64,000 nucleotides of DNA, taken from Hyphomicrobiales bacterium. Its GTDB lineage: Bacteria; Pseudomonadota; Alphaproteobacteria; Rhizobiales; Devosiaceae. Both the position numbers and the translations under genes were made by a program. The first letter of the stretch is position 1. The number at the start of each line of letters is the position of its first letter. The notes under the pieces are model-generated. The model ran no database searches. It saw only the letters and a program-made list of their open reading frames with translations, and was not told where the DNA came from. Below are positions 1 through 64,000 of this stretch, piece after piece. The DNA is taken from NCBI GenBank assembly GCA_004144345.1, contig SEEL01000015.1:24213-88212 (forward strand), written 5' to 3'.

Positions 1-3000
1 TCGGCCAGCGCCTGGACGTCGCGCCTCGACAGATCGCCCTCCATGTCGGCGGCGGCGAAATAGCGGCGCGAGCGGAGGCACTGGCGCCCATAGGCATCGG
101 CCCGGTCGAACACCACGCCCACACCCTTCACCTCGGGCAGCGTGAAGGCGCCTTGGGGGGCGGCTTCGGGCTTGAGGTCGAGGAAGGAGGTGATGCTGAT
201 CTCGGCGAGATCGACACCGTCGAGCGCGGCGCGCAAATCGGCGTCCTCGACGTAGACTTTCGGGGCTGCCTCGAGCGAGGAACCGATGGTCTTTTCGCGG
301 CGCACGATTTCGAGCGCGCCGTTGACGACCTTGCGGACCTCGCGCACCTTTTCCCACTTTTCGGCCAGCGCCGCGTCGGCCCAATCGGCCGGCAGGTCGG
401 GGAACTGGCGGAGATGCACCGAGACGTCGGCGCCGGAATGGCGTTCTAGCCAGCACTCTTCCATGGTGAAGACGAGGATCGGCGCAAGCCAGGCGGTGAG
501 GCAGTCGAAGACGCGATCGATCACCGTCAGCGCCGCGCGGCGCCGGGTCGAGCTGATCGGGTCGCAATAGAGCACGTCCTTGCGGATGTCGAAGTAGAAG
601 GCCGACAGCTCGACATTCATGAAGTTCGACAGCGCGGCGACGACGCGCTTGTAGTCGTACTGGCCATAGGCCTCGCGGACCAGCGCATCGAACTCGGAGA
701 GGCGATTGAGGATCAGCCGCTCGAGTTCGGGCATGTCGGCGAGCGCCACGGCCTCATCGGCCTTGTAGTGCGCGAGATTGCCGAGCAGCCAGCGCATAGT
801 GTTGCGCAGCTTGCGGTAGGAATCGACCGTGGTGTTGATGATGTCCTTGCCGATGCGGAGGTCGTCGGCATAGTCCGACTGCGCCACCCAGAGGCGAAGG
901 ATATCGGCACCGTATTGCTTGATGATGTCCTGCGGGGCGGTGGTGTTGCCCAGCGATTTCGACATCTTGCGGCCTTCGCCATCGAGCGTGAAGCCGTGCG
1001 TCAGGACGCTCGCATAGGGCGCGTAGCCATTGGTGGCGCAGCTTTCGAGCAGCGAGGAATGGAACCAGCCGCGATGCTGGTCCGAGCCTTCGAGATACAT
1101 GCCGGCCGGGAACTGCAGGTCGGGCCATTTCTGCTTGTTGCGCAGCACCCAGCTATGGGTCGTGCCGGATTCGAACCAGACGTCGAGAATATCGTCGATC
1201 TTGGTCCAGTTGTCCGGATCGGGCACGGCATCGCCGAGGAAGCGCTCCTTGGCGCCCGGCTTGAACCAGGCGTCGGCGCCCTCGTCCTCGAAGGCCTGGC
1301 CGATACGGTGATTGACCTGATCGTCCTTGAGGATCTCGTTGGTTTCGACGTTGTAGAACACGGCGATCGGCACGCCCCAGGCGCGCTGGCGGCTGAGCAC
1401 CCAGTCGGGGCGATCGGCGATCATGGCGCGCAGGCGGTTCTGGCCGGCGTCGGGGTAGAACTTCGTTGCATCGATGGCCGCAAGCGACCGGGCGCGCAGC
1501 GTATCGCCGGCCTTACCCTCGATGTCGCGGTCCATGTAGACGAACCATTGCGGCGTGTTGCGGTAGATGATCGGCTTCTTGGACCGCCAGCTGTGCGGGT
1601 ACTGATGCTTGACGCGGCCGCGGGCCATCATGGCGCCGCGCTCGGCCAGCGCCGTGATGACGCGATTGTTGGCGTCGCCCTTCTTGCCGCTGTCGTCGAT
1701 GACGCGGGCACCATCGAAGCCCGGCGCGTCCTTGGTGTAGAAGCCCGCATCGTCGACCGTGTAGGGGATCGCCGTATCGATGCCGAGCGCCTGCAAATGG
1801 CGTGACGATTCCATCCAGATGCCGAAATCGTCGAGGCCGTGGCCCGGCGCGGTGTGGACGAAGCCCGTACCGGCATCATCGGTGACATGCTCGCCTTCGA
1901 GCAGTGGCACTTCGAAGGTGTAGCCACCGGCGAGCCCACGGAGGGGATGTGATAAGGTAATCTCGGCGAGGTCGGCTGGTGTCACGTCGCTGAGGCGGGT
2001 GAAGGCTCCGACCTTGGCCTTCGCAAAGGTGTCCGCTGCCAGCTTGTCGGCGAGCACGTATTTCTCGCCCTTGGCAGCCCAGTTGCCCTCGGGTGCCTCG
2101 GTAACTTCGTAGAGGCCGTACGCAATCTTGTTGGAGTATGAAACCGCGCGGTTGGCAGGGATCGTCCACGGAGTTGTTGTCCAGATGACTACGCTCGCGG
2201 CGTCCAACTGTGACCGATAGTTTGAGAGTTCGCGACCTTTGGCGTCCGCTTCCTGGTCAGCCTTCGCACCGGCACCCACGACTGGCCCTCCACGCCAGAG
2301 CAGTGCACCGGAAGAATGGATCGGGAACTTCACCCAGATGGTGTCGCTCTCGTAGTCGGCATATTCGATCTCGGCTTCGGCCAGCGCCGTGCGTTCGACC
2401 ACCGACCACATCACGGGCTTCGAGCCGCGATAGAGCTGGCCGCTGCTCGCGAGCTTGTGCAGTTCGCGCGCGATCTGCGCTTCGGCATCGAAGCTCATCG
2501 TCAGATAGGGGTCGGACCAATCGCCGATGACGCCGAGGCGCTTGAACTCCTCGCGCTGGGTGTCGACCCAGTATTGCGCGAAGGTGCGGCACTCGGCGCG
2601 GAATTCGTTGATCTCGACCTTGGACTTGTCCTGGCCCTTGGCGCGGTACTTTTCCTCGATCTTCCATTCGATCGGCAGGCCGTGGCAGTCCCAGCCCGGC
2701 ACATAGGCCGAGTTGTAGCCGAGCATGGTCTTGGAGCGGGTCACCAGATCCTTGAGGATCTTGTTGAGCGCGTGGCCGATGTGGATGTTGCCATTGGCGT
2801 AGGGCGGGCCGTCATGCAGCGTGAACAGCGGCTTGCCCTCGCCCGCCTGGCGCTGCTTGCCGTAAAGGTCCATGTCCTGCCAGCGCTTGAGCCAGAGCGG
2901 CTCGCGGTCCGGCAGGCCAGCGCGCATCGGGAATTCGGTCTCGGGCAGGAACAGGGTCGCGGAATAATCCGTCTCGGCCGCGGCCTTGGGCGTATCGGTC

Positions 3001-3002
3001 AT
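1..3002 (-). CDS. ileS: Isoleucyl-tRNA synthetase, 3' end truncated by window edge
   Basis: Reverse-strand translation from ATG at 3002 reads [50 protein letters not shown]...[24 protein letters not shown] (HIGH motif); [11 protein letters not shown] near 960-1000. Absent from ORF track because it runs off the window. Confidence 0.95.
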
Positions 3003-3079
3003 TTTGGGCTCTAAAGCGGGAATTGCGGGCCTTTTAGCGACAAAGACCGGCTGGGGCAAAGGCTGATTGGGCCGAGCGG

Positions 3080-4054
3080 TTACTCGAAGAAGCCCAGCGT
3101 CTTGTCGAGATCGCCAAGGGAACCGCACTGGCCGAGGGCTTCGCGGGCCTTGCGGCTGTCGCGGCCGATGGCGGCGATCAGTTCGTCGAGGCCCTTGTAG
3201 ATCTCCTGGCCGCGAATGTGGCCGATCAGCGCGATTTCGAGGTGCCGGCCGTAAATATCGGCGTCGAAATCGAACAGGAAGGTCTCGAAGGGCGGCAATT
3301 CATTGTTGAACATGGGCTTGCCGTAGCTCGCCACGCCATCGAGCAGCTTTTCGCCGAGCCGCGCCCGCACCGCATAGACGCCCTGGGCCAGCGAGAAGCC
3401 GGAATTGGTGGCGATATTGGCGGTGGGGAAGCCCAGCAGCCGGCCGCGCTGGTCGCCCTTGATGACTTCGCCACCGAAGAACCAGTGGTAGCCGAGCATG
3501 CCATTGGCGTCGCGCACGTCGCCCACCGTCAGGGCCGCGCGGATGCGGGAGGACGAGACCGGCTCCTCCCCTTGCGGCAGGAGATCGAGGATATCGACGG
3601 TGAAGCCATGGACGGCGCCCGAGGCGCGCAGGAAATCCGGGGTGCCGCGGCGATTGTGCCCGAAATGGAAATCGGCGCCGACCACGACGCCGGAGGCGCG
3701 GAGCGCCCGGACGAGGAAGCGGTCGACGAAATCCTCAGCGGTGACCATGCTGAGATCGCGCGAAAACGGCATCAGCACGATGCCGTCGAGGCCGAGCGCC
3801 GCCGCTAGCCGCGCCTTGATATCGGGCGGGGTAAGCCGGAACATGAAGGGCTTCGGCGCGAAGACGTCGCGCGGATGCGGCTCGAAGGTTAGCATGACGG
3901 CCGGGGCATTGCGGGCCCTCGCCTGCGCCTTCAGCCGCTCGATGACGGTCTGATGCCCACGGTGGACGCCATCGAACGAGCCGATGGCAACAACGGCGCC
4001 CTTGAGCGCCTCGGGCACCCTGTCGAGCCCGTCGAGCCGATAAAAACTGGTCAC
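3080..4054 (-). CDS. ribF: Bifunctional riboflavin kinase/FAD synthetase
   Basis: 324 aa; [11 protein letters not shown] nucleotidyltransferase motif and [11 protein letters not shown] riboflavin kinase motif. Confidence 0.95.
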
Positions 4055-4100
4055 GCCTGATCCCAGCGTTGGAGATGGCCGCTATATCGCAACCCTGCCC

Positions 4101-4946
4101 TCACCATGCAAGGCGGGGCATGAAGGCCTTGAGCCGGGCGCCGCTGGGCGCGACCAGCGCCCGGATGGCGTCCGGGTCCGGCGAGCCGAAGGCGTCGAGT
4201 TCGCCGGCATGAATGGAGCCGGTGACGAACAGCAGATCGAGCCCGGCATTGGCGGCGCCGATGGCATCGGTGCGTACGCTATCGCCGATGGCGAGGATGC
4301 GACCCCGATCGAGCGAGCGGCCGGCGACCTTTTCCGCCACCAGCAGGGCTTCGTCATAGATCGGGCGATAGGGTTTGCCGGCCATGTGGATCATGCCGCC
4401 GCGCGCCTCGTAAAGATCGGCCAGCGCGCCGCCGCAATAGATCAACTGGTCGCCATGTTCGACGACGCGATCGGGATTGGCGCAGATCATCGGCAGCTTG
4501 CGGGCAAGCCAGGTGGTGATGCGGTCGCTGTAATCGTCGGGCGTCTGGTCGTCATTGTCGAGATCGGTGACGATAACGGCCCGGGCGTCCTCGGGGGCGC
4601 CCAAGGTAATGTCGAGCCCCTCGAACAGGCCGTCATTTTCTTCCGCCGGTCCTACGTAATGCAGGGTCTGGCCGCGATAGGGGACGAGCATGGCGCGGGT
4701 CACGTCGCCGGAGGAGACCACTGCGTCATAGGCTTCGACGGGGACGGCGAGATCGTCGAGCATGTCGATGATGTCGGGCGACGGGCGCGGCGCGTTGGTG
4801 ATGAGCACGACCCTGCCCCCGGCCTCGCGGAAGCGGCACAGCGCGTCGACGGCGGCCGGATGCGCGGCGACGCCATTGTGCACGACGCCCCAGACGTCGG
4901 ACAGAATGGCATCGTAATTGCCGGCGATGGTTGATAGCGACGACAT
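4101..4946 (-). CDS. HAD-superfamily class IIA hydrolase
   Basis: 281 aa; DAILSDVWGVVHNG, ITNAPR, AIGDSVRTDAIGAANAG motifs. Confidence 0.85.
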   Translation of the reverse strand: MSSLSTIAGNYDAILSDVWGVVHNGVAAHPAAVDALCRFREAGGRVVLITNAPRPSPDIIDMLDDLAVPVEAYDAVVSSGDVTRAMLVPYRGQTLHYVGPAEENDGLFEGLDITLGAPEDARAVIVTDLDNDDQTPDDYSDRITTWLARKLPMICANPDRVVEHGDQLIYCGGALADLYEARGGMIHMAGKPYRPIYDEALLVAEKVAGRSLDRGRILAIGDSVRTDAIGAANAGLDLLFVTGSIHAGELDAFGSPDPDAIRALVAPSGARLKAFMPRLAW

Positions 4947-4951
4947 GGGTA

Positions 4952-6163
4952 TCAGGCTCCGGCGCGAACGGCCTGCGCGGGGCGGTCGAGCTGCAGATCG
5001 GGGCGCACGGGACCGGGACCGGCAATATGCGGTCCCTGCGCCAGTGTCACGCCGTCCTCGAACATCTGCAGCAATTGCTGCTCGTCGATAACGCCCGCTG
5101 CGACCAGTTCGATCCCGAAGCGGCGGCCATAGGCGGCGACGTCGGAGGCATGGAAATCGGTAAAGGTGGCGGGCGAGCGGAGGAAGCGCGTCGCATCGAT
5201 ACGCACGCTCTTGAAGCCGAGCCCCTGCATTTCGGCGTAGTCCACGCGCAGCGACGTGGCGGCGGCGAGCGAGAGCGTGACGCCCATCTTGCCGATGGCC
5301 GCGAGCGAGGCGCGTTCCTTGGCGTTGAGCGCCTTGAACTCGGGCTGCTCGATGACGAAGCAGAGCGAGCCGACGATGGCGCGGTTGGCATCGAGCGCCG
5401 CCAGCACGAGATCGACCGCCTTGGCGCTGCCGAGCGTGGCGCGCGACAGCGGCATGTGCAGCGCCACCGGGGCACCCCCAGTGCGGGCGCGGCGAGCGAT
5501 GACGATGGCCTCGTCGATGCCTTCGGATTCGAGCCGGGCGACGACATCCTCGCCGCCATGGCGCGGCATGAAATCGGGCCGGTCGGCCAATTCGCCATCC
5601 TCGAGCACGAGGCGCGGCACGAGATCATAGGCATGGGGTTTGCGCTGCGGCAGCGAGACGATGGGCTCGATGTGGAAGACGACGCGGTTGTCCTCCACCG
5701 CCTGGCGCAGCATTTCGAGCGGAATGACCGGCTCGGGCATGTTGTCGGGATCGGCGACCGGCGCGGGCGGCGTGCGCTCCTCATCGACGATGCGGCGGCG
5801 CTCTTCGAGCTCGGCGACAGTCTCGGTGACCTGGCGGACGACGGCGCCAAGCACCGAGAGATCGGCCTCGACCGCTTCGAGCCGCGGCCCGGCCTTCAGT
5901 TCAGTGAGCGCATTGATGCGCTGGCTCAGCACCGACCCGGCCTGCGCATCGGTGGAAAGGAGCCGCGACAGATCCTCGACGGCCTTTTCCAGCCGCTGTT
6001 CGGCGCGGCGGCGCACCTGCCGCTCGACCAGAACGATGGCGACACAGCCGAAGGCGATGGCCGTCACCACCGCTTCGATAGGGGTGAAGGTCAGCCCAAA
6101 ATAGGCGGCAGCGGCCACGCCCAGCGCGGAAAGTGCGATGAACACATAAACCAGGCCCTGCAA
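4952..6163 (-). CDS. Membrane-anchored coiled-coil protein with degenerate EAL domain (TipF-like architecture)
   Basis: 403 aa; two N-terminal hydrophobic segments, coiled-coil-like region, C-terminal EAL-like fold (VFHIEPIVSLPQRKPHAYDLVPRL...) with EAL replaced by YDL. Confidence 0.7.
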   Translation of the reverse strand: MQGLVYVFIALSALGVAAAAYFGLTFTPIEAVVTAIAFGCVAIVLVERQVRRRAEQRLEKAVEDLSRLLSTDAQAGSVLSQRINALTELKAGPRLEAVEADLSVLGAVVRQVTETVAELEERRRIVDEERTPPAPVADPDNMPEPVIPLEMLRQAVEDNRVVFHIEPIVSLPQRKPHAYDLVPRLVLEDGELADRPDFMPRHGGEDVVARLESEGIDEAIVIARRARTGGAPVALHMPLSRATLGSAKAVDLVLAALDANRAIVGSLCFVIEQPEFKALNAKERASLAAIGKMGVTLSLAAATSLRVDYAEMQGLGFKSVRIDATRFLRSPATFTDFHASDVAAYGRRFGIELVAAGVIDEQQLLQMFEDGVTLAQGPHIAGPGPVRPDLQLDRPAQAVRAGA

Positions 6164-6297
6164 GGCTTCGCCGCTCCCTCAGATTCGCTTGGCAGGCTGC
6201 ACAATAGGCTGCCGACGAGGCCGGTCCAAACGGATTATTTACCCTAAAAGGTCAACATCCCCCGTGAGTAAAGCGTCCTCCTCCGAGTCCGACTTCC

Positions 6298-6972
6298 ATG
6301 ACTGAGCCCAATCTGACCCACGCCGACCTGCCGCCGCGTCTGTTGCTGATCGATGGCGGCCGCCAGTTGCAGGCGCGTATCGCCGCGTCGCTGGCGGCGG
6401 AGTTTGAAGCGGCGCCCGTCGTGGTGGAGATCACGGCCGGCCGGTCGGCGCTCGATCTGCTGCGCACCTCGACCTTCGACGCCATCGTCGCCGACCTCGA
6501 TGCGCTTGCCGACATTTCCGACCGCGCCGACGACAGGATCGGCCGCCTCGCCCGGGCCTCGTCCGGCGCGCTGGTGATCGTGCTTTCCGCCGACGCGGGC
6601 ATTTCGGTGGCGCTGGCCGCGATGCGCGCCGGTGCCCATGACTGCATCGGCAAGGCGATCGACGGGCCGCGGCTGACGACGCTGATCGGTGAGCTCGCCC
6701 GCCGGCACGGCAAGGCGCGCTGCCTGACTCGCAATTTGCCGCCGATGGAACCGGCTGCCCCGGTGACCCAATTGGCGGCGCCCAGCATTCCCAACATGCG
6801 CGACCTGGTGATGCCGATGTGGCGGCAGGAGCAGCGCATCATCGAAGAAGCGATCCAGCAATTCGCCGGCAATGTGGCCCTCGCCGCCGCCGCCCTCGAA
6901 CTCAGCCCCTCGACGATCTACCGCAAGCGCCAGGCCTGGGCCGAAATGGACGATCGCCGCGGCGCGGCGTGA
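6298..6972 (+). CDS. Response-regulator-like receiver protein with C-terminal Fis-type HTH
   Basis: 224 aa; LLLIDGG...DAIVADLDAL...GALVIVLSADAGISVALAAMRAGAHDCIGK; C-term NVALAAAALELSPSTIYRKRQAW. Confidence 0.75.
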   Translation: MTEPNLTHADLPPRLLLIDGGRQLQARIAASLAAEFEAAPVVVEITAGRSALDLLRTSTFDAIVADLDALADISDRADDRIGRLARASSGALVIVLSADAGISVALAAMRAGAHDCIGKAIDGPRLTTLIGELARRHGKARCLTRNLPPMEPAAPVTQLAAPSIPNMRDLVMPMWRQEQRIIEEAIQQFAGNVALAAAALELSPSTIYRKRQAWAEMDDRRGAA

Positions 6973-6976
6973 GGGA

Positions 6977-8428
6977 TCAGGGCGAGGGTTCGCGAATGGC
7001 GAGCCAGGTGGATCCGCCAAACCGTCTGGTGGCGTTCCAGCTACCGCCGAGCGTCTCCGTCAGTTGCTTAATGTACCGGGCATCGACCGATAAATCGGCG
7101 ACGAACAACCGCGCGCCTTCAGGCAGCGCTGATCCCAGCTTGCCCGGATCGGTCTCGGTCAGGTCACATGCTGGCGATTGGTCGAGATAGTATCGCACTG
7201 AAGACGCCTGGTACGGCTCGAGCACAATCAGGCAATCGCCCGTCGTCATCTGGTAGTTCAGGTCCTCACCCAGCGCCCGGACGTTCTGGCCGTTCCTCGA
7301 GGCACTATCGGACGCGCCGGCGGGCACCAGCCACATCGTGAGCAGCGCCGTGACGGCGGCGAGGGCGACACGGCCGCGCTCGGCAAGTTCCGCGTAGCCG
7401 ATCGCGGTAAGCACGAGCAGCGCCGGCAGGCAGCAGATCAGATAGCGCGACACGAACAGAGGCATGATCGTGAGCGAAATGACGATGGCCGCCGCCCAGG
7501 GGCCGAACGCCGAGGCTAGCAGGATCGGAGCGGAGATCGACCGCGGCACCGGCTTATCACCGCCCAGTAAGCGGCTGGGCGCCACCTGCCGCTTGAACCA
7601 GAAGAGGAATGAGACAAGGCAGCCGAGGATGACAAAGGCAAACTGGAGCCAGCTGCCACTGATTTGCGCCAACCCGGCAAAGGGCGTCATCCCCTGCAGC
7701 GGCGGAATCCAGAAGCCGTTTTCCCGGAGGTCGCGCGCAACCCCGAGGGTGATGAACAACCAGGGCGTGAAGAGAAGGAAGGCGGCAGCGAACGCGGCGA
7801 TGCAGCCGAGGATTGCCCTCATGCCCGCTCGCTTTGCGATGAGCACGATAACGGACATGCCGCCCAAGGACAGCCAGCTCAGGGCACCGAAGGGCTGGCT
7901 GTAGAGTAGCGCAACGCCGCCGAGCGCGATGACCGCAGCCCTGCCCAGCGTCGGCTTAGCGACATAGGAGATGGAGGCCGCCGTGGTCAGCGCCGCGGCG
8001 AACATCAGCAGCGAGTACATTCGCGCTTCCTGCGAATAGTAGATCGCAAAGCTGGAGAGCGCGACAAGGATGGCGCCGATGAAACCAGCATGGCGTCCGG
8101 CCGACAGGGAGCCGAGCCAATAGACGGCAGGTATCGCCAAGGCGCCAAAGATTGCCGCGGGCAAGCGAAGGACCCATTCGTCCTCGCCGAGCAGCGACAC
8201 GGCGAGCGCGGTGAAGATGTTGTATCCGGGAGGGTAAGTATCGCTGGCCGTCTCCAACACAGCATTCACGACGCCGTTTCGCGTCTGCATCCACGTCACG
8301 GCCTCGTCCAGCCAAAGGCTGTCGAAGCCGAGGCCTCGCAAGCGAAGTGCGGCGCCGAAGGCCGTGATCAGCACGACCGCCAGAACGACATGCGTTCGGG
8401 CGACTGGCGGCGCAACCCGTCCCGTCAT
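6977..8428 (-). CDS. GT39/PMT-like membrane glycosyltransferase
   Basis: Polytopic; GFDSLWLDEAVTWMQTRNG and DTYPPGYNIFTAL typical of this class; ORF in track begins at 8599 but the ATG at 8428 (MTGRVAPPVARTHVVLAVVL) fits and avoids overlapping the upstream gene. Confidence 0.75.
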   Translation of the reverse strand: MTGRVAPPVARTHVVLAVVLITAFGAALRLRGLGFDSLWLDEAVTWMQTRNGVVNAVLETASDTYPPGYNIFTALAVSLLGEDEWVLRLPAAIFGALAIPAVYWLGSLSAGRHAGFIGAILVALSSFAIYYSQEARMYSLLMFAAALTTAASISYVAKPTLGRAAVIALGGVALLYSQPFGALSWLSLGGMSVIVLIAKRAGMRAILGCIAAFAAAFLLFTPWLFITLGVARDLRENGFWIPPLQGMTPFAGLAQISGSWLQFAFVILGCLVSFLFWFKRQVAPSRLLGGDKPVPRSISAPILLASAFGPWAAAIVISLTIMPLFVSRYLICCLPALLVLTAIGYAELAERGRVALAAVTALLTMWLVPAGASDSASRNGQNVRALGEDLNYQMTTGDCLIVLEPYQASSVRYYLDQSPACDLTETDPGKLGSALPEGARLFVADLSVDARYIKQLTETLGGSWNATRRFGGSTWLAIREPSP

Positions 8429-8454
8429 TGTTTTGTTCCCCACGGCGAGGGCCG

Positions 8455-9603
8455 TCACCGCCAGGTGAAGACCTTGGTCACCGAGTAGTTGAAGACCACG
8501 CTCATCAGGACGCCTGCGAAGCCGGCGATCCAGAGGCTGTGGTCGATGACGTAGATCCAGTTGGCGACCGAGACGTTGGCGATCGCGCCGAACGAGCACA
8601 CCGCATAGAAGGTCAGGAGGCCCGTGAAATAGCGCCAGCCGCGCAGCTTGCGGTTGGCGTAGGTCAGCTCGTTGTTGAGCATGAAATTGAAGGTCATGGC
8701 GACGATTGTCGCGCTGAGCTGGGCCCAGAAGAAGTTGAAGCCGAGCAGCGCCGAGGTGGCCCAGAGCGTTCCCATATGGACGAAGACGCCGAGGCCGCCG
8801 ACGAGGCCGAACAGCAGGAAGCTGGCCGGCAGGAGGCCGCCCGTCAGCTTGCTCAGCACGAGGCCGAGGAACTGCACGACGACCAGCGAGCTCATCTTGC
8901 TTTCGCCGGCATGGCGCGGGCGGAAAGTGTAGGGCACTTCGCCGAGGCGCAATTCCGTGCCGCGGCGGGCGCGGGCCCGGCCGGCGGAGACGATGATATC
9001 GAGCAGGATCTTGAAGCCTTCGCTCGACAGCGAGGGCGCGATCTCGTCGAACACGTCGCGGCGCATCAGGAAGAAGCCGCTCATCGGGTCGGAGAGCGCC
9101 TTGCCTGTCACGAGGCCCGAGAGCCGGGTGGCGAAGCGGCTGCCCGCCTCGCGGGCCTTGCTGAGCCCCTCGCCCACTGCGCCAGCTCCGGCATAGCGCG
9201 TGCCTACCACGACGTGGTCGCCGGCCAGGGCCTTGTCGAGCATTTGCGGCAGGATGCGCTCATCATGCTGGTGGTCGGCGTCGATGACGGCGAAATAGGG
9301 GGCGGCGCTGGCCGAAATGCCCTCGATCACGGCCGAGCTCAGGCCGCGGCGGCCAATCCGGTGGATGCAGCGCACATTGGCGTGGCGGCGGGCCAGATCC
9401 TTGACCACGGCGGCAGTGCCATCGGGCGAATTGTCGTCGACGACGATGAATTCAAACGGAATATCGCCCAACGCCGTGCTGACGAGGTCAAACAGGGACA
9501 CGACATTGTCGCGCTCGTTGAACGTCGGAACGATGACGGCCAGCTGCGGGGAATTCCAGATCTGCTGGGCCGTGAAGGCCTTGGGGTCGAGTTCGACGGT
9601 CAA
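8455..9603 (-). CDS. GT2 glycosyltransferase (dolichol-phosphate mannosyltransferase-like) fused to GtrA domain
   Basis: 382 aa; VIVPTFNERDNV...VVDDNSPDGTAAV; C-terminal four-helix GtrA-like membrane domain. Confidence 0.88.
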   Translation of the reverse strand: MTVELDPKAFTAQQIWNSPQLAVIVPTFNERDNVVSLFDLVSTALGDIPFEFIVVDDNSPDGTAAVVKDLARRHANVRCIHRIGRRGLSSAVIEGISASAAPYFAVIDADHQHDERILPQMLDKALAGDHVVVGTRYAGAGAVGEGLSKAREAGSRFATRLSGLVTGKALSDPMSGFFLMRRDVFDEIAPSLSSEGFKILLDIIVSAGRARARRGTELRLGEVPYTFRPRHAGESKMSSLVVVQFLGLVLSKLTGGLLPASFLLFGLVGGLGVFVHMGTLWATSALLGFNFFWAQLSATIVAMTFNFMLNNELTYANRKLRGWRYFTGLLTFYAVCSFGAIANVSVANWIYVIDHSLWIAGFAGVLMSVVFNYSVTKVFTWR

Positions 9604-9707
9604 AACAAGAGGTCCGCTGTTTTCGGTTGGCGCCCAATATCGCGCCGGGGCTCAAATCCGCAAGGGCATGGAGCGTTCCGTCCCCGCAAGAGCCTGCATG
9701 GCGCGTC

Positions 9708-9736
9708 TTGACTCGATTTGGACCCCCTCCTATATC
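9708..9736 (+). promoter_or_regulatory. Putative sigma70-like promoter of groESL
   Basis: TTGACT (9708-9713), 17-nt spacer, TATATC (9731-9736), immediately upstream of CIRCE. Confidence 0.65.
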
Positions 9737-9748
9737 CCCCAACACCTG

Positions 9749-9775
9749 TTAGCACTCGGCAATCCAGAGTGCTAA
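9749..9775 (+). promoter_or_regulatory. CIRCE element (HrcA operator)
   Basis: TTAGCACTC-N9-GAGTGCTAA, perfect match to consensus. Confidence 0.97.
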
Positions 9776-9809
9776 CAGCCGGATTTCAAAGGATTCCATA
9801 GGAGCAATC

Positions 9810-10097
9810 ATGGCATTCCGTCCCCTGCACGACCGCGTGGTCGTTCGCCGCGTCGATGGCGAAGAAAAGACCGCTGGCGGCATCATCATCCCCGATACCG
9901 CCAAAGAGAAGCCCTCCGAGGGCGTGATCGAGGCCGTGGGCCCGGGCGCCCGCGACGAGAGCGGCAAGATCGTGGCGCTCGACGTCAAGGTCGGTGACCG
10001 CGTCCTGTTCGGCAAGTGGAGCGGCACGGAAGTGAAGCTCGACGGCAAGGACCTGCTGATCATGAAGGAAACCGACATCATGGGCGTGATCGGCTGA
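9810..10097 (+). CDS. groES: Co-chaperonin GroES
   Basis: 95 aa; [35 protein letters not shown]. Confidence 0.98.
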
Positions 10098-10126
10098 GCC
10101 GAACCGTCTCTGATTCCCAACCTTAA

Positions 10127-11779
<1,653 letters not shown>

Positions 11780-11903
11780 GGAAGTCCCTACCCCCACGCT
11801 TCAAGCTTGCTGGGCCGGTCAAGCCGGCCCAGATGGTGGCATGGACTTCCAAGGTCCGCACCAGACAGCTTAGTCCAGACTTCCCAGTCACGGACTTCGA
11901 TCA

Positions 11904-11934
11904 GGGCGCAGATGGCAACATCTGCGCCCTTTTT
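11904..11934 (+). terminator. Rho-independent terminator downstream of groESL
   Basis: GGGCGCAGATG-GCAA-CATCTGCGCCC followed by TTTTT. Confidence 0.93.
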
Positions 11935-11994
11935 GTTGGGCGGAGAATTAGCGCACGGCAGGACACAGCGCCTAGCGCCGGCCGACGGCTTTCC

Positions 11995-12744
11995 CTAGCG
12001 GAAGAAGATCAGCTTGATGGCCAGGGCCAGCGAGATGACCACGACCAGCGGGCGGATCAGCTTGGCGCCATAGCGGATGCCGGTGCGGGCACCGAGATAG
12101 CCGCCGATCAACTGGCCCACGGCCATGGCGCCCGCTGCCGCCCAGACGACATCGCCCGAGGGGATGAAGAGCGCCAGCGCACCGAGATTGGACGCGAGGT
12201 TGAGGATCTTGGTGTTGCCCGCGGCGCGGGTGACGCCAAGCCCGAACAGGGCCACGAAGCCCATGGTGAGGAACGAGCCCGTGCCGGGGCCGAAGATGCC
12301 GTCATAGAAGCCGACGATGAGGCCCATCAGCGGCACGAACAGCTCGAAGCGCAGCCGCGAATGCTTGTCCTTGTCGCTCAGGGCCGGGGCGAACAGGAAG
12401 TAGAGCGCGATCGGCACGAGCGCGATGGGCACCGCGACCTGCAGCACGGACGTATCGATCTGCTTGATCAGCGACGCGCCGACAAAGGCCGCGGCGAAGG
12501 TCGCGACAATCGCCACCAGCAGCGCCCGCAGCGAGACGAAGCCGCCGCGCCAATAGGTGAGCGCCGCCGCACCCGTGCCGATCACCGACTGCACTTTGTT
12601 GGTGCCGAGGGCCGCGACCGGCGGCACACCGGCGGCGAGCAGAGCCGGCAGCGCGATGAGACCGCCGCCGCCGGCGATCGCATCGACGAAGCCGGCCAGC
12701 AGGCCGGCGCCGCCCAGTGCTACAAGGACCATCGGATCTAGCAT
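11995..12744 (-). CDS. TauE/SafE-family sulfite exporter/permease
   Basis: 249 aa polytopic; GFVDAIAGGGGLIALPALL and GFYDGIFGPGTGSFL repeats. Confidence 0.88.
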   Translation of the reverse strand: MLDPMVLVALGGAGLLAGFVDAIAGGGGLIALPALLAAGVPPVAALGTNKVQSVIGTGAAALTYWRGGFVSLRALLVAIVATFAAAFVGASLIKQIDTSVLQVAVPIALVPIALYFLFAPALSDKDKHSRLRFELFVPLMGLIVGFYDGIFGPGTGSFLTMGFVALFGLGVTRAAGNTKILNLASNLGALALFIPSGDVVWAAAGAMAVGQLIGGYLGARTGIRYGAKLIRPLVVVISLALAIKLIFFR

Positions 12745-12772
12745 CAGCAGAGGTCCTGGCGCGGCAAGTGGA

Positions 12773-13501
12773 TCAAACCTGGGTGGAAATGCCCGGCGGG
12801 ATGCCGCCCATGATCGACAGCAGGGCTTCGAGCTGCGCCTTCTTCATCGGCGTCCAGTTGGCGGCCTTGGAAACGATCAGCTGCGCCTCGCTCTTGAGGA
12901 TGAGGCCATCCTCGAGGATGCGCAGTGAATTGGCGGCCAGCGTTTCGCCGGACGAGGTGATGTCGACGATCAGATCCGCGGCGCCCGAGGCCGGCGCGGC
13001 TTCGGTGGCGCCGGCGCTCTCGACGATGCGGTATTCGGCGATGCCGTGATCGGCGAAGAATTTGCGCGTCAGGTGCACATATTTGGTGGCGATGCGCAGC
13101 CAGCGGCCATGGCGGGCGCGGAAGTCGGAGGCGACATCGGCGAGGTCGCCCATGTTGACGACATCGATCCATGCATCGGGCACGGCGACGATGACATCGG
13201 CATGGCCGAACTGCAGCGGCTTGACGAAGACCACATTGCGGGCGCCGTTCTCGGCCGCCTCATGGATGAGGTCGGAACCGGTGACGCCGATATCGATGGT
13301 GCCCATGATCAGCTCGCGGGCGATTTCGGCGGCCGGGTAGAACAGCACCGACACCTGCGGCTGGTCCTTGATGGAGCCGACATAGGAACGCGCGCCGCCG
13401 GGCCGGATGATCGCCAGCCGGGATTCGCCGAAGACGCGGCGCGTCTCTTCCTCGAGACGGCCCTTGCTGGGCACCGCGATGGTAAGCGTTTCGCCGGTCA
13501 T
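12773..13501 (-). CDS. hisG: ATP phosphoribosyltransferase, short form
   Basis: MTGETLTIAVPSKGRLEEETRRVFGESRLAI...; start at 13501 overlaps hisZ stop (ATGA). Confidence 0.93.
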   Translation of the reverse strand: MTGETLTIAVPSKGRLEEETRRVFGESRLAIIRPGGARSYVGSIKDQPQVSVLFYPAAEIARELIMGTIDIGVTGSDLIHEAAENGARNVVFVKPLQFGHADVIVAVPDAWIDVVNMGDLADVASDFRARHGRWLRIATKYVHLTRKFFADHGIAEYRIVESAGATEAAPASGAADLIVDITSSGETLAANSLRILEDGLILKSEAQLIVSKAANWTPMKKAQLEALLSIMGGIPPGISTQV

Positions 13502-14586
13502 CGCGAGGCCTCCGCTTCGAGCCGGTCGGTCCATAGGGCGCAGCCCGAGGCGGCGACGGGCTCGACCGCGCCGAGCCGGTCGAGCAGCCGGTCATACTCG
13601 CCACCCGAAGCGAGGATGGCGCCGCGCTCGCTGGTCATCTCGAAGACGACGCCGGTGTAATAGTCGAGGCGCGGCGAGAAGCTCGCATCGAAGATCACGT
13701 CGGCCTTGGGCGACAAGGCCTGCAGCGCGGCTGCATGATTGCGCACGGTCTGCAGCGGCCCCTCGATGTTGAGGCCGGCGCGCTGCGTCATGAGCCGGAT
13801 CTTGTCGAGCGCCCGGGTCGGCGTATCGATGATCGAGAGGTACTCGACCAGCAGCTGCACCATCTCCTCGGGGATGGGCGACGCGTCGAGCGCCTGCTTT
13901 TCGAGATAGCGGTCGGCGATCTCTTCGGGCTGGCGCGAGCCGACGAGGCTCAGGCCGGCGGCAAGCATGTTGTCGGTGACGATCTCGATGATGGTTTCGC
14001 GCGCATCGGGCGCCGTGCCGGCGATGGTATCGCGCGGTGCGGTGAGCCGGTCGAGCAGGCGGCGCATCGAGGTCGGGTGGCCGAAGCGGTGGCGGATGCG
14101 CTGCTGCCATTGCGGCGCGATGCCCATGGCGCCGAGGAAGGCTTCGAACAGACCGACGCCGCCGATGCGCACATTGGGCTCGGTGATGTCGTAGATGGCC
14201 AGCGCCCAGCGCGCGAAGGTCAGCACCTGGTCGAGCGCCGCATCGGGATCGGCCTGGCCGAGCAGTTCGAGGCCGGCCTGGTCGTATTCGACTGGAGTGC
14301 CGTTCTCCTGGCGGAAGATCGGGCCAAGATAGGTGTAGGCGCCAGGAACGCCGATCATGCCGTCATCGAGATAGGATTTGGCGATGGGCAGCGTGAAATC
14401 GGGGCGCAGGCAATAGTCGACGCCATTGTTGGCCGTGGTCAGCAGGAGCTGGCGGCCGAACTCTTCGCCGGCAAGATCGAGATAGGGACTGGCGGGCAGC
14501 AGCAAGGGCGGCGCGACACGCGTTACCGTCCTCGACTCAACGAGGCGGATCATGGCCGCGCGGCGTTCCCCCGGAGTCTTTGCCAT
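13498..14586 (-). CDS. hisZ: ATP phosphoribosyltransferase regulatory subunit
   Basis: HisRS-like class II core without anticodon domain, adjacent to short-form hisG; ATG at 14586 overlaps hisS stop. Confidence 0.9.
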   Translation of the reverse strand: MAKTPGERRAAMIRLVESRTVTRVAPPLLLPASPYLDLAGEEFGRQLLLTTANNGVDYCLRPDFTLPIAKSYLDDGMIGVPGAYTYLGPIFRQENGTPVEYDQAGLELLGQADPDAALDQVLTFARWALAIYDITEPNVRIGGVGLFEAFLGAMGIAPQWQQRIRHRFGHPTSMRRLLDRLTAPRDTIAGTAPDARETIIEIVTDNMLAAGLSLVGSRQPEEIADRYLEKQALDASPIPEEMVQLLVEYLSIIDTPTRALDKIRLMTQRAGLNIEGPLQTVRNHAAALQALSPKADVIFDASFSPRLDYYTGVVFEMTSERGAILASGGEYDRLLDRLGAVEPVAASGCALWTDRLEAEASR

Positions 14587-16103
14587 CAGGCCCCTGCCCG
14601 CATGCGTGCGATCGAGGGGATTTTGCTGAGCTCCGCCACGAGGTCGGCGCGGTCCGCCGTCCACTGGCCGACCTTGGCCGCCTTGTATTCGGCATTGTCC
14701 TTGATCGCCTTGGCCGCTTCGGCGCCGGCGACCAGATCCTTGATGGTGACCTTGCCTTCGGCGCGCTCATTGGAGCCGACGATCACCGCCGCCGCCGCAT
14801 TGCGCCGGTCGGCATATTTCATCTGCGCATTCATGCCGGACGAGCCGAGATACATCTCGGCACGGATGCCGGCGTTGCGCAGTTCGCTGGTCATCTTCTG
14901 ATAGTCGGCGATCGCTTCGGCATCGCGGTCGAGCACGAGGATCACCACCGGACCAGAGGACTGGCCGGCGTCGAGGAGGCCGGTCATCTTCAGCGCATTG
15001 GCAAGACGCGACACGCCGATCGAAAAGCCCGTTGCGGGAACCGGCTCGGAACGGAAGCGCGACACGAGCCCGTCATAACGGCCACCACCGCCGACCGAGC
15101 CGAACACCACCGGCTGGCCCTTCTCGTTGGGCACCTGGAACGTCAGTTCAATCTCAAACACCGGACCGGTGTAGTATTCCAGGCCGCGCACGACGGAGGC
15201 ATCCACAATAATCCGGTCGGTCATATAGCCGCTTGCATCGAACATTCTGGCCATTGCCGAGAGCTCACCGAGCCCCTCAAGGAAGGTAGAGTTCAGTGCG
15301 AACTCGCTTTCCCTCCACCAATCGGTTGTATCGGAATTTTCGCCATAACCGAGCGTTGGCCGAATGAACTCCTTGGCGTTTATCAGGTCAGCAATGGCAC
15401 CAACTTGCCTCTCGCTTAGTCCTGCACCCTTCGTGAAATCTCCGCTTTCGTCCTTGCGACCCACGCCGAGCAAGAGTTCGACACCCTCGATCCCAAACTT
15501 GTCGAGTTTGTCGATAGCTCGGAGGACGGCTAGCTTTTGCGCCTCGTCGACGACGCCAACGCTTTGTAGAACCCCGTCGAGCACCTTGCGGTTGTTGACC
15601 TTGACCACATACTTCCCGGCGAGGCCGAGGGCATCCATGGTGTCGGCCATCATCATGCACATTTCGGCGTCCGCTTCGGGACCCGCGGCGCCGACCGTGT
15701 CGGCGTCGAACTGCATGAACTGGCGGAAGCGGCCGGGACCGGGCTTTTCGTTCCGGAACACATAGCCGGCGCGATAGGAGCGGAACGGCTTGGGCAGCTT
15801 GTCGAAATTCTGCGCGAAATAGCGGGCGAGCGGCGCGGTTAGGTCGTAGCGCAGGCTCATCCACTGCTCATCATCGTCCTGCAGCGAGAACACGCCGGCA
15901 TTGGGCCGGTCGGTATCGGGCAGGAATTTGCCGAGGGTGTCGGTGTATTCGAACAGCGGCGTTTCGACGGGGTCGAAGCCGTAGCGCTCATAGACCTGCT
16001 TGATCGTCGCGATCATCCGATCGACGGCGGCAATATCGCCCGGCACGCGGTCTTCAAAACCACGGGGCAGTCGCGCGTCGATCAGCGAATTCCGGTCGGT
16101 CAT
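14586..16103 (-). CDS. hisS: Histidyl-tRNA synthetase
   Basis: 505 aa from [33 protein letters not shown] motif. The 746-aa ORF in the track is an upstream over-extension. Confidence 0.95.
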
Positions 16104-16311
16104 TGTGCGGGGTCCCAAACGCGTGCCGTTCCTAACGGAATCGGCTTTTGCAAACAAGTTGAACGGCTTCAAATGGCTGGCAGCGATGTGTGTCGTTCCA
16201 GTCACAAAGCAGTAGGTGCGACAGCCTGACGCAGATTCAGCTTGCGAAGCAGCGAGTCGTGAACTATCAGCCCCAACGTCGCAACACAAACCCACGAAGG
16301 GGGGGAGCAAT

Positions 16312-16377
16312 ATGACTAATCTCATCAGCGCTTTTGCCCGTGGCTGTGTCGCGCCTTGGGGAATGCTCCGAGCCTGA
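16312..16377 (+). CDS. Putative 21-aa leader peptide/microprotein [21 protein letters not shown]
   Basis: ATG 6 nt after a strong SD-like GGGGGAG; too short for ORF track; no homology evidence. Confidence 0.25.
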
Positions 16378-16558
16378 CGGCTCCAGCCCGGTCCGTCCGC
16401 GGACCTTCCACCCCGTTTCTCTCCAGCCATCGCTAACGCCATCGCCGGTCCGATTCCGTCCTGAGTCTCACTGACTCTGGCGTTCGTGCCGGTTCCGCAT
16501 AGCAACCGAACCAACTCCAGCTCAGGGAGCCGGCGCGCAAGGCGTCCGGCATGAACAA

Positions 16559-16759
16559 ATGTCTTTGATGAACACCTCGTCCAGCCTCGTTCCGTCCATC
16601 GAACGCCGGGACCGCACCATCGTCGGCCGGCTGGTTTCAGCCATCCTTTCGCAATGGCCCGAAAGGACGCGGGGCTCACCGCCCCTGCCGAGTTATCTGC
16701 GACGCGACGTCGGCCTCGAGCCGCTCGAGCCGAGCCGGAAATACTGGGACCACCAGTAA
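16559..16759 (+). CDS. Small hypothetical protein (66 aa) with LRRDVGLE motif
   Basis: Only small ORF in an otherwise noncoding plus-strand stretch; ends just before a strong hairpin; [21 protein letters not shown] resembles DUF1127-like short proteins. Confidence 0.45.
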
Positions 16760-16768
16760 TCCGAACGA

Positions 16769-17353
16769 TCAGGCGGGCCGCTTCAGGGCGGCCCGTTCTG
16801 TTTCGCAGGGACCGCGGCAGTCGCAATGGCTGTAATGGTCGTTGACCAGCCCCATCGCCTGCATGAAGGCGTAGCAGGTCGTCGGGCCGACAAAGCTGAA
16901 GCCCCGCTTGCGCAGATCCTTGCTCAGCGCCGCCGACGCCTCGGTCTGCGCCGGCAGCATGGTGCCGGTGGTAGGCGCGCGGACCGGCCTGGGCTCGAAT
17001 GTCCAGATATAGGCGGCGAGGCTGCCGAACTCCGCCTGGATCTCGAGCGCCCGCTTGGCATTGTTGATGGTGGATTCGATCTTGCCACGGTGGCGCACGA
17101 TGCCGGCGTCCTGCAGCAGGCGCTCGACATCGTCGCCGCTCATCCTTGCGACCTTCCTGATGTCGAAATTCTTGAACTGCTTGCGGAACTGCGGGCGCTT
17201 CTTGAGGATGGTCAGCCAGCTGAGGCCGGACTGGAAGCCTTCGAGGCAGAGCTTCTCGTAGAGCCGGTTGTCATCGGTGACGGGCCGGCCCCACTCCTCG
17301 TCATGGTAGCGCACATTTTCGGCGTCGGTGCCCGCCCAAGAGCAGCGTTCCAT
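16769..17353 (-). CDS. tag: DNA-3-methyladenine glycosylase I
   Basis: 194 aa; [43 protein letters not shown]. Confidence 0.95.
16774..16803. terminator. Hairpin between convergent genes (possible bidirectional terminator)
   Basis: CGGGCCGC-TTCAGG-GCGGCCCG followed by TTCTGTTT. Confidence 0.65.
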
Positions 17354-17479
17354 TCCTTAACCCTCCGGAAACCATGAGCGACCGCAAAGGCTTAACCATG
17401 CCGCTTCACCGCACATTTGCTGTTCTGCGGCACGATTGGGTAAGCCTACCGATCAGTAACTCGCAACCGGGACATTGTC

Positions 17480-18094
17480 ATGCCGCGTTGGATGAAGGCC
17501 GCGTTCCTGGCCACCAGTTTCGCTCTCGTTTCGCTCAGCCCATCGCTTGCAGCGAGCAATTTCTTCGGGCCGCCGCCGGGCATCACGCTGGTCAACGGCT
17601 CGCCGAACAATTTCCTGCAGCTGCGCTCCAGCGGCAAGAAGATCCGGCTCGACGCCAAATATATGCGGCAGGTGGTGCCCTATCGCACCGAGCTGGCGGT
17701 GGGCACGGTCGTCGTCAACACCGGCGAGAAATTCCTTTACCTCGTGCTCGGCAAGGGCAAGGCGCTGCGCTACGGCATCGGCACGGCCAAGGATGGCTTC
17801 GAGTGGAGCGGCACGCACAAGATCACGCGCAAGGCCGAGTGGCCGGGTTGGACGCCGCCGGCCGAAATGAAGAAGCGCCGCCCGGATTTACCAGACTATA
17901 TGGCCGGCGGACCAAATAACCCGCTCGGGGCCCGCGCGCTTTACATCGGCTCTACGCTGTACCGCATCCACGGCACCAATGAACCCTGGACAATCGGCGG
18001 CGATGTGTCGTCCGGATGCATCCGAATGGTCAATGACGACGTTGTAGACCTTTATGCGCGTGTGAAAATTGGCGCGAAGGTGATTGTTCTTTAG
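17480..18094 (+). CDS. L,D-transpeptidase (YkuD/ErfK family)
   Basis: Signal peptide; LGARALYIGSTLYRIHGTNEPWTIGGDVSSGCIRM catalytic signature. Confidence 0.93.
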   Translation: MPRWMKAAFLATSFALVSLSPSLAASNFFGPPPGITLVNGSPNNFLQLRSSGKKIRLDAKYMRQVVPYRTELAVGTVVVNTGEKFLYLVLGKGKALRYGIGTAKDGFEWSGTHKITRKAEWPGWTPPAEMKKRRPDLPDYMAGGPNNPLGARALYIGSTLYRIHGTNEPWTIGGDVSSGCIRMVNDDVVDLYARVKIGAKVIVL

Positions 18095-18143
18095 TTAGGA
18101 ATTTCCGGCATTCTGGGAGCCTCAAACTCCCGGAATCTCGGTC

Positions 18144-20009
18144 ATGCAGCGTCTCGCCAAACTGATTTCGCGCTTCCGCAGGGACGAGCGCGGTGTGTTT
18201 CTGCCGATCTTTGCGGTGCTTGCGATCGTGCTGATCGCGACCTCCGGGGCGGTGGTCGATTTCACCATGACGCAGCAGGCGCGGACCAAGGCGCAGACGG
18301 CGCTCGACGCCGCGGCGCTGGCGCTGCAGGGCGAAATGGGCAAGACCGGCATCACGGCCGACATCCTCAAGGCCCGCGCCCAGGCGATCCTGACGCAACA
18401 GCTCGACGACGATACGATCGAAGCGACCGTCCTGTCGGCGACGCCCGATCTTGTCGCCGACAAGCTTGATCTGCGCGCTTCGATCGTCGTGCCAACCTAT
18501 TTCGTGCAACTGGTCGGCATCGAGACGATCAGCGCTAACCTCCAGTCCGAAGTCACGCGCTCGTCGAACAATCTCGAAGTGTCGCTGGCGCTCGACATCA
18601 CCGGCTCGATGGGTGGCAACAAGATCACCTCGCTGATCTCCGCCACCAACACGCTGATCGACCTGCTGGTGAAGGATCAGCAGACGCCGACCTACAGCAA
18701 GATGGCGATCGTCCCGTGGGCCTCGGGCGCCAACCTCGGTACCTATGCCGACGCCATCCGTGGCGCGCCGACCGAGGGCGTCAACATCTCCGCCATCACC
18801 TTCACCAATCTGACCAAGAACATCGAGTCGATCACTCGAAACAACCCCGGCGTCATCAAGGCGAAGACCGATGTTACTGGCCTCGCCAATGGCGACACGG
18901 TCCGCATCAACGGCGTCGGCGGCATGACGCAGATCAACGGCAAGATCGGCATCATCACCAATCTCAACACATCAACGCGTACGTTCAACCTGGAGGTGAG
19001 CGGCACGAACCTCTGCACCACCAGCGGTTGCGGCTATTCCTCAGCCAACAGCAACTCCGGCACGATCCAGAAGTGCATTCTAACGACCTGCGAAGAGGTG
19101 GTTACGACCGCGTCGGCGCATGGCCTCGATACCGGTGACATGCCCTATCTGGACAACTTCATCGCCGGCATGAGCAACGTCAAGAACAAGGTCTGGACGA
19201 TCACCAAGCTGACGAACACGACCTATTCGCTGAACGGGTCGAGCCCCGCGAACGGTATCCGTACGTCGGGCGGCATGTCGTACTGCACGGAGTATGGCTG
19301 CCGGTACTATCGCTTTATGAATGCCAATGGCACCTACGCCGCGCCGCCGTTCCAGATCAACAACTGTACCGCCGAGCGCCTGAGCGAAACCTACACGGAT
19401 GCGGCGCCCTCGACGGCGCTGTTCATGAAGACCTACCGCCCGAGCGGCGCGAACTGCGTCACGCCGACCATCATGCCGCTCACCAGCGACAAGGTGGCGC
19501 TCCACGCGCTCGCCAATTCGCTGCCGGCTAACGCCTCGACGTCCGGCCATCTCGGCCTCGCCTGGGGCTGGTACATGATCTCGCCGAACTTCGCCTACAT
19601 CTGGCCCGAAGGCAGCAAGCCGGACTCCTATGGCAAATCCAAGCTGGTGAAGGCCGTAGTGTTCATGACCGACGGCGAGTTCAACACCCCCTATTGCGAG
19701 GGCGTGATGGCCAAGGACACCGGCTCAAGCGCCAATGTCGGCAATAATGACCGGAGCAATTGCGACGCGCCGATGGGCACGTCCAAATCGCAGGCGGAGA
19801 CGCTGTGCAATTCGGTCAAGAACCCGGACAACAAGGTGCTGCTCTATACGGTCGGCTTCGACCTCGCGAACAACGCCGCCGCGCTGACCATGCTGCGCAA
19901 CTGCGCCACCTCGGTCGACCATTTCTACCGCGCGGACACGGGCGCCGATCTTGCCACCGCGTTCCGTTCGATCGCGCAAAGTCTGTCGGAGTTGCGCCTC
20001 TCCAAATAG
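18144..20009 (+). CDS. TadE/TadG-like protein with von Willebrand factor A domain and internal insertion
   Basis: 621 aa; RFRRDERGVFLPIFAVLAIVLIATSGAVVDFT TadG-like N-terminus; VSLALDITGSM MIDAS-like; long insertion residues about 225-395. Confidence 0.8.
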   Translation: MQRLAKLISRFRRDERGVFLPIFAVLAIVLIATSGAVVDFTMTQQARTKAQTALDAAALALQGEMGKTGITADILKARAQAILTQQLDDDTIEATVLSATPDLVADKLDLRASIVVPTYFVQLVGIETISANLQSEVTRSSNNLEVSLALDITGSMGGNKITSLISATNTLIDLLVKDQQTPTYSKMAIVPWASGANLGTYADAIRGAPTEGVNISAITFTNLTKNIESITRNNPGVIKAKTDVTGLANGDTVRINGVGGMTQINGKIGIITNLNTSTRTFNLEVSGTNLCTTSGCGYSSANSNSGTIQKCILTTCEEVVTTASAHGLDTGDMPYLDNFIAGMSNVKNKVWTITKLTNTTYSLNGSSPANGIRTSGGMSYCTEYGCRYYRFMNANGTYAAPPFQINNCTAERLSETYTDAAPSTALFMKTYRPSGANCVTPTIMPLTSDKVALHALANSLPANASTSGHLGLAWGWYMISPNFAYIWPEGSKPDSYGKSKLVKAVVFMTDGEFNTPYCEGVMAKDTGSSANVGNNDRSNCDAPMGTSKSQAETLCNSVKNPDNKVLLYTVGFDLANNAAALTMLRNCATSVDHFYRADTGADLATAFRSIAQSLSELRLSK

Positions 20010-20080
20010 CGGCTGCCGGGCAACCCGGCCGCCGGCTTGCGCGTTAATCGGGTGATTGCCCCCTTTTGTGCGAGCCCAAC

Positions 20081-20335
20081 ATGCACGACGCCCTTGCCTA
20101 TCTCTGGCGCCACCCGCGGCGCACCGGCTTCATCGCGCTCAACCTCATTGTGCTGGCGGCCTTTGTCGGCTGGGGCGTGTTCACGGCGAACATGACCAAT
20201 GAAGGCCTGGGCGGGGTGCCGAATCTGATGCTGGGCTACACGGGCCTGGCGCTGCTCACCGTGCTGTGGCTGGCGGCCTGGATTGCCTGGGGCTGGCTGG
20301 TGGCGAGCCGGCAGATGCGCCGCAAATCCGGTTGA
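20081..20335 (+). CDS. Small membrane protein, two predicted TM segments
   Basis: MHDALAYLWRHPRRTGFIALNLIVLAAFVGWGVF...LALLTVLWLAAWIAWGWL. Confidence 0.55.
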   Translation: MHDALAYLWRHPRRTGFIALNLIVLAAFVGWGVFTANMTNEGLGGVPNLMLGYTGLALLTVLWLAAWIAWGWLVASRQMRRKSG

Positions 20336-20369
20336 TTTGCGCAGCAAGTCGCTGAATCTGCAAGAGAAA

Positions 20370-20446
20370 TGGTACCGCCTTCCCGGTTCGAACGGGAGAC
20401 CCCTAGATCCACAATCTAGTGCTCTAACCAGCTGAGCTAAGGCGGC
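20370..20446 (-). tRNA. tRNA-His (GTG)
   Basis: Reverse strand GCCGCCT TA GCTC AGCTGGTTA GAGC A CTAGA TTGTGGA TCTAG GGGTC TCCCG TTCGAAC CGGGA AGGCGGT A CCA folds as a cloverleaf with GTG anticodon and encoded CCA. Confidence 0.97.
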
Positions 20447-20668
20447 CCAAGTGCGGGCGGACATATAAGTCGGCACGCCGGGGCTGGCAAGGCTGGATTT
20501 GGCATCCCTCACCGCGCGCCATCACACGACTTAACCATCCGACCGAATGATCCGGCTGGAAGGCCCAGCAAATCTGGACCGGTCAGGGGCGGGGCTATAA
20601 TTAGGACAAGATTAAGTCTTGGGTGCGGATTGTGCCATTCCGGCACATCCGATGGGGTTTGTGTGCGC

Positions 20669-23356
20669 GTGAACGCTGAGTGGATCACATCGCCGACGGC
20701 GCGCCGCATCCTCATGCACTGGGCCGATCCGCGGCCGGCGTGGCTGTGGTCGCAGGATGGCGGCACGCTGCTGTGGCGGAATGCCGCCGCCAGGCTGTTT
20801 GCCGGCAAGATCAAGAAGCACGGACCGAAGCTGGCCGATGCCGTACCGATCAAGGGTCAGGTCGCCCGGCTGATCCGCCTCGGCTCGGTGGGCCGATCGA
20901 GCCTCAGCCGCGTCCAGTTCATCGCCGGCGAAAAGCCCGTTTCGACCACCTGCTCGTGCACGCCGCTGCCGCTGCCCGATGGCACCGCGGCGCTGCTGCT
21001 GGTCGGGGTCGATCCGATCGACGCCGAATTGCGCGAGAGCGCTGGCGATCTGGGCCATGATGCACTGGCCGACGCGCTGTTCCCCGCCGGCCTTGCCTAT
21101 GAGCTCAGGGATGGGCCGGTCGATGACGCCGGCGCGATTCAGCTGAAGGCCGGGCCGCAGGAGCAGATGCTGGTGTTCCGCCAGGGCGATGCCCCCGCCG
21201 CCCAGACGATCGATGAGGTGCGCGAGGAAGAAGGCGCCAGCGCCGACGAGAATGACGAGCGCGATCTCGCCGACATGCCCGAGCCGATGCTGCCCATGGG
21301 CATCGACCCGCTGCCGGCGGCGCCCCAACTGCCCGTGCCGGACACCGACCACTGGGTCGAACCGATGCCGGCCCCGAGTGGCGAGCCCGGCGCGTTGAGC
21401 TCGCTGTTCGACCGCCTTGCCGGCGATGCCGATCTCTACACGCCGCTGACCGCGGCCGACGAAGAGTTCAAGGGCGAGCCGCCCGCCGAGACCGTCCCCG
21501 ACGAGATGACCGAAATTGCCGCGCCCGAGGGCGAAGACGCCCCCGCGCTCGCCTCCGATGTGGTTGCGGCCGTGATCGAATATGCCGACGATCCGGAAGC
21601 ACCGGAGCCGCCGCCAAGCGAGCCTGCGGCCCCGCCCGCCGAGACGCGGAGCCATTGGCTGATCACCGGCCGCGGCTTCCGCACGATCGAAGGCAAGGCA
21701 CCGGTCGCCGCTGAGGCGGAGACGCCGGCGCCCGTGCCGGAAGTCGAGGCCGAAGTGCCAACGCCCCTCGCCGAAATTGCTGCACCGCCCGCTGCTATCG
21801 CGACGGTCGACCAGGCCCTTGATGCCGAAACCGCCGAACGCGTGTCGCGCTACAATTTCGAAGAGCTCGGCCGGATCCTCAGCGATCGCGTCGCTGCCGA
21901 GCCGAAGCCGGCCGAGATCCAGATGGCCCCCGCGGCGAGCGCCGCATCGCCGGGTGGCGTGGTCAGCCTCAATGCCGAAACGCTGGTGCTCAACCGGCTG
22001 CCGCTGGCGATCCTGGTGTTCCGCGACCAGCAGGTGCTGTTTGCCAACCGCGCGCTCACGGACCTGCTCGGCCATGAGAGCGTCGAGAGCCTGCGTGTCG
22101 CCGGTATCGCCTCGATCTTCCCGGTCGAGGGCAGTGCCGATGCTGGTCCGGTGAACCGGCTGGTGCGCCGCGACGGCACGCCGCTGCAGGTCAATGCACG
22201 CCTGCAATCGGTGAGCTGGCAGGGCCGCGCCGCGCTGATGCTGTCGGCCAGTCCCGCCGAAGCCGTTCGCGGCCATGAGGGCGCTGTGCGCGCCTTTGCC
22301 GAAATGGCCGCCGAGACGCGGGGCGAAGGCTTCGTGGCCGCCGACCGTGCCGGCATGATCACCGCCATTTCCGTGCCGGGCCGCGTCGTGCTGGGCAAGA
22401 CCGAGTTCGATTTGATCGGCAAGCCGATCGGGGTCCTCGTGGGCAAGGACGAACTGGAGCCGCTTCGCGCCTTCCTCGAACAGCCCGCGCGCTTCGCTGA
22501 GACGACGCGCCCGCATCTCACGACGCGCAGCGAGGACGGCGAAGCAGACATCGTGCTGTTCGCCGAGGGCCAGGCCGGCATCGTCACCGGCTATTTCGGT
22601 TTCGTGCGCCAGCGCGCCCTGCCCCCGGCTCCGGTGAAGCTCGCCGATGACGATCTTGAGCCGGGCATGCTGGGCCGGTTGAGCCGCGGCATCCGCCGGC
22701 CGCTCAACACCATCATCGGCTTTGCCGATCTCATCCGCTCATCGACCATCGGCGGCGCGCCGAACGATCGCGCGACCGAATATGCGCGCGACATCCGCAC
22801 GGCCGGTCTCGAGATCGCGGTGCTCGCCGACGAACTCGACGATTTCACCCGGCTGCGCGATGGCCGCTATGCGGCGCGTCCTTCCGATGTCGACCTCGGG
22901 GCGCTGCTCGAAAGCTGCATGGTGCGCGTCAAGGCGCAGGCAGGCGCCGCCCGCGTGCTGGTGCGCAGCGCCATTTCAGAGAAGCTGCCGCGCATCCATG
23001 CGGATCGCTCGTCGCTCGGCCAGGCGCTGCTCAATCTGCTCGCCAGCGCCATCGACCAGACGCCGATCGGCGGCTCGGTGATCCTGTCGGCGCAGGCCGA
23101 GGAAGATGGCAGTATCGCCATCCATGTGCGCGACGGCGCGCAGAGCACGACAGACATCGCCGAGCGCTTCGTGGTGTTCCGCGATGGCGTCGACAAGGAT
23201 GGCGAGCGGCTGGCGCCGGTGCGCTCGAGCGTCGGCCTCGCGCTCACCCGCTCGCTGCTCGCGGTGAATGCGTGTTCGTTGTCGGTGGACCCCACGGTGG
23301 GCACCGGCACACTGTTCTCGCTGCTGATCCCCGCCGATCTCGTCGAGCAGAACTGA
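20669..23356 (+). CDS. PAS-containing histidine-kinase-like protein lacking the phospho-acceptor His
   Basis: PAS-like regions, HisKA-like GRLSRGIRRPLNTIIGFADLI, HATPase-like C-term GLALTRSLL...GTGTLFSLLIP. Start uncertain (track uses TTG 20630; GTG 20669 plausible). Confidence 0.75.
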   Translation: MNAEWITSPTARRILMHWADPRPAWLWSQDGGTLLWRNAAARLFAGKIKKHGPKLADAVPIKGQVARLIRLGSVGRSSLSRVQFIAGEKPVSTTCSCTPLPLPDGTAALLLVGVDPIDAELRESAGDLGHDALADALFPAGLAYELRDGPVDDAGAIQLKAGPQEQMLVFRQGDAPAAQTIDEVREEEGASADENDERDLADMPEPMLPMGIDPLPAAPQLPVPDTDHWVEPMPAPSGEPGALSSLFDRLAGDADLYTPLTAADEEFKGEPPAETVPDEMTEIAAPEGEDAPALASDVVAAVIEYADDPEAPEPPPSEPAAPPAETRSHWLITGRGFRTIEGKAPVAAEAETPAPVPEVEAEVPTPLAEIAAPPAAIATVDQALDAETAERVSRYNFEELGRILSDRVAAEPKPAEIQMAPAASAASPGGVVSLNAETLVLNRLPLAILVFRDQQVLFANRALTDLLGHESVESLRVAGIASIFPVEGSADAGPVNRLVRRDGTPLQVNARLQSVSWQGRAALMLSASPAEAVRGHEGAVRAFAEMAAETRGEGFVAADRAGMITAISVPGRVVLGKTEFDLIGKPIGVLVGKDELEPLRAFLEQPARFAETTRPHLTTRSEDGEADIVLFAEGQAGIVTGYFGFVRQRALPPAPVKLADDDLEPGMLGRLSRGIRRPLNTIIGFADLIRSSTIGGAPNDRATEYARDIRTAGLEIAVLADELDDFTRLRDGRYAARPSDVDLGALLESCMVRVKAQAGAARVLVRSAISEKLPRIHADRSSLGQALLNLLASAIDQTPIGGSVILSAQAEEDGSIAIHVRDGAQSTTDIAERFVVFRDGVDKDGERLAPVRSSVGLALTRSLLAVNACSLSVDPTVGTGTLFSLLIPADLVEQN

Positions 23357-23406
23357 CGGACGCCAACCGGCTAGTACGCTGTTCGGGAAGAAGAATTACT
23401 CCACAC

Positions 23407-23423
23407 CTTGGAAGCATTCTAAA
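23407..23423. promoter_or_regulatory. Putative Irr-type iron control element (ICE-like)
   Basis: CTTGGAA-GCA-TTCTAAA versus TTTAGAA-N3-TTCTAAA: 12 of 14 arm bases match; lies upstream of an Fe3+ SBP gene. Confidence 0.45.
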
Positions 23424-23534
23424 GCATTGGGCGGCAATTGCTTTTTCGTGACGACGTATTTGTTGACAAAAGCTATCCGGTAATACGAAAAGGCCCGTGC
23501 CGGGGGCCATCGCTCCCTAATTGAGGAGACGGAT

Positions 23535-24581
23535 TTGCCCATTTCAACCCGCCTTGTGGGAACGCTCGCCGCTGCGACGATGCTCGCCGGACTCGCCGTT
23601 CCAGCCTTCGCCCAGAGCGGCGAGGTGAATGTCTATTCCTATCGCGAGCCCGGGCTGATCCAGCCGCTGCTCGATCGCTTCACCGCCGAGACCGGCATCA
23701 AGACCAATGTGCTGTTCGCGGGCGACGGCCTGCTCGAGCGCGTTGAGGCCGAAGGCGAGCTCTCGCCGGTCGACGTCGTGCTCACCGTCGATATCGGCAA
23801 TCTGACCGGCGCGAAGGATCGCGGCCTGTCGCAGCCGATCACCACGCCCGCCATCGAGCGCGTGCCCGCATCGCTGCGCGACACCGACAAGGACTGGGTG
23901 GCGCTGTCGCTGCGCGCCCGTGTGTTCTACGTCAGCAAGGACCGCGTCACCGAAACCGCCCTCACCTATGAGGACATCGCCAAGCCCGAGTGGAAGGGGC
24001 GCCTGTGCACCCGCGCCGGCGACCATGCCTACAATATCGGCCTGATCGCGAGCCGCATCGAATTGTGGGGTCTCGACAAGACGCGCGAATGGCTTGCCGC
24101 CGTGCGCGACAACCTCGCTTACGCGCCGACCGGTGGCGACCGCGAGGGCCCCAAGAACATCCTCGCCGGCACCTGCGACCTGTCGATCACCAACACCTAT
24201 TACATGGGTGTGATGCTCAACAACGATGCGGAACCGGAGCAGAAGGATTGGGCCAATGCCGCGCGCATCATCTACCCGACGAGCGCCGATGGTGACGGCA
24301 CGCAGGTGAACGCTGCGGGCGCCTTCATTGCGAAGTATGCGCCCAATGCCGAAAATGCGAACAAGCTGGTCGAATTCCTGCTGTCGGACGAAGCGCAGAA
24401 GCTTTATGCCGACCAGAACTACGAGTTCCCGGCGGTGCCGTCCGTGTCGCCGTCCGAACTGACGCTGAGCTGGGGCACGCTGAAGCCGTCGAAAGTGTCG
24501 CTGGTCGAGATCGCCGCGCATCGCGCGGAGGCCGCGGCACTGGTCGACGAACTGCAGTTCAATGCGGGTCCGCAGAACTAG
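23535..24581 (+). CDS. Fe(3+) ABC transporter substrate-binding protein (FutA/FbpA class)
   Basis: Signal peptide; VNVYSYREPGLIQPLLDRFTAETGIKTNVLFAGDGLLERVEAEGELSPVDVVLTVDIGNL. Confidence 0.9.
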   Translation: MPISTRLVGTLAAATMLAGLAVPAFAQSGEVNVYSYREPGLIQPLLDRFTAETGIKTNVLFAGDGLLERVEAEGELSPVDVVLTVDIGNLTGAKDRGLSQPITTPAIERVPASLRDTDKDWVALSLRARVFYVSKDRVTETALTYEDIAKPEWKGRLCTRAGDHAYNIGLIASRIELWGLDKTREWLAAVRDNLAYAPTGGDREGPKNILAGTCDLSITNTYYMGVMLNNDAEPEQKDWANAARIIYPTSADGDGTQVNAAGAFIAKYAPNAENANKLVEFLLSDEAQKLYADQNYEFPAVPSVSPSELTLSWGTLKPSKVSLVEIAAHRAEAAALVDELQFNAGPQN

Positions 24582-24590
24582 GAGAGACCC

Positions 24591-26252
24591 ATCGCCAGAC
24601 TGGCGGCCATCTCCGAAACCTACCGGACCGGCGGGGCGTCAGCTCCGCCGGTTTCCGCATTTGCGCTGGTCCTCATCATGGGCCTGCCGATCCTGTGGCT
24701 GGCCGGCGCGGCGCTGACCTCGGGCGCCAGTGGCGAGGGCGGCCTCGCCGCCAGCATGCTGCCGATCGCGCTGCGCGACACGGGCGGGCTGATGGCCGGC
24801 GTCGGCGCGTTGGCCGGGGCGCTCGGTCTCGTCGCGGCGTGGCTGGTGACGCACTACGAATTCCCCGGCCGCCGGCTGTTCGACTGGGCGCTGATGCTGC
24901 CGCTGGCGATCCCCACGTACCTCGCGGCCTATTGCTTCACCGAACTGCTCGACTTCACCGGACCGGTGCAGCAGCTGGTGCGTGCCCTCACCGGCGGCGT
25001 CACCAGCAAGGATTACTGGTTCCCGCAGATCCGCAGCTTCAGCGGCGCCATCATCGTCTTCAGCCTCGTGCTCTACCCCTATGCCTACGCGGCGTGCCGC
25101 GCCTTCTTCCTGATGCAGTCGGGCAGCACCAACGCGGCAGCGCGCACGCTGGGCGCCAATGGCTGGCGCACCTTCTTCACCGTGACGCTGCCGCTGAGCC
25201 GTCCCGCCATCGTCGTCGGCACGACGCTCGCCATGATGGAAGTCGTCAACGATCTCGGCGCCGTGCAGTATTTCGGCATCAACAGCCTCACCGCCATCAT
25301 CTATTCCACCTGGATCAACCGCTCCAATTTCGGCGGTGCGGCACAGCTCGCCGTCACCATCGTGCTGGTGATCGCGCTGCTGATCCTCGCCGAGCGGGCC
25401 GGCCGCCGCGCCGAAGCGCAGATCGTGCCGCGCGACAGCCGCGTTGCCGCGGCGCGCGTGCCGCTGAGCGGCGCGGGCAAAATTCTGGCCGTGGCCTTCT
25501 GCACACTGCTGCTGGCAGCGGCCTTCGGCCTGCCCTTTGGCCAGTTGCTCTATCTCGCCTCGCGGCGGCTCACCGTCGCCTCGTTCGAACTGACCGCCGC
25601 GCCGCTGGTCACCACGGTGACGCTGGCGCTGCTGGGCGCGCTCCTCACCGTCGCCATCGGCCTGTTTGCCGCCAAGCGCGGGCTCGGCCCGTCGCGGCCG
25701 GCGCGCGGCGCCATCCGCCTCGCGACGCTCGGCTACGCCATTCCGGGCACAGTGCTGGCGCTGGGGCTGCTGCAGCCGCTCGGCTTCGCCGACCGCTGGC
25801 TCAACGGCGTCACCCGCTGGGCCTTCGACTGGACGCCAGGACTGGTGCTTTCGGGCTCGATCGTCGCGCTGCTCTACGTCTATGCCATCCGCTTCCTCGC
25901 GGTGAGCCACTCGACCCTCCACGAAGCGATGGAGCGGCGCGGCCGCTCGATGCTCGACGCCGGCCGCGTGCTCGGATCGCGCGGGCTCGATCTCTTCCTG
26001 CGGATCGACCTGCCGACGCTCGCCCCGGCCCTCCTGGCGGCCGCGACGCTGGTGTTCATCGAGATCATCAAGGAATTGCCGGCGACGCTGCTGCTGCGGC
26101 CGCTCGGGGTCGAGACGCTGGCGACGCTGGTCTATGCCAAGGCCAACACCGCGCTGTTCGCCGAAGCCGCCCTGCCCGCCCTCGCCATCGTCCTCGCCGG
26201 GATCGTGCCCGTCATCCTCGCCGCGCGGCTCAGCGCCCGCCGCCCTTCGTGA
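24591..26252 (+). CDS. Iron ABC transporter permease (FbpB/ThiP-like, duplicated permease domain)
   Basis: Two BPD-type halves; track starts at ATG 24678, but TM1 and the SD (GGAGAG at 24581-24586) imply an upstream near-cognate start. Confidence 0.85.
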   Translation: MARLAAISETYRTGGASAPPVSAFALVLIMGLPILWLAGAALTSGASGEGGLAASMLPIALRDTGGLMAGVGALAGALGLVAAWLVTHYEFPGRRLFDWALMLPLAIPTYLAAYCFTELLDFTGPVQQLVRALTGGVTSKDYWFPQIRSFSGAIIVFSLVLYPYAYAACRAFFLMQSGSTNAAARTLGANGWRTFFTVTLPLSRPAIVVGTTLAMMEVVNDLGAVQYFGINSLTAIIYSTWINRSNFGGAAQLAVTIVLVIALLILAERAGRRAEAQIVPRDSRVAAARVPLSGAGKILAVAFCTLLLAAAFGLPFGQLLYLASRRLTVASFELTAAPLVTTVTLALLGALLTVAIGLFAAKRGLGPSRPARGAIRLATLGYAIPGTVLALGLLQPLGFADRWLNGVTRWAFDWTPGLVLSGSIVALLYVYAIRFLAVSHSTLHEAMERRGRSMLDAGRVLGSRGLDLFLRIDLPTLAPALLAAATLVFIEIIKELPATLLLRPLGVETLATLVYAKANTALFAEAALPALAIVLAGIVPVILAARLSARRPS

Positions 26253-26362
26253 GGCCACGCGGGGATTTGACCGGCCGCGGCGTTGGAATTGCCGCCAATC
26301 CCCTTTATCATTCGGGCGCAAAGATCCGGCGGGATCGAGGTCCGGCGGGATCCTGAGGGGCA

Positions 26363-27316
26363 ATGGTCTGGTATCTGTCGGAGAAGCTGCTGGGGCTGGT
26401 CGTCACCGTACTGGTCGCGGCCCTGCTGATCTTCATCGTTCTCGACCTGCTGCCGGGCGATCCGGCCCGCTTCATCCTCGGCCTCAACGCCACGCCTGAG
26501 ACGCTCGCCGCCCTGCAGCAGCAGTACGGGCTCGACCAGTCGCCGTTCCAGCGCTTCTTCAGCTGGCTCGGCAACATGCTGAAGGGCGATTTCGGCATTT
26601 CCACCACCGCCGGGCAGCCGGTCGCCGGCATGGTGGGCGCGGCGCTTGGCGTGACGCTGCCGCTGAGCCTGCTTGCCATCATCTTCGCCCTCGGCATCGG
26701 CGTACCGCTCGGTATCGCCGCGGCGCGCCGCGAGGGCACCCTGCTCGACAGGGCGTTGATGGGCCTCGCCCGTATCGGCATCGCGCTGCCCGCCTTCTGG
26801 CTCGGCATGCTGCTGGTGCAGATATTTGCCGTGGCGCTGCATTGGCTGCCGCCCGGCGGTTTCGTTTCGTGGTCGGTGAACCCGCTCACCGCGTTCGCTT
26901 CCCTGCTGCTGCCTGCTCTCGCTTTGGCCCTGCCCGTGGCGGCGCTGCTGGCCCGCAATGTGCGCGTGGCGCTGGTCGCGGCAACGGGCGCCGACTACAT
27001 CCGCACGGCACAGGCGGGCGGCCTCACGCAGCGCGAGGCCGTGTGGCGTCATGGCCTTCGCAATGCCCTGCTGGCCTCGCTCGGCACGGCGGGGCTCTAT
27101 CTCGCCTATCTCGTCGCCGGCACGGTCATCGTCGAGAGCGTGTTCTACCTGCCCGGCCTCGGACGCCTCATCCTCGACGCCATCGCCGGCCGCGATCTGC
27201 TGCTGTTGCGCTCGACGCTGCTGATCCTTGTGCTGTGCATGCTTGGAACGACGTTCCTCGCCAATCTCGTGCCGATCTGGACCGATCCGCGGCTGCGCCA
27301 GGGGAGCCTCGAATGA
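26363..27316 (+). CDS. Peptide/nickel-type ABC transporter permease (DppB-like)
   Basis: 317 aa; LLPGDPARFILGLNATPETLAALQQQYGLDQSPFQRFFSWLGNMLKGDFGIS. Confidence 0.9.
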   Translation: MVWYLSEKLLGLVVTVLVAALLIFIVLDLLPGDPARFILGLNATPETLAALQQQYGLDQSPFQRFFSWLGNMLKGDFGISTTAGQPVAGMVGAALGVTLPLSLLAIIFALGIGVPLGIAAARREGTLLDRALMGLARIGIALPAFWLGMLLVQIFAVALHWLPPGGFVSWSVNPLTAFASLLLPALALALPVAALLARNVRVALVAATGADYIRTAQAGGLTQREAVWRHGLRNALLASLGTAGLYLAYLVAGTVIVESVFYLPGLGRLILDAIAGRDLLLLRSTLLILVLCMLGTTFLANLVPIWTDPRLRQGSLE

Positions 27317-28176
27317 GCGACCTCGCCGCCACGGGCCGGCGCAATTGGCTCAGCCAGCCGGGGCTCCGCATCGGCATCGCCGCCGCGCTGCTGCTGCTGC
27401 TCGCCGGCTTCGTGTCCATCGTCTGGACGCCGCATCCGATCGACAGCGTCAATGTCGGCGCGGCGCTGCAGGGCTTTGGTGGCACCCATTGGCTCGGCAC
27501 CGACTACCTCGGCCGCGATCTGCTCTCGCTACTGATGAAGGGCATCCTCGCGAGCTTCATCGTCGCCGCCATCGCGGTGGTGATCGGCGCGCTGGTCGGC
27601 ATCCCGCTGGGACTCGCGGCGGCAAGCTGGGGCGGGCCGGTCGAGTGGGCAATCCTCCGCCTCACGCACTTCATGTTCGCCTTCCCCGCCCTCATCGCCG
27701 CCATCCTGATCACGGCGCTGGCGGGGCCAAGCATGGTCAATGTGATGGTCGCGGTCGGGCTGTTCAACATCCCCGCCTTCGCGCGGGTAGCCCATGCCGG
27801 CATGGCCAGCTTCTGGCAGCGCGACTATGTCGCCGCGGCCCGGCTCAGCGGCATGAGCGGCGCCGAGGTCGCGCGGCGTCACATCCTGCCAAGCCTGGTC
27901 GGCCTGCTCGGCGCACAGGCGGTGCTGCAACTGGCACTCGGCATCATCGCGGAGGCCGGGCTCAGCTATGTCGGGCTCGGCACGCAACCGCCCGCCACCA
28001 GCCTCGGGCTGATGCTGAAGGACGCGCAGACCTACGCGCCGATGCAGCCCGCGCTGGTGCTCGTGCCAGGGATTGCGCTGCTGCTGATCGTCGTCGCGCT
28101 GCATCTTGTCAGCGACGGATTGCGCGATCGCCTCGATGCGCCGCTGCGCCAGATCGGAGCGGACCGTGCTGCTTAA
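27313..28176 (+). CDS. Peptide/nickel-type ABC transporter permease (DppC-like)
   Basis: ATG 27313 overlaps dppB stop (ATGA); GTDYLGRDLLSLLMKGILASFIVAAIAVVIGALVG. Confidence 0.9.
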   Translation: MSDLAATGRRNWLSQPGLRIGIAAALLLLLAGFVSIVWTPHPIDSVNVGAALQGFGGTHWLGTDYLGRDLLSLLMKGILASFIVAAIAVVIGALVGIPLGLAAASWGGPVEWAILRLTHFMFAFPALIAAILITALAGPSMVNVMVAVGLFNIPAFARVAHAGMASFWQRDYVAAARLSGMSGAEVARRHILPSLVGLLGAQAVLQLALGIIAEAGLSYVGLGTQPPATSLGLMLKDAQTYAPMQPALVLVPGIALLLIVVALHLVSDGLRDRLDAPLRQIGADRAA

Positions 28177-29733
28177 GGCCGACGATCTCACCATCTCGTT
28201 CGGCGGCACGCCGGTGCTCGACCGACTGAGCTTTGCCATCGGCAAGGGCCAGCGCGTCGGCCTCATCGGGGAGAGCGGTGCGGGCAAGACCATGCTGGCG
28301 CTCGCGCTGGTCGGCCTCCTCCCCGCCAATGCCACGATGAGCGGCACGCTGAGCTTCGAGGATGCGCCGCTGCCGGCCGATGAAGCGGCGCTGGTAATGC
28401 TGCGCGGCAAGCGCATCGGCATCGTGCTGCAGCAGACGGCCCATGCGCTGGATCCCCTGCGCAGCGTCGCCACGCACCTGACTGACGCCCTGCAGCGCAA
28501 TGGGCAGCCTGCGACCGCCGCCGATGTCGCTGCCCTCCTCGCCGATGTCGGGCTTGACGCCAAGCTCGCGCCTCGCTTCCCGCACCAGGTGTCCGCCGGG
28601 CAGCGGCAGCAGATCATGGTGGCGCTGGCGCTGGCCGGCAAACCGGATCTGCTGATCGCCGATGAGCCGGCCTCCGCGCTCGATGTCATTGCGCAGCGCA
28701 AGATCGTCGATCTCATCGAGCGCCATTGCAGCGAGCGCGACATGGCGCTGCTGCTGATCTCGCATGATCTGCGCGCCGCGGCCCTGCTCTGCAGCCGCAT
28801 CATGGTGCTGCGCGGCGGCAAGCTGGTCGAGGCCGGCGACAAGCTCGAGGTGCTGGGCCATCCCAAGCAGGACTACACCAAGCTGCTGCTCGCGGCCGGC
28901 CGCCACCGCGCCCGCACGCTGATGCGGGCGCCCATCGGCGGCGATCTGCTCGAACTGCGCCACGTCTCGCGGCGCTACCGGCAGCCCGATGTGTCGATCT
29001 TCCAGCCGCGCCCGCCGCTTGTGGCGCTCGACGATGTGAGCTTCACCATCCGCGGCGGTGAATCGCTGGCGCTGGTCGGCCCGTCCGGTTCCGGCAAATC
29101 GACGCTGGCGCGGATCATCACCGGGCTCGAGCGCGCCAGTGCGGGCGAGCTCGAATTCGACCACCACCTCTATCACGGGCCGGACATGGCGCGGGACACG
29201 CGGCGCGATGTGGCGCTGGTGTTCGAGGATCCGACAGCGAGCTTCAATCCGCGCCTCACGGTGGGCGAATCCATCGCCGAGCCGCTGCGGCTCGAAGCAG
29301 GGGCCGAGATCGAGGATTTGGGCCGCCGCATCGTCGAATCGGTGAATGCGGTCGGGCTAGCGCCCGATATGCTGGCGCGCCATCCGCACGAATTCTCGGT
29401 GGGCCAGCGGCAGCGCCTCGCCATTGCCCGCGCGCTGGTGACGCGGCCGCGACTGATCGTGCTCGATGAACCGGTGGCGGCGCTCGACGTCATCGCCCGC
29501 GGCGAAGTGCTGGTGCTGCTCAACCGGCTGCGCGCCGATTTCGGGCTGACCTTCCTCGTCATCAGCCATGACATCGACATGGTGCGTGTGGTCGCCGACC
29601 GCATCATCGTCATGGACAAGGGCAAGATCGTCGAGACCGGCACGCCGGCGCAGTTGCTGGAGAAGCCGCAGCAGGAAGTGACCCGCGAGCTGATCGCCGC
29701 GGGCCTTCCCGATGTAGGGATCGTGCCCGTGCT

Positions 29734-29737
<4 letters not shown>
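28166..29737 (+). CDS. Fused DppD-DppF-type ABC ATPase
   Basis: Two Walker A (GESGAGKT; GPSGSGKS) and two signature regions (VSAGQRQQ; FSVGQRQR); GTG start 28166 likely. Confidence 0.88.
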
Positions 29738-30741
<1,004 letters not shown>

Positions 30742-30758
30742 CGAGGCCTCCCCGCCTG

Positions 30759-32432
30759 CTAGCGAATGATACCGATATAGGCGCCAAACGGCGCAAGACT
30801 GAGCGCGCCCTGCGACGGCTCATCGACAATGTAGGGTGCGCCGGAGGGCGCCAGATCGAGTCCGGCCGGCACGGTGACCAGCGCCGCCTTCTCACTCATA
30901 TTGAACGCACAATAGAGCTTTTCGCCGCCATCCTCGCGGATGAAGGCCAGCACCCCTTCGGGCGCATCGAGCGTCTTGATCGAGCCGCGCACCAGCGCCG
31001 GATGGGCGCGGCGGAACGCCAGCATCTCGCGGTAATGCGACAGCACCGACGCCGGGTCGGTGACCTGGCGGTCGACGGCCTTGGTCATGTGATCGGCGGG
31101 CACCGGCAGCCAGGCACGCGTCGCTGTGGTGAAGCCGCCCTGCTGCGACTGGGTCTGCCACACCATTGGCGTGCGGCAGCCGTCGCGGCCCTTGAACTGC
31201 GGCCAGAACTCGATTCCATAGGGATCGACCAGATCCTCGAAGGCGAGCTCCGCTTCGGTCAGGCCCAGTTCTTCGCCCTGGTAGAGGCAGACCGAACCGC
31301 GCATCGACAGCAGCAGCGTCGCCGCGAGGCGGGTGAAGGCTTCCTGCTGGCCGTGCGTCGCCCAGCGCGAGATGTGGCGCACCACGTCGTGGTTGGAAAA
31401 GGCGAGGCAGATCCAGCCATCGGGCGCGTCGCGCTCGGTCAGATCGATGGCCTTGCGGAAATGCGCCGCCGAGAACTCACCGCCCAGATAGTCGAAGGTG
31501 TAGGCCATGTGCAGCCGGTTGGTGCCGGAGGTGTACTGGCTCATCACTTCGAGCTGGTGCTGGCTGTCGCCGATCTCGCCCACCGACGTCTTGGCGCCAT
31601 ATTCGTCGAGCAGCGCCCGGATGCGCTCCATGAACACGGCGTTTTCCGGCTGGCTCTTGTCGTAGAGGTGTTCCTGGAAATTGTAGGGGTTCACCGCTGG
31701 CGCCGTGGAGGCGTTGAAATCCTCCGGCTTGACCACCGGGTTCGATTCAAGCCCGAGCGAGTGGTAGTAGAAGTTCACCGTGTCGAGGCGGAAGCCGTCG
31801 ATGCCGCGCTCCAGCCAGAAGCGCATGTTCTCGAGCTGGGCTTCCTGCACTGCCGGATTGTGGAAGTTGAGGTCCGGCTGCGAGGCGAGGAAATTGTGCA
31901 TGTAGTACTGCATGCGCCGGCTGTCCCAGGTCCAGGCGCTGCCGCCGAAGATCGACAGCCAATTGTTGGGCGGCGTGCCGTCGGGCTTGGGGGCGGCCCA
32001 GACGAACCAGTCCGACTTGTCATTGGTCCGGTTCAGCCGGCTTTCGGCGAACCAGGGATGCTTGTCGGAGCAATGGCTGATCACCTGGTCGATGATCACC
32101 TTGAGGTTGAGCGCATGCGCCTTCTCGACCAGCCGGTCGAAATCGGAGATCGTACCGAACAGCGGATCGACGTCGCGATAGTTCGAGACGTCGTAGCCAA
32201 AATCCTTCATCGGCGAAGTGAAGAATGGCGAGAGCCAGATACCGTCGACACCGAGATCGGCGACATAGTCGAGCCGCTCGGTGATGCCGACGAGGTCGCC
32301 GATGCCATCGCCATTATGGTCCTGGAACGAACGCGGATAGATCTGGTAGATCACCGCACCGCGCCACCAGTCGCGATCCAGCACCGTTTCGGCCGGTGTC
32401 TTCTGTTCCGTCATCAGCGGCTGGGCGACCAA
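30759..32432 (-). CDS. aglA: GH13 alpha-glucosidase
   Basis: WWRGAVIYQIYPRSFQDHNGDGIGDLVGITERLDYVADLGVDGIWLSPFF; DGFRLDTVNFYYH. Confidence 0.9.
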   Translation of the reverse strand: MVAQPLMTEQKTPAETVLDRDWWRGAVIYQIYPRSFQDHNGDGIGDLVGITERLDYVADLGVDGIWLSPFFTSPMKDFGYDVSNYRDVDPLFGTISDFDRLVEKAHALNLKVIIDQVISHCSDKHPWFAESRLNRTNDKSDWFVWAAPKPDGTPPNNWLSIFGGSAWTWDSRRMQYYMHNFLASQPDLNFHNPAVQEAQLENMRFWLERGIDGFRLDTVNFYYHSLGLESNPVVKPEDFNASTAPAVNPYNFQEHLYDKSQPENAVFMERIRALLDEYGAKTSVGEIGDSQHQLEVMSQYTSGTNRLHMAYTFDYLGGEFSAAHFRKAIDLTERDAPDGWICLAFSNHDVVRHISRWATHGQQEAFTRLAATLLLSMRGSVCLYQGEELGLTEAELAFEDLVDPYGIEFWPQFKGRDGCRTPMVWQTQSQQGGFTTATRAWLPVPADHMTKAVDRQVTDPASVLSHYREMLAFRRAHPALVRGSIKTLDAPEGVLAFIREDGGEKLYCAFNMSEKAALVTVPAGLDLAPSGAPYIVDEPSQGALSLAPFGAYIGIIR

Positions 32433-32472
32433 GTCGAAATCCTCTCGTCGGCGCGCCCCGAACGGCGCTTTG

Positions 32473-32486
32473 CCAAAACGTTTTAG
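32473..32486. promoter_or_regulatory. LacI-type operator (agl module) between aglA and lacI-type regulator
   Basis: CCAAAACGTTTTAG, one mismatch from sites at 37479 and 37495. Confidence 0.8.
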
Positions 32487-32585
32487 TTCGCTATTCTTAT
32501 CGAAGGGAGTGAGGTTCCGTCAACGTCGAGGGGCGGCGACACGGCAATTTGCCGGTCGTCAAAACACGTTGCCGGTCAATGGGTT

Positions 32586-33692
32586 ATGACGACACGAACA
32601 AAGAGTCCAAGGGCACCGGTAATGGCCGGACGCAATGTGACGATCAAGGATCTGGCCGCCGAGCTCGATCTGTCGATCACCACCATCTCGCGCGCGCTCA
32701 ACGGGTACACCGATGTCGGTGAGAAAACCCGCGCCAAGGTTGAGGATGCGGCCAAGCGCCTGGGCTACCGGCCCAACCGCAATGCGCAGCGCCTTGTGCT
32801 GCAACGCACGCACAATGTCGCCTGGGTGCAGAGCGACAACGAGCTCAAATATCTCGATCCGCACTTCGCCGAGGTGATGGCCGGCGTGCTCGCCAGCGCC
32901 CGCGACACCAATTACGACATCGTGCTGACCAGCCATGGCGTGGGCCGCGAGCTGGCGACCTATGACCGCTATGTGCGCGACAATTCGGTCGACGGCTTCA
33001 TCGTCGATCTGGCGCGCGAAGAGGATGGCCGCATCGACTTTCTGCTCGAGAGCGGACGCCCCTTCGTGGTGCATGGGCGCGACCGGCGGGCCAGCCAGTA
33101 TGGCTGGGTCGACATGGACAATTACGGCAATTTCTATCGCCTGATGCGCATGCTGATTGCCAATGGGCATCGCCGCATCGCCTTCATCAATGGCGACGAG
33201 GCCTTCAACTACGCGCTCTACCGCCACCATGCGGTGCGCGACGCGATCGCCGATGCGGGCCTACCCGAAGACAGTGTGACCATCCACAATTCCGCGCACC
33301 CGATGGGCGATGCCGGCTTCCGCCTGACGCAGGCGGCCCTCGCCGACCGCAAGGTGACGGCGATCATCTACTCGTCGATCCTGCTGCTGATGGAGGGCTA
33401 CGAAGTGCTCGCCGGCGCGGGCCTCCGCGATGGCCGGCCGATCGCCGTCGCCACCATGGATGACGAGTTGCGCCACATCGATCCGTCGCGCCTCGCGCCG
33501 CGCGTCACCTTTGCGCGCTCGTCGCTGAAGGCCGCCGGCTCCGCGCTGATCGCCGAACTCAGCCGCCAGTGCGACGAGCATGCGGCGCCATCAGGCACGC
33601 TGATTCCCTCGACCTTCCAGGTCGCGCCCGATATTGACGGCAGCACGCTCGACGAGCCCCTGCCCGCGAAGCGCCGCACGACCATCGGCTGA
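32586..33692 (+). CDS. aglR: LacI-family transcriptional regulator of agl module
   Basis: VTIKDLAAELDLSITTISRALNGYTDVGEKTRAKVEDAAKRLGYRPNRNAQRL; start 32586 or 32622. Confidence 0.85.
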   Translation: MTTRTKSPRAPVMAGRNVTIKDLAAELDLSITTISRALNGYTDVGEKTRAKVEDAAKRLGYRPNRNAQRLVLQRTHNVAWVQSDNELKYLDPHFAEVMAGVLASARDTNYDIVLTSHGVGRELATYDRYVRDNSVDGFIVDLAREEDGRIDFLLESGRPFVVHGRDRRASQYGWVDMDNYGNFYRLMRMLIANGHRRIAFINGDEAFNYALYRHHAVRDAIADAGLPEDSVTIHNSAHPMGDAGFRLTQAALADRKVTAIIYSSILLLMEGYEVLAGAGLRDGRPIAVATMDDELRHIDPSRLAPRVTFARSSLKAAGSALIAELSRQCDEHAAPSGTLIPSTFQVAPDIDGSTLDEPLPAKRRTTIG

Positions 33693-33700
33693 TCGCGGAC

Positions 33701-33733
33701 AAAGAAAAGGCCGGCGTTCTGCCGGCCTTCTTA
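33701..33733. terminator. Bidirectional terminator between aglR and aglG
   Basis: AAGGCCGGC-GTTCT-GCCGGCCTT flanked by AAAGAAA and CTTAG. Confidence 0.8.
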
Positions 33734-33752
33734 GTCGGGGAGGATGGCGGGG

Positions 33753-34952
33753 CTACTTTACCGAGCCCGCCAGGAGACCGCGGACGAAGTAACGCTGCAG
33801 CGAGAAGAACACGATCAGCGGCACCACGATGGTGACGAAGGCGCCGGCCGTGAGAATTTCCCAATTGTTGCCGCGCGAGCCGAGCAGCGAGACGAGCTTA
33901 CCGGTCAGCACCAGCTTGCTCTCCTGCGCCCCCAGGAACACCATCGCCACCAGAAGATCGTTCCAGACCCAGAGGAACTGGAAGATCGAGAAGCTGGCGA
34001 GGGCCGGAAAGCTCAGCGGCAGCACCATGCCGGTGAAGATCTTGAAGTGCGACGCGCCATCGATGCGCGCCGATTCCATGATCTCCTTGGGCAGGCCCGC
34101 CATGTAGTTGCGGAGCAGATAGATGGCGAGCGGCAGGCCGAAGGCGGTGTGCGCCAGCCAGATGCCGAGATAGGTCTTGCCATCCTCGGCGCCGAAGAAG
34201 CGCGCGATGCCGTTATACATCGAGAGCAGCGGGATCAGCGACATCTGCAGCGGCACGACGAGGAGGCCGACGATGACGGCGACGATCACGCCCCGGAACG
34301 GGAACCGCATCCAGGCCAGCGCATAGGCCGCGAAGGCCGCCATCATGATCGGGATGATGGTCGCCGGGATGGTCACGGTGAACGAATTGACGAAGGAGCG
34401 GAACACGCCGCTGGCGGTCAGCACCTCGACATAGTTCTGCAGCGTGAAGCGCGGCGGGATGTCCGCCACGAAGAACAGGCGCGGGCCGCGCGCATGGACG
34501 AGCCGCGTGTCCGAGACCCATTGGTAATTGCCATCGGAGTCGACGGTGATGGTGCCACCATCGTTCATCGGCATCGAGCCGCCGGCCGCCGTCGCGTTGG
34601 GCGTATCGGCGGTGAGGCCGAAGCCCGAGATCTGCTTGTGCGTGTCGGTGCCGAAGACATTGCCGCTGATGACGAAGCGGCCATCCTGTTCGACCTGCTG
34701 ATCGGCGACCGGCAGGCGCACGACATTCTGCGACACCGAGGTCGAGAGCGCCGTCCACCAGCCGGAAACCGCCAGCTGGTCCTTGTCGCGCAGCGACGAG
34801 ATCAACAGGCCCGCCGTCGGCACGGTCCAGATGATAACGAGGACGAGCAGCGCCAGATGGGTGAAGAGGCGGCCCGCATCGATGCGCGCCAGCCAGTTTG
34901 GTGTGCCGGTTGCGGGACGCGGGAGGTCGGTGGCGACGTCTACGGTGGCCAT
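33753..34952 (-). CDS. aglG: Alpha-glucoside ABC transporter permease with extended periplasmic insertion
   Basis: 399 aa; BPD permease motif SARIDGASHFKIFTGMVLPLSFPA; about 110-aa insertion after TM1. Confidence 0.85.
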   Translation of the reverse strand: MATVDVATDLPRPATGTPNWLARIDAGRLFTHLALLVLVIIWTVPTAGLLISSLRDKDQLAVSGWWTALSTSVSQNVVRLPVADQQVEQDGRFVISGNVFGTDTHKQISGFGLTADTPNATAAGGSMPMNDGGTITVDSDGNYQWVSDTRLVHARGPRLFFVADIPPRFTLQNYVEVLTASGVFRSFVNSFTVTIPATIIPIMMAAFAAYALAWMRFPFRGVIVAVIVGLLVVPLQMSLIPLLSMYNGIARFFGAEDGKTYLGIWLAHTAFGLPLAIYLLRNYMAGLPKEIMESARIDGASHFKIFTGMVLPLSFPALASFSIFQFLWVWNDLLVAMVFLGAQESKLVLTGKLVSLLGSRGNNWEILTAGAFVTIVVPLIVFFSLQRYFVRGLLAGSVK

Positions 34953-35971
34953 CAGCGTGTCCCCTCTTCAGCGTTGGCGCGGCGGATGTTCCAGATCATG
35001 ATCGGCAACACCGCAAGCATGATGATCACGGCGACGGTCGAGCCGCGGCCATAGTCGAAATTGACGAACATCCATTTGAACATGAAGTTCGCCAGCACTT
35101 CGGTGTCCCACTGGCCATTGGTCATGGCGAAAATGATGTCGAACACCTTCAGCACGACGATGGTGATGGTGGTCCACACCACGACGATGGTGCCCCAGAT
35201 CTGCGGGATCATGATGTCGAAGAAGATGCGGAAGCCATTGGCGCCGTCGATGCGGGCCGCTTCCAGCGTTTCCTCGGGCACGCCGCGCAGGGCGGCAGAG
35301 AGGATGACCATGGCAAAGCCCGCCTGAATCCAGATCAGGATCACCATGAGGAACACCGAGTTCCACACAGGGATGGTGATCCAGGCCTGCGGCGGCAGGC
35401 CGAAGCCGGTGACGATGGCGTTGAGCAGGCCGATCTGCTGCTCGCCGGCGGCGCGGTAGTCGTAGACGAATTTCCAGATCACCGAGGCGCCGACAAAGCT
35501 GATCGCCATCGGCATGAAGACCAGCGATTTTGCGATGTTGCCCCACCAGAGCTTGTCGGCGAGCACGGCGATGATGAGGCCGAAGAACGTCGCCAGAGAT
35601 GGCACGATCAGCAGCCACAGAATGTTGTTGAAGATCGACTGGCGGAAGCCGCCATCGCCGATGGCCCAGAGGTAATTGCCGAAGCCGATGAAATTGCCGT
35701 TCTTGTCGAAGAAGCTCAGCCGGAAGGTCTCGAGCACCGGGTAGACGAGGTAGACCGTCAGGAACAGCAGCGCGGGAAACAGGAAGAGCCATGGCCGGAT
35801 CTGGCTGCGAAGATTATCGCGCCGCGTGATCTCGTCGCCGGAGGACCGTTCGGTGGAGAGGAATTTGTCGAGCAGCCAGTTGGTGCCCCAGAAATAGGCC
35901 ACGGTGCCCGCCAACGCGATGCCGATGGCAATCAGCGCACCAAATACCTGCTGCAGAATATCGCTCATCAA
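34952..35971 (-). CDS. aglF: Alpha-glucoside ABC transporter permease
   Basis: 339 aa; EAARIDGANGFRIFFDIMIPQIWGT. Confidence 0.87.
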   Translation of the reverse strand: MMSDILQQVFGALIAIGIALAGTVAYFWGTNWLLDKFLSTERSSGDEITRRDNLRSQIRPWLFLFPALLFLTVYLVYPVLETFRLSFFDKNGNFIGFGNYLWAIGDGGFRQSIFNNILWLLIVPSLATFFGLIIAVLADKLWWGNIAKSLVFMPMAISFVGASVIWKFVYDYRAAGEQQIGLLNAIVTGFGLPPQAWITIPVWNSVFLMVILIWIQAGFAMVILSAALRGVPEETLEAARIDGANGFRIFFDIMIPQIWGTIVVVWTTITIVVLKVFDIIFAMTNGQWDTEVLANFMFKWMFVNFDYGRGSTVAVIIMLAVLPIMIWNIRRANAEEGTR

Positions 35972-36010
35972 GCCGCCCCTCCCCTGGCGTTGCGAGACTT
36001 CGGTAGGCTC

Positions 36011-36036
36011 GGACCCGGCACCTTAGCGCCGGGTCC
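36011..36036 (-). other. Intra-operon stem-loop between SBP and permease genes
   Basis: GGACCCGGC-ACCTTAGC-GCCGGGTCC, 9-bp perfect stem, no T tract. Confidence 0.7.
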
Positions 36037-36056
36037 GCATGCGAAGCTAGATCAGC

Positions 36057-37418
36057 TTATTTGATGGCGTCCCACGACGCCTGGATGCCGTCGGCAACTT
36101 CCTGGGCGGACTTGCCGCCGACGAAGTCGACCATGCCGGTCCAGAACGAGCCGGCACCAACGGCGCCCGGCATCAGATCGGAACCGTCGAAGCGGAAGGT
36201 CGTGCCCGAAAGCAGGATCTGGCCTTCACGCTTCAGCGTGTCGTTGCCGTAGGTTTCGATGTTGGCCAGCTTGTTGGTCGACAGGAAGCCCGACTGCGCC
36301 ATCCAGACCTCGTTCGAGATCGGGTTGTTCAGGAAATCGATGAAGGCCTTGGCCGTCGGCGAGTCCTTGGTGATCACGGCGAGCGTGCCAGCACCGAGCA
36401 CCGGGGTGCCGAGGTCCTTGGCGGTCGAGGCCGGGAAGTAGAAGAAGTCGGCGTCTTCGCCCAGCACCGTGCCTTCAGGGAAGAAGGACGGGATGAACGA
36501 AGCCTGGTGGTGCATGTAGCAGGCCGGCGGAACCGAGAAGAGACCCAGCGGGCTCTCGCGGAAGTCCGTGGTACCGACCGCGGCAGCGCCGCCGGCAACG
36601 TTCTTGTCGTTCTTGGCAAACCAGCCGAACTCTTCGATGGCGGCCACGACCTTGGGATCGTTGAACTTCAGTTCGTTCGAAACCCACTTGTCATAGTCTT
36701 CACCGGTCTGGGTGCGGAGCATGATGTCTTCGACCCAGTCGGTCGCCGGCCAGCCGGTCGCACCGCCTGAACCCAGACCAATGCACCACGGCGTCTTGCC
36801 GTCGGCGACGATCTTTTCGGTCAGGGCCTTGAGGTCTTCGTAGGAGGTCGGGACTTCATAGCCGGCATCGGCGAAGTTGTCGGGCGAGTACCAGACCAGC
36901 GACTTGAGGTCGGCCTTGTACGGGACGCCGTAGAACTGCGGATTGCCGTCCTTGTCCTTGTAGGTGCCGAGACCGACGAACGACGCACCCGCCGCGTTGA
37001 TCTCTTCAACCGTCTTCTTCACGTCGTCGCCGAGCGGCGTCAGATAGCCCTTCGACGCCATGTCGGCGAGCAGACCCGGCTGCGGCAGGATGGTGACGTT
37101 GGCCGACGAACCGGCGGCAGCGTCGATCTGAGCCTGCTGCTCGTAGTTTTCCGAGGAGCCATATTCGACCTGGATGCCGGTGGCATCGGTGAAATAGGCG
37201 AGAACGGTCAGGAACTGCTCCTGGTCGCCACCTTCGCGCCAGGGACCCCAGACGGTCACCTTCTGGCCTTCGAGGCCCTTATGCGCGTCGGCGAAAGTCT
37301 GCAGCGCGTCCCAGCTGAACGCACCTTCACCCTTGGGATACTTCAGTTCCTGAGCATGAGCGCCGGCCGAGATCACCAGCGCAACGGCGGAAACCCCCGC
37401 CAAGAGGTATTTGTGCAT
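36057..37418 (-). CDS. aglE: Alpha-glucoside ABC transporter substrate-binding protein
   Basis: MHKYLLAGVSAVALVISAGAHAQELKYPKGEGAFSWDALQTFADAHKGLEGQKVTVWGPWREGG; longer ORF start at 37559 would run through operators. Confidence 0.9.
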   Translation of the reverse strand: MHKYLLAGVSAVALVISAGAHAQELKYPKGEGAFSWDALQTFADAHKGLEGQKVTVWGPWREGGDQEQFLTVLAYFTDATGIQVEYGSSENYEQQAQIDAAAGSSANVTILPQPGLLADMASKGYLTPLGDDVKKTVEEINAAGASFVGLGTYKDKDGNPQFYGVPYKADLKSLVWYSPDNFADAGYEVPTSYEDLKALTEKIVADGKTPWCIGLGSGGATGWPATDWVEDIMLRTQTGEDYDKWVSNELKFNDPKVVAAIEEFGWFAKNDKNVAGGAAAVGTTDFRESPLGLFSVPPACYMHHQASFIPSFFPEGTVLGEDADFFYFPASTAKDLGTPVLGAGTLAVITKDSPTAKAFIDFLNNPISNEVWMAQSGFLSTNKLANIETYGNDTLKREGQILLSGTTFRFDGSDLMPGAVGAGSFWTGMVDFVGGKSAQEVADGIQASWDAIK

Positions 37419-37476
37419 GTAGTCCTCCCATCGCACAGTTTGAGGCGCCATTCGGGCGCCCCCGCCATTCCCTGTC

Positions 37477-37508
37477 TTCCAAAACGTTTTGGTTCCAAAA
37501 CGTTTTGG
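37477..37508. promoter_or_regulatory. Tandem pair of identical LacI-type operators upstream of aglE
   Basis: TTCCAAAACGTTTTGG repeated twice, head to tail, each containing the perfect palindrome CCAAAACGTTTTGG. Confidence 0.92.
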
Positions 37509-37800
37509 GGCCTGATTATCAAGCCTCACATGGCCGTTAGCGGTGGCACAAACTCGCATAAAGCGAAAAGCGGAGCAAGGTGGCTGTGCAATCGATACCG
37601 GCCCTGTGGATGGGTACGTACATCAGGCGCCGGGGGCGACCGTCCGACACCGGCCGCCCCTTTGAGGTGACCTGCGCCGCCACGCGACCAGCAGGCGCCG
37701 AAAGTAATGCGACCACCACTTCTTAAGAGTTTTGGCGGTTACTATTGATATTCGCCGCCGTTCCTGCCCCGCAATCAGTATCCGGTCTTACGAATCTTCG

Positions 37801-38895
37801 ATGTTGCTCGTTCTGTCGGCCCAGTACGACACACCTGCCAACACTGTGTTGCGCGGCGGGCACGCGAGCACGGCGCTTGACGCGCTGACCAGCGACGACC
37901 TCGCGGCTCACGACCTCATCCTGTTCGATATCGACCTCGCCGATGTGACAGCGGTCGGTCAGGTGCGCGCGGCGCGGGGAAGGCTCAAGGCGCCGCCGCT
38001 GTCGGTCTTTGCCGTCGATCGGGGCCGCAACCACCATCTCAACGTGACGCAGGCCAATGCGCTCGGCGCCCGCGCCGTGGTCACCCGGCCCTATGGGCAG
38101 GCCGAGCTCGACGCTGCCCTCGCAGCGCTCGACGTGACGCCGGTCTTCGTGCCGCCGCGCCCCGCCACCGCAGCGCGCCCCCCCTCCCCTTCGGTCGAAG
38201 CCGCCCGCCGCATACTGGGCGCCTCCTTTGCCGCGCTCAGTACGGGGGCGCCACTCGATTGCGACCAGGCGGCCGCGGCCAGCCGCGAACTGTTTCTCGG
38301 CATCGGCCAGGAAGGGCTGCATGGCTGGCTCGACACCGTGCGCGTCCATCACAGCGGCACGTTCCAGCATTGCCTGCTCGTCACCGGCGCCGCCGTCGCC
38401 TTCGCGCGCGAAGCGGGCCTGTCGGAAGAGGACCGCACGACGCTCACGATGGCGGCGCTGCTGCACGATATCGGCAAGGCGCAGATTCCGAATTCGCTGC
38501 TCGACAAGCCGGGCAAGCTGACCGCGGACGAATTCGCCGTCATCCGGCGGCACTCGCGCATCGGCGCCGAGTATCTGATCCACCAGCACGGTTTGTCGCC
38601 TGCCATCATCGACGCAGTGCTGCATCATCACGAATATCTCGATGGCAGCGGCTATCCCGATGGGCTCAAGGCCAATCGCATCAGCCGCATGGCGCGCATC
38701 CTCACGGTCTGCGACGTCTATGGGGCGCTTGTCGAACAGCGCAGCTACAAGGAAGCCAAGAGCCCGGCCGATGCCCTCTATGTGCTGATCGGCATGGCGC
38801 AGCAGGGCAAGGTCGATTACGGCATCCTGCGCACGCTCGCCGCGGCGCTCGGCTCGAAGCTGCCGGTCACCATGGCGCCGGGAGCCGCCGCATGA
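37801..38895 (+). CDS. HD-GYP phosphodiesterase with N-terminal receiver-like domain
   Basis: HHSGTFQHCLLVTG, AALLHDIGKAQIP, HHHEYLDGSGYPDGL; first ATG near 37801. Confidence 0.85.
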   Translation: MLLVLSAQYDTPANTVLRGGHASTALDALTSDDLAAHDLILFDIDLADVTAVGQVRAARGRLKAPPLSVFAVDRGRNHHLNVTQANALGARAVVTRPYGQAELDAALAALDVTPVFVPPRPATAARPPSPSVEAARRILGASFAALSTGAPLDCDQAAAASRELFLGIGQEGLHGWLDTVRVHHSGTFQHCLLVTGAAVAFAREAGLSEEDRTTLTMAALLHDIGKAQIPNSLLDKPGKLTADEFAVIRRHSRIGAEYLIHQHGLSPAIIDAVLHHHEYLDGSGYPDGLKANRISRMARILTVCDVYGALVEQRSYKEAKSPADALYVLIGMAQQGKVDYGILRTLAAALGSKLPVTMAPGAAA

Positions 38896-39524
38896 AGAAG
38901 CCCACCGGGAATACGCCCTTCGCCGCGACGCTCGATATCCGCTTCGTCGGTGCCGTGCAGGGGCGCTATGTGCTGCCCGACAGCGGCAGCCCCACCGTCC
39001 ATTCCTGCCGCACCGCCAGCCTCTCGCCGTCCAGCGTTGTCATCGCGGCTGCGGTGGTCGGCAAGGTGGGCGAACGCGTCGTGCTGCGGCTCGAGGCGCT
39101 GGGCACGCTCAACGCGACCATCACGCAGATCGTCCCGGGCGGCTTTCGCGCCGATCTCGTGCTCGACGATGCCGGGCGCGTCCACATCGCCTCGCAGATC
39201 AACTGGCTGAAGCGGCGCAGCCTCCGGCAGGCCGGCAACAAGCGCGAGGGCCAGCGCCTGCAGCCGCGCGACCCCAAGAGCCATCTCTATGTCGACGGAC
39301 AGGAATATGAGTGCTTCGTCATCGACGTCTCACCCTCGGGCATAGCGGTATCGGCCAGCCTCGCGCCACCCGTCGGCACCATCGTTGATGTCGGCGGCTT
39401 GCGCGGGCGCGTCGTCCGCCACATGGAGGGCGGCATCGGCATCGCCTTCGACGAAACGCATGAAGCGACGAGCCTCTTCGAAGCTCTCACCCTGCGGCCG
39501 CCGGCCAATGACCGGGCGGGCTGA
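38892..39524 (+). CDS. Tandem PilZ-like domain protein
   Basis: Overlaps HD-GYP stop (ATGA); repeated CRTASLSPSSVVIAA and CFVIDVSPSGIAVSA PilZ-like cores. Confidence 0.75.
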   Translation: MKKPTGNTPFAATLDIRFVGAVQGRYVLPDSGSPTVHSCRTASLSPSSVVIAAAVVGKVGERVVLRLEALGTLNATITQIVPGGFRADLVLDDAGRVHIASQINWLKRRSLRQAGNKREGQRLQPRDPKSHLYVDGQEYECFVIDVSPSGIAVSASLAPPVGTIVDVGGLRGRVVRHMEGGIGIAFDETHEATSLFEALTLRPPANDRAG

Positions 39525-39532
39525 GGACGGGG

Positions 39533-39709
39533 TTACGACCGGCCGGTATCGCGGAACGGCGTGAACAGCAGCGAAGATCGCCGCCCCTCGAACGCATCGC
39601 GGAAATCGTCGGGGTTGAGGCCCATATCGCGCAGGAAGCGGGCGTCGATCTGCGACAGCTCGCGCCGGTCAATGCGGCCGGCGCCGCGCGTCTTGGATTT
39701 GCCGAACAT
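39533..39709 (-). CDS. DUF1127-like small protein (58 aa), below ORF-track cutoff
   Basis: Manual reverse translation: MFGKSKTRGAGRIDRRELSQIDARFLRDMGLNPDDFRDAFEGRRSSLLFTPFRDTGRS*. Confidence 0.65.
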   Translation of the reverse strand: MFGKSKTRGAGRIDRRELSQIDARFLRDMGLNPDDFRDAFEGRRSSLLFTPFRDTGRS

Positions 39710-39862
39710 TCAGGAACTCCGTCATACGCCCCCGCGCAATGCAGCAGAGCCGCACGGATGACTCAACATCCGAACGGATGACTTCATCCTGAACGAAACG
39801 AAAGAATTTGTGGGAGGCACGGGACGCCGCACCCCTGGGGGTGCGACGTCCGGCCGGATGGC

Positions 39863-41173
39863 TCAGCGCGTGTTGTGCAGCATGCCCTGGAAGGCGCGGT
39901 AGCTGCCCTTGGGGGTGCGCTGCTGCGTCTCGTAGTCGACATGCACGATGCCGAAGCGCGAAGAATAGCCCTCGGCCCATTCGTAATTGTCGAGCAGCGA
40001 CCAGGCGAAATAGCCGCGCACATCGGCGCCCTGTTTCTGCGCTTCTAGAACGGCCTTCAAATGGTCGTCGTAGAACTGTACGCGGCGCTCGTCATTGTTC
40101 TCGCTCATGCCGTTCTCGGTCACGTAGAGCGGCAGCTTGGTATATTCGCGCGAGACGCGGACGAGCAGATCGGTGAGGCCCTTGGGATAGATCTCCCAGC
40201 CGAGGTCGTTGGTGGGCAGCGGCCCCTTCACCTGCTTGACCGGGAAGGCGGGACGGGTCTCGTCCCACGCATAAAGGCCGCGCGAATAATAGTTGATGCC
40301 AGCCCAGTCGAGCGGACGGCTGACGATCTCCATGTCGCGCTGCCAATCCTGCGGCAGGTACTTTTCGAGAATGGTCGTCAGCACTTCGGGGTACTGGCCC
40401 TTGTAGATACCGCCGAGGAACCAGCGGTTGAACAGCGCATCGCCGATGTCGAACGCCTTCTGGTCCTCCTCCCGGTCCGAGGCCGGCTCGGACTTTTCGA
40501 GGTTGGTCACGATGCCGATATTCTTGACGCCATTGGCGCGCAGCGCATCGACGGCCATGCCGTGGGCATAGAGCACGTGATGCATGGCGCGGGCGCCGGC
40601 GCGCAGATCGCGATAGCCCGGCGCGTGAACGCCGAGGATGTGGCTCAGCACCGACACGCACCACGGCTCGTTGATCGTCGCCGTCGCATGCAGGCGGTCT
40701 CCGAACTTCTGGCCGACCAGCGCCGCGTAGTCGGCGAACCAGCCGCCGATGTCGCGGTTCATCCAGCCGCCCTTGTCCTGCAGCGGGCTGGGCAGATCCC
40801 AGTGATAGAGTGTCGCGAACGGCTTCAGGCCGCGCTCCAGCATGCCATCGATCAGCCGGTCGTAGAAATCGACACCGGCCGGGTTCACCGCGCCGGTCCC
40901 TTCGGGGATCAGCCGCGGCCAGGCCAGCGAGAAGCGGTAGCCGTCGAAGCCGCCATCGCGGATCAGGTCGAGGTCTTCGGGCCAGCGATTGTAGTGGTCG
41001 CAGGCAATGCGGCCGTCATCGGCCTTCTTCACATTGCCCGGCGTCGCCGCAAAAGTGTCCCAGATGCAGGGGCCGCGGCCGTCGGTCTGGCCCCCCTCGA
41101 TCTGGTAGGCGGCGGTGGCCGCGCCAAAGACAAAGTTCGGGCCGAACTGGCCGCGATCAACTGAAAACATCAT
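39863..41173 (-). CDS. GH1 beta-glucosidase
   Basis: FVFGAATAAYQIEGG, TINEPWCVSVLSH, YVTENGMSE, GYFAWSLLDNYEWAEGYSSRFGI. Confidence 0.95.
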   Translation of the reverse strand: MMFSVDRGQFGPNFVFGAATAAYQIEGGQTDGRGPCIWDTFAATPGNVKKADDGRIACDHYNRWPEDLDLIRDGGFDGYRFSLAWPRLIPEGTGAVNPAGVDFYDRLIDGMLERGLKPFATLYHWDLPSPLQDKGGWMNRDIGGWFADYAALVGQKFGDRLHATATINEPWCVSVLSHILGVHAPGYRDLRAGARAMHHVLYAHGMAVDALRANGVKNIGIVTNLEKSEPASDREEDQKAFDIGDALFNRWFLGGIYKGQYPEVLTTILEKYLPQDWQRDMEIVSRPLDWAGINYYSRGLYAWDETRPAFPVKQVKGPLPTNDLGWEIYPKGLTDLLVRVSREYTKLPLYVTENGMSENNDERRVQFYDDHLKAVLEAQKQGADVRGYFAWSLLDNYEWAEGYSSRFGIVHVDYETQQRTPKGSYRAFQGMLHNTR

Positions 41174-41221
41174 GCCTCCCGAGAGAATCGACGCTGGCGC
41201 CGGTTCAGTCCGGCGGCGGAT

Positions 41222-41233
41222 GTAATCGATTAC
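41222..41233. promoter_or_regulatory. Palindromic LacI-like operator upstream of GH1 gene
   Basis: GTAATCGATTAC perfect 12-bp palindrome, 49 bp upstream of start. Confidence 0.6.
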
Positions 41234-41305
41234 CTAGCAGCGCCTGCGCAGCGAGGCAACGCATGCCTCCCGGGACCGTTTTCCCCGAAACAGCGAGGAT
41301 GGATC

Positions 41306-41749
41306 ATGGAAATTTCAGCGGAAGACGTCGAAGCCTTCATGCAAGGCTACGCCGAGGCGATGGATTCTGGCGTCAAATCCGGCAAGCCCGACGGCAAGCT
41401 GATCGCTTGCCATTTCGCCGCCGATCTCATTGCGGCGAGCCCGGCAGGCATCCAGGCTGCGTCGAGCAAGGGCTTGGCCGCCGTCGTCGAGCAGGGCATC
41501 GCCAGCTATCGTGCGATGGGCGGCGCGGCCTTCGTCGCCGAGGCGATCGCTATCGAGGAACTGGCACCAACGTCGTTCATGGCCAGCGTCGGCTGGCGCT
41601 TCGACTACAAGCGCCCGAAAGACGGCAAGGAAGGCAGCGTCAGCTTCACCAACCGGTATTTCGTCAATTCAGCCGATGGCAGCCCGAAAATCTTCGCCTG
41701 GATCACGCCGGACGAACAAGCCGCCCTCAAGCAGCACGGCCTCGCCTAG
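41306..41749 (+). CDS. NTF2/SnoaL-like hypothetical protein
   Basis: 147 aa; overall alpha+beta pattern; no confident family assignment. Confidence 0.5.
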   Translation: MEISAEDVEAFMQGYAEAMDSGVKSGKPDGKLIACHFAADLIAASPAGIQAASSKGLAAVVEQGIASYRAMGGAAFVAEAIAIEELAPTSFMASVGWRFDYKRPKDGKEGSVSFTNRYFVNSADGSPKIFAWITPDEQAALKQHGLA

Positions 41750-42819
41750 CGCAGCGCCGGGTTGCGCCTGAGCAGTTCGCGGGCGATGTCGCGGAAGGCC
41801 CTGGCCTTCGGGCTGTCGGGCTCGGCGGCCACAACCGGGCGACCGGCATCGGACGTCTCGCGAATGGCCATGTCGAGGGGCACTTCGCCGAGGAACGGCA
41901 TGCCGAAAACCTCGGCTGCCTTGGCCGCGCCGCCATGGCCGAAAATGTCGTAGCGCTTGCCGGTATCGGGGGCCACGAAGTAGCTCATATTCTCGACCAG
42001 CCCGAGCAACGGGATGTTGAGCCGCTTGATCATGTCGACGGCCTTCTGCGCGTCGATCAGCGCCAGATCCTGCGGCGTCGAGACGATCACCGCGCCCGCG
42101 AGTTCGGCCTGCTGGAACAGCGAAATCTGGATGTCGCCGGTGCCCGGCGGCAGATCGACCACCAGCAGGTCCAACCCACCCCAATCGGTCTCGCGCAGCA
42201 GTTGGCGCAGCGCCGACGTCGCCATCGGCCCGCGCCACACCACGGCCTGCCCCGGCACGAGCATGGAGCCGATCGACATGGCCTTGAGCCCGTAGGCCGC
42301 GTGCGGCTGGAAGATGCCGTCGTCACGGATGGCGGGCTTGCCCTCGATGCCGAGCAGCTTGGGCACCGACGGCCCGTAGAGATCGGCGTCCAGCAGCCCA
42401 ACCTTCAGCCCTTCGGCAACGAAGGCCAGCGCCAGATTGGCGGCGACGGTGGATTTGCCCACGCCACCCTTGCCCGAGCCGACGACGATGATGTTCCTGA
42501 CGCCCGGCACGGGCGATTTACCCTGCGGCACCGGCCGCGCCGCAGCGGCGGGAGCGGCCTGCGGCGGTGCCTTGTCCGACGTCAGCGACACCATGACCTT
42601 GCGGCCTTCGGCGACGCGTTCGGCGGCCTTGATCGCGGCTTCGCGCGCCGGGCCGAACGCCTTCTCCATCCCCGGTTGCACGGCAATGGCGAGCGCCACG
42701 GCGCTCTTGGTGACGATGATTTCGGAGAGCCCGGCATAGGCGGCGAGATTGCCGCCGCCCGGAATGTCGACCTCAGCCAGCGCGGCCTTTACCGCGCCGG
42801 CGATTGCGGTGTCAGCCAT
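41746..42819 (-). CDS. apbC: Mrp/NBP35-family Fe-S carrier ATPase
   Basis: VVGSGKGGVGKSTVAANLALA; VVDLPPGTGDIQISLFQ; MSYFVAPDTGKRYDIFG. Confidence 0.92.
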   Translation of the reverse strand: MADTAIAGAVKAALAEVDIPGGGNLAAYAGLSEIIVTKSAVALAIAVQPGMEKAFGPAREAAIKAAERVAEGRKVMVSLTSDKAPPQAAPAAAARPVPQGKSPVPGVRNIIVVGSGKGGVGKSTVAANLALAFVAEGLKVGLLDADLYGPSVPKLLGIEGKPAIRDDGIFQPHAAYGLKAMSIGSMLVPGQAVVWRGPMATSALRQLLRETDWGGLDLLVVDLPPGTGDIQISLFQQAELAGAVIVSTPQDLALIDAQKAVDMIKRLNIPLLGLVENMSYFVAPDTGKRYDIFGHGGAAKAAEVFGMPFLGEVPLDMAIRETSDAGRPVVAAEPDSPKARAFRDIARELLRRNPALR

Positions 42820-43207
42820 TGAAGCAGACCACTTCCCATAGGTTGCCATCGGGGTCGCCGAAATGACCGTGATAGCCGAAGGATTCCTCGACGACATCGC
42901 CCACGCGCGTGCCGCCCGCAGCCTGCGCAGCGGCGATGGTCGAGTCGACCTCTTCGCGGTTCTCGGCAATGTAAGAGAGAATTGCTCCGCCCGCCTGAGG
43001 AGCGCCGCCGGGCGTCAGCCTGTTTAGTTCGGTGCGATCGAAGAGCAGGAGCGACAGGCCGCCTTCGAGCACAAAGAGCAGATGATGACCGCCATGCTCG
43101 GGAGCGGCGACACCATCGGTCGGCAGGCCGAGACCGTCACGGTAGAAGCGCAGCGACCTCTGCAGGTCGCTGCTCGGAAGCGTCAGCATGCCCAGCCGCG
43201 GTTTCAC
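42812..43207 (-). CDS. VOC-family (glyoxalase-like) protein
   Basis: 131 aa; LTLPSSDLQRSLRFYRDGLGLPT...SFGYHGHFGDPDGNLWEV. Confidence 0.9.
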   Translation of the reverse strand: MKPRLGMLTLPSSDLQRSLRFYRDGLGLPTDGVAAPEHGGHHLLFVLEGGLSLLLFDRTELNRLTPGGAPQAGGAILSYIAENREEVDSTIAAAQAAGGTRVGDVVEESFGYHGHFGDPDGNLWEVVCFNG

Positions 43208-43213
43208 GGCGGA

Positions 43214-43867
43214 TCAGAGGATCGACTGGCCGGTGCCCTTCCAGTCCTTCACGAACTGCTCGAGGCCGCTCTTGGTGAGCGGGTGATCGGCCAGCTTGTA
43301 GATCACCGACGGCGGGATCGTCGCGACGTCCGAACCGGCCAGCGCGACCTGCGTGACGTGGTTGGCCGAGCGGATCGAGGCGGAGAGGATCTGCGTGGTG
43401 AAGTTGTAGTTGTCGTAGATCTGGCGGATCTGCTCGATCAGTTCGACGCCATCGAGATTGATGTCGTCGAGGCGGCCGAGGAAGGGCGAGATGTAGGTCG
43501 CGCCGACCTTCGCCGCGAGCAGCGCCTGGTTGGGCGAGAAGCAGAGCGTGACGTTGGTCTTGATGCCTTCCTTGGAGAAGGTCTTGGTGGCGCGAAGGCC
43601 ATCGACCGTCAGCGGCACCTTGACCACGACGTTGTCGGCGAGCTTGGCCAGCACATGGCCCTCGGCGATCATGCCGTCATATTCGGTCGAGGCGACTTCG
43701 GCCGACACCGGACCGGGCACGATCGCGCAGATTTCCTTGATCACTTCCTTGAACTGACGGCCCGATTTGGCGATCAGCGACGGGTTGGTGGTCACGCCGT
43801 CAAGCAGGCCCATGTCATTGAGCTTCTTGATGTCTTCGATTTCGGCGGTATCGACGAAAAACTGCAT
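43214..43867 (-). CDS. Transaldolase (short, TalC/Fsa-like)
   Basis: 217 aa; [36 protein letters not shown]. Confidence 0.93.
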
Positions 43868-43935
43868 GTCTGTTCCCTCTCGGATTGTCGGGTTCTTACA
43901 CCCTATCTATGCCCTTTGCGGGCCGGGGCAATAGA

Positions 43936-45120
43936 TTAACCCGCGGCAGCGATCAGATAATCCGCCAGCTCGTCAACACGATCTTCCGGAATGCCGGCAA
44001 CGTTGATGCGGCTGTCGTTGATCATGTAGACCGCGTCCTCGGTCTTGAGCTTCTGCACCACATCCGGCGCCAGCCCGAGCAGGCTGAACATGCCGGAATG
44101 TTCGGCGATGAAGTCGAAATCCTTGGAATTGGACTTGCGGCGGATGGCGTCGGCCAGTTTCACGCGCAGGCGCTGCATGCGCTCGCGCATTTCCTTGAGC
44201 TCGGCGGCCCATTCGGCCCGCAGTTCCGCATCCTCGAGGATCACGCGCACCACTTCGGCGCCGTGGTCCGGGGTCTGCGAAATGGTGCCGCGGATGACGT
44301 TCTGCATCTGGCTCGACACCACGTCGGCGGTGGCCGAATCCTTGGCGATGGCGATCGAGACACCGGCGCGTTCGCGATAGAGGCCGAAATTCTTGCTCGC
44401 CGAGAAGGCGATCATGCTTTCCGGCACGGACGCGGCGACCTTGCGCACGCCATAGGCGTCCTCCTCGAGGCCGTCGCCGAAGCCTAGATAGGCAAGGTCG
44501 ATCAGCGGGAAGGCGCCGGTGCGCTTCAGGCTCTCGGCGACGAGGTCCCACTGCGCCTTGGTGAGGTTGGCGCCGGTCGGGTTATGGCAGCAGCCATGCA
44601 GCAGCACGATGTCGTTGCCGCCGAGCCCGTCGATCACCTTCATCATGGCGTCGAAATCGACCTTGCGGGTGGTCGCGTCGAAATAGGGATAATACTCGAC
44701 CTTGAGGTTGGCGTTCTCGGCCAGCGGGATGTGGTTGGGCCAGGTCGGGTCGGAGATGTAGATCTTGCCACCCGGCCGGGCGCGGCCCAACACATGCAGC
44801 AGCGTCATCAGCGCGCCGGTACCGCCGGCGCCGTTGACGGTGCGGATGCGCGAGGCATCGACGACGCCGCCAAGCGCCAGATCGACGATCGCCTGTGAGA
44901 ATTCCTTGTTCCCGACCACGCCCTTGTAGGTCTTGGTCTTGGCGCCATCCAGGATGCGCTGCTCGGCCTTTTTCACCGCCGACATGATCGGGGTGTTGTT
45001 CTTGGGGTCCTTATAGACACCGACGCCGAGGTCGATCTTGTTGGTGCGGGGGTCGGCGGCGTACTCGGCCATCAGCACGAAAATCTTGTCGAGCGTGGCC
45101 TTCTGCAGGGTTTCGAACAT
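43936..45120 (-). CDS. Aromatic amino acid aminotransferase (class I)
   Basis: 394 aa; DLGVGVYKD, HGCCHNPTGANLT, SASKNFGLYRERAG. Confidence 0.93.
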   Translation of the reverse strand: MFETLQKATLDKIFVLMAEYAADPRTNKIDLGVGVYKDPKNNTPIMSAVKKAEQRILDGAKTKTYKGVVGNKEFSQAIVDLALGGVVDASRIRTVNGAGGTGALMTLLHVLGRARPGGKIYISDPTWPNHIPLAENANLKVEYYPYFDATTRKVDFDAMMKVIDGLGGNDIVLLHGCCHNPTGANLTKAQWDLVAESLKRTGAFPLIDLAYLGFGDGLEEDAYGVRKVAASVPESMIAFSASKNFGLYRERAGVSIAIAKDSATADVVSSQMQNVIRGTISQTPDHGAEVVRVILEDAELRAEWAAELKEMRERMQRLRVKLADAIRRKSNSKDFDFIAEHSGMFSLLGLAPDVVQKLKTEDAVYMINDSRINVAGIPEDRVDELADYLIAAAG

Positions 45121-45234
45121 TCTTGTGGTCCGGTGGAATGGGCGGCGCCTTTATAGGCGGCGGCAGGGGATTTGCAATGCGGCGGGATGGGCCGGCTCGC
45201 CAAGGGCTGCGCCGGCGGATCGGGGCTCCTGCCC

Positions 45235-46146
45235 CTAGCGTTTTATGCCCAGCTTCTCGAGCTCGGCGATCACCGCCGGCACGGCCTCGAACAGATCGGC
45301 CACCAGCGCCGCATCGGCGATCTGCATCAGCGGGGCTGCCGGGTCCTTGTTGATGGCAAAAACCGCCTTGGCGCCCTGGATACCGGCCAGGTGCTGCAGC
45401 GCGCCCGAAATGCCGATGCCGACATAGAGGTCTGGCGCCACGATCTTGCCGGTCTGGCCCACCTGCAGCTCATTGGGCGCAAAACCGGCATCCACGGCCG
45501 CCCTTGTGGCCCCGACGGCAGCGCCGAGCTGCCCGGCCAATTGCTCGATCAGCCCGAATTTGTCGCCTAGAGGGATGCCGCCCGAGACGACGATCTGCGC
45601 GGTAGACAGCTCCGGCCGCGTGCTTTGACTGCGCTGCTCGCCCATGATTTCCGCAACCGAAGGGTTGCTGGTATCGATAGCCTCTACGATGGCCGCATTG
45701 CCGCTCCGCGCCGGGGCGAAGGCGGAGGCCCGCACCGTCAGCAGATGCTTGCCCTGGCCGTCGCTCACCGTCTCGGTGGCGTTGCCGGCATAGATCGGCC
45801 GCTCGAATTTGTTCGGCCCGAGGATCGCCGTGACATCGGTCACCGGCATCAGATCGAGCAACGCCGCGAGGCGCGGGATCACATCGCGGCCCGTCGCGTT
45901 GGCGGCGGCGACGATATGCGAATACGGCCCCGCCAGCTTCGCCAGCACCGGTGCCAGCGCATCGGCGATACGCGGCAGCTCACCGGCCAGCACGCGATGC
46001 ACGCCGGCAATGGTCCGCGCTTCCTCGGCAGCAGCCGACGCCACCAGCAGATCGACCGGACCTAGTTCAGCGGCAGCGGCAACGACGCGCGCCGTGGCGG
46101 CGGTCAGCTTGCCATTATCGACATCGGCGAGAACCAGCACAGCCAT
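45235..46146 (-). CDS. etfA: Electron transfer flavoprotein alpha subunit
   Basis: 303 aa; C-terminal PNELQVGQTGKIVAPDLYVGIGISGALQHLAGIQGAKAVFAINKDPAAPLMQIADAALVADL. Confidence 0.96.
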   Translation of the reverse strand: MAVLVLADVDNGKLTAATARVVAAAAELGPVDLLVASAAAEEARTIAGVHRVLAGELPRIADALAPVLAKLAGPYSHIVAAANATGRDVIPRLAALLDLMPVTDVTAILGPNKFERPIYAGNATETVSDGQGKHLLTVRASAFAPARSGNAAIVEAIDTSNPSVAEIMGEQRSQSTRPELSTAQIVVSGGIPLGDKFGLIEQLAGQLGAAVGATRAAVDAGFAPNELQVGQTGKIVAPDLYVGIGISGALQHLAGIQGAKAVFAINKDPAAPLMQIADAALVADLFEAVPAVIAELEKLGIKR

Positions 46147-46904
46147 CAGCGCGGCTCCATCTTGGCGATCTCGGCCGCAATGGCCTGGGCGAATTCCGCC
46201 GGCGTCGCGACGACCCTGCCCTGCGCCCGCTCGCGCGGCGGCGCTACCTTCTCGACCACCAGCCGCGGCGTGATGTCGATGCCGAGCCCGGCGACGGCCT
46301 TGATCGACAGCGGCTTCGCCTTCGCCTTCATCACCATCGGCAGGCCGACATTGCGCGGCTCGTTCAAGCGCAGATCCGCGGTCACCACCGCAGGCAACGG
46401 CATGGCCAGCGTCTCGCGGCCGAAATCCACTTCGCGCGTCACGCTGGCCATGCCATCGGCAAGCGCAATCTCCGACGCGAACGTCGCCTGCGGCCAGCCG
46501 AGCAGCCCGGCCAGCATCTGGCCGACGTGATTGCTGTCGTCGTCCACCGCCTGCTTGCCGAGGAGGATCAGATTCGGCTTCTCCTCGTCGGCGACATGCT
46601 TCAAGAGCTTCGCCACCGCCAGCGTCTCGACCTTTGCATCGGTCTCGAGCAGCAGGCCACGATGCGCGCCCATCGCCAGCGCCGTCAGCAGCACATCGGT
46701 CGCCGCCTTCGGCCCGATCGAGACCACCACGATCTCATCGGCCTGCCCCGCCTCCGCCAGCCGCACTGCCGCTTCCACGGCATGCTTGTCGAACGGGTTC
46801 ATCGACATGCGCAGATTGGCGGTTTCCACGCCCGATCCGTCCGCTTTGACGCGGATACGGATCGCGTGATCGATGACGCGCTTGACGGCCACAAGGATCT
46901 TCAT
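46146..46904 (-). CDS. etfB: Electron transfer flavoprotein beta subunit
   Basis: MKILVAVKRVIDHAIRIRVKADGSGVETANLRMSMNPFDKHAVEAAVRLAE. Confidence 0.96.
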   Translation of the reverse strand: MKILVAVKRVIDHAIRIRVKADGSGVETANLRMSMNPFDKHAVEAAVRLAEAGQADEIVVVSIGPKAATDVLLTALAMGAHRGLLLETDAKVETLAVAKLLKHVADEEKPNLILLGKQAVDDDSNHVGQMLAGLLGWPQATFASEIALADGMASVTREVDFGRETLAMPLPAVVTADLRLNEPRNVGLPMVMKAKAKPLSIKAVAGLGIDITPRLVVEKVAPPRERAQGRVVATPAEFAQAIAAEIAKMEPR

Positions 46905-46997
46905 ACCGGGCGCTATGCCAAATGCCGCACCGCCCGGCAAGCCTTGACCAATCACCGCCCAGACCGGCACTATCCGGCTTTATCAGCCGAGAGTGCC

Positions 46998-48164
46998 ATG
47001 CCTGTCATCAATCGCGTCGCGGAATTCCAACGCGAGATCGCCGAATGGCGGCAGGATTTCCACCGCAACCCCGAGCTTCAGTACGATGTGCACCGCACCG
47101 CCGGGCGCGTCGCCACGCTGCTGCAGAGCTTTGGCGTCGACGAGGTGGTGACCGGCATCGGGCGCACCGGCGTGGTCGGCGTGGTCAGGGGCCGCAATGG
47201 CGGCAAGGGCCGCGTCATTGGCCTCCGCGCCGATATGGACGCGCTGCCCATCCCCGAGCGCACCGGCAAGCCCTATGCCTCGACCGTCCCCGGCAAGATG
47301 CATGCCTGCGGCCATGACGGCCACACGGCGATGCTGCTCGGCGCCGCGAAATATCTCGCCGAAACGCGCAATTTCGATGGCACCGCCATCCTCATCTTCC
47401 AGCCCGCCGAAGAAGGCGGCGCGGGCGGCCGCGCCATGTTGCAGGACGGCCTCGTCGAGCGCTTCGGCATCGAGGAATTCTACGGCATGCACAATATGCC
47501 GGGCATGCCCGCCGGCCAGTTCGGCATCAAGCCGGGTGGCATCATGGCCGCCACCGACGAGTTCCAGATCACCATCGAGGGCAAGGGCGGCCACGCCGCG
47601 CTGCCGCACAACACCATCGATCCGGTGATCATCGCGGCGCAACTGATCCTCGCGCTACAGACGATCGTGTCGCGCTCCGTCGATCCGATGCGCGAGGCGC
47701 TGCTGTCGGTCACCATGCTCGAGGCCGGCACCGCCTTCAACGTCATCCCGCGGACGGTGAAGCTCACCGGCACCGTGCGGACGCTCGATGAAGACGTGCG
47801 CAAGTTCATGGAAGAGCGCATCCGCAGCGTCAGCACCGGCATTGCCGGCACGTTCGGCGCGACCGTCTCGATCCACTACCGCAACGGCTATCCCGTCACC
47901 GTCAATTCCCCTGGCCCCACCGAGTTCGCGGCCGGCGTTGCCCGCGCCGTCTCGGGCGCTACCAGCGTTGAGGCCGATGGCACGATGGGCGGCGAGGATT
48001 TCGCCTATATGCTGCAGGCCCGCCCCGGCGCCTACATCTTCCTCGGCAATGGCGATTCCACCGAACTTCATTCCGACACATATGACTTCAATGATGAGAT
48101 CATCCCGGCCGGCGTCAGCTACTGGGTGAAGCTCGTCGAAACAGCCATGCCCGTGCCCGAATGA
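46998..48164 (+). CDS. M20 family amidohydrolase (hippurate hydrolase-like)
   Basis: WRQDFHRNPELQYDVHRTAGRVA; HACGHDGHTAMLLGAAKYL; GGEDFAYML. Confidence 0.93.
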   Translation: MPVINRVAEFQREIAEWRQDFHRNPELQYDVHRTAGRVATLLQSFGVDEVVTGIGRTGVVGVVRGRNGGKGRVIGLRADMDALPIPERTGKPYASTVPGKMHACGHDGHTAMLLGAAKYLAETRNFDGTAILIFQPAEEGGAGGRAMLQDGLVERFGIEEFYGMHNMPGMPAGQFGIKPGGIMAATDEFQITIEGKGGHAALPHNTIDPVIIAAQLILALQTIVSRSVDPMREALLSVTMLEAGTAFNVIPRTVKLTGTVRTLDEDVRKFMEERIRSVSTGIAGTFGATVSIHYRNGYPVTVNSPGPTEFAAGVARAVSGATSVEADGTMGGEDFAYMLQARPGAYIFLGNGDSTELHSDTYDFNDEIIPAGVSYWVKLVETAMPVPE

Positions 48165-48448
48165 AAGCTCTCGTCCCCGCCCTCCTGCTCGCGCTCTGCG
48201 CCACGCCGGCGCTTGCCGTGCCGATGTGCTACACGCCCAAGGGCGGCGCCGTGATCATCAATGTCGAGATCGGCAAGATGAGCGAGCAGCAAAGAGCGAC
48301 GTTCTACGAGCAGCAGCTGCAGATGCGCGGCATCGACGCCCACCAGACCCGCTTCTGGAACGGCTGCGTGCAGACCTTCGTTACCGAGAACGGCAAGTTC
48401 ACGATGCGCTTCTACGATCCGTGGACGCTGGCGGAAGTGCCGAACTAG
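48161..48448 (+). CDS. Small secreted protein A of WNGC/FYDP pair
   Basis: Signal peptide MKALVPALLLALCATPALA; FWNGCVQTFVTENGKFTMRFYDPWTLAEV; ATGA overlap with amidohydrolase. Confidence 0.7.
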   Translation: MKALVPALLLALCATPALAVPMCYTPKGGAVIINVEIGKMSEQQRATFYEQQLQMRGIDAHQTRFWNGCVQTFVTENGKFTMRFYDPWTLAEVPN

Positions 48449-48589
48449 TAGGCCAGTCGCTGCGGCGTGATTTTCATGACCGCCGCCTTGCGCCGAATTC
48501 ACCAAAGTTCATCTGCTTGTAACTGGCGGCGCACGGTCGGCCGGCCCAGATACTCCAGCGTTCCTCGCGAACATGAAGGAGTATCCAAA

Positions 48590-48898
48590 ATGACCAAGCT
48601 TTCGATCCTCGCCCTTGTCTCGGCCCTGACCCTCACCGGTGCCGCCGCTCCCGCCCTCGCGGCGATGCCCGCCTCGGCGACCACTGCGGGCAACGTGCCG
48701 CTCTGCAGTTCCGAACCCGGCCACGCGCTCGATGCGCAGGAGGACAGCCTCGCTTCCCAGCTGCATCTCAGCACCACGCAAGGCTCCAGCATCGATGTGT
48801 GGAACGGCTGCTTCAAGGTGATGACGACCGTCAACGGCAAGACCCAGATCGCCTTTTACGATCCGGACAGCCTGAAGCTCATCTCGACGCTCAGCTAG
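48590..48898 (+). CDS. Small secreted protein B of WNGC/FYDP pair
   Basis: Signal peptide MTKLSILALVSALTLTGAAAPALA; VWNGCFKVMTTVNGKTQIAFYDPDSLKLI; RBS AAGGAG upstream. Confidence 0.7.
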   Translation: MTKLSILALVSALTLTGAAAPALAAMPASATTAGNVPLCSSEPGHALDAQEDSLASQLHLSTTQGSSIDVWNGCFKVMTTVNGKTQIAFYDPDSLKLISTLS

Positions 48899-48908
48899 GC
48901 ATCCCGGC

Positions 48909-48935
48909 GGTCGCGGGACCAACTCTCCCGCGACC
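48909..48935. terminator. Convergent hairpin between small secreted protein B and malG
   Basis: GGTCGCGGGA-CCAACTC-TCCCGCGACC, 10-bp perfect stem; no T tract. Confidence 0.6.
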
Positions 48936-48939
48936 TCGC

Positions 48940-49830
48940 CTAGCCCTTGACGCTGCCTTCGGAGAGCCCGCTCACCAGATAACGCTGCGCCATCAGGAAG
49001 ACGATGGTGATGGGCAGGCCGCTAAGGATGGCGGCGGCGGCGAAGTCACCCCACAGATAGAGCTTCTCGTTGAGGTAGAAGCGCGAACCGACGGCAATCG
49101 TCAGTGTCTCCTGCGAACGCAGCAGCACCGAGGCGATCGGATAGTCGTTGATGATGCCGATGAAGCTCAGCACGAACACCACCGCGACGATCGGTACCGC
49201 CAGCGGCAGGAAGACGAAGCGGAAGGTCTGCCACGGCGTCGCGCCGTCGATCTGCGCCGCCTTGTCGAGCGCCGGATCGACCGAGTCGAAATAGCCCTTG
49301 ATGGTCCAGATGTGGAGCGTCACCCAGGACAGATAGACAAGGATCACCGACCAGTGGCTGTCGATGCCGAGCAGCGGCGTCACATCGCCCAGTCCGTCGA
49401 AGATCGAATAGAGCGCGATCAGCGCCAGCGTCGTCGGGAACATCTGGATGATGAACAGTGCATCGAGCAGGCCCGAACGGCCGCGGAACTTCACGCGGCT
49501 GAAGGCGTAGGCCGAGATCGTCGAGATCACCACCACGCCCACCGAGGCGATGAGCGCGATCTTCACCGAGTTGAACATCCACCACATCACCGGATAGGGC
49601 GGCTGCACCACCGTCCCATCGGCGCGCGTAAAGGGCTGGCCGAACGCCAGGTACCAGTGCTCGAGCGTCGGCCGGTCGGGCAGCAGCGAGCCCACCGAGA
49701 AATTGCCTTCGCGCAGCGAGATCGACACCACCACGAGGAAGGGGAACATGATCAGCGCGATGAAGGCGATGAGGAAGCCGTGCGCGGCGACTTTTTTCCA
49801 GCGCAGCTCGCGCGGGTTCTCGACGATCAT
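48940..49830 (-). CDS. malG: Maltose-type ABC transporter permease MalG
   Basis: 296 aa; KAAQIDGATPWQTFRFVFLPLAVPI; C-term AQRYLVSGLSEGSVKG. Confidence 0.88.
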   Translation of the reverse strand: MIVENPRELRWKKVAAHGFLIAFIALIMFPFLVVVSISLREGNFSVGSLLPDRPTLEHWYLAFGQPFTRADGTVVQPPYPVMWWMFNSVKIALIASVGVVVISTISAYAFSRVKFRGRSGLLDALFIIQMFPTTLALIALYSIFDGLGDVTPLLGIDSHWSVILVYLSWVTLHIWTIKGYFDSVDPALDKAAQIDGATPWQTFRFVFLPLAVPIVAVVFVLSFIGIINDYPIASVLLRSQETLTIAVGSRFYLNEKLYLWGDFAAAAILSGLPITIVFLMAQRYLVSGLSEGSVKG

Positions 49831-51374
49831 GTCGTGCCTCCCTTCGCGGCGGCCCGCCGCACGGCAACGAAATTGGCGTAGGCGATCACTGTCACGATAA
49901 CGAAGATCACGAGGCTGATGGCGCCCGAGAGGCCGAATTGCTGGCCGGAATCGAGGAAGCTGATGCGGTAGGTGAACGAGGCAAGGATGTCGGTATGCCC
50001 CGCCGGCACCACCGTGCCGATCATGTCGGGCAGGCCGCGCGTCAACAGCAGCACCAGCACCAGATTGTTGAAGTTGAACGCAAACGACGCAATCAGCAGC
50101 GGCAGGAAGGGCGGCAGGATTTGCGGCAATGTGATCGAGAAGAACACGCGGATCGGGCCTGCCCCCTCAAGTGCTGCAGCCTTGGCATGGTCGGCCGGTA
50201 CCGCCTGGAGGAACCCCATCGCCAGCAGCATCATGTAGGGATAGCCCAGCCACACATTGACGATGACGATCATCGAGCGCGCCAACCACGCATCGGTGTT
50301 CCACTCCGGCGCGATACCGAACAGGAATTTGAGGATCAGGTTGATCTCGCCATAGTTCTGGTTGAACAGCCCCTTGAAGATCAGGATCGAAATAAACGCA
50401 GGCACTGAATAGGGCAGGATCAGCAGCAGCCGGTAGAGCGGCTTGAAGCGGAGGTGCGGCCATTGCAGCACCATCGCCAGCAGCAGCCCGAGCGCGAAGG
50501 TCAGCGTCACCGAGAGGAATGCAAAGCTCACCGTCCAGATGAAGATGGCGAAGAGCGGCGCGCGGATGCCCGCCGAGTTGAACACCTTTTCGAAATTGCC
50601 CGTGCCGATATTGACGGCCCAGCCCGGCGGCACGGTCTTGCCCGCGTCGTCGCGATAGAAGCCGACGGACTGGTCCGGCGTCAGCGTGCTGCCATCGAGG
50701 GTCGAGACCAGCCGTCCATCGTCCTGCAACTCATATTCCGGCGTGATCGCCGCGAAGGTGCGCAGCCCCGACAGTTTCAGCGACTTGCCGTCCGGTATGG
50801 TCACCGTCACGAGGCCGAGATTGGCGCGTAGCGGCACGAGATCGCGCATCGCCAGCGTTTCGGGCGCGGCCTCCACCGGATTGGCCGCAACCTCCACCGC
50901 AGTGCCGTCGAGCGCAAACGGATCGGACAGCAGCCCGCCCGCCGCTTCGGGCAGGAACAGCTGGTACTGGCCGTTCTGGCTCACGAGGCCGAACGGCCGC
51001 TCGGACTCGCTGTCGATGACGCTCCGGCTCAGCAGCACTTCGCGGGCGCGCTCATAGCTCAGGAGGTTGAGGAAGCTGTAGTTCGTGAAGCCGATATAGA
51101 TCGTGTAGACCACCGGGAAGGCGGTGAAGATCAAGAGCGCTGCGACGCCGGGAAAGATGAAGCGGCTCGCATAGAAGCGGCGCTGCGTGAAGATGATGGC
51201 GAAGGCCACCACGAGGACGAGGATTAGCATCGCCAGCAGCGGCTGGCCCATGATGTAGAGCGTCCACACCGCGTAGAGGCAGGCCGCGGTCAGCAGCAGC
51301 ACAATGGTGATGCCGAGCCATCTGAAATCGCGTGGCCGCGCCACGGGTTCGCTGCGCAAGGCGATGTCGCTCAT
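49827..51374 (-). CDS. malF: Maltose-type ABC transporter permease MalF with large periplasmic loop
   Basis: 515 aa; long region between TM segments (P2-like); KAAALEGAGPIRVFFSITLPQILPPF. Confidence 0.88.
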   Translation of the reverse strand: MSDIALRSEPVARPRDFRWLGITIVLLLTAACLYAVWTLYIMGQPLLAMLILVLVVAFAIIFTQRRFYASRFIFPGVAALLIFTAFPVVYTIYIGFTNYSFLNLLSYERAREVLLSRSVIDSESERPFGLVSQNGQYQLFLPEAAGGLLSDPFALDGTAVEVAANPVEAAPETLAMRDLVPLRANLGLVTVTIPDGKSLKLSGLRTFAAITPEYELQDDGRLVSTLDGSTLTPDQSVGFYRDDAGKTVPPGWAVNIGTGNFEKVFNSAGIRAPLFAIFIWTVSFAFLSVTLTFALGLLLAMVLQWPHLRFKPLYRLLLILPYSVPAFISILIFKGLFNQNYGEINLILKFLFGIAPEWNTDAWLARSMIVIVNVWLGYPYMMLLAMGFLQAVPADHAKAAALEGAGPIRVFFSITLPQILPPFLPLLIASFAFNFNNLVLVLLLTRGLPDMIGTVVPAGHTDILASFTYRISFLDSGQQFGLSGAISLVIFVIVTVIAYANFVAVRRAAAKGGTT

Positions 51375-51394
51375 GATCCCTCCCCTGATCGCGA

Positions 51395-51424
51395 GAAGGG
51401 CCGGAACGCTGGTCCCGGCCCTTC
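51395..51424 (-). other. Intra-operon stem-loop between malE-like and malF-like genes
   Basis: GAAGGGCCGG-N10-CCGGCCCTTC, 10-bp perfect stem. Confidence 0.7.
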
Positions 51425-51431
51425 GGAGTGC

Positions 51432-52610
51432 TTACGGCGCGAGGATGCGGGCCGCGGCGTCGTCGAGCGCCGCCTTCACGTCCTGGGTGCCGCTCGTGAT
51501 GTTGCTGAGCGCCGGGCCCATGGCCGACCAGTACTTGCCCATTTCGGGGTTGGACGGCATCGGCACGCCGATCGCCGCATTGGCGAGGGTCGCGGCGACA
51601 TCGGGATCGGCCGCCTGCTTTTCGGCCGACGAGATATCGGCGAGCGCGCCGAGCTGGCCGGACTTGTTCCACACCGCAAGGCTGTCATCGGTGAGGATGT
51701 AGTTCTCGAGCAGTTCGACCGCGAGGTCCTTGTTCGGCGAAGCCGCATTCACGGCAAAGGCAAACACGCCGATGAACGACTTCGAGGCATTGCCGCCGAC
51801 GCCGGGGATCGCCGCCACGCCGATGTCGATACCGGCGGTCTTGTAGCCGGCCCACGACCACGGCCCGTTGAGGATCATGCCGACTTCGCCCTTGGCGAAC
51901 GCGCCATCCATCACGCCATAGTCGACGCCCTTGGGCATCAGGCCGCTGTCGATCAGATCCTTCAGCACAGTCGCACCGGCGATCGAGCCGTCATTGTTGA
52001 CGCCGGTCTTGGTCGCGTCGAAATTGCCGTCGGCACCCTTCTCGAACGCATAGCCGCCACCGGCCGCCAGCAGCGGCATGGTGAAGTAGGCGTTGTTGTA
52101 GTCCCACATGATGGTCTTGCCGTTGCCCAGCGTCGCACCCAGCGCCTTGACCTCGTCGAAGGTGGCGGGCGGGGTGGGCACGAGGGCCTTGTTGTAGACG
52201 AGGCCGACGGCCTCGACGCCAACCGGATAGCCCCAGGCCTTGCCGCCAAAGGTCACCGCGTCCCACGCGGTCGGCAGGATGCCGTCCTTGACCGCAGCGC
52301 CCGGATTGACCGGATCGATCAGGCCGCCCGCGGCCCAGTCGCCGAAGCGGTCATGCGCGAACATCACGATATCGGGGCCGTCACCGGTCGCGGCGGCCTG
52401 CTGGAACTTGTCCGGCACCGGATCCACGACTTCCACCTTGGCGGGAATGCCGAGATCCGCGGTGAACTTGTCGAGGATGGTCTGCAGGGCCGCTTCGTCG
52501 CGGTTGGTGCCGATCCAGATCAGCAGTTCGCCTTCCTTGGCGGCATAGGTCAACGAGGTCGAGCCGAGCAGCAGCGCGGCGCCGACGGCAATCGTAACGA
52601 CTGACTTCAT
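51432..52610 (-). CDS. malE: Maltose/maltodextrin-type substrate-binding protein
   Basis: Signal peptide; EGELLIWIGTNRDEAALQTILDKFTADLGIPAKVEVVDPVPDKFQQAAATGDGPDIVMFAHDRFGDWAAGGLI. Confidence 0.9.
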   Translation of the reverse strand: MKSVVTIAVGAALLLGSTSLTYAAKEGELLIWIGTNRDEAALQTILDKFTADLGIPAKVEVVDPVPDKFQQAAATGDGPDIVMFAHDRFGDWAAGGLIDPVNPGAAVKDGILPTAWDAVTFGGKAWGYPVGVEAVGLVYNKALVPTPPATFDEVKALGATLGNGKTIMWDYNNAYFTMPLLAAGGGYAFEKGADGNFDATKTGVNNDGSIAGATVLKDLIDSGLMPKGVDYGVMDGAFAKGEVGMILNGPWSWAGYKTAGIDIGVAAIPGVGGNASKSFIGVFAFAVNAASPNKDLAVELLENYILTDDSLAVWNKSGQLGALADISSAEKQAADPDVAATLANAAIGVPMPSNPEMGKYWSAMGPALSNITSGTQDVKAALDDAAARILAP

Positions 52611-52658
52611 ATTGTCCTCCCAGACATGAACCGCCCGGCCCCTCGCCGGAACGGCGTT

Positions 52659-54311
52659 TCAATTCGAGGGTTTCTTCACCCTCCGCTTGAACTCTACGCG
52701 GAGCCGGTTCTCCTCCCGCTCCGCGAGAACGATGAAGCCGTTGGGGCCGAGGGCCAGCTTGCCCTTGCGCCATTCGGCGGCCTGTGAGAGGCCGATCTCA
52801 GCGTCACCTTCGAGGGTGATCTTCAGACTATCGGCCGACAGATTGTAGAGGCAGACGAGGCTTTCGTCACTGTTGCTGCGGCGGAACGCCAGCAGCGGCT
52901 CGTTCACCTTGAAGAATTCGATATCGCCGTCGAACAGCGCGCTGTGCGCCTTACGGAAGGCCAGCGCGGCGCGGTAGAAATTGAGCGTCGAGTCCGGGTC
53001 GGCATTTTGCCCGGCCACGTTGAACTGCGCCTGCTCGGGCTTGATCGGCAGCCACGGCGTGCCCGACGTAAAGCCGTTCGGCGCCTCGCCCTCCTCCCAG
53101 GGGATCGGCGTGCGGCAGCCGTCGCGGCCCTTGTCCTCGGGCCAGAAGCGGATGCCGCGCGGATCGGTCAGTTCGTCGAACAGCAGATCGGTTTCCGGCA
53201 GCCCCAGTTCCTCGCCTTGGTAGAGGCAGACCGACCCCCGCAGCGTCAGCAGCAGCATCGCCGATTGCGCCGCCAGCGCGCGCGGCGCCGCGCTGTGCTC
53301 GCGCCAGCGCGTCACATGCCGCGGCACGTCGTGGTTGGAAAAGCTCCAGCAGGCCCAGCTGTCGCCGCCGCCGCTGAACACCCGCGTCACGCGGCTGCGG
53401 AAATGTTCGGCCGAGAACTCCGGCCCTAGCATGTCGAAGCTGTAGCACATGTGCAGGCGATCATTGCCGGCCGTATATTCCGACATCAGCTGCAGGCTCT
53501 TATGGCTGTCGCCCACCTCGCCCACCGTCGTCGTGCCGGGGAAATCGTTCAGCAGCTTGCGCACGCGCTTCAGGAACGCGACGTTCTCCGGCTGGCTCTT
53601 TGAGTACCGGTGCTCCTGCATGTCATAGGGATTGACCGCGTAGGCCAGATGCTTGGGCAGCTTGGTCGCCGGATTGTTCCGGAGCTGCGCGTCGTGGAAA
53701 TAGTAGTTCACGGTGTCGAGGCGGAAGCCATCGACGCCGCGCTCCAGCCAGAAGCGCATCACGTCGAGCAGCGCATCCTGCACATCCGGATTGTGAAAAT
53801 TCAGATCCGGCTGCGAGGCGAGGAAATTGTGCAAATAATACTGCCCGCGGCTCGGGTTCCATTCCCAGGCGCGGCCGCCGAACACCGCCGGCCAGTTGTT
53901 GGGCGGCGAGCCGTCGCGCTTGGGGTCGGCCCACACATACCAGTCGGCGCGCGAATTGGTGCGGCTCAGCCTGCTCTCGCGGAACCAGGGATGCAGGTCC
54001 GACGTGTGGCTCAACACCTGGTCCATGATGACCTTGAGGCCGAGCGCATGCGCGCGCTGCACCAGCGAGTCGAAATCCTCGAGGCTGCCGAACAGCCGGT
54101 CCACTTCCTTGTAGTCGGAAACGTCGTAGCCCATGTCGGCCTGCGGCGACTGGGTGATGGGCGAGAGCCAGATGCAGTCGACGCCGAGCGAGGCGATATG
54201 GTCGAGCCGGCGCATGATGCCGGGCAAATCGCCGACGCCATCGCCATTGGTGTCCTGAAACGAGCGCGGATAGACCTGATAGATCACCCCGCCGCGCCAC
54301 CACTCACGCAT
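52659..54311 (-). CDS. GH13 alpha-glucosidase (second copy)
   Basis: MREWWRGGVIYQVYPRSFQDTNGDGVGDLPGIMRRLDHIASLGVDCIWLSPI; DGFRLDTVNYYFHD. Confidence 0.9.
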   Translation of the reverse strand: MREWWRGGVIYQVYPRSFQDTNGDGVGDLPGIMRRLDHIASLGVDCIWLSPITQSPQADMGYDVSDYKEVDRLFGSLEDFDSLVQRAHALGLKVIMDQVLSHTSDLHPWFRESRLSRTNSRADWYVWADPKRDGSPPNNWPAVFGGRAWEWNPSRGQYYLHNFLASQPDLNFHNPDVQDALLDVMRFWLERGVDGFRLDTVNYYFHDAQLRNNPATKLPKHLAYAVNPYDMQEHRYSKSQPENVAFLKRVRKLLNDFPGTTTVGEVGDSHKSLQLMSEYTAGNDRLHMCYSFDMLGPEFSAEHFRSRVTRVFSGGGDSWACWSFSNHDVPRHVTRWREHSAAPRALAAQSAMLLLTLRGSVCLYQGEELGLPETDLLFDELTDPRGIRFWPEDKGRDGCRTPIPWEEGEAPNGFTSGTPWLPIKPEQAQFNVAGQNADPDSTLNFYRAALAFRKAHSALFDGDIEFFKVNEPLLAFRRSNSDESLVCLYNLSADSLKITLEGDAEIGLSQAAEWRKGKLALGPNGFIVLAEREENRLRVEFKRRVKKPSN

Positions 54312-54380
54312 CGGCCGTCTCTCTCCCTCGGTGGATCTCCCGGTCCACCCGGGAAGTGTTAACAAGGGTCCGTAACCGGG

Positions 54381-54395
54381 TCAAACCGGTTTAGG
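54381..54395. promoter_or_regulatory. LacI-type operator, mal module, glucosidase-proximal
   Basis: TCAAACCGGTTTAGG, identical to 54449-54463. Confidence 0.88.
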
Positions 54396-54448
54396 TTGCG
54401 CCTTGCTATAAAAAACTGGATTGCCCGCGCCGCTGCAGCGTGCAACTT

Positions 54449-54463
54449 TCAAACCGGTTTAGG
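54449..54463. promoter_or_regulatory. LacI-type operator, mal module, lacI-proximal
   Basis: TCAAACCGGTTTAGG, just upstream of the GTG start at 54485. Confidence 0.88.
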
Positions 54464-54484
54464 CACCCCTCTGGGAGGAATTGG

Positions 54485-55537
54485 GTGACGACCCTTCGCG
54501 AGCTCGCCGAGCATCTCGGCCTGTCGCCGGCCACTGTCAGCCGGGCGCTCAACGGCTTCCCCGAAGTCGGCGAAAAAACGCGCCTGCGCGTCCTCGAAGC
54601 CTCCGAGCGCCTGCACTACCGGCCCAATTCCAGCGCCAAGCGCCTCGCCACCGGCAAGTCCGGCATGGTCGGGATGATCTTCCGCGCCGCGCAGAACCTG
54701 CTTGTCGACGCGCATTTCGTCGATTTCCTCGCCGGGCTTTCGGTCGGGCTCGCCGAACGCGAGATCGACCTCATCATCCACACTGCGACGCTCGGCCCGC
54801 TCAGCGCCCATTACAAGCGCATCGTCGCGTCGGGCTCGGTCGATGGCATTATCGTGTCGGCCCCCACCGTCGATGACGACCGCATCGTGACGCTGCGCGA
54901 GCGCGGCTTTCCCTTCGTCGTCCATGGCCGCACCGCCGACCGCGTGCCCTATGCCTTCTTCGACATCGACAATGATGGCGCCTTTGCCGCCGCCACCGGC
55001 CTTCTCGCCGATCTGGGGCACCAGCGCATCGCCCTGCTCAACGGCCCCGCCGGCCTTGCCTTCGTGGCGCAGCGCGAGGCGGCGTTCCGGCGCATCACCG
55101 CGGCGCGCGGCATCCATATTCCGCAACGCTTCATCACCCATGACGAAATGAGCGAGGAAGTCGGCTATCGCCACGCTGCCATGATGCTGGCCGGGCTCGA
55201 TGGCCCGCCGCCCACCGCCTTCCTCTGCTCCTCGACGCTGATGGCGCTGGGCGTCATTCGCGCCGCCAATGCCCGGGGCTTGAAGATTGGCACGGATGTG
55301 TCGATCATCGCCCATGACGACGTGCTGCCGCATCTCAGGAGCGAGCATTTCTCGCCGGCCCTCACCGTGACGCGCTCGCCCATTCGCGACGCCGGCACGG
55401 CGCTGGCGGAAATGATCGTCGCGCATATCGGCGGCACCGACCCGCTCAAATTGCAGCGTATCGTCTCGGTCGATCTCATCGCACGCAGTTCCACCGGCCC
55501 CGCGCCGAAATCGGGAGAACAGGCATGGCAGCGCTAG
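54485..55537 (+). CDS. LacI-family regulator of mal module
   Basis: VTTLRELAEHLGLSPATVSRALNGFPEVGEKTRLRVLEASERLHYRPNSSAKRLATG; SD GGGAGGA precedes GTG. Confidence 0.9.
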   Translation: MTTLRELAEHLGLSPATVSRALNGFPEVGEKTRLRVLEASERLHYRPNSSAKRLATGKSGMVGMIFRAAQNLLVDAHFVDFLAGLSVGLAEREIDLIIHTATLGPLSAHYKRIVASGSVDGIIVSAPTVDDDRIVTLRERGFPFVVHGRTADRVPYAFFDIDNDGAFAAATGLLADLGHQRIALLNGPAGLAFVAQREAAFRRITAARGIHIPQRFITHDEMSEEVGYRHAAMMLAGLDGPPPTAFLCSSTLMALGVIRAANARGLKIGTDVSIIAHDDVLPHLRSEHFSPALTVTRSPIRDAGTALAEMIVAHIGGTDPLKLQRIVSVDLIARSSTGPAPKSGEQAWQR

Positions 55538-56628
55538 ATCTCGGAGAGGCCGTCGAGCCGGTCCTCGCCATCAGCAATCTCGAAAAACGCTTCGGCAATG
55601 TCGAAGTGTTGAAATCGATCAACCTCGACATGGCGCCGGGCGATTTCCTCGTGCTGGTCGGCCCCTCGGGCTGCGGCAAGTCCACGCTGCTCAACTGCAT
55701 CGCTGGACTCGATGAAGTGTCGGGCGGCCGCATCATGATCGGCGGCCGCGACGTCACCAAGATCCCGCCGCGCGACCGCGACATTGCGATGGTGTTCCAG
55801 TCCTATGCGCTCTACCCCACCATGACCGTTGGCGAGAACATCGCCTTCGGCATGAAGGTGCGCAACGTGCCCAAGGCAGAGCAGGAACAGCGCATCAGCC
55901 AGGTCGCGAACCTCCTCCAGATCGACAAATTCCTCGCCCGCAAGCCGAGTGCCCTGTCAGGCGGCCAGCGCCAGCGCGTCGCCATGGGCCGGGCCTTGGT
56001 GCGCGAACCGACATTGTTCCTCTTCGACGAGCCGCTGTCGAACCTCGACGCCAAGCTCCGCGTCGAGTTGCGCGGCGAAATCAAGCGGCTGCATGAGCGC
56101 CTCGATGCCTCGATCGTCTATGTCACGCATGACCAGATCGAGGCGATGACGCTGGGCACCCGCGTGGTCGTCCTCAACCAGGGCGTCATCCAGCAGATCG
56201 GCGCGCCCGAGGAAATCTACGAGCGCCCGGCCAACCTCTTCGTCGCCGACTTCATGGGTTCGCCGCCGATGAACCTCATCCCCGGCGTGCTCGAGTTCAA
56301 CGGCAGCGGCGCCCGCCTCACCTTCAATGGCGGCCAGCACATCGACATCCCCAACCCGCCCGCCGGGCTCGCCGCCTACAATGGCAAGGACGTCACCTTC
56401 GGCATCCGCCCCGAAACCCTGACCCTCGGCACCGCTCTCACCGGCCCCATCCACCTCATCGAAAACTCCGGCTCCGACACATTCGCCTCCTTCAAGATCG
56501 GCGACCGCAACATCATCGCCCGCTTCCCGGGCCGAGTGAAAGTCGACGCCAGCAAGGACCTGTCGGTGGACGTCGATCTATCCCACGCGTCGTATTTCGA
56601 GACAGCCACGGGGTTGAGGATCAACTAG
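55525..56628 (+). CDS. Sugar ABC transporter ATP-binding protein (UgpC/MalK family)
   Basis: 367 aa; GPSGCGKSTLLNCIAGLDEVSGG; LSGGQRQRVAMGRALVREPTLFLFDEPLSNLDAKLR. Confidence 0.9.
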   Translation: MAALDLGEAVEPVLAISNLEKRFGNVEVLKSINLDMAPGDFLVLVGPSGCGKSTLLNCIAGLDEVSGGRIMIGGRDVTKIPPRDRDIAMVFQSYALYPTMTVGENIAFGMKVRNVPKAEQEQRISQVANLLQIDKFLARKPSALSGGQRQRVAMGRALVREPTLFLFDEPLSNLDAKLRVELRGEIKRLHERLDASIVYVTHDQIEAMTLGTRVVVLNQGVIQQIGAPEEIYERPANLFVADFMGSPPMNLIPGVLEFNGSGARLTFNGGQHIDIPNPPAGLAAYNGKDVTFGIRPETLTLGTALTGPIHLIENSGSDTFASFKIGDRNIIARFPGRVKVDASKDLSVDVDLSHASYFETATGLRIN

Positions 56629-56642
56629 GCTCGGGCGATGCA

Positions 56643-56777
56643 GTGGACATACTCCTGTCGATTTTTGTCGATTACGTGAAGCGGCGCGGTCCACGCTGGG
56701 CTTATGTGGTGGCGGCGATAGTCGCTACTGCCATCATCGCGTTCTGCTGGATACTCAATGCGCTGTATGGCGGGTGA
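56643..56777 (+). CDS. Putative 44-aa single-TM microprotein (GTG start)
   Basis: Manual translation MDILLSIFVDYVKRRGPRWAYVVAAIVATAIIAFCWILNALYGG*; no clear SD. Confidence 0.3.
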   Translation: MDILLSIFVDYVKRRGPRWAYVVAAIVATAIIAFCWILNALYGG

Positions 56778-56923
56778 GACACAGCAGGGCGGGATGGTGC
56801 CGACTTCGCAGTCCGCCACGAGTTCGCACCCCACTAGATACTGTTTCTCGAACCGGAGCATCGAGAACAGACTTCATTTCGGTGGGGCCGACCATCCCCC
56901 CACCCAGCGCCGCTAGCTCGCTG

Positions 56924-56943
56924 CCCTCCCCACACGGGGAGGG
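56924..56943. repeat. CCCTCCCC...GGGGAGGG palindromic intergenic element
   Basis: Perfect 8-bp stem; related truncated copy at 63984-64000. Confidence 0.55.
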
Positions 56944-57053
56944 AAATCCGCGCCGACTGCGCCCAACGGAGCGAGGAACTGCCACGCCTAACCGCTTGCG
57001 CGGCATCGCCGGGAAGCGCATTTTTGCTCGAATCGTCCGAGGGAGAAGTCGAC

Positions 57054-57467
57054 ATGACCATGCTTGCGATCAATTGGTGGCCGGTGATCATTGCGGCGCT
57101 GTTGCGCATGGTGGTGGGCAGCATCTGGTTCTCGCCCGTCGCCTTCGTGAAACCGTGGCAGGCGCTGACGGGCGTCACGCCCGAGAGCATGCAGAAGGGC
57201 CTCGCCAAGGCGGTGATCATCGACCTCATCCTGTCGCTGATCCTCTCCTTCGTGCTCTATCACGCGGTGATGTATGCCACCGGCCTCCAGCCGACGATCT
57301 GGACCGGCGCGGCGGTTGGTCTCGTCAACTGGCTCGGCTTCGTGCTCGCCACGCATCTGCCGCTCTGGGCCTATGAGAACCGGCCCCTCAAGCTCATCGC
57401 CATCGGGGCCGGGTCCAATCTCGTGTCGATGGTGCTGATGGGAATGTTCTTCGGCCTCTGGCACTAA
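57054..57467 (+). CDS. DUF1761-like membrane protein
   Basis: INWWPVIIAALLRMVVGSIWFSPVAFVKPWQALTG; four hydrophobic segments. Confidence 0.85.
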   Translation: MTMLAINWWPVIIAALLRMVVGSIWFSPVAFVKPWQALTGVTPESMQKGLAKAVIIDLILSLILSFVLYHAVMYATGLQPTIWTGAAVGLVNWLGFVLATHLPLWAYENRPLKLIAIGAGSNLVSMVLMGMFFGLWH

Positions 57468-57892
57468 TCCTCGATCAGCCGCTTGATCGCCGTCAGCGTC
57501 ATGCCCCAGTTCGATTCCGACTGCGCCAATCCCGCTTCGTCGGGGATATTGGTCTGCGTCACGGTGAGCTTCGAGCCCTTGCCGTCGCGACTCACGGCGT
57601 AGGTGACGACCGCATAATTGTCGGGCGTGTCAGGCTTTCCGCTGAGCGGCGAATAATAGCTGGTGCGCAGCAGCAGCGGTTCGTCGACATCGAGCACGAC
57701 GCCCTTGTCCTCGAACGGCTTGCCGTCCCAGATGCCGCGATAGACCACGGGGCCGCCCTTCACCCAGTCGCTCACGACCTCGGCGCCGAACATATACATC
57801 TTGACCTCCTCGGGCGTGGTCAGCGCCTGCCAGATCCGGTCCGGCGTGGCATTGATGGTGACAGCCTTTGTGGCGGTGAAGCTTTGCGTCAT
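57464..57892 (-). CDS. SRPBCC/AHSA1-domain protein
   Basis: MTQSFTATKAVTINATPDRIWQALTTPEEVKMYMFGAEVVSDWVKGGPVVYRGIWDGKPFEDKG. Confidence 0.88.
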   Translation of the reverse strand: MTQSFTATKAVTINATPDRIWQALTTPEEVKMYMFGAEVVSDWVKGGPVVYRGIWDGKPFEDKGVVLDVDEPLLLRTSYYSPLSGKPDTPDNYAVVTYAVSRDGKGSKLTVTQTNIPDEAGLAQSESNWGMTLTAIKRLIED

Positions 57893-57935
57893 GATCGTGT
57901 CCTTCCGTTCAGGAAGCGCCTGATAGAACTCCGCC

Positions 57936-58778
57936 ATGACCTCGTGCTTGCAAAAATCCGCAATGGGCGAACTCGCCGAAAAACCGGACTCGCAGCGCGG
58001 CATTCTCGATGCCGCGCATGCCTCGCAGAATTTCACGCTGCGCCGCTATTACCCGTCGGCGCCGCTCGGCGGACTCATCGAGCATTACTGGATCATCAAT
58101 TGGGATCTGCGCGGCAAGGCGCCCTACACCGCCGAAGTGCTGCCGCATCCAGCGATCAATCTTGCCTTCACCCGCGAGCGCGGCTGGGTCACCGGCGTCA
58201 CCACCGGCAAATACACCTATGATCTCGAGGGCGAAGGCATCGTGCTCGGCATCCAGTTCAAGCCGGGCGCCTTCCGTGCCTTTCTGGGCCGCAGCGTCTC
58301 CGACATCACCGACAAGGTGCTGCCCGCCACCGCCATCTTTCCCGCCGCCGGCGATGACTATCGCGCCGCGCTGCTGGCCGGCCCGAGCGATGGCGCGCTG
58401 ATCGCCGACAGCGAGAAGCTGATCCTCGACCGCCTGCCGCCGCCCGATCCGAACGTCGCGCTGGTCAACGACATCATCGCCTTCGTGCGCGACGACCGCT
58501 CGCTGCTGCAGGTCGGCGCCATCGCCCGCCGCTTCGATGTCGCCGAGCGCACGCTGCAGCATCTGTTCGCCAACTACGTCGGCGTCGGCCTCAAATGGGT
58601 GATCCGGCGCTACCGGCTGATGGATGCGGCCGAGCGCGCCGATCTGGGCGAGGCGCATAGCTGGACGGAAATCGCGCATGAACTCGGCTATGCCGACCAG
58701 GCGCATTTCACCAACGACTTCACGAAAATCGTCGGCCGTCCGCCCACCGGCTACGCCCGACACGTCGCTCGCGACTAG
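57936..58778 (+). CDS. AraC-family transcriptional regulator
   Basis: 280 aa; C-terminal double HTH RFDVAERTLQHLFANYVGVGLKWVIRRYRL...ELGYADQAHFTNDFTKIVGRPPTGYAR. Confidence 0.88.
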   Translation: MTSCLQKSAMGELAEKPDSQRGILDAAHASQNFTLRRYYPSAPLGGLIEHYWIINWDLRGKAPYTAEVLPHPAINLAFTRERGWVTGVTTGKYTYDLEGEGIVLGIQFKPGAFRAFLGRSVSDITDKVLPATAIFPAAGDDYRAALLAGPSDGALIADSEKLILDRLPPPDPNVALVNDIIAFVRDDRSLLQVGAIARRFDVAERTLQHLFANYVGVGLKWVIRRYRLMDAAERADLGEAHSWTEIAHELGYADQAHFTNDFTKIVGRPPTGYARHVARD

Positions 58779-59650
58779 ATGCGCATGTCCTCGCGCGCCT
58801 GCATGTAGTCGAGCCAGGCGATGACGCCGCGCGTGAAGTGCGGGTCTTCCTCTTCCGCCTCGGCAAGCTCGCTCAGATTCTGCACCGCGGTGCGCAGCGC
58901 CACCGTCCGGCGGTCGATGCTCAGCCCCGTGAGCCGCTCATAGGTCGCGATGATCCTGAGCGTCAAATCGGGCGCGGTGAGATTGGAATAGACGAACTCG
59001 CGGCTGCGCGGTCCGATCGCCGCATCGGCGAAATCATAGACGCCATTGAGCACGCCCCGTTCATGGTCGAACGCCATGTTCCAGCCATGCCCGTCGAAAT
59101 AGCCGAACACCGCATCTTCCACCGGCAGTGCCTCATAGGCAGCGAAGGCCCGGCGCGCGACCGCCAGCGCATCGCCCGGCAGCACCGCCTCGAGCGCCGG
59201 CAGCACGACGCTGCCCGCCGGCCATTCCGGCTTCGGCTCGGCTCCCACCGCAACCGCGTCGCTCACCGGGATCGCATGCAGCGCTGCGTAGAAACCGCCC
59301 AGCGCATCGCCCATCGCCTGCCGCTGCGCCTCGTCCAGCGCCTCATAGCCCGCCGTCTCGATGATCGTGCCGGGGATCATCCGGTGCTGGCTGAACAGCA
59401 TCGGCTCTTCATGCAAAATCATGTCGGGCACCGCGAGCGGCACGCGCGGGTGCACCAGCTGCAAAAACCCCGCCTCGCGCCTAAGCCGCCCCACCGCCTC
59501 ATCATGCTTGGGAAATTTGAAGATCGTGTCCCCGGCCTCGACCGCATTGCTGTCCCAGCCGCGCGTGTGCACCACCATCGGCATATCGGCCAAATCCGGC
59601 CGCACCGCCTCGATCGCCGCGCGATATTCGGGCAGCAGCGCCGACATCAC
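58775..59650 (-). CDS. Phosphotransferase (APH-like) family protein
   Basis: 291 aa; VFGYFDGHGWNMAFDHERGVLNGVYDFADAAIGPRSREF (Brenner-like motif with DG for HGD). Confidence 0.75.
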   Translation of the reverse strand: MMSALLPEYRAAIEAVRPDLADMPMVVHTRGWDSNAVEAGDTIFKFPKHDEAVGRLRREAGFLQLVHPRVPLAVPDMILHEEPMLFSQHRMIPGTIIETAGYEALDEAQRQAMGDALGGFYAALHAIPVSDAVAVGAEPKPEWPAGSVVLPALEAVLPGDALAVARRAFAAYEALPVEDAVFGYFDGHGWNMAFDHERGVLNGVYDFADAAIGPRSREFVYSNLTAPDLTLRIIATYERLTGLSIDRRTVALRTAVQNLSELAEAEEEDPHFTRGVIAWLDYMQAREDMRI

Positions 59651-60576
59651 ACCACGGCGCTCGGCAGCGTATCGCCCGCGAACTGCGCTTCGAGATTGGC
59701 GATCACCAGCGCGCCCATCTTGTTGCGCGTCTGGTGCGTGGCGCTGCCCATGTGCGGCGAGAGCACGACATTGTCGAGCGCGAACAGCGCTTCGGGTACC
59801 TCAGGCTCCTTTTCGAACACATCGAGCGCCGCGCCGCCGAGCTTGCCGTTCTGCAGCAGTTCGACCAGCGCCGCTTCGTCCACCAGCGTGCCGCGCGCCA
59901 TGTTGACGAGGCTGCCTTGGGGGCCGAGTGCTTCCAGCACTTCGCGGCTGACGATCTTTTCGGTGCCCTTGCCGCCCGGCGCCATGAGCACCAGCCAGTC
60001 GCTGTCGCGCGCCATGTCCACCAGCTTGTCGTAGAACACGAACGGCTCGTCCGCCTGGCGCTTGCGGCCGTGATAGACCACCCGCATCTTCATCGCCTGC
60101 GCCCGCGCCGCGATCTCCTTGCCGATGCGGCCGAGCCCGAGAATGCCGACCGTCTTGCCGTTGAGCTCCGTCAAAAGCGGATAGCCGCCTTGCAGCCATT
60201 TGCCCTGCCGGACGAAGCGATCGGTCTGCGGGATGCGGCGGGCCAGCGCGATCATCAGCCCTATGGCGATCTCGGCGACGGCGTCGTTGAGCACGTTCGG
60301 CGTGTTGGTCACCCGCACGCCGCGCTCGCGCGCCGCCACAACGTCCACCCCATCATAGCCGACGCCGAAATTGGCGACGATTTCGAGTTTGGGCAGCTTT
60401 TCCATCAGTTCGCGGCTCGCGGCATGGCCGGCAATGCCCCGGATGCGCGGGCCCACCTCAGCCAGCAGCGCCGCCTCGTCGGCCGCCTCGTGCAATCTGT
60501 GCACGGTGTAGCGGGCCGCCAGGGCCTCCTCGCAGCTCGCGAGCAGCTTGCTGGTCTGTAAAATCTCGATCGTCAT
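59647..60576 (-). CDS. D-isomer 2-hydroxyacid dehydrogenase
   Basis: 309 aa; VGILGLGRIGKEIAARAQAM; NMARGTLVDEAALVELL; NVVLSPHMGSAT. Confidence 0.92.
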   Translation of the reverse strand: MTIEILQTSKLLASCEEALAARYTVHRLHEAADEAALLAEVGPRIRGIAGHAASRELMEKLPKLEIVANFGVGYDGVDVVAARERGVRVTNTPNVLNDAVAEIAIGLMIALARRIPQTDRFVRQGKWLQGGYPLLTELNGKTVGILGLGRIGKEIAARAQAMKMRVVYHGRKRQADEPFVFYDKLVDMARDSDWLVLMAPGGKGTEKIVSREVLEALGPQGSLVNMARGTLVDEAALVELLQNGKLGGAALDVFEKEPEVPEALFALDNVVLSPHMGSATHQTRNKMGALVIANLEAQFAGDTLPSAVV

Positions 60577-60679
60577 GCTTTTCCTCCGGCCAGGGCTTTC
60601 TTAGCCGCTTGCCGAACCCCCGGCAAACGTGCAGCAATAGCAACGCAGTGGGTAGCCGTATTACATAGCGCTGGAGTTT

Positions 60680-62101
60680 ATGCCGGGACCGTCGCCCTTC
60701 GATGAAATGACCAATGCGGATGGCTCCATCCGCGAACCTTATCTCATCCTCGATCAGTGGCTGAAGGAACAGAAGCCGCAGGCGCTTGGCCTCATGGCGA
60801 GCGATGCCGAGGGCATTTTCCGGCGGCTGGGCATCACCTTTGCGGTCTATGGATCGAACGAGGGCACCGAAAAGCTCATCCCGTTCGACATCATCCCGCG
60901 CATCATCTCGGCCATCGAGTGGCGGAAGCTCAGCAAAGGCATCGAGCAGCGCGTGCGCGCCCTCAACGCCTTCCTCCACGATGTCTACCACCGCCAGGAA
61001 ATCCTCAAGGCGGGCCGCATCCCGGAAAAGCTGATCCTCAACAACTCCGCCTTCTGCCCGGAGATGATGGGGCTCGATCCGGCGCGCGGCATCTATTCGC
61101 ACATCATCGGCGTCGACATCGTGCGCGTCGGTCCGGACGATTGGTATGTGCTCGAGGACAACCTCCGCACCCCCTCCGGCGTCAGCTACATGCTGGAAGA
61201 CCGCGAGGCGATGCTGCAGCTCGCGCCCGATCTCTTCCAGCGCACCAAGGTCGCGCCGGTCGAGACGTATCCGGAAAATCTCCGCCGCACGATGGAATCG
61301 GTCGCCCCGCCCGGCGCCAGCGGTTCGCCCAATCTCGCCGTGCTCACCCCGGGCATCTTCAACTCGGCCTATTTCGAGCACAGCTTCCTCGCCGACCAGA
61401 TGGGCGCCGAACTGTGCGAGGGGCAGGATCTGTTCGTCGAGAACGGCAAGGTCTATGCGCGCACCACCACCGGGCCGCGCCGCATCGATGTGATCTACCG
61501 CCGCATCGACGATGATTTTATCGACCCGCTGACCTTCCGCCCGGATTCGATGCTGGGCGTGCCGGGCCTGTTCGATGCCTATCGCGCCGGCAACGTCACC
61601 CTCGTCAACGCGCCGGGCACCGGCATCGCCGACGACAAGGCGGTCTACACCTTCGTGCCCGAGATCATCGAGTTCTACCTCGGCGAAAAGGCCCTGCTCA
61701 AAAACGTGCCGACCTACAATTGCACCATCCCGGATGAGCGCGCCTATGTGCTCGAGCACATTGCCGAGCTGGTGGTGAAGGAAGTGCACGGCTCGGGCGG
61801 CTACGGCATGCTGGTCGGGCCGACCTCGACCAGGGAGCAGCACGATCTGTTCCGCGAAAAGATCCTCGCCCGGCCGGACAATTACATCGTCCAGCCGACC
61901 CTCGCGCTCTCCACCTGCCCGACCTATGTCGATGCCGGCATCGCGCCGCGCCATGTCGACCTTCGGCCCTATGTCCTGGTCGGCGACCAGATCCGCATCA
62001 CGCCGGGCGGGCTCACCCGCGTGGCGCTGACGGAAGGCTCGCTCGTCGTCAACTCCTCGCAGGGAGGCGGCACCAAGGACACCTGGGTGCTGGAGGACTG
62101 A
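60680..62101 (+). CDS. Circularly permuted ATP-grasp type 2 protein
   Basis: 473 aa; [27 protein letters not shown]...[22 protein letters not shown]...[17 protein letters not shown]...[19 protein letters not shown]. Confidence 0.92.
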
Positions 62102-62102
62102 G

Positions 62103-63047
62103 ATGCTCGGCCGCACCGCCCAGAACCTCTTCTGGCTTTCCCGCTATGTCGAGCGCGCCGAAAACATGGCCCGCCTGCTTGAAGTCGGCTACCGCATGAG
62201 CCTCACCTCGCGGCGTGAAGGCGGCGCCAGCGAGCATCTGGTGTCGATGCTGCAGGCTGCCGAGGTGGATGAGGAATTCAACCTCAAGCACAAGGTCGCC
62301 GACGTCGCTTCGGTCAGCCAGTTCATGCTGTTCGACGAGACCAACCCGTCATCGGTCCGCTCCTGCCTGCTCGCGGCGCGCACCAATGCGCGCTCGGTCC
62401 GCACCGCGCTCACCACCGACATGTGGGAATCGCTCAACAGCGCCTGGCTCGAATTCGCCGCCATCGATCCGCGCGACATCACCGGCAGCCGGCTGCAGGA
62501 ATTGCTGCAATGGGTGAAGCAGGTTAGCCACCGCTATCGCGGCGCCCTGCTCTCGACCTTCCTCCGCGATGATGGCTATGCCTTCAGCCAGATCGGCAAT
62601 TTCGTCGAGCGTGCCGACAACACGGCTCGCATCCTCGACATGAAGTACTATGTGCTCTTGCCGCGTACCGATCTCATCGGCGGCGATGTCGATATCCAGC
62701 AATGGACTCTCATTCTACGGGCCGCTTCGGCGCATCGCAGTTATCGGCACGTCTACCACGACCGCTACAAGGCGTGGAACATCGCCGACTATCTGATCCT
62801 CCGCCCGGAAATGCCGCGCTCGCTGATCTTTTCGATCGGCTGGATCAACCGCACGCTCGACATGCTCGAGGAGATTTATGGCGGCAAGGGCGCCGGCCAT
62901 GCCGCGGCGGCGGAAGTCACGGCCATGCTCGAAGGCAATTCGATGGACCGCATCTTCGCCTATGGCCTGCACGAATTCCTCACCGAATTCATCGCCCGCA
63001 ACAACAAAGTCACGGAAGCCCTGGCCGAAAGCTACAATTTCTACTGA
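62103..63047 (+). CDS. Alpha-E domain protein
   Basis: 314 aa; MLGRTAQNLFWLSRYVERAENMARLLEVGYR; SRYxERAEN signature. Confidence 0.92.
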   Translation: MLGRTAQNLFWLSRYVERAENMARLLEVGYRMSLTSRREGGASEHLVSMLQAAEVDEEFNLKHKVADVASVSQFMLFDETNPSSVRSCLLAARTNARSVRTALTTDMWESLNSAWLEFAAIDPRDITGSRLQELLQWVKQVSHRYRGALLSTFLRDDGYAFSQIGNFVERADNTARILDMKYYVLLPRTDLIGGDVDIQQWTLILRAASAHRSYRHVYHDRYKAWNIADYLILRPEMPRSLIFSIGWINRTLDMLEEIYGGKGAGHAAAAEVTAMLEGNSMDRIFAYGLHEFLTEFIARNNKVTEALAESYNFY

Positions 63048-63808
63048 TGAAGCTGAGCCTCACCCACACGCTGACCTTCTCGCTCGGCACGCCGGGCCGC
63101 GCCGTGCAGCATCTGCTGCTCACGGCGCTGTCGACACCGCAGCAGAAGATCGAGCGCTGGTCCATCGACATGCCCGGCTTCGCCGAGGCCGCGACCTTCC
63201 GCGACGGCTTTGGCAACAAGGCGCATCTGGTCAGCCAGGTGAAGCCCGAGCCCGAACTGGTCGTCACGGTCAGCGGGCTCGTCGAGACCATCGACAAGGC
63301 CGGCGTCCTCGGCCGCCTCGATCTCGATCCGCCCCCGGCCCTCTTCCGCCGCCCCACCGATCTCACCCGGCCGAACGACGAGTTCCGTGTCGGTCTCAGC
63401 CACAAGGACGGCCGTATCGCGCTGCTGCACGAGCTGATGGCCCGCGTGCATGCGCAGGCCACGGGCCCGTCGCAGACGCAGGATGCCGACGGCCAGTCGC
63501 AGTCGCAGGGCAGCCGCCCCGACGACGCGGTCCACGCCTTCATCGCCGCCGCCCGCGCCGAGAACATCCCCGCCCGCTATGTCACGGGCTATCTCTTCGA
63601 CGACGGCGCCGCCCGCTTCCACGCCTGGGCCGAAGCCTGGGACGACGGCCTCGGCTGGATCGGCTTCGACCCCCTCCTCGACCGCTGCCCCACCGACCAC
63701 CACATCCGCCTCGCCGCCGGCCTGGACGCGACGAGCACCATGCCCATCCGCGCCGTCCCCATGTGGCTGGAGATGCCGGTCGAAACAGTCGAGATCACCG
63801 AAGCCTGA
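63047..63808 (+). CDS. Transglutaminase-like protein lacking catalytic Cys, with Q/S-rich linker
   Basis: 254 aa; N-term TG-like beta domain, VHAFIAAARAENIPARYVTGYLF...RFHAWAEAWDDGLGWIGFDP; ATGA overlap with alpha-E gene. Confidence 0.85.
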   Translation: MKLSLTHTLTFSLGTPGRAVQHLLLTALSTPQQKIERWSIDMPGFAEAATFRDGFGNKAHLVSQVKPEPELVVTVSGLVETIDKAGVLGRLDLDPPPALFRRPTDLTRPNDEFRVGLSHKDGRIALLHELMARVHAQATGPSQTQDADGQSQSQGSRPDDAVHAFIAAARAENIPARYVTGYLFDDGAARFHAWAEAWDDGLGWIGFDPLLDRCPTDHHIRLAAGLDATSTMPIRAVPMWLEMPVETVEITEA

Positions 63809-63838
63809 GGCCGGCGCTACTTGCCCACCCACGACGTC

Positions 63839-63858
63839 ATTCCCGCGCAGGCGGGAAT
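63839..63858. repeat. Intergenic palindrome ATTCCCGC-GCAG-GCGGGAAT
   Basis: 8-bp stem with tetraloop, of the ATTCCCGC..GCGGGAAT type often dispersed in proteobacterial genomes. Confidence 0.6.
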
Positions 63859-63983
63859 CCAGGGCAGTCAGCACGCAGTTGATCTGGCCTGCCCCACCCA
63901 CCACGCTACGCGTGGTCCCCCCTCCCCAGCGCTGCGCGCCGAGGAGGGATAACCCGACTGCTGGCACCCTGAGTGGAGCCCAT

Positions 63984-64000
63984 CCCTCCCCGGTGGGGAG
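63984..64000. repeat. Truncated CCCTCCCC..GGGGAG palindrome at window edge
   Basis: CCCTCCCC-GGT-GGGGAG; similar stem to 56924-56943. Confidence 0.5.

Follow-up and report, generated by a model that had tools for sequence, protein, structure and literature searches.

A Cys-less transglutaminase-fold protein of Devosiaceae, its relocated Gln-rich segment, and its Anbu operon without Anbu

Introduction

What is the role of a transglutaminase-like protein whose operon partners are in place and whose catalytic Cys is not? This question is raised by the third gene of an operon in the window, the whole stretch of 64,000 nucleotides analysed here, which comes from a Hyphomicrobiales bacterium of the family Devosiaceae (assembly GCA_004144345.1, contig SEEL01000015.1). 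The operon resembles the Anbu operon, which is said to have been described by Iyer et al. in 2009 and to comprise genes for an ATP-grasp protein, an alpha-E protein, a transglutaminase-like protein, and Anbu. To our knowledge, the Anbu operon is widespread, and no peptidase activity has been detected. Its substrate is not known (PMC6376114); Anbu of Pseudomonas putida is upregulated under nitrogen limitation, and a Burkholderia cluster of DUF403/404/407 and a transglutaminase-like protein is under NtrC control (PMC5666114, PMC5491218).

Overall organization of the locus

The third gene (63047–63808, + strand) encodes a Cys-less transglutaminase-fold protein, or pseudo-transglutaminase, of 253 amino acid residues, identified by Pfam (Transglut_core, 8.5e-14; Bact_transglu_N, 1.4e-9), alignment, and a structural model; an NCBIfam search gave no match. 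The gene belongs to a tight three-gene operon, in which an apparently intact, circularly permuted (CP) ATP-grasp ligase (CP_ATPgrasp_1/2; 60680–62101, + strand; Pfam 3.7e-165) comes first and an alpha-E protein (DUF403; 62103–63047, + strand; Pfam 2e-88) second; the third gene starts at an ATG that shares bases with the stop codon of alpha-E. The contig, and with it the window, ends ~190 bases 3' of the third gene. A scan for sigma-54 sites upstream stayed at chance level, with none standing out.

The CP-ATP-grasp and alpha-E genes lie directly upstream of the third gene as in the Anbu operon (PMC6376114, PMC5666114), with which the window shares the first three genes, their order, and the N-terminal and core transglutaminase domains; however, the window's third protein lacks the catalytic Cys, and Anbu is missing from both the operon and the genome. 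In the Cys-less Devosiaceae operons, 156 of the 161 ATP-grasp residues and 40 of the 43 alpha-E residues that are invariant among operons with the catalytic Cys (Cys+) are still present. The search for a paralog with an intact Cys elsewhere in the window's genome, proposed with the original prediction, found six other transglutaminase-like proteins, all of them Cys+, one of which is encoded next to a fused ATP-grasp/alpha-E gene. The genome also contains a second system, at G000:C44:27219-28804 (L004, L104), in which a fused CP-ATP-grasp/alpha-E protein is encoded beside a Cys+ transglutaminase.

The active site of the third protein

Orthologues were taken from 136 genomes of the family, 398 of the order, 337 of the class, and 399 of the phylum, and were then aligned. 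The nucleophile motif of the Cys+ relatives is GVCQD[HYF]xH, and the alignment places Pro158 (codon 63518–63520, + strand) in the column of the Cys. The catalytic-triad residues His192 (63620–63622, + strand) and Asp208 (63668–63670, + strand) are retained and are invariant in A1 and A2; in A2, the neighbouring Trp194 and Glu196 are invariant too, in Cys+ and Cys-less members alike. Among the 53 distinct rows of the Devosiaceae lineage, the nucleophile column holds Ala in 45 and never Cys (0/53), the remaining rows having Pro, Thr, or Met; the triad His and Asp are each present in 53/53. The protein keeps a single Cys, Cys214 in the DRCP motif (63686–63688, + strand). The original prediction, which placed Pro at the nucleophile position, kept the catalytic His and Asp, and counted one Cys, at DRCP, is thus borne out in all these respects.

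It is conceivable that the protein is still an enzyme with another nucleophile, either Cys214 or a water molecule activated by His/Asp, but we regard this as improbable. The invariance of His192, Asp208, Trp194, and Glu196 speaks in its favour, as does the retention of Cys214 in 53/53 Devosiaceae rows and 24/27 other Cys-less rows. However, most of the alphaproteobacterial relatives that are Cys+ (92/137 Cys+ relatives) already have a Cys in this column in addition to the catalytic one, so that Cys214 is, by alignment, ancestral rather than a displaced nucleophile, and in the other 45/137 the column holds Ser or another residue. The case raised against the original prediction, in which the Cys at DRCP occupies the active site, does not hold in the alignment, which rules out a displaced nucleophile there on sequence grounds and not on geometric ones.

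The predicted structure and the Q/S-rich stretch

The AlphaFold2 model of the window protein has a pLDDT of 93.7, and its only tract of low confidence is residues 141–160 (60–72). In the model of a Cys+ relative (L157, family f23), the same region is ordered with a pLDDT of ~98, and a helix at residues 154–160 precedes the Cys helix. The best solved-structure match to the window protein found by Foldseek is 3isr, a transglutaminase-like putative cysteine protease of Cytophaga hutchinsonii (TM 0.71, E 2e-15), which, unlike the window protein, carries the Cys (AGVCRDFAH in the alignment). The window protein is thus predicted to retain the transglutaminase fold; structure prediction, suggested at the outset as a check, gave this fold confidently, and the only loop of low confidence has taken the place of the Cys helix.

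The Q/S-rich stretch (residues 136–159; 63452–63523, + strand) is apparently disordered by pLDDT and had been taken for a linker inserted before the Cys helix. This description needs correction: in Cys+ relatives the same place is filled with ~30 residues forming the helix and the Cys loop (...TSAAEAFAAGxGVCQD), and the window's tract, with 24 residues, is shorter than this canonical stretch. The tract is therefore a replacement of the Cys-bearing helix and loop, not an insert. In the 45 Devosiaceae linkers of this kind, Gln alternates with another residue beyond what chance would give: we counted 186 QxQ pairs, whereas shuffles that preserve the composition gave 44.7 (maximum 60), and 4 QQ pairs, compared with 46 expected from the same shuffles. 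In 31 of the 45, two QxQ units flank a DG or NG turn. The codons are mixed (CAG 229, CAA 59; Ser as AGC, TCG, AGT, TCC, TCA, and TCT), which rules out that the tract arose by repeat slippage, and they vary synonymously even between close relatives. Because the codons vary in this way while the pattern is conserved, selection acts on the tract at the protein level.

Distribution and origin of the Cys loss

The Cys is missing in all 61 orthologues read from the window's Devosiaceae operon lineage, mostly with Ala instead; six further Devosiaceae genomes, checked after the main alignment with its 53 distinct rows, were likewise Cys-less. A lone mutation with close homologues keeping the Cys, the other case raised against the original prediction, is ruled out by these orthologues (61/61 Cys-less). 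The prediction's own test asked for a conserved loss of the Cys accompanied by the QSQS linker; its outcome was positive and defines a distinct subfamily across Devosiaceae. When the ATP-grasp and alpha-E proteins were concatenated and a tree was built from them, without the third protein, the 49 Cys-less Devosiaceae operons included form one clade (SH-aLRT 100), sister to the canonical operons of f41, and the few canonical Devosiaceae operons form a separate lineage near f23. The Cys loss in the window's Devosiaceae lineage has one origin.

Cys-less members are also found outside Devosiaceae, in f10, f27, f45, f64, and f144. The best tree of the third protein has six changes of Cys state, three of which are forced by well-supported branches; the Cys has been lost several times in this transglutaminase-like protein family. 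In f10 (L221, L281, L284, L285, L287-L289, L291, L293, L294, L296, L297), the whole family is Cys-less. The alpha-E-operon transglutaminases of f10 show drift of the catalytic His too (His in 5/11); they have lost the Q tail, whereas Anbu is still present in most cases.

Absence of Anbu

At 71 of the 79 Cys+ loci, Anbu is encoded in the vicinity of the third gene and almost always immediately downstream of it; at the 54 Cys-less Devosiaceae loci, it is never encoded there. A profile built from 19 Anbu proteins and run genome-wide gave no match in 55/55 Cys-less Devosiaceae genomes (the window's and 54 others), and the same profile found Anbu in 12/12 Cys+ Devosiaceae genomes with 362–395 bits. 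HslV is present in those Devosiaceae genomes checked. In Devosiaceae, the loss of Anbu and the loss of the Cys count as a single evolutionary event. There is no obligate coupling between them, since each occurs alone elsewhere: f10, f27, f45, and f144 have lost the Cys and mostly kept Anbu, and f23 shows the reverse. The f23 operons (L157, L216-L219, L312, L313) are Cys+ without Anbu and have a C-terminal tail of the QSQSQ type; the Anbu profile gave no match in the seven f23 genomes searched. The window's genome contains two HslV-like matches, G000:C108:35955-36470 and G000:C56:6316-6831, where its relatives have one; the extra match may be a duplicate or may belong to the 2% contamination of the assembly.

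The Gln-rich module

The Cys+ relatives carry a Gln-rich module at the C-terminus, where the last 15 residues average 20.2% Gln compared with 3.4% in the body, and the tail is the richer part in 49 of the 51 Cys+ families. In the Cys+ L157, the C-terminal tail QSQSQNGQSQSQ matches the Devosiaceae linker pattern, and the C-terminal end, SQTQSQSQNGQSQSQTQG, is patterned in the same manner. The 45 linker-bearing Devosiaceae members have lost the Q tail (0/45 with three or more Gln), and their Q-rich segment lies in the vacated loop; in nine Cys-less members of genus g15, the first branch of the Devosiaceae clade, the Q tail is still there and the linker is acidic. The module is accordingly found in the loop (45) or in the tail (9 g15), never in both, and its model confidence is low in either position. 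In f10, f27, f45, f144, and f64, the Q tail of the Cys-less members has mostly been lost, and no Q linker has been gained, L282 being an exception. The association between Cys loss and Q-tail loss across lineages was not significant in a phylogeny-corrected test and is given as a count only, because there are too few independent pairs.

The location of the module in Cys+ relatives, at the C-terminus, makes it possible that the linker itself is a substrate. The Gln-rich segment might be an acceptor that is modified by ATP-grasp/alpha-E or by another enzyme, the transglutaminase-fold protein being the carrier or tagged substrate. The Cys of the protein itself, together with Anbu, would then process the C-terminal Q tail in Cys+ relatives. 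We consider this unlikely, although the Q-rich tail in 49/51 Cys+ families, the likeness of the L157 tail to the Devosiaceae linkers, the persistence of the module at another place after the Cys loss, and the synonymous codon variation, which argues for selection on the protein, are all in line with it. The five Cys-less families in which the tail has mostly gone and no linker has come are against it, as is the internal position of the tract: it has no free C-terminus, and a C-terminal ligation of the RimK type would therefore not fit. The specific form, in which the CP-ATP-grasp/alpha-E ligase would use the module as its carrier arm or site of covalent modification, with the protein as the system's own tagged carrier and the Cys and Anbu as processors of the tag, appears quite doubtful to us.

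Selection on the third gene

The third gene could also be in decay, as the relic of an Anbu operon that has been lost. It does evolve faster than its operon neighbours (66% identity between the window and L043, compared with 94–95% for the neighbours), and one copy, L094, is frameshifted. However, dN/dS between Cys-less pairs is 0.05–0.34, from which it follows that the third gene is maintained by purifying selection; the His and Asp are invariant, the open reading frames are full-length in the orthologues except L094, and the QxQ pattern is conserved while codons change. Decay is largely refuted by these selection data, and we hold it to be very improbable. In L094 (G092), the frameshift lies after the linker and reflects either a real pseudogene or a sequencing error. 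Across the Cys-less Devosiaceae, the dN of the third gene is clearly higher than that of the two operon neighbours, as if a partner were changing.

Discussion

The Cys-less subfamily, whose Gln-rich segment has been relocated and whose operon lacks Anbu, is a real and conserved feature. On balance, we favour the explanation that the gene is a pseudo-transglutaminase and encodes a selected non-catalytic subunit of an Anbu-less variant of the Anbu operon, which binds or regulates the CP-ATP-grasp/alpha-E ligase. The Devosiaceae lineage has given up the Cys with its helix and loop, together with the Anbu gene, and has kept the CP-ATP-grasp ligase and alpha-E apparently intact. The Cys-less protein would cleave or cross-link nothing; its kept cleft and flexible Q-rich arm may bind a partner or substrate or present it to the ATP-grasp/alpha-E ligase, or the protein may instead regulate this ligase. 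The ligase arm would then run without its two usual companion activities, the Cys transferase or peptidase and Anbu. Such a binding, presenting, or regulating role seems most likely because the fold, the His/Asp, the cleft, and the ligase partners are kept and the nucleophile is missing. The transglutaminase-like protein is now probably a non-enzymatic helper of a protein-modifying system, since the Cys and Anbu have been lost and yet the gene is under selection beside two intact partner genes; a scaffold subunit would be the best reading for the protein. Pull-downs in Yersinia, which detected no physical interaction or stable complex among Anbu-operon proteins (PMC6376114), count against our explanation, as do the single event behind both losses in Devosiaceae and their occurrence apart from each other in other families.

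By analogy, two known systems fit as precedents for a non-enzymatic transglutaminase fold. RloB is an inactive transglutaminase in the same genetic pathway as the ATP-grasp RloC (PMC12239564); that system and the window both pair an ATP-grasp ligase with a transglutaminase fold that is inactive or, in the window, predicted to be so. However, the window protein belongs to a different family, has CP ATP-grasp and alpha-E as partners, and lacks both membrane helices and an aspartic protease partner; the seven transmembrane helices of the RloB type were not found, the two transglutaminase domains filling the 253 residues with no long helical bundle in the model and no Pfam match of that type. In the transglutaminase-like domain of fungal (yeast) Cyk3, only the Cys is missing, and the stimulation of Chs2 in chitin synthesis depends on the retained His and Asp (PMC4758748), both of which the window protein conserves as well. 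The likeness lies only in the way of working, the non-enzymatic stimulation of a partner enzyme, as Cyk3 is a eukaryotic protein with an SH3 domain and a chitin synthase as its partner. A literature search, with most subscription journals outside its scope, returned no description of the Cys-less subfamily and nothing relevant on a Devosia transglutaminase or on Gln-rich tails.

The operon of the window is a natural variant without the transglutaminase nucleophile and Anbu, and it separates the ligase part from the rest of the Anbu operon. The variant points to a role of the transglutaminase-fold protein that does not depend on the Cys alone. In addition, the Gln-rich tail of the Cys+ members and its relocation in Devosiaceae single out a defined segment in which modification or binding can be looked for.
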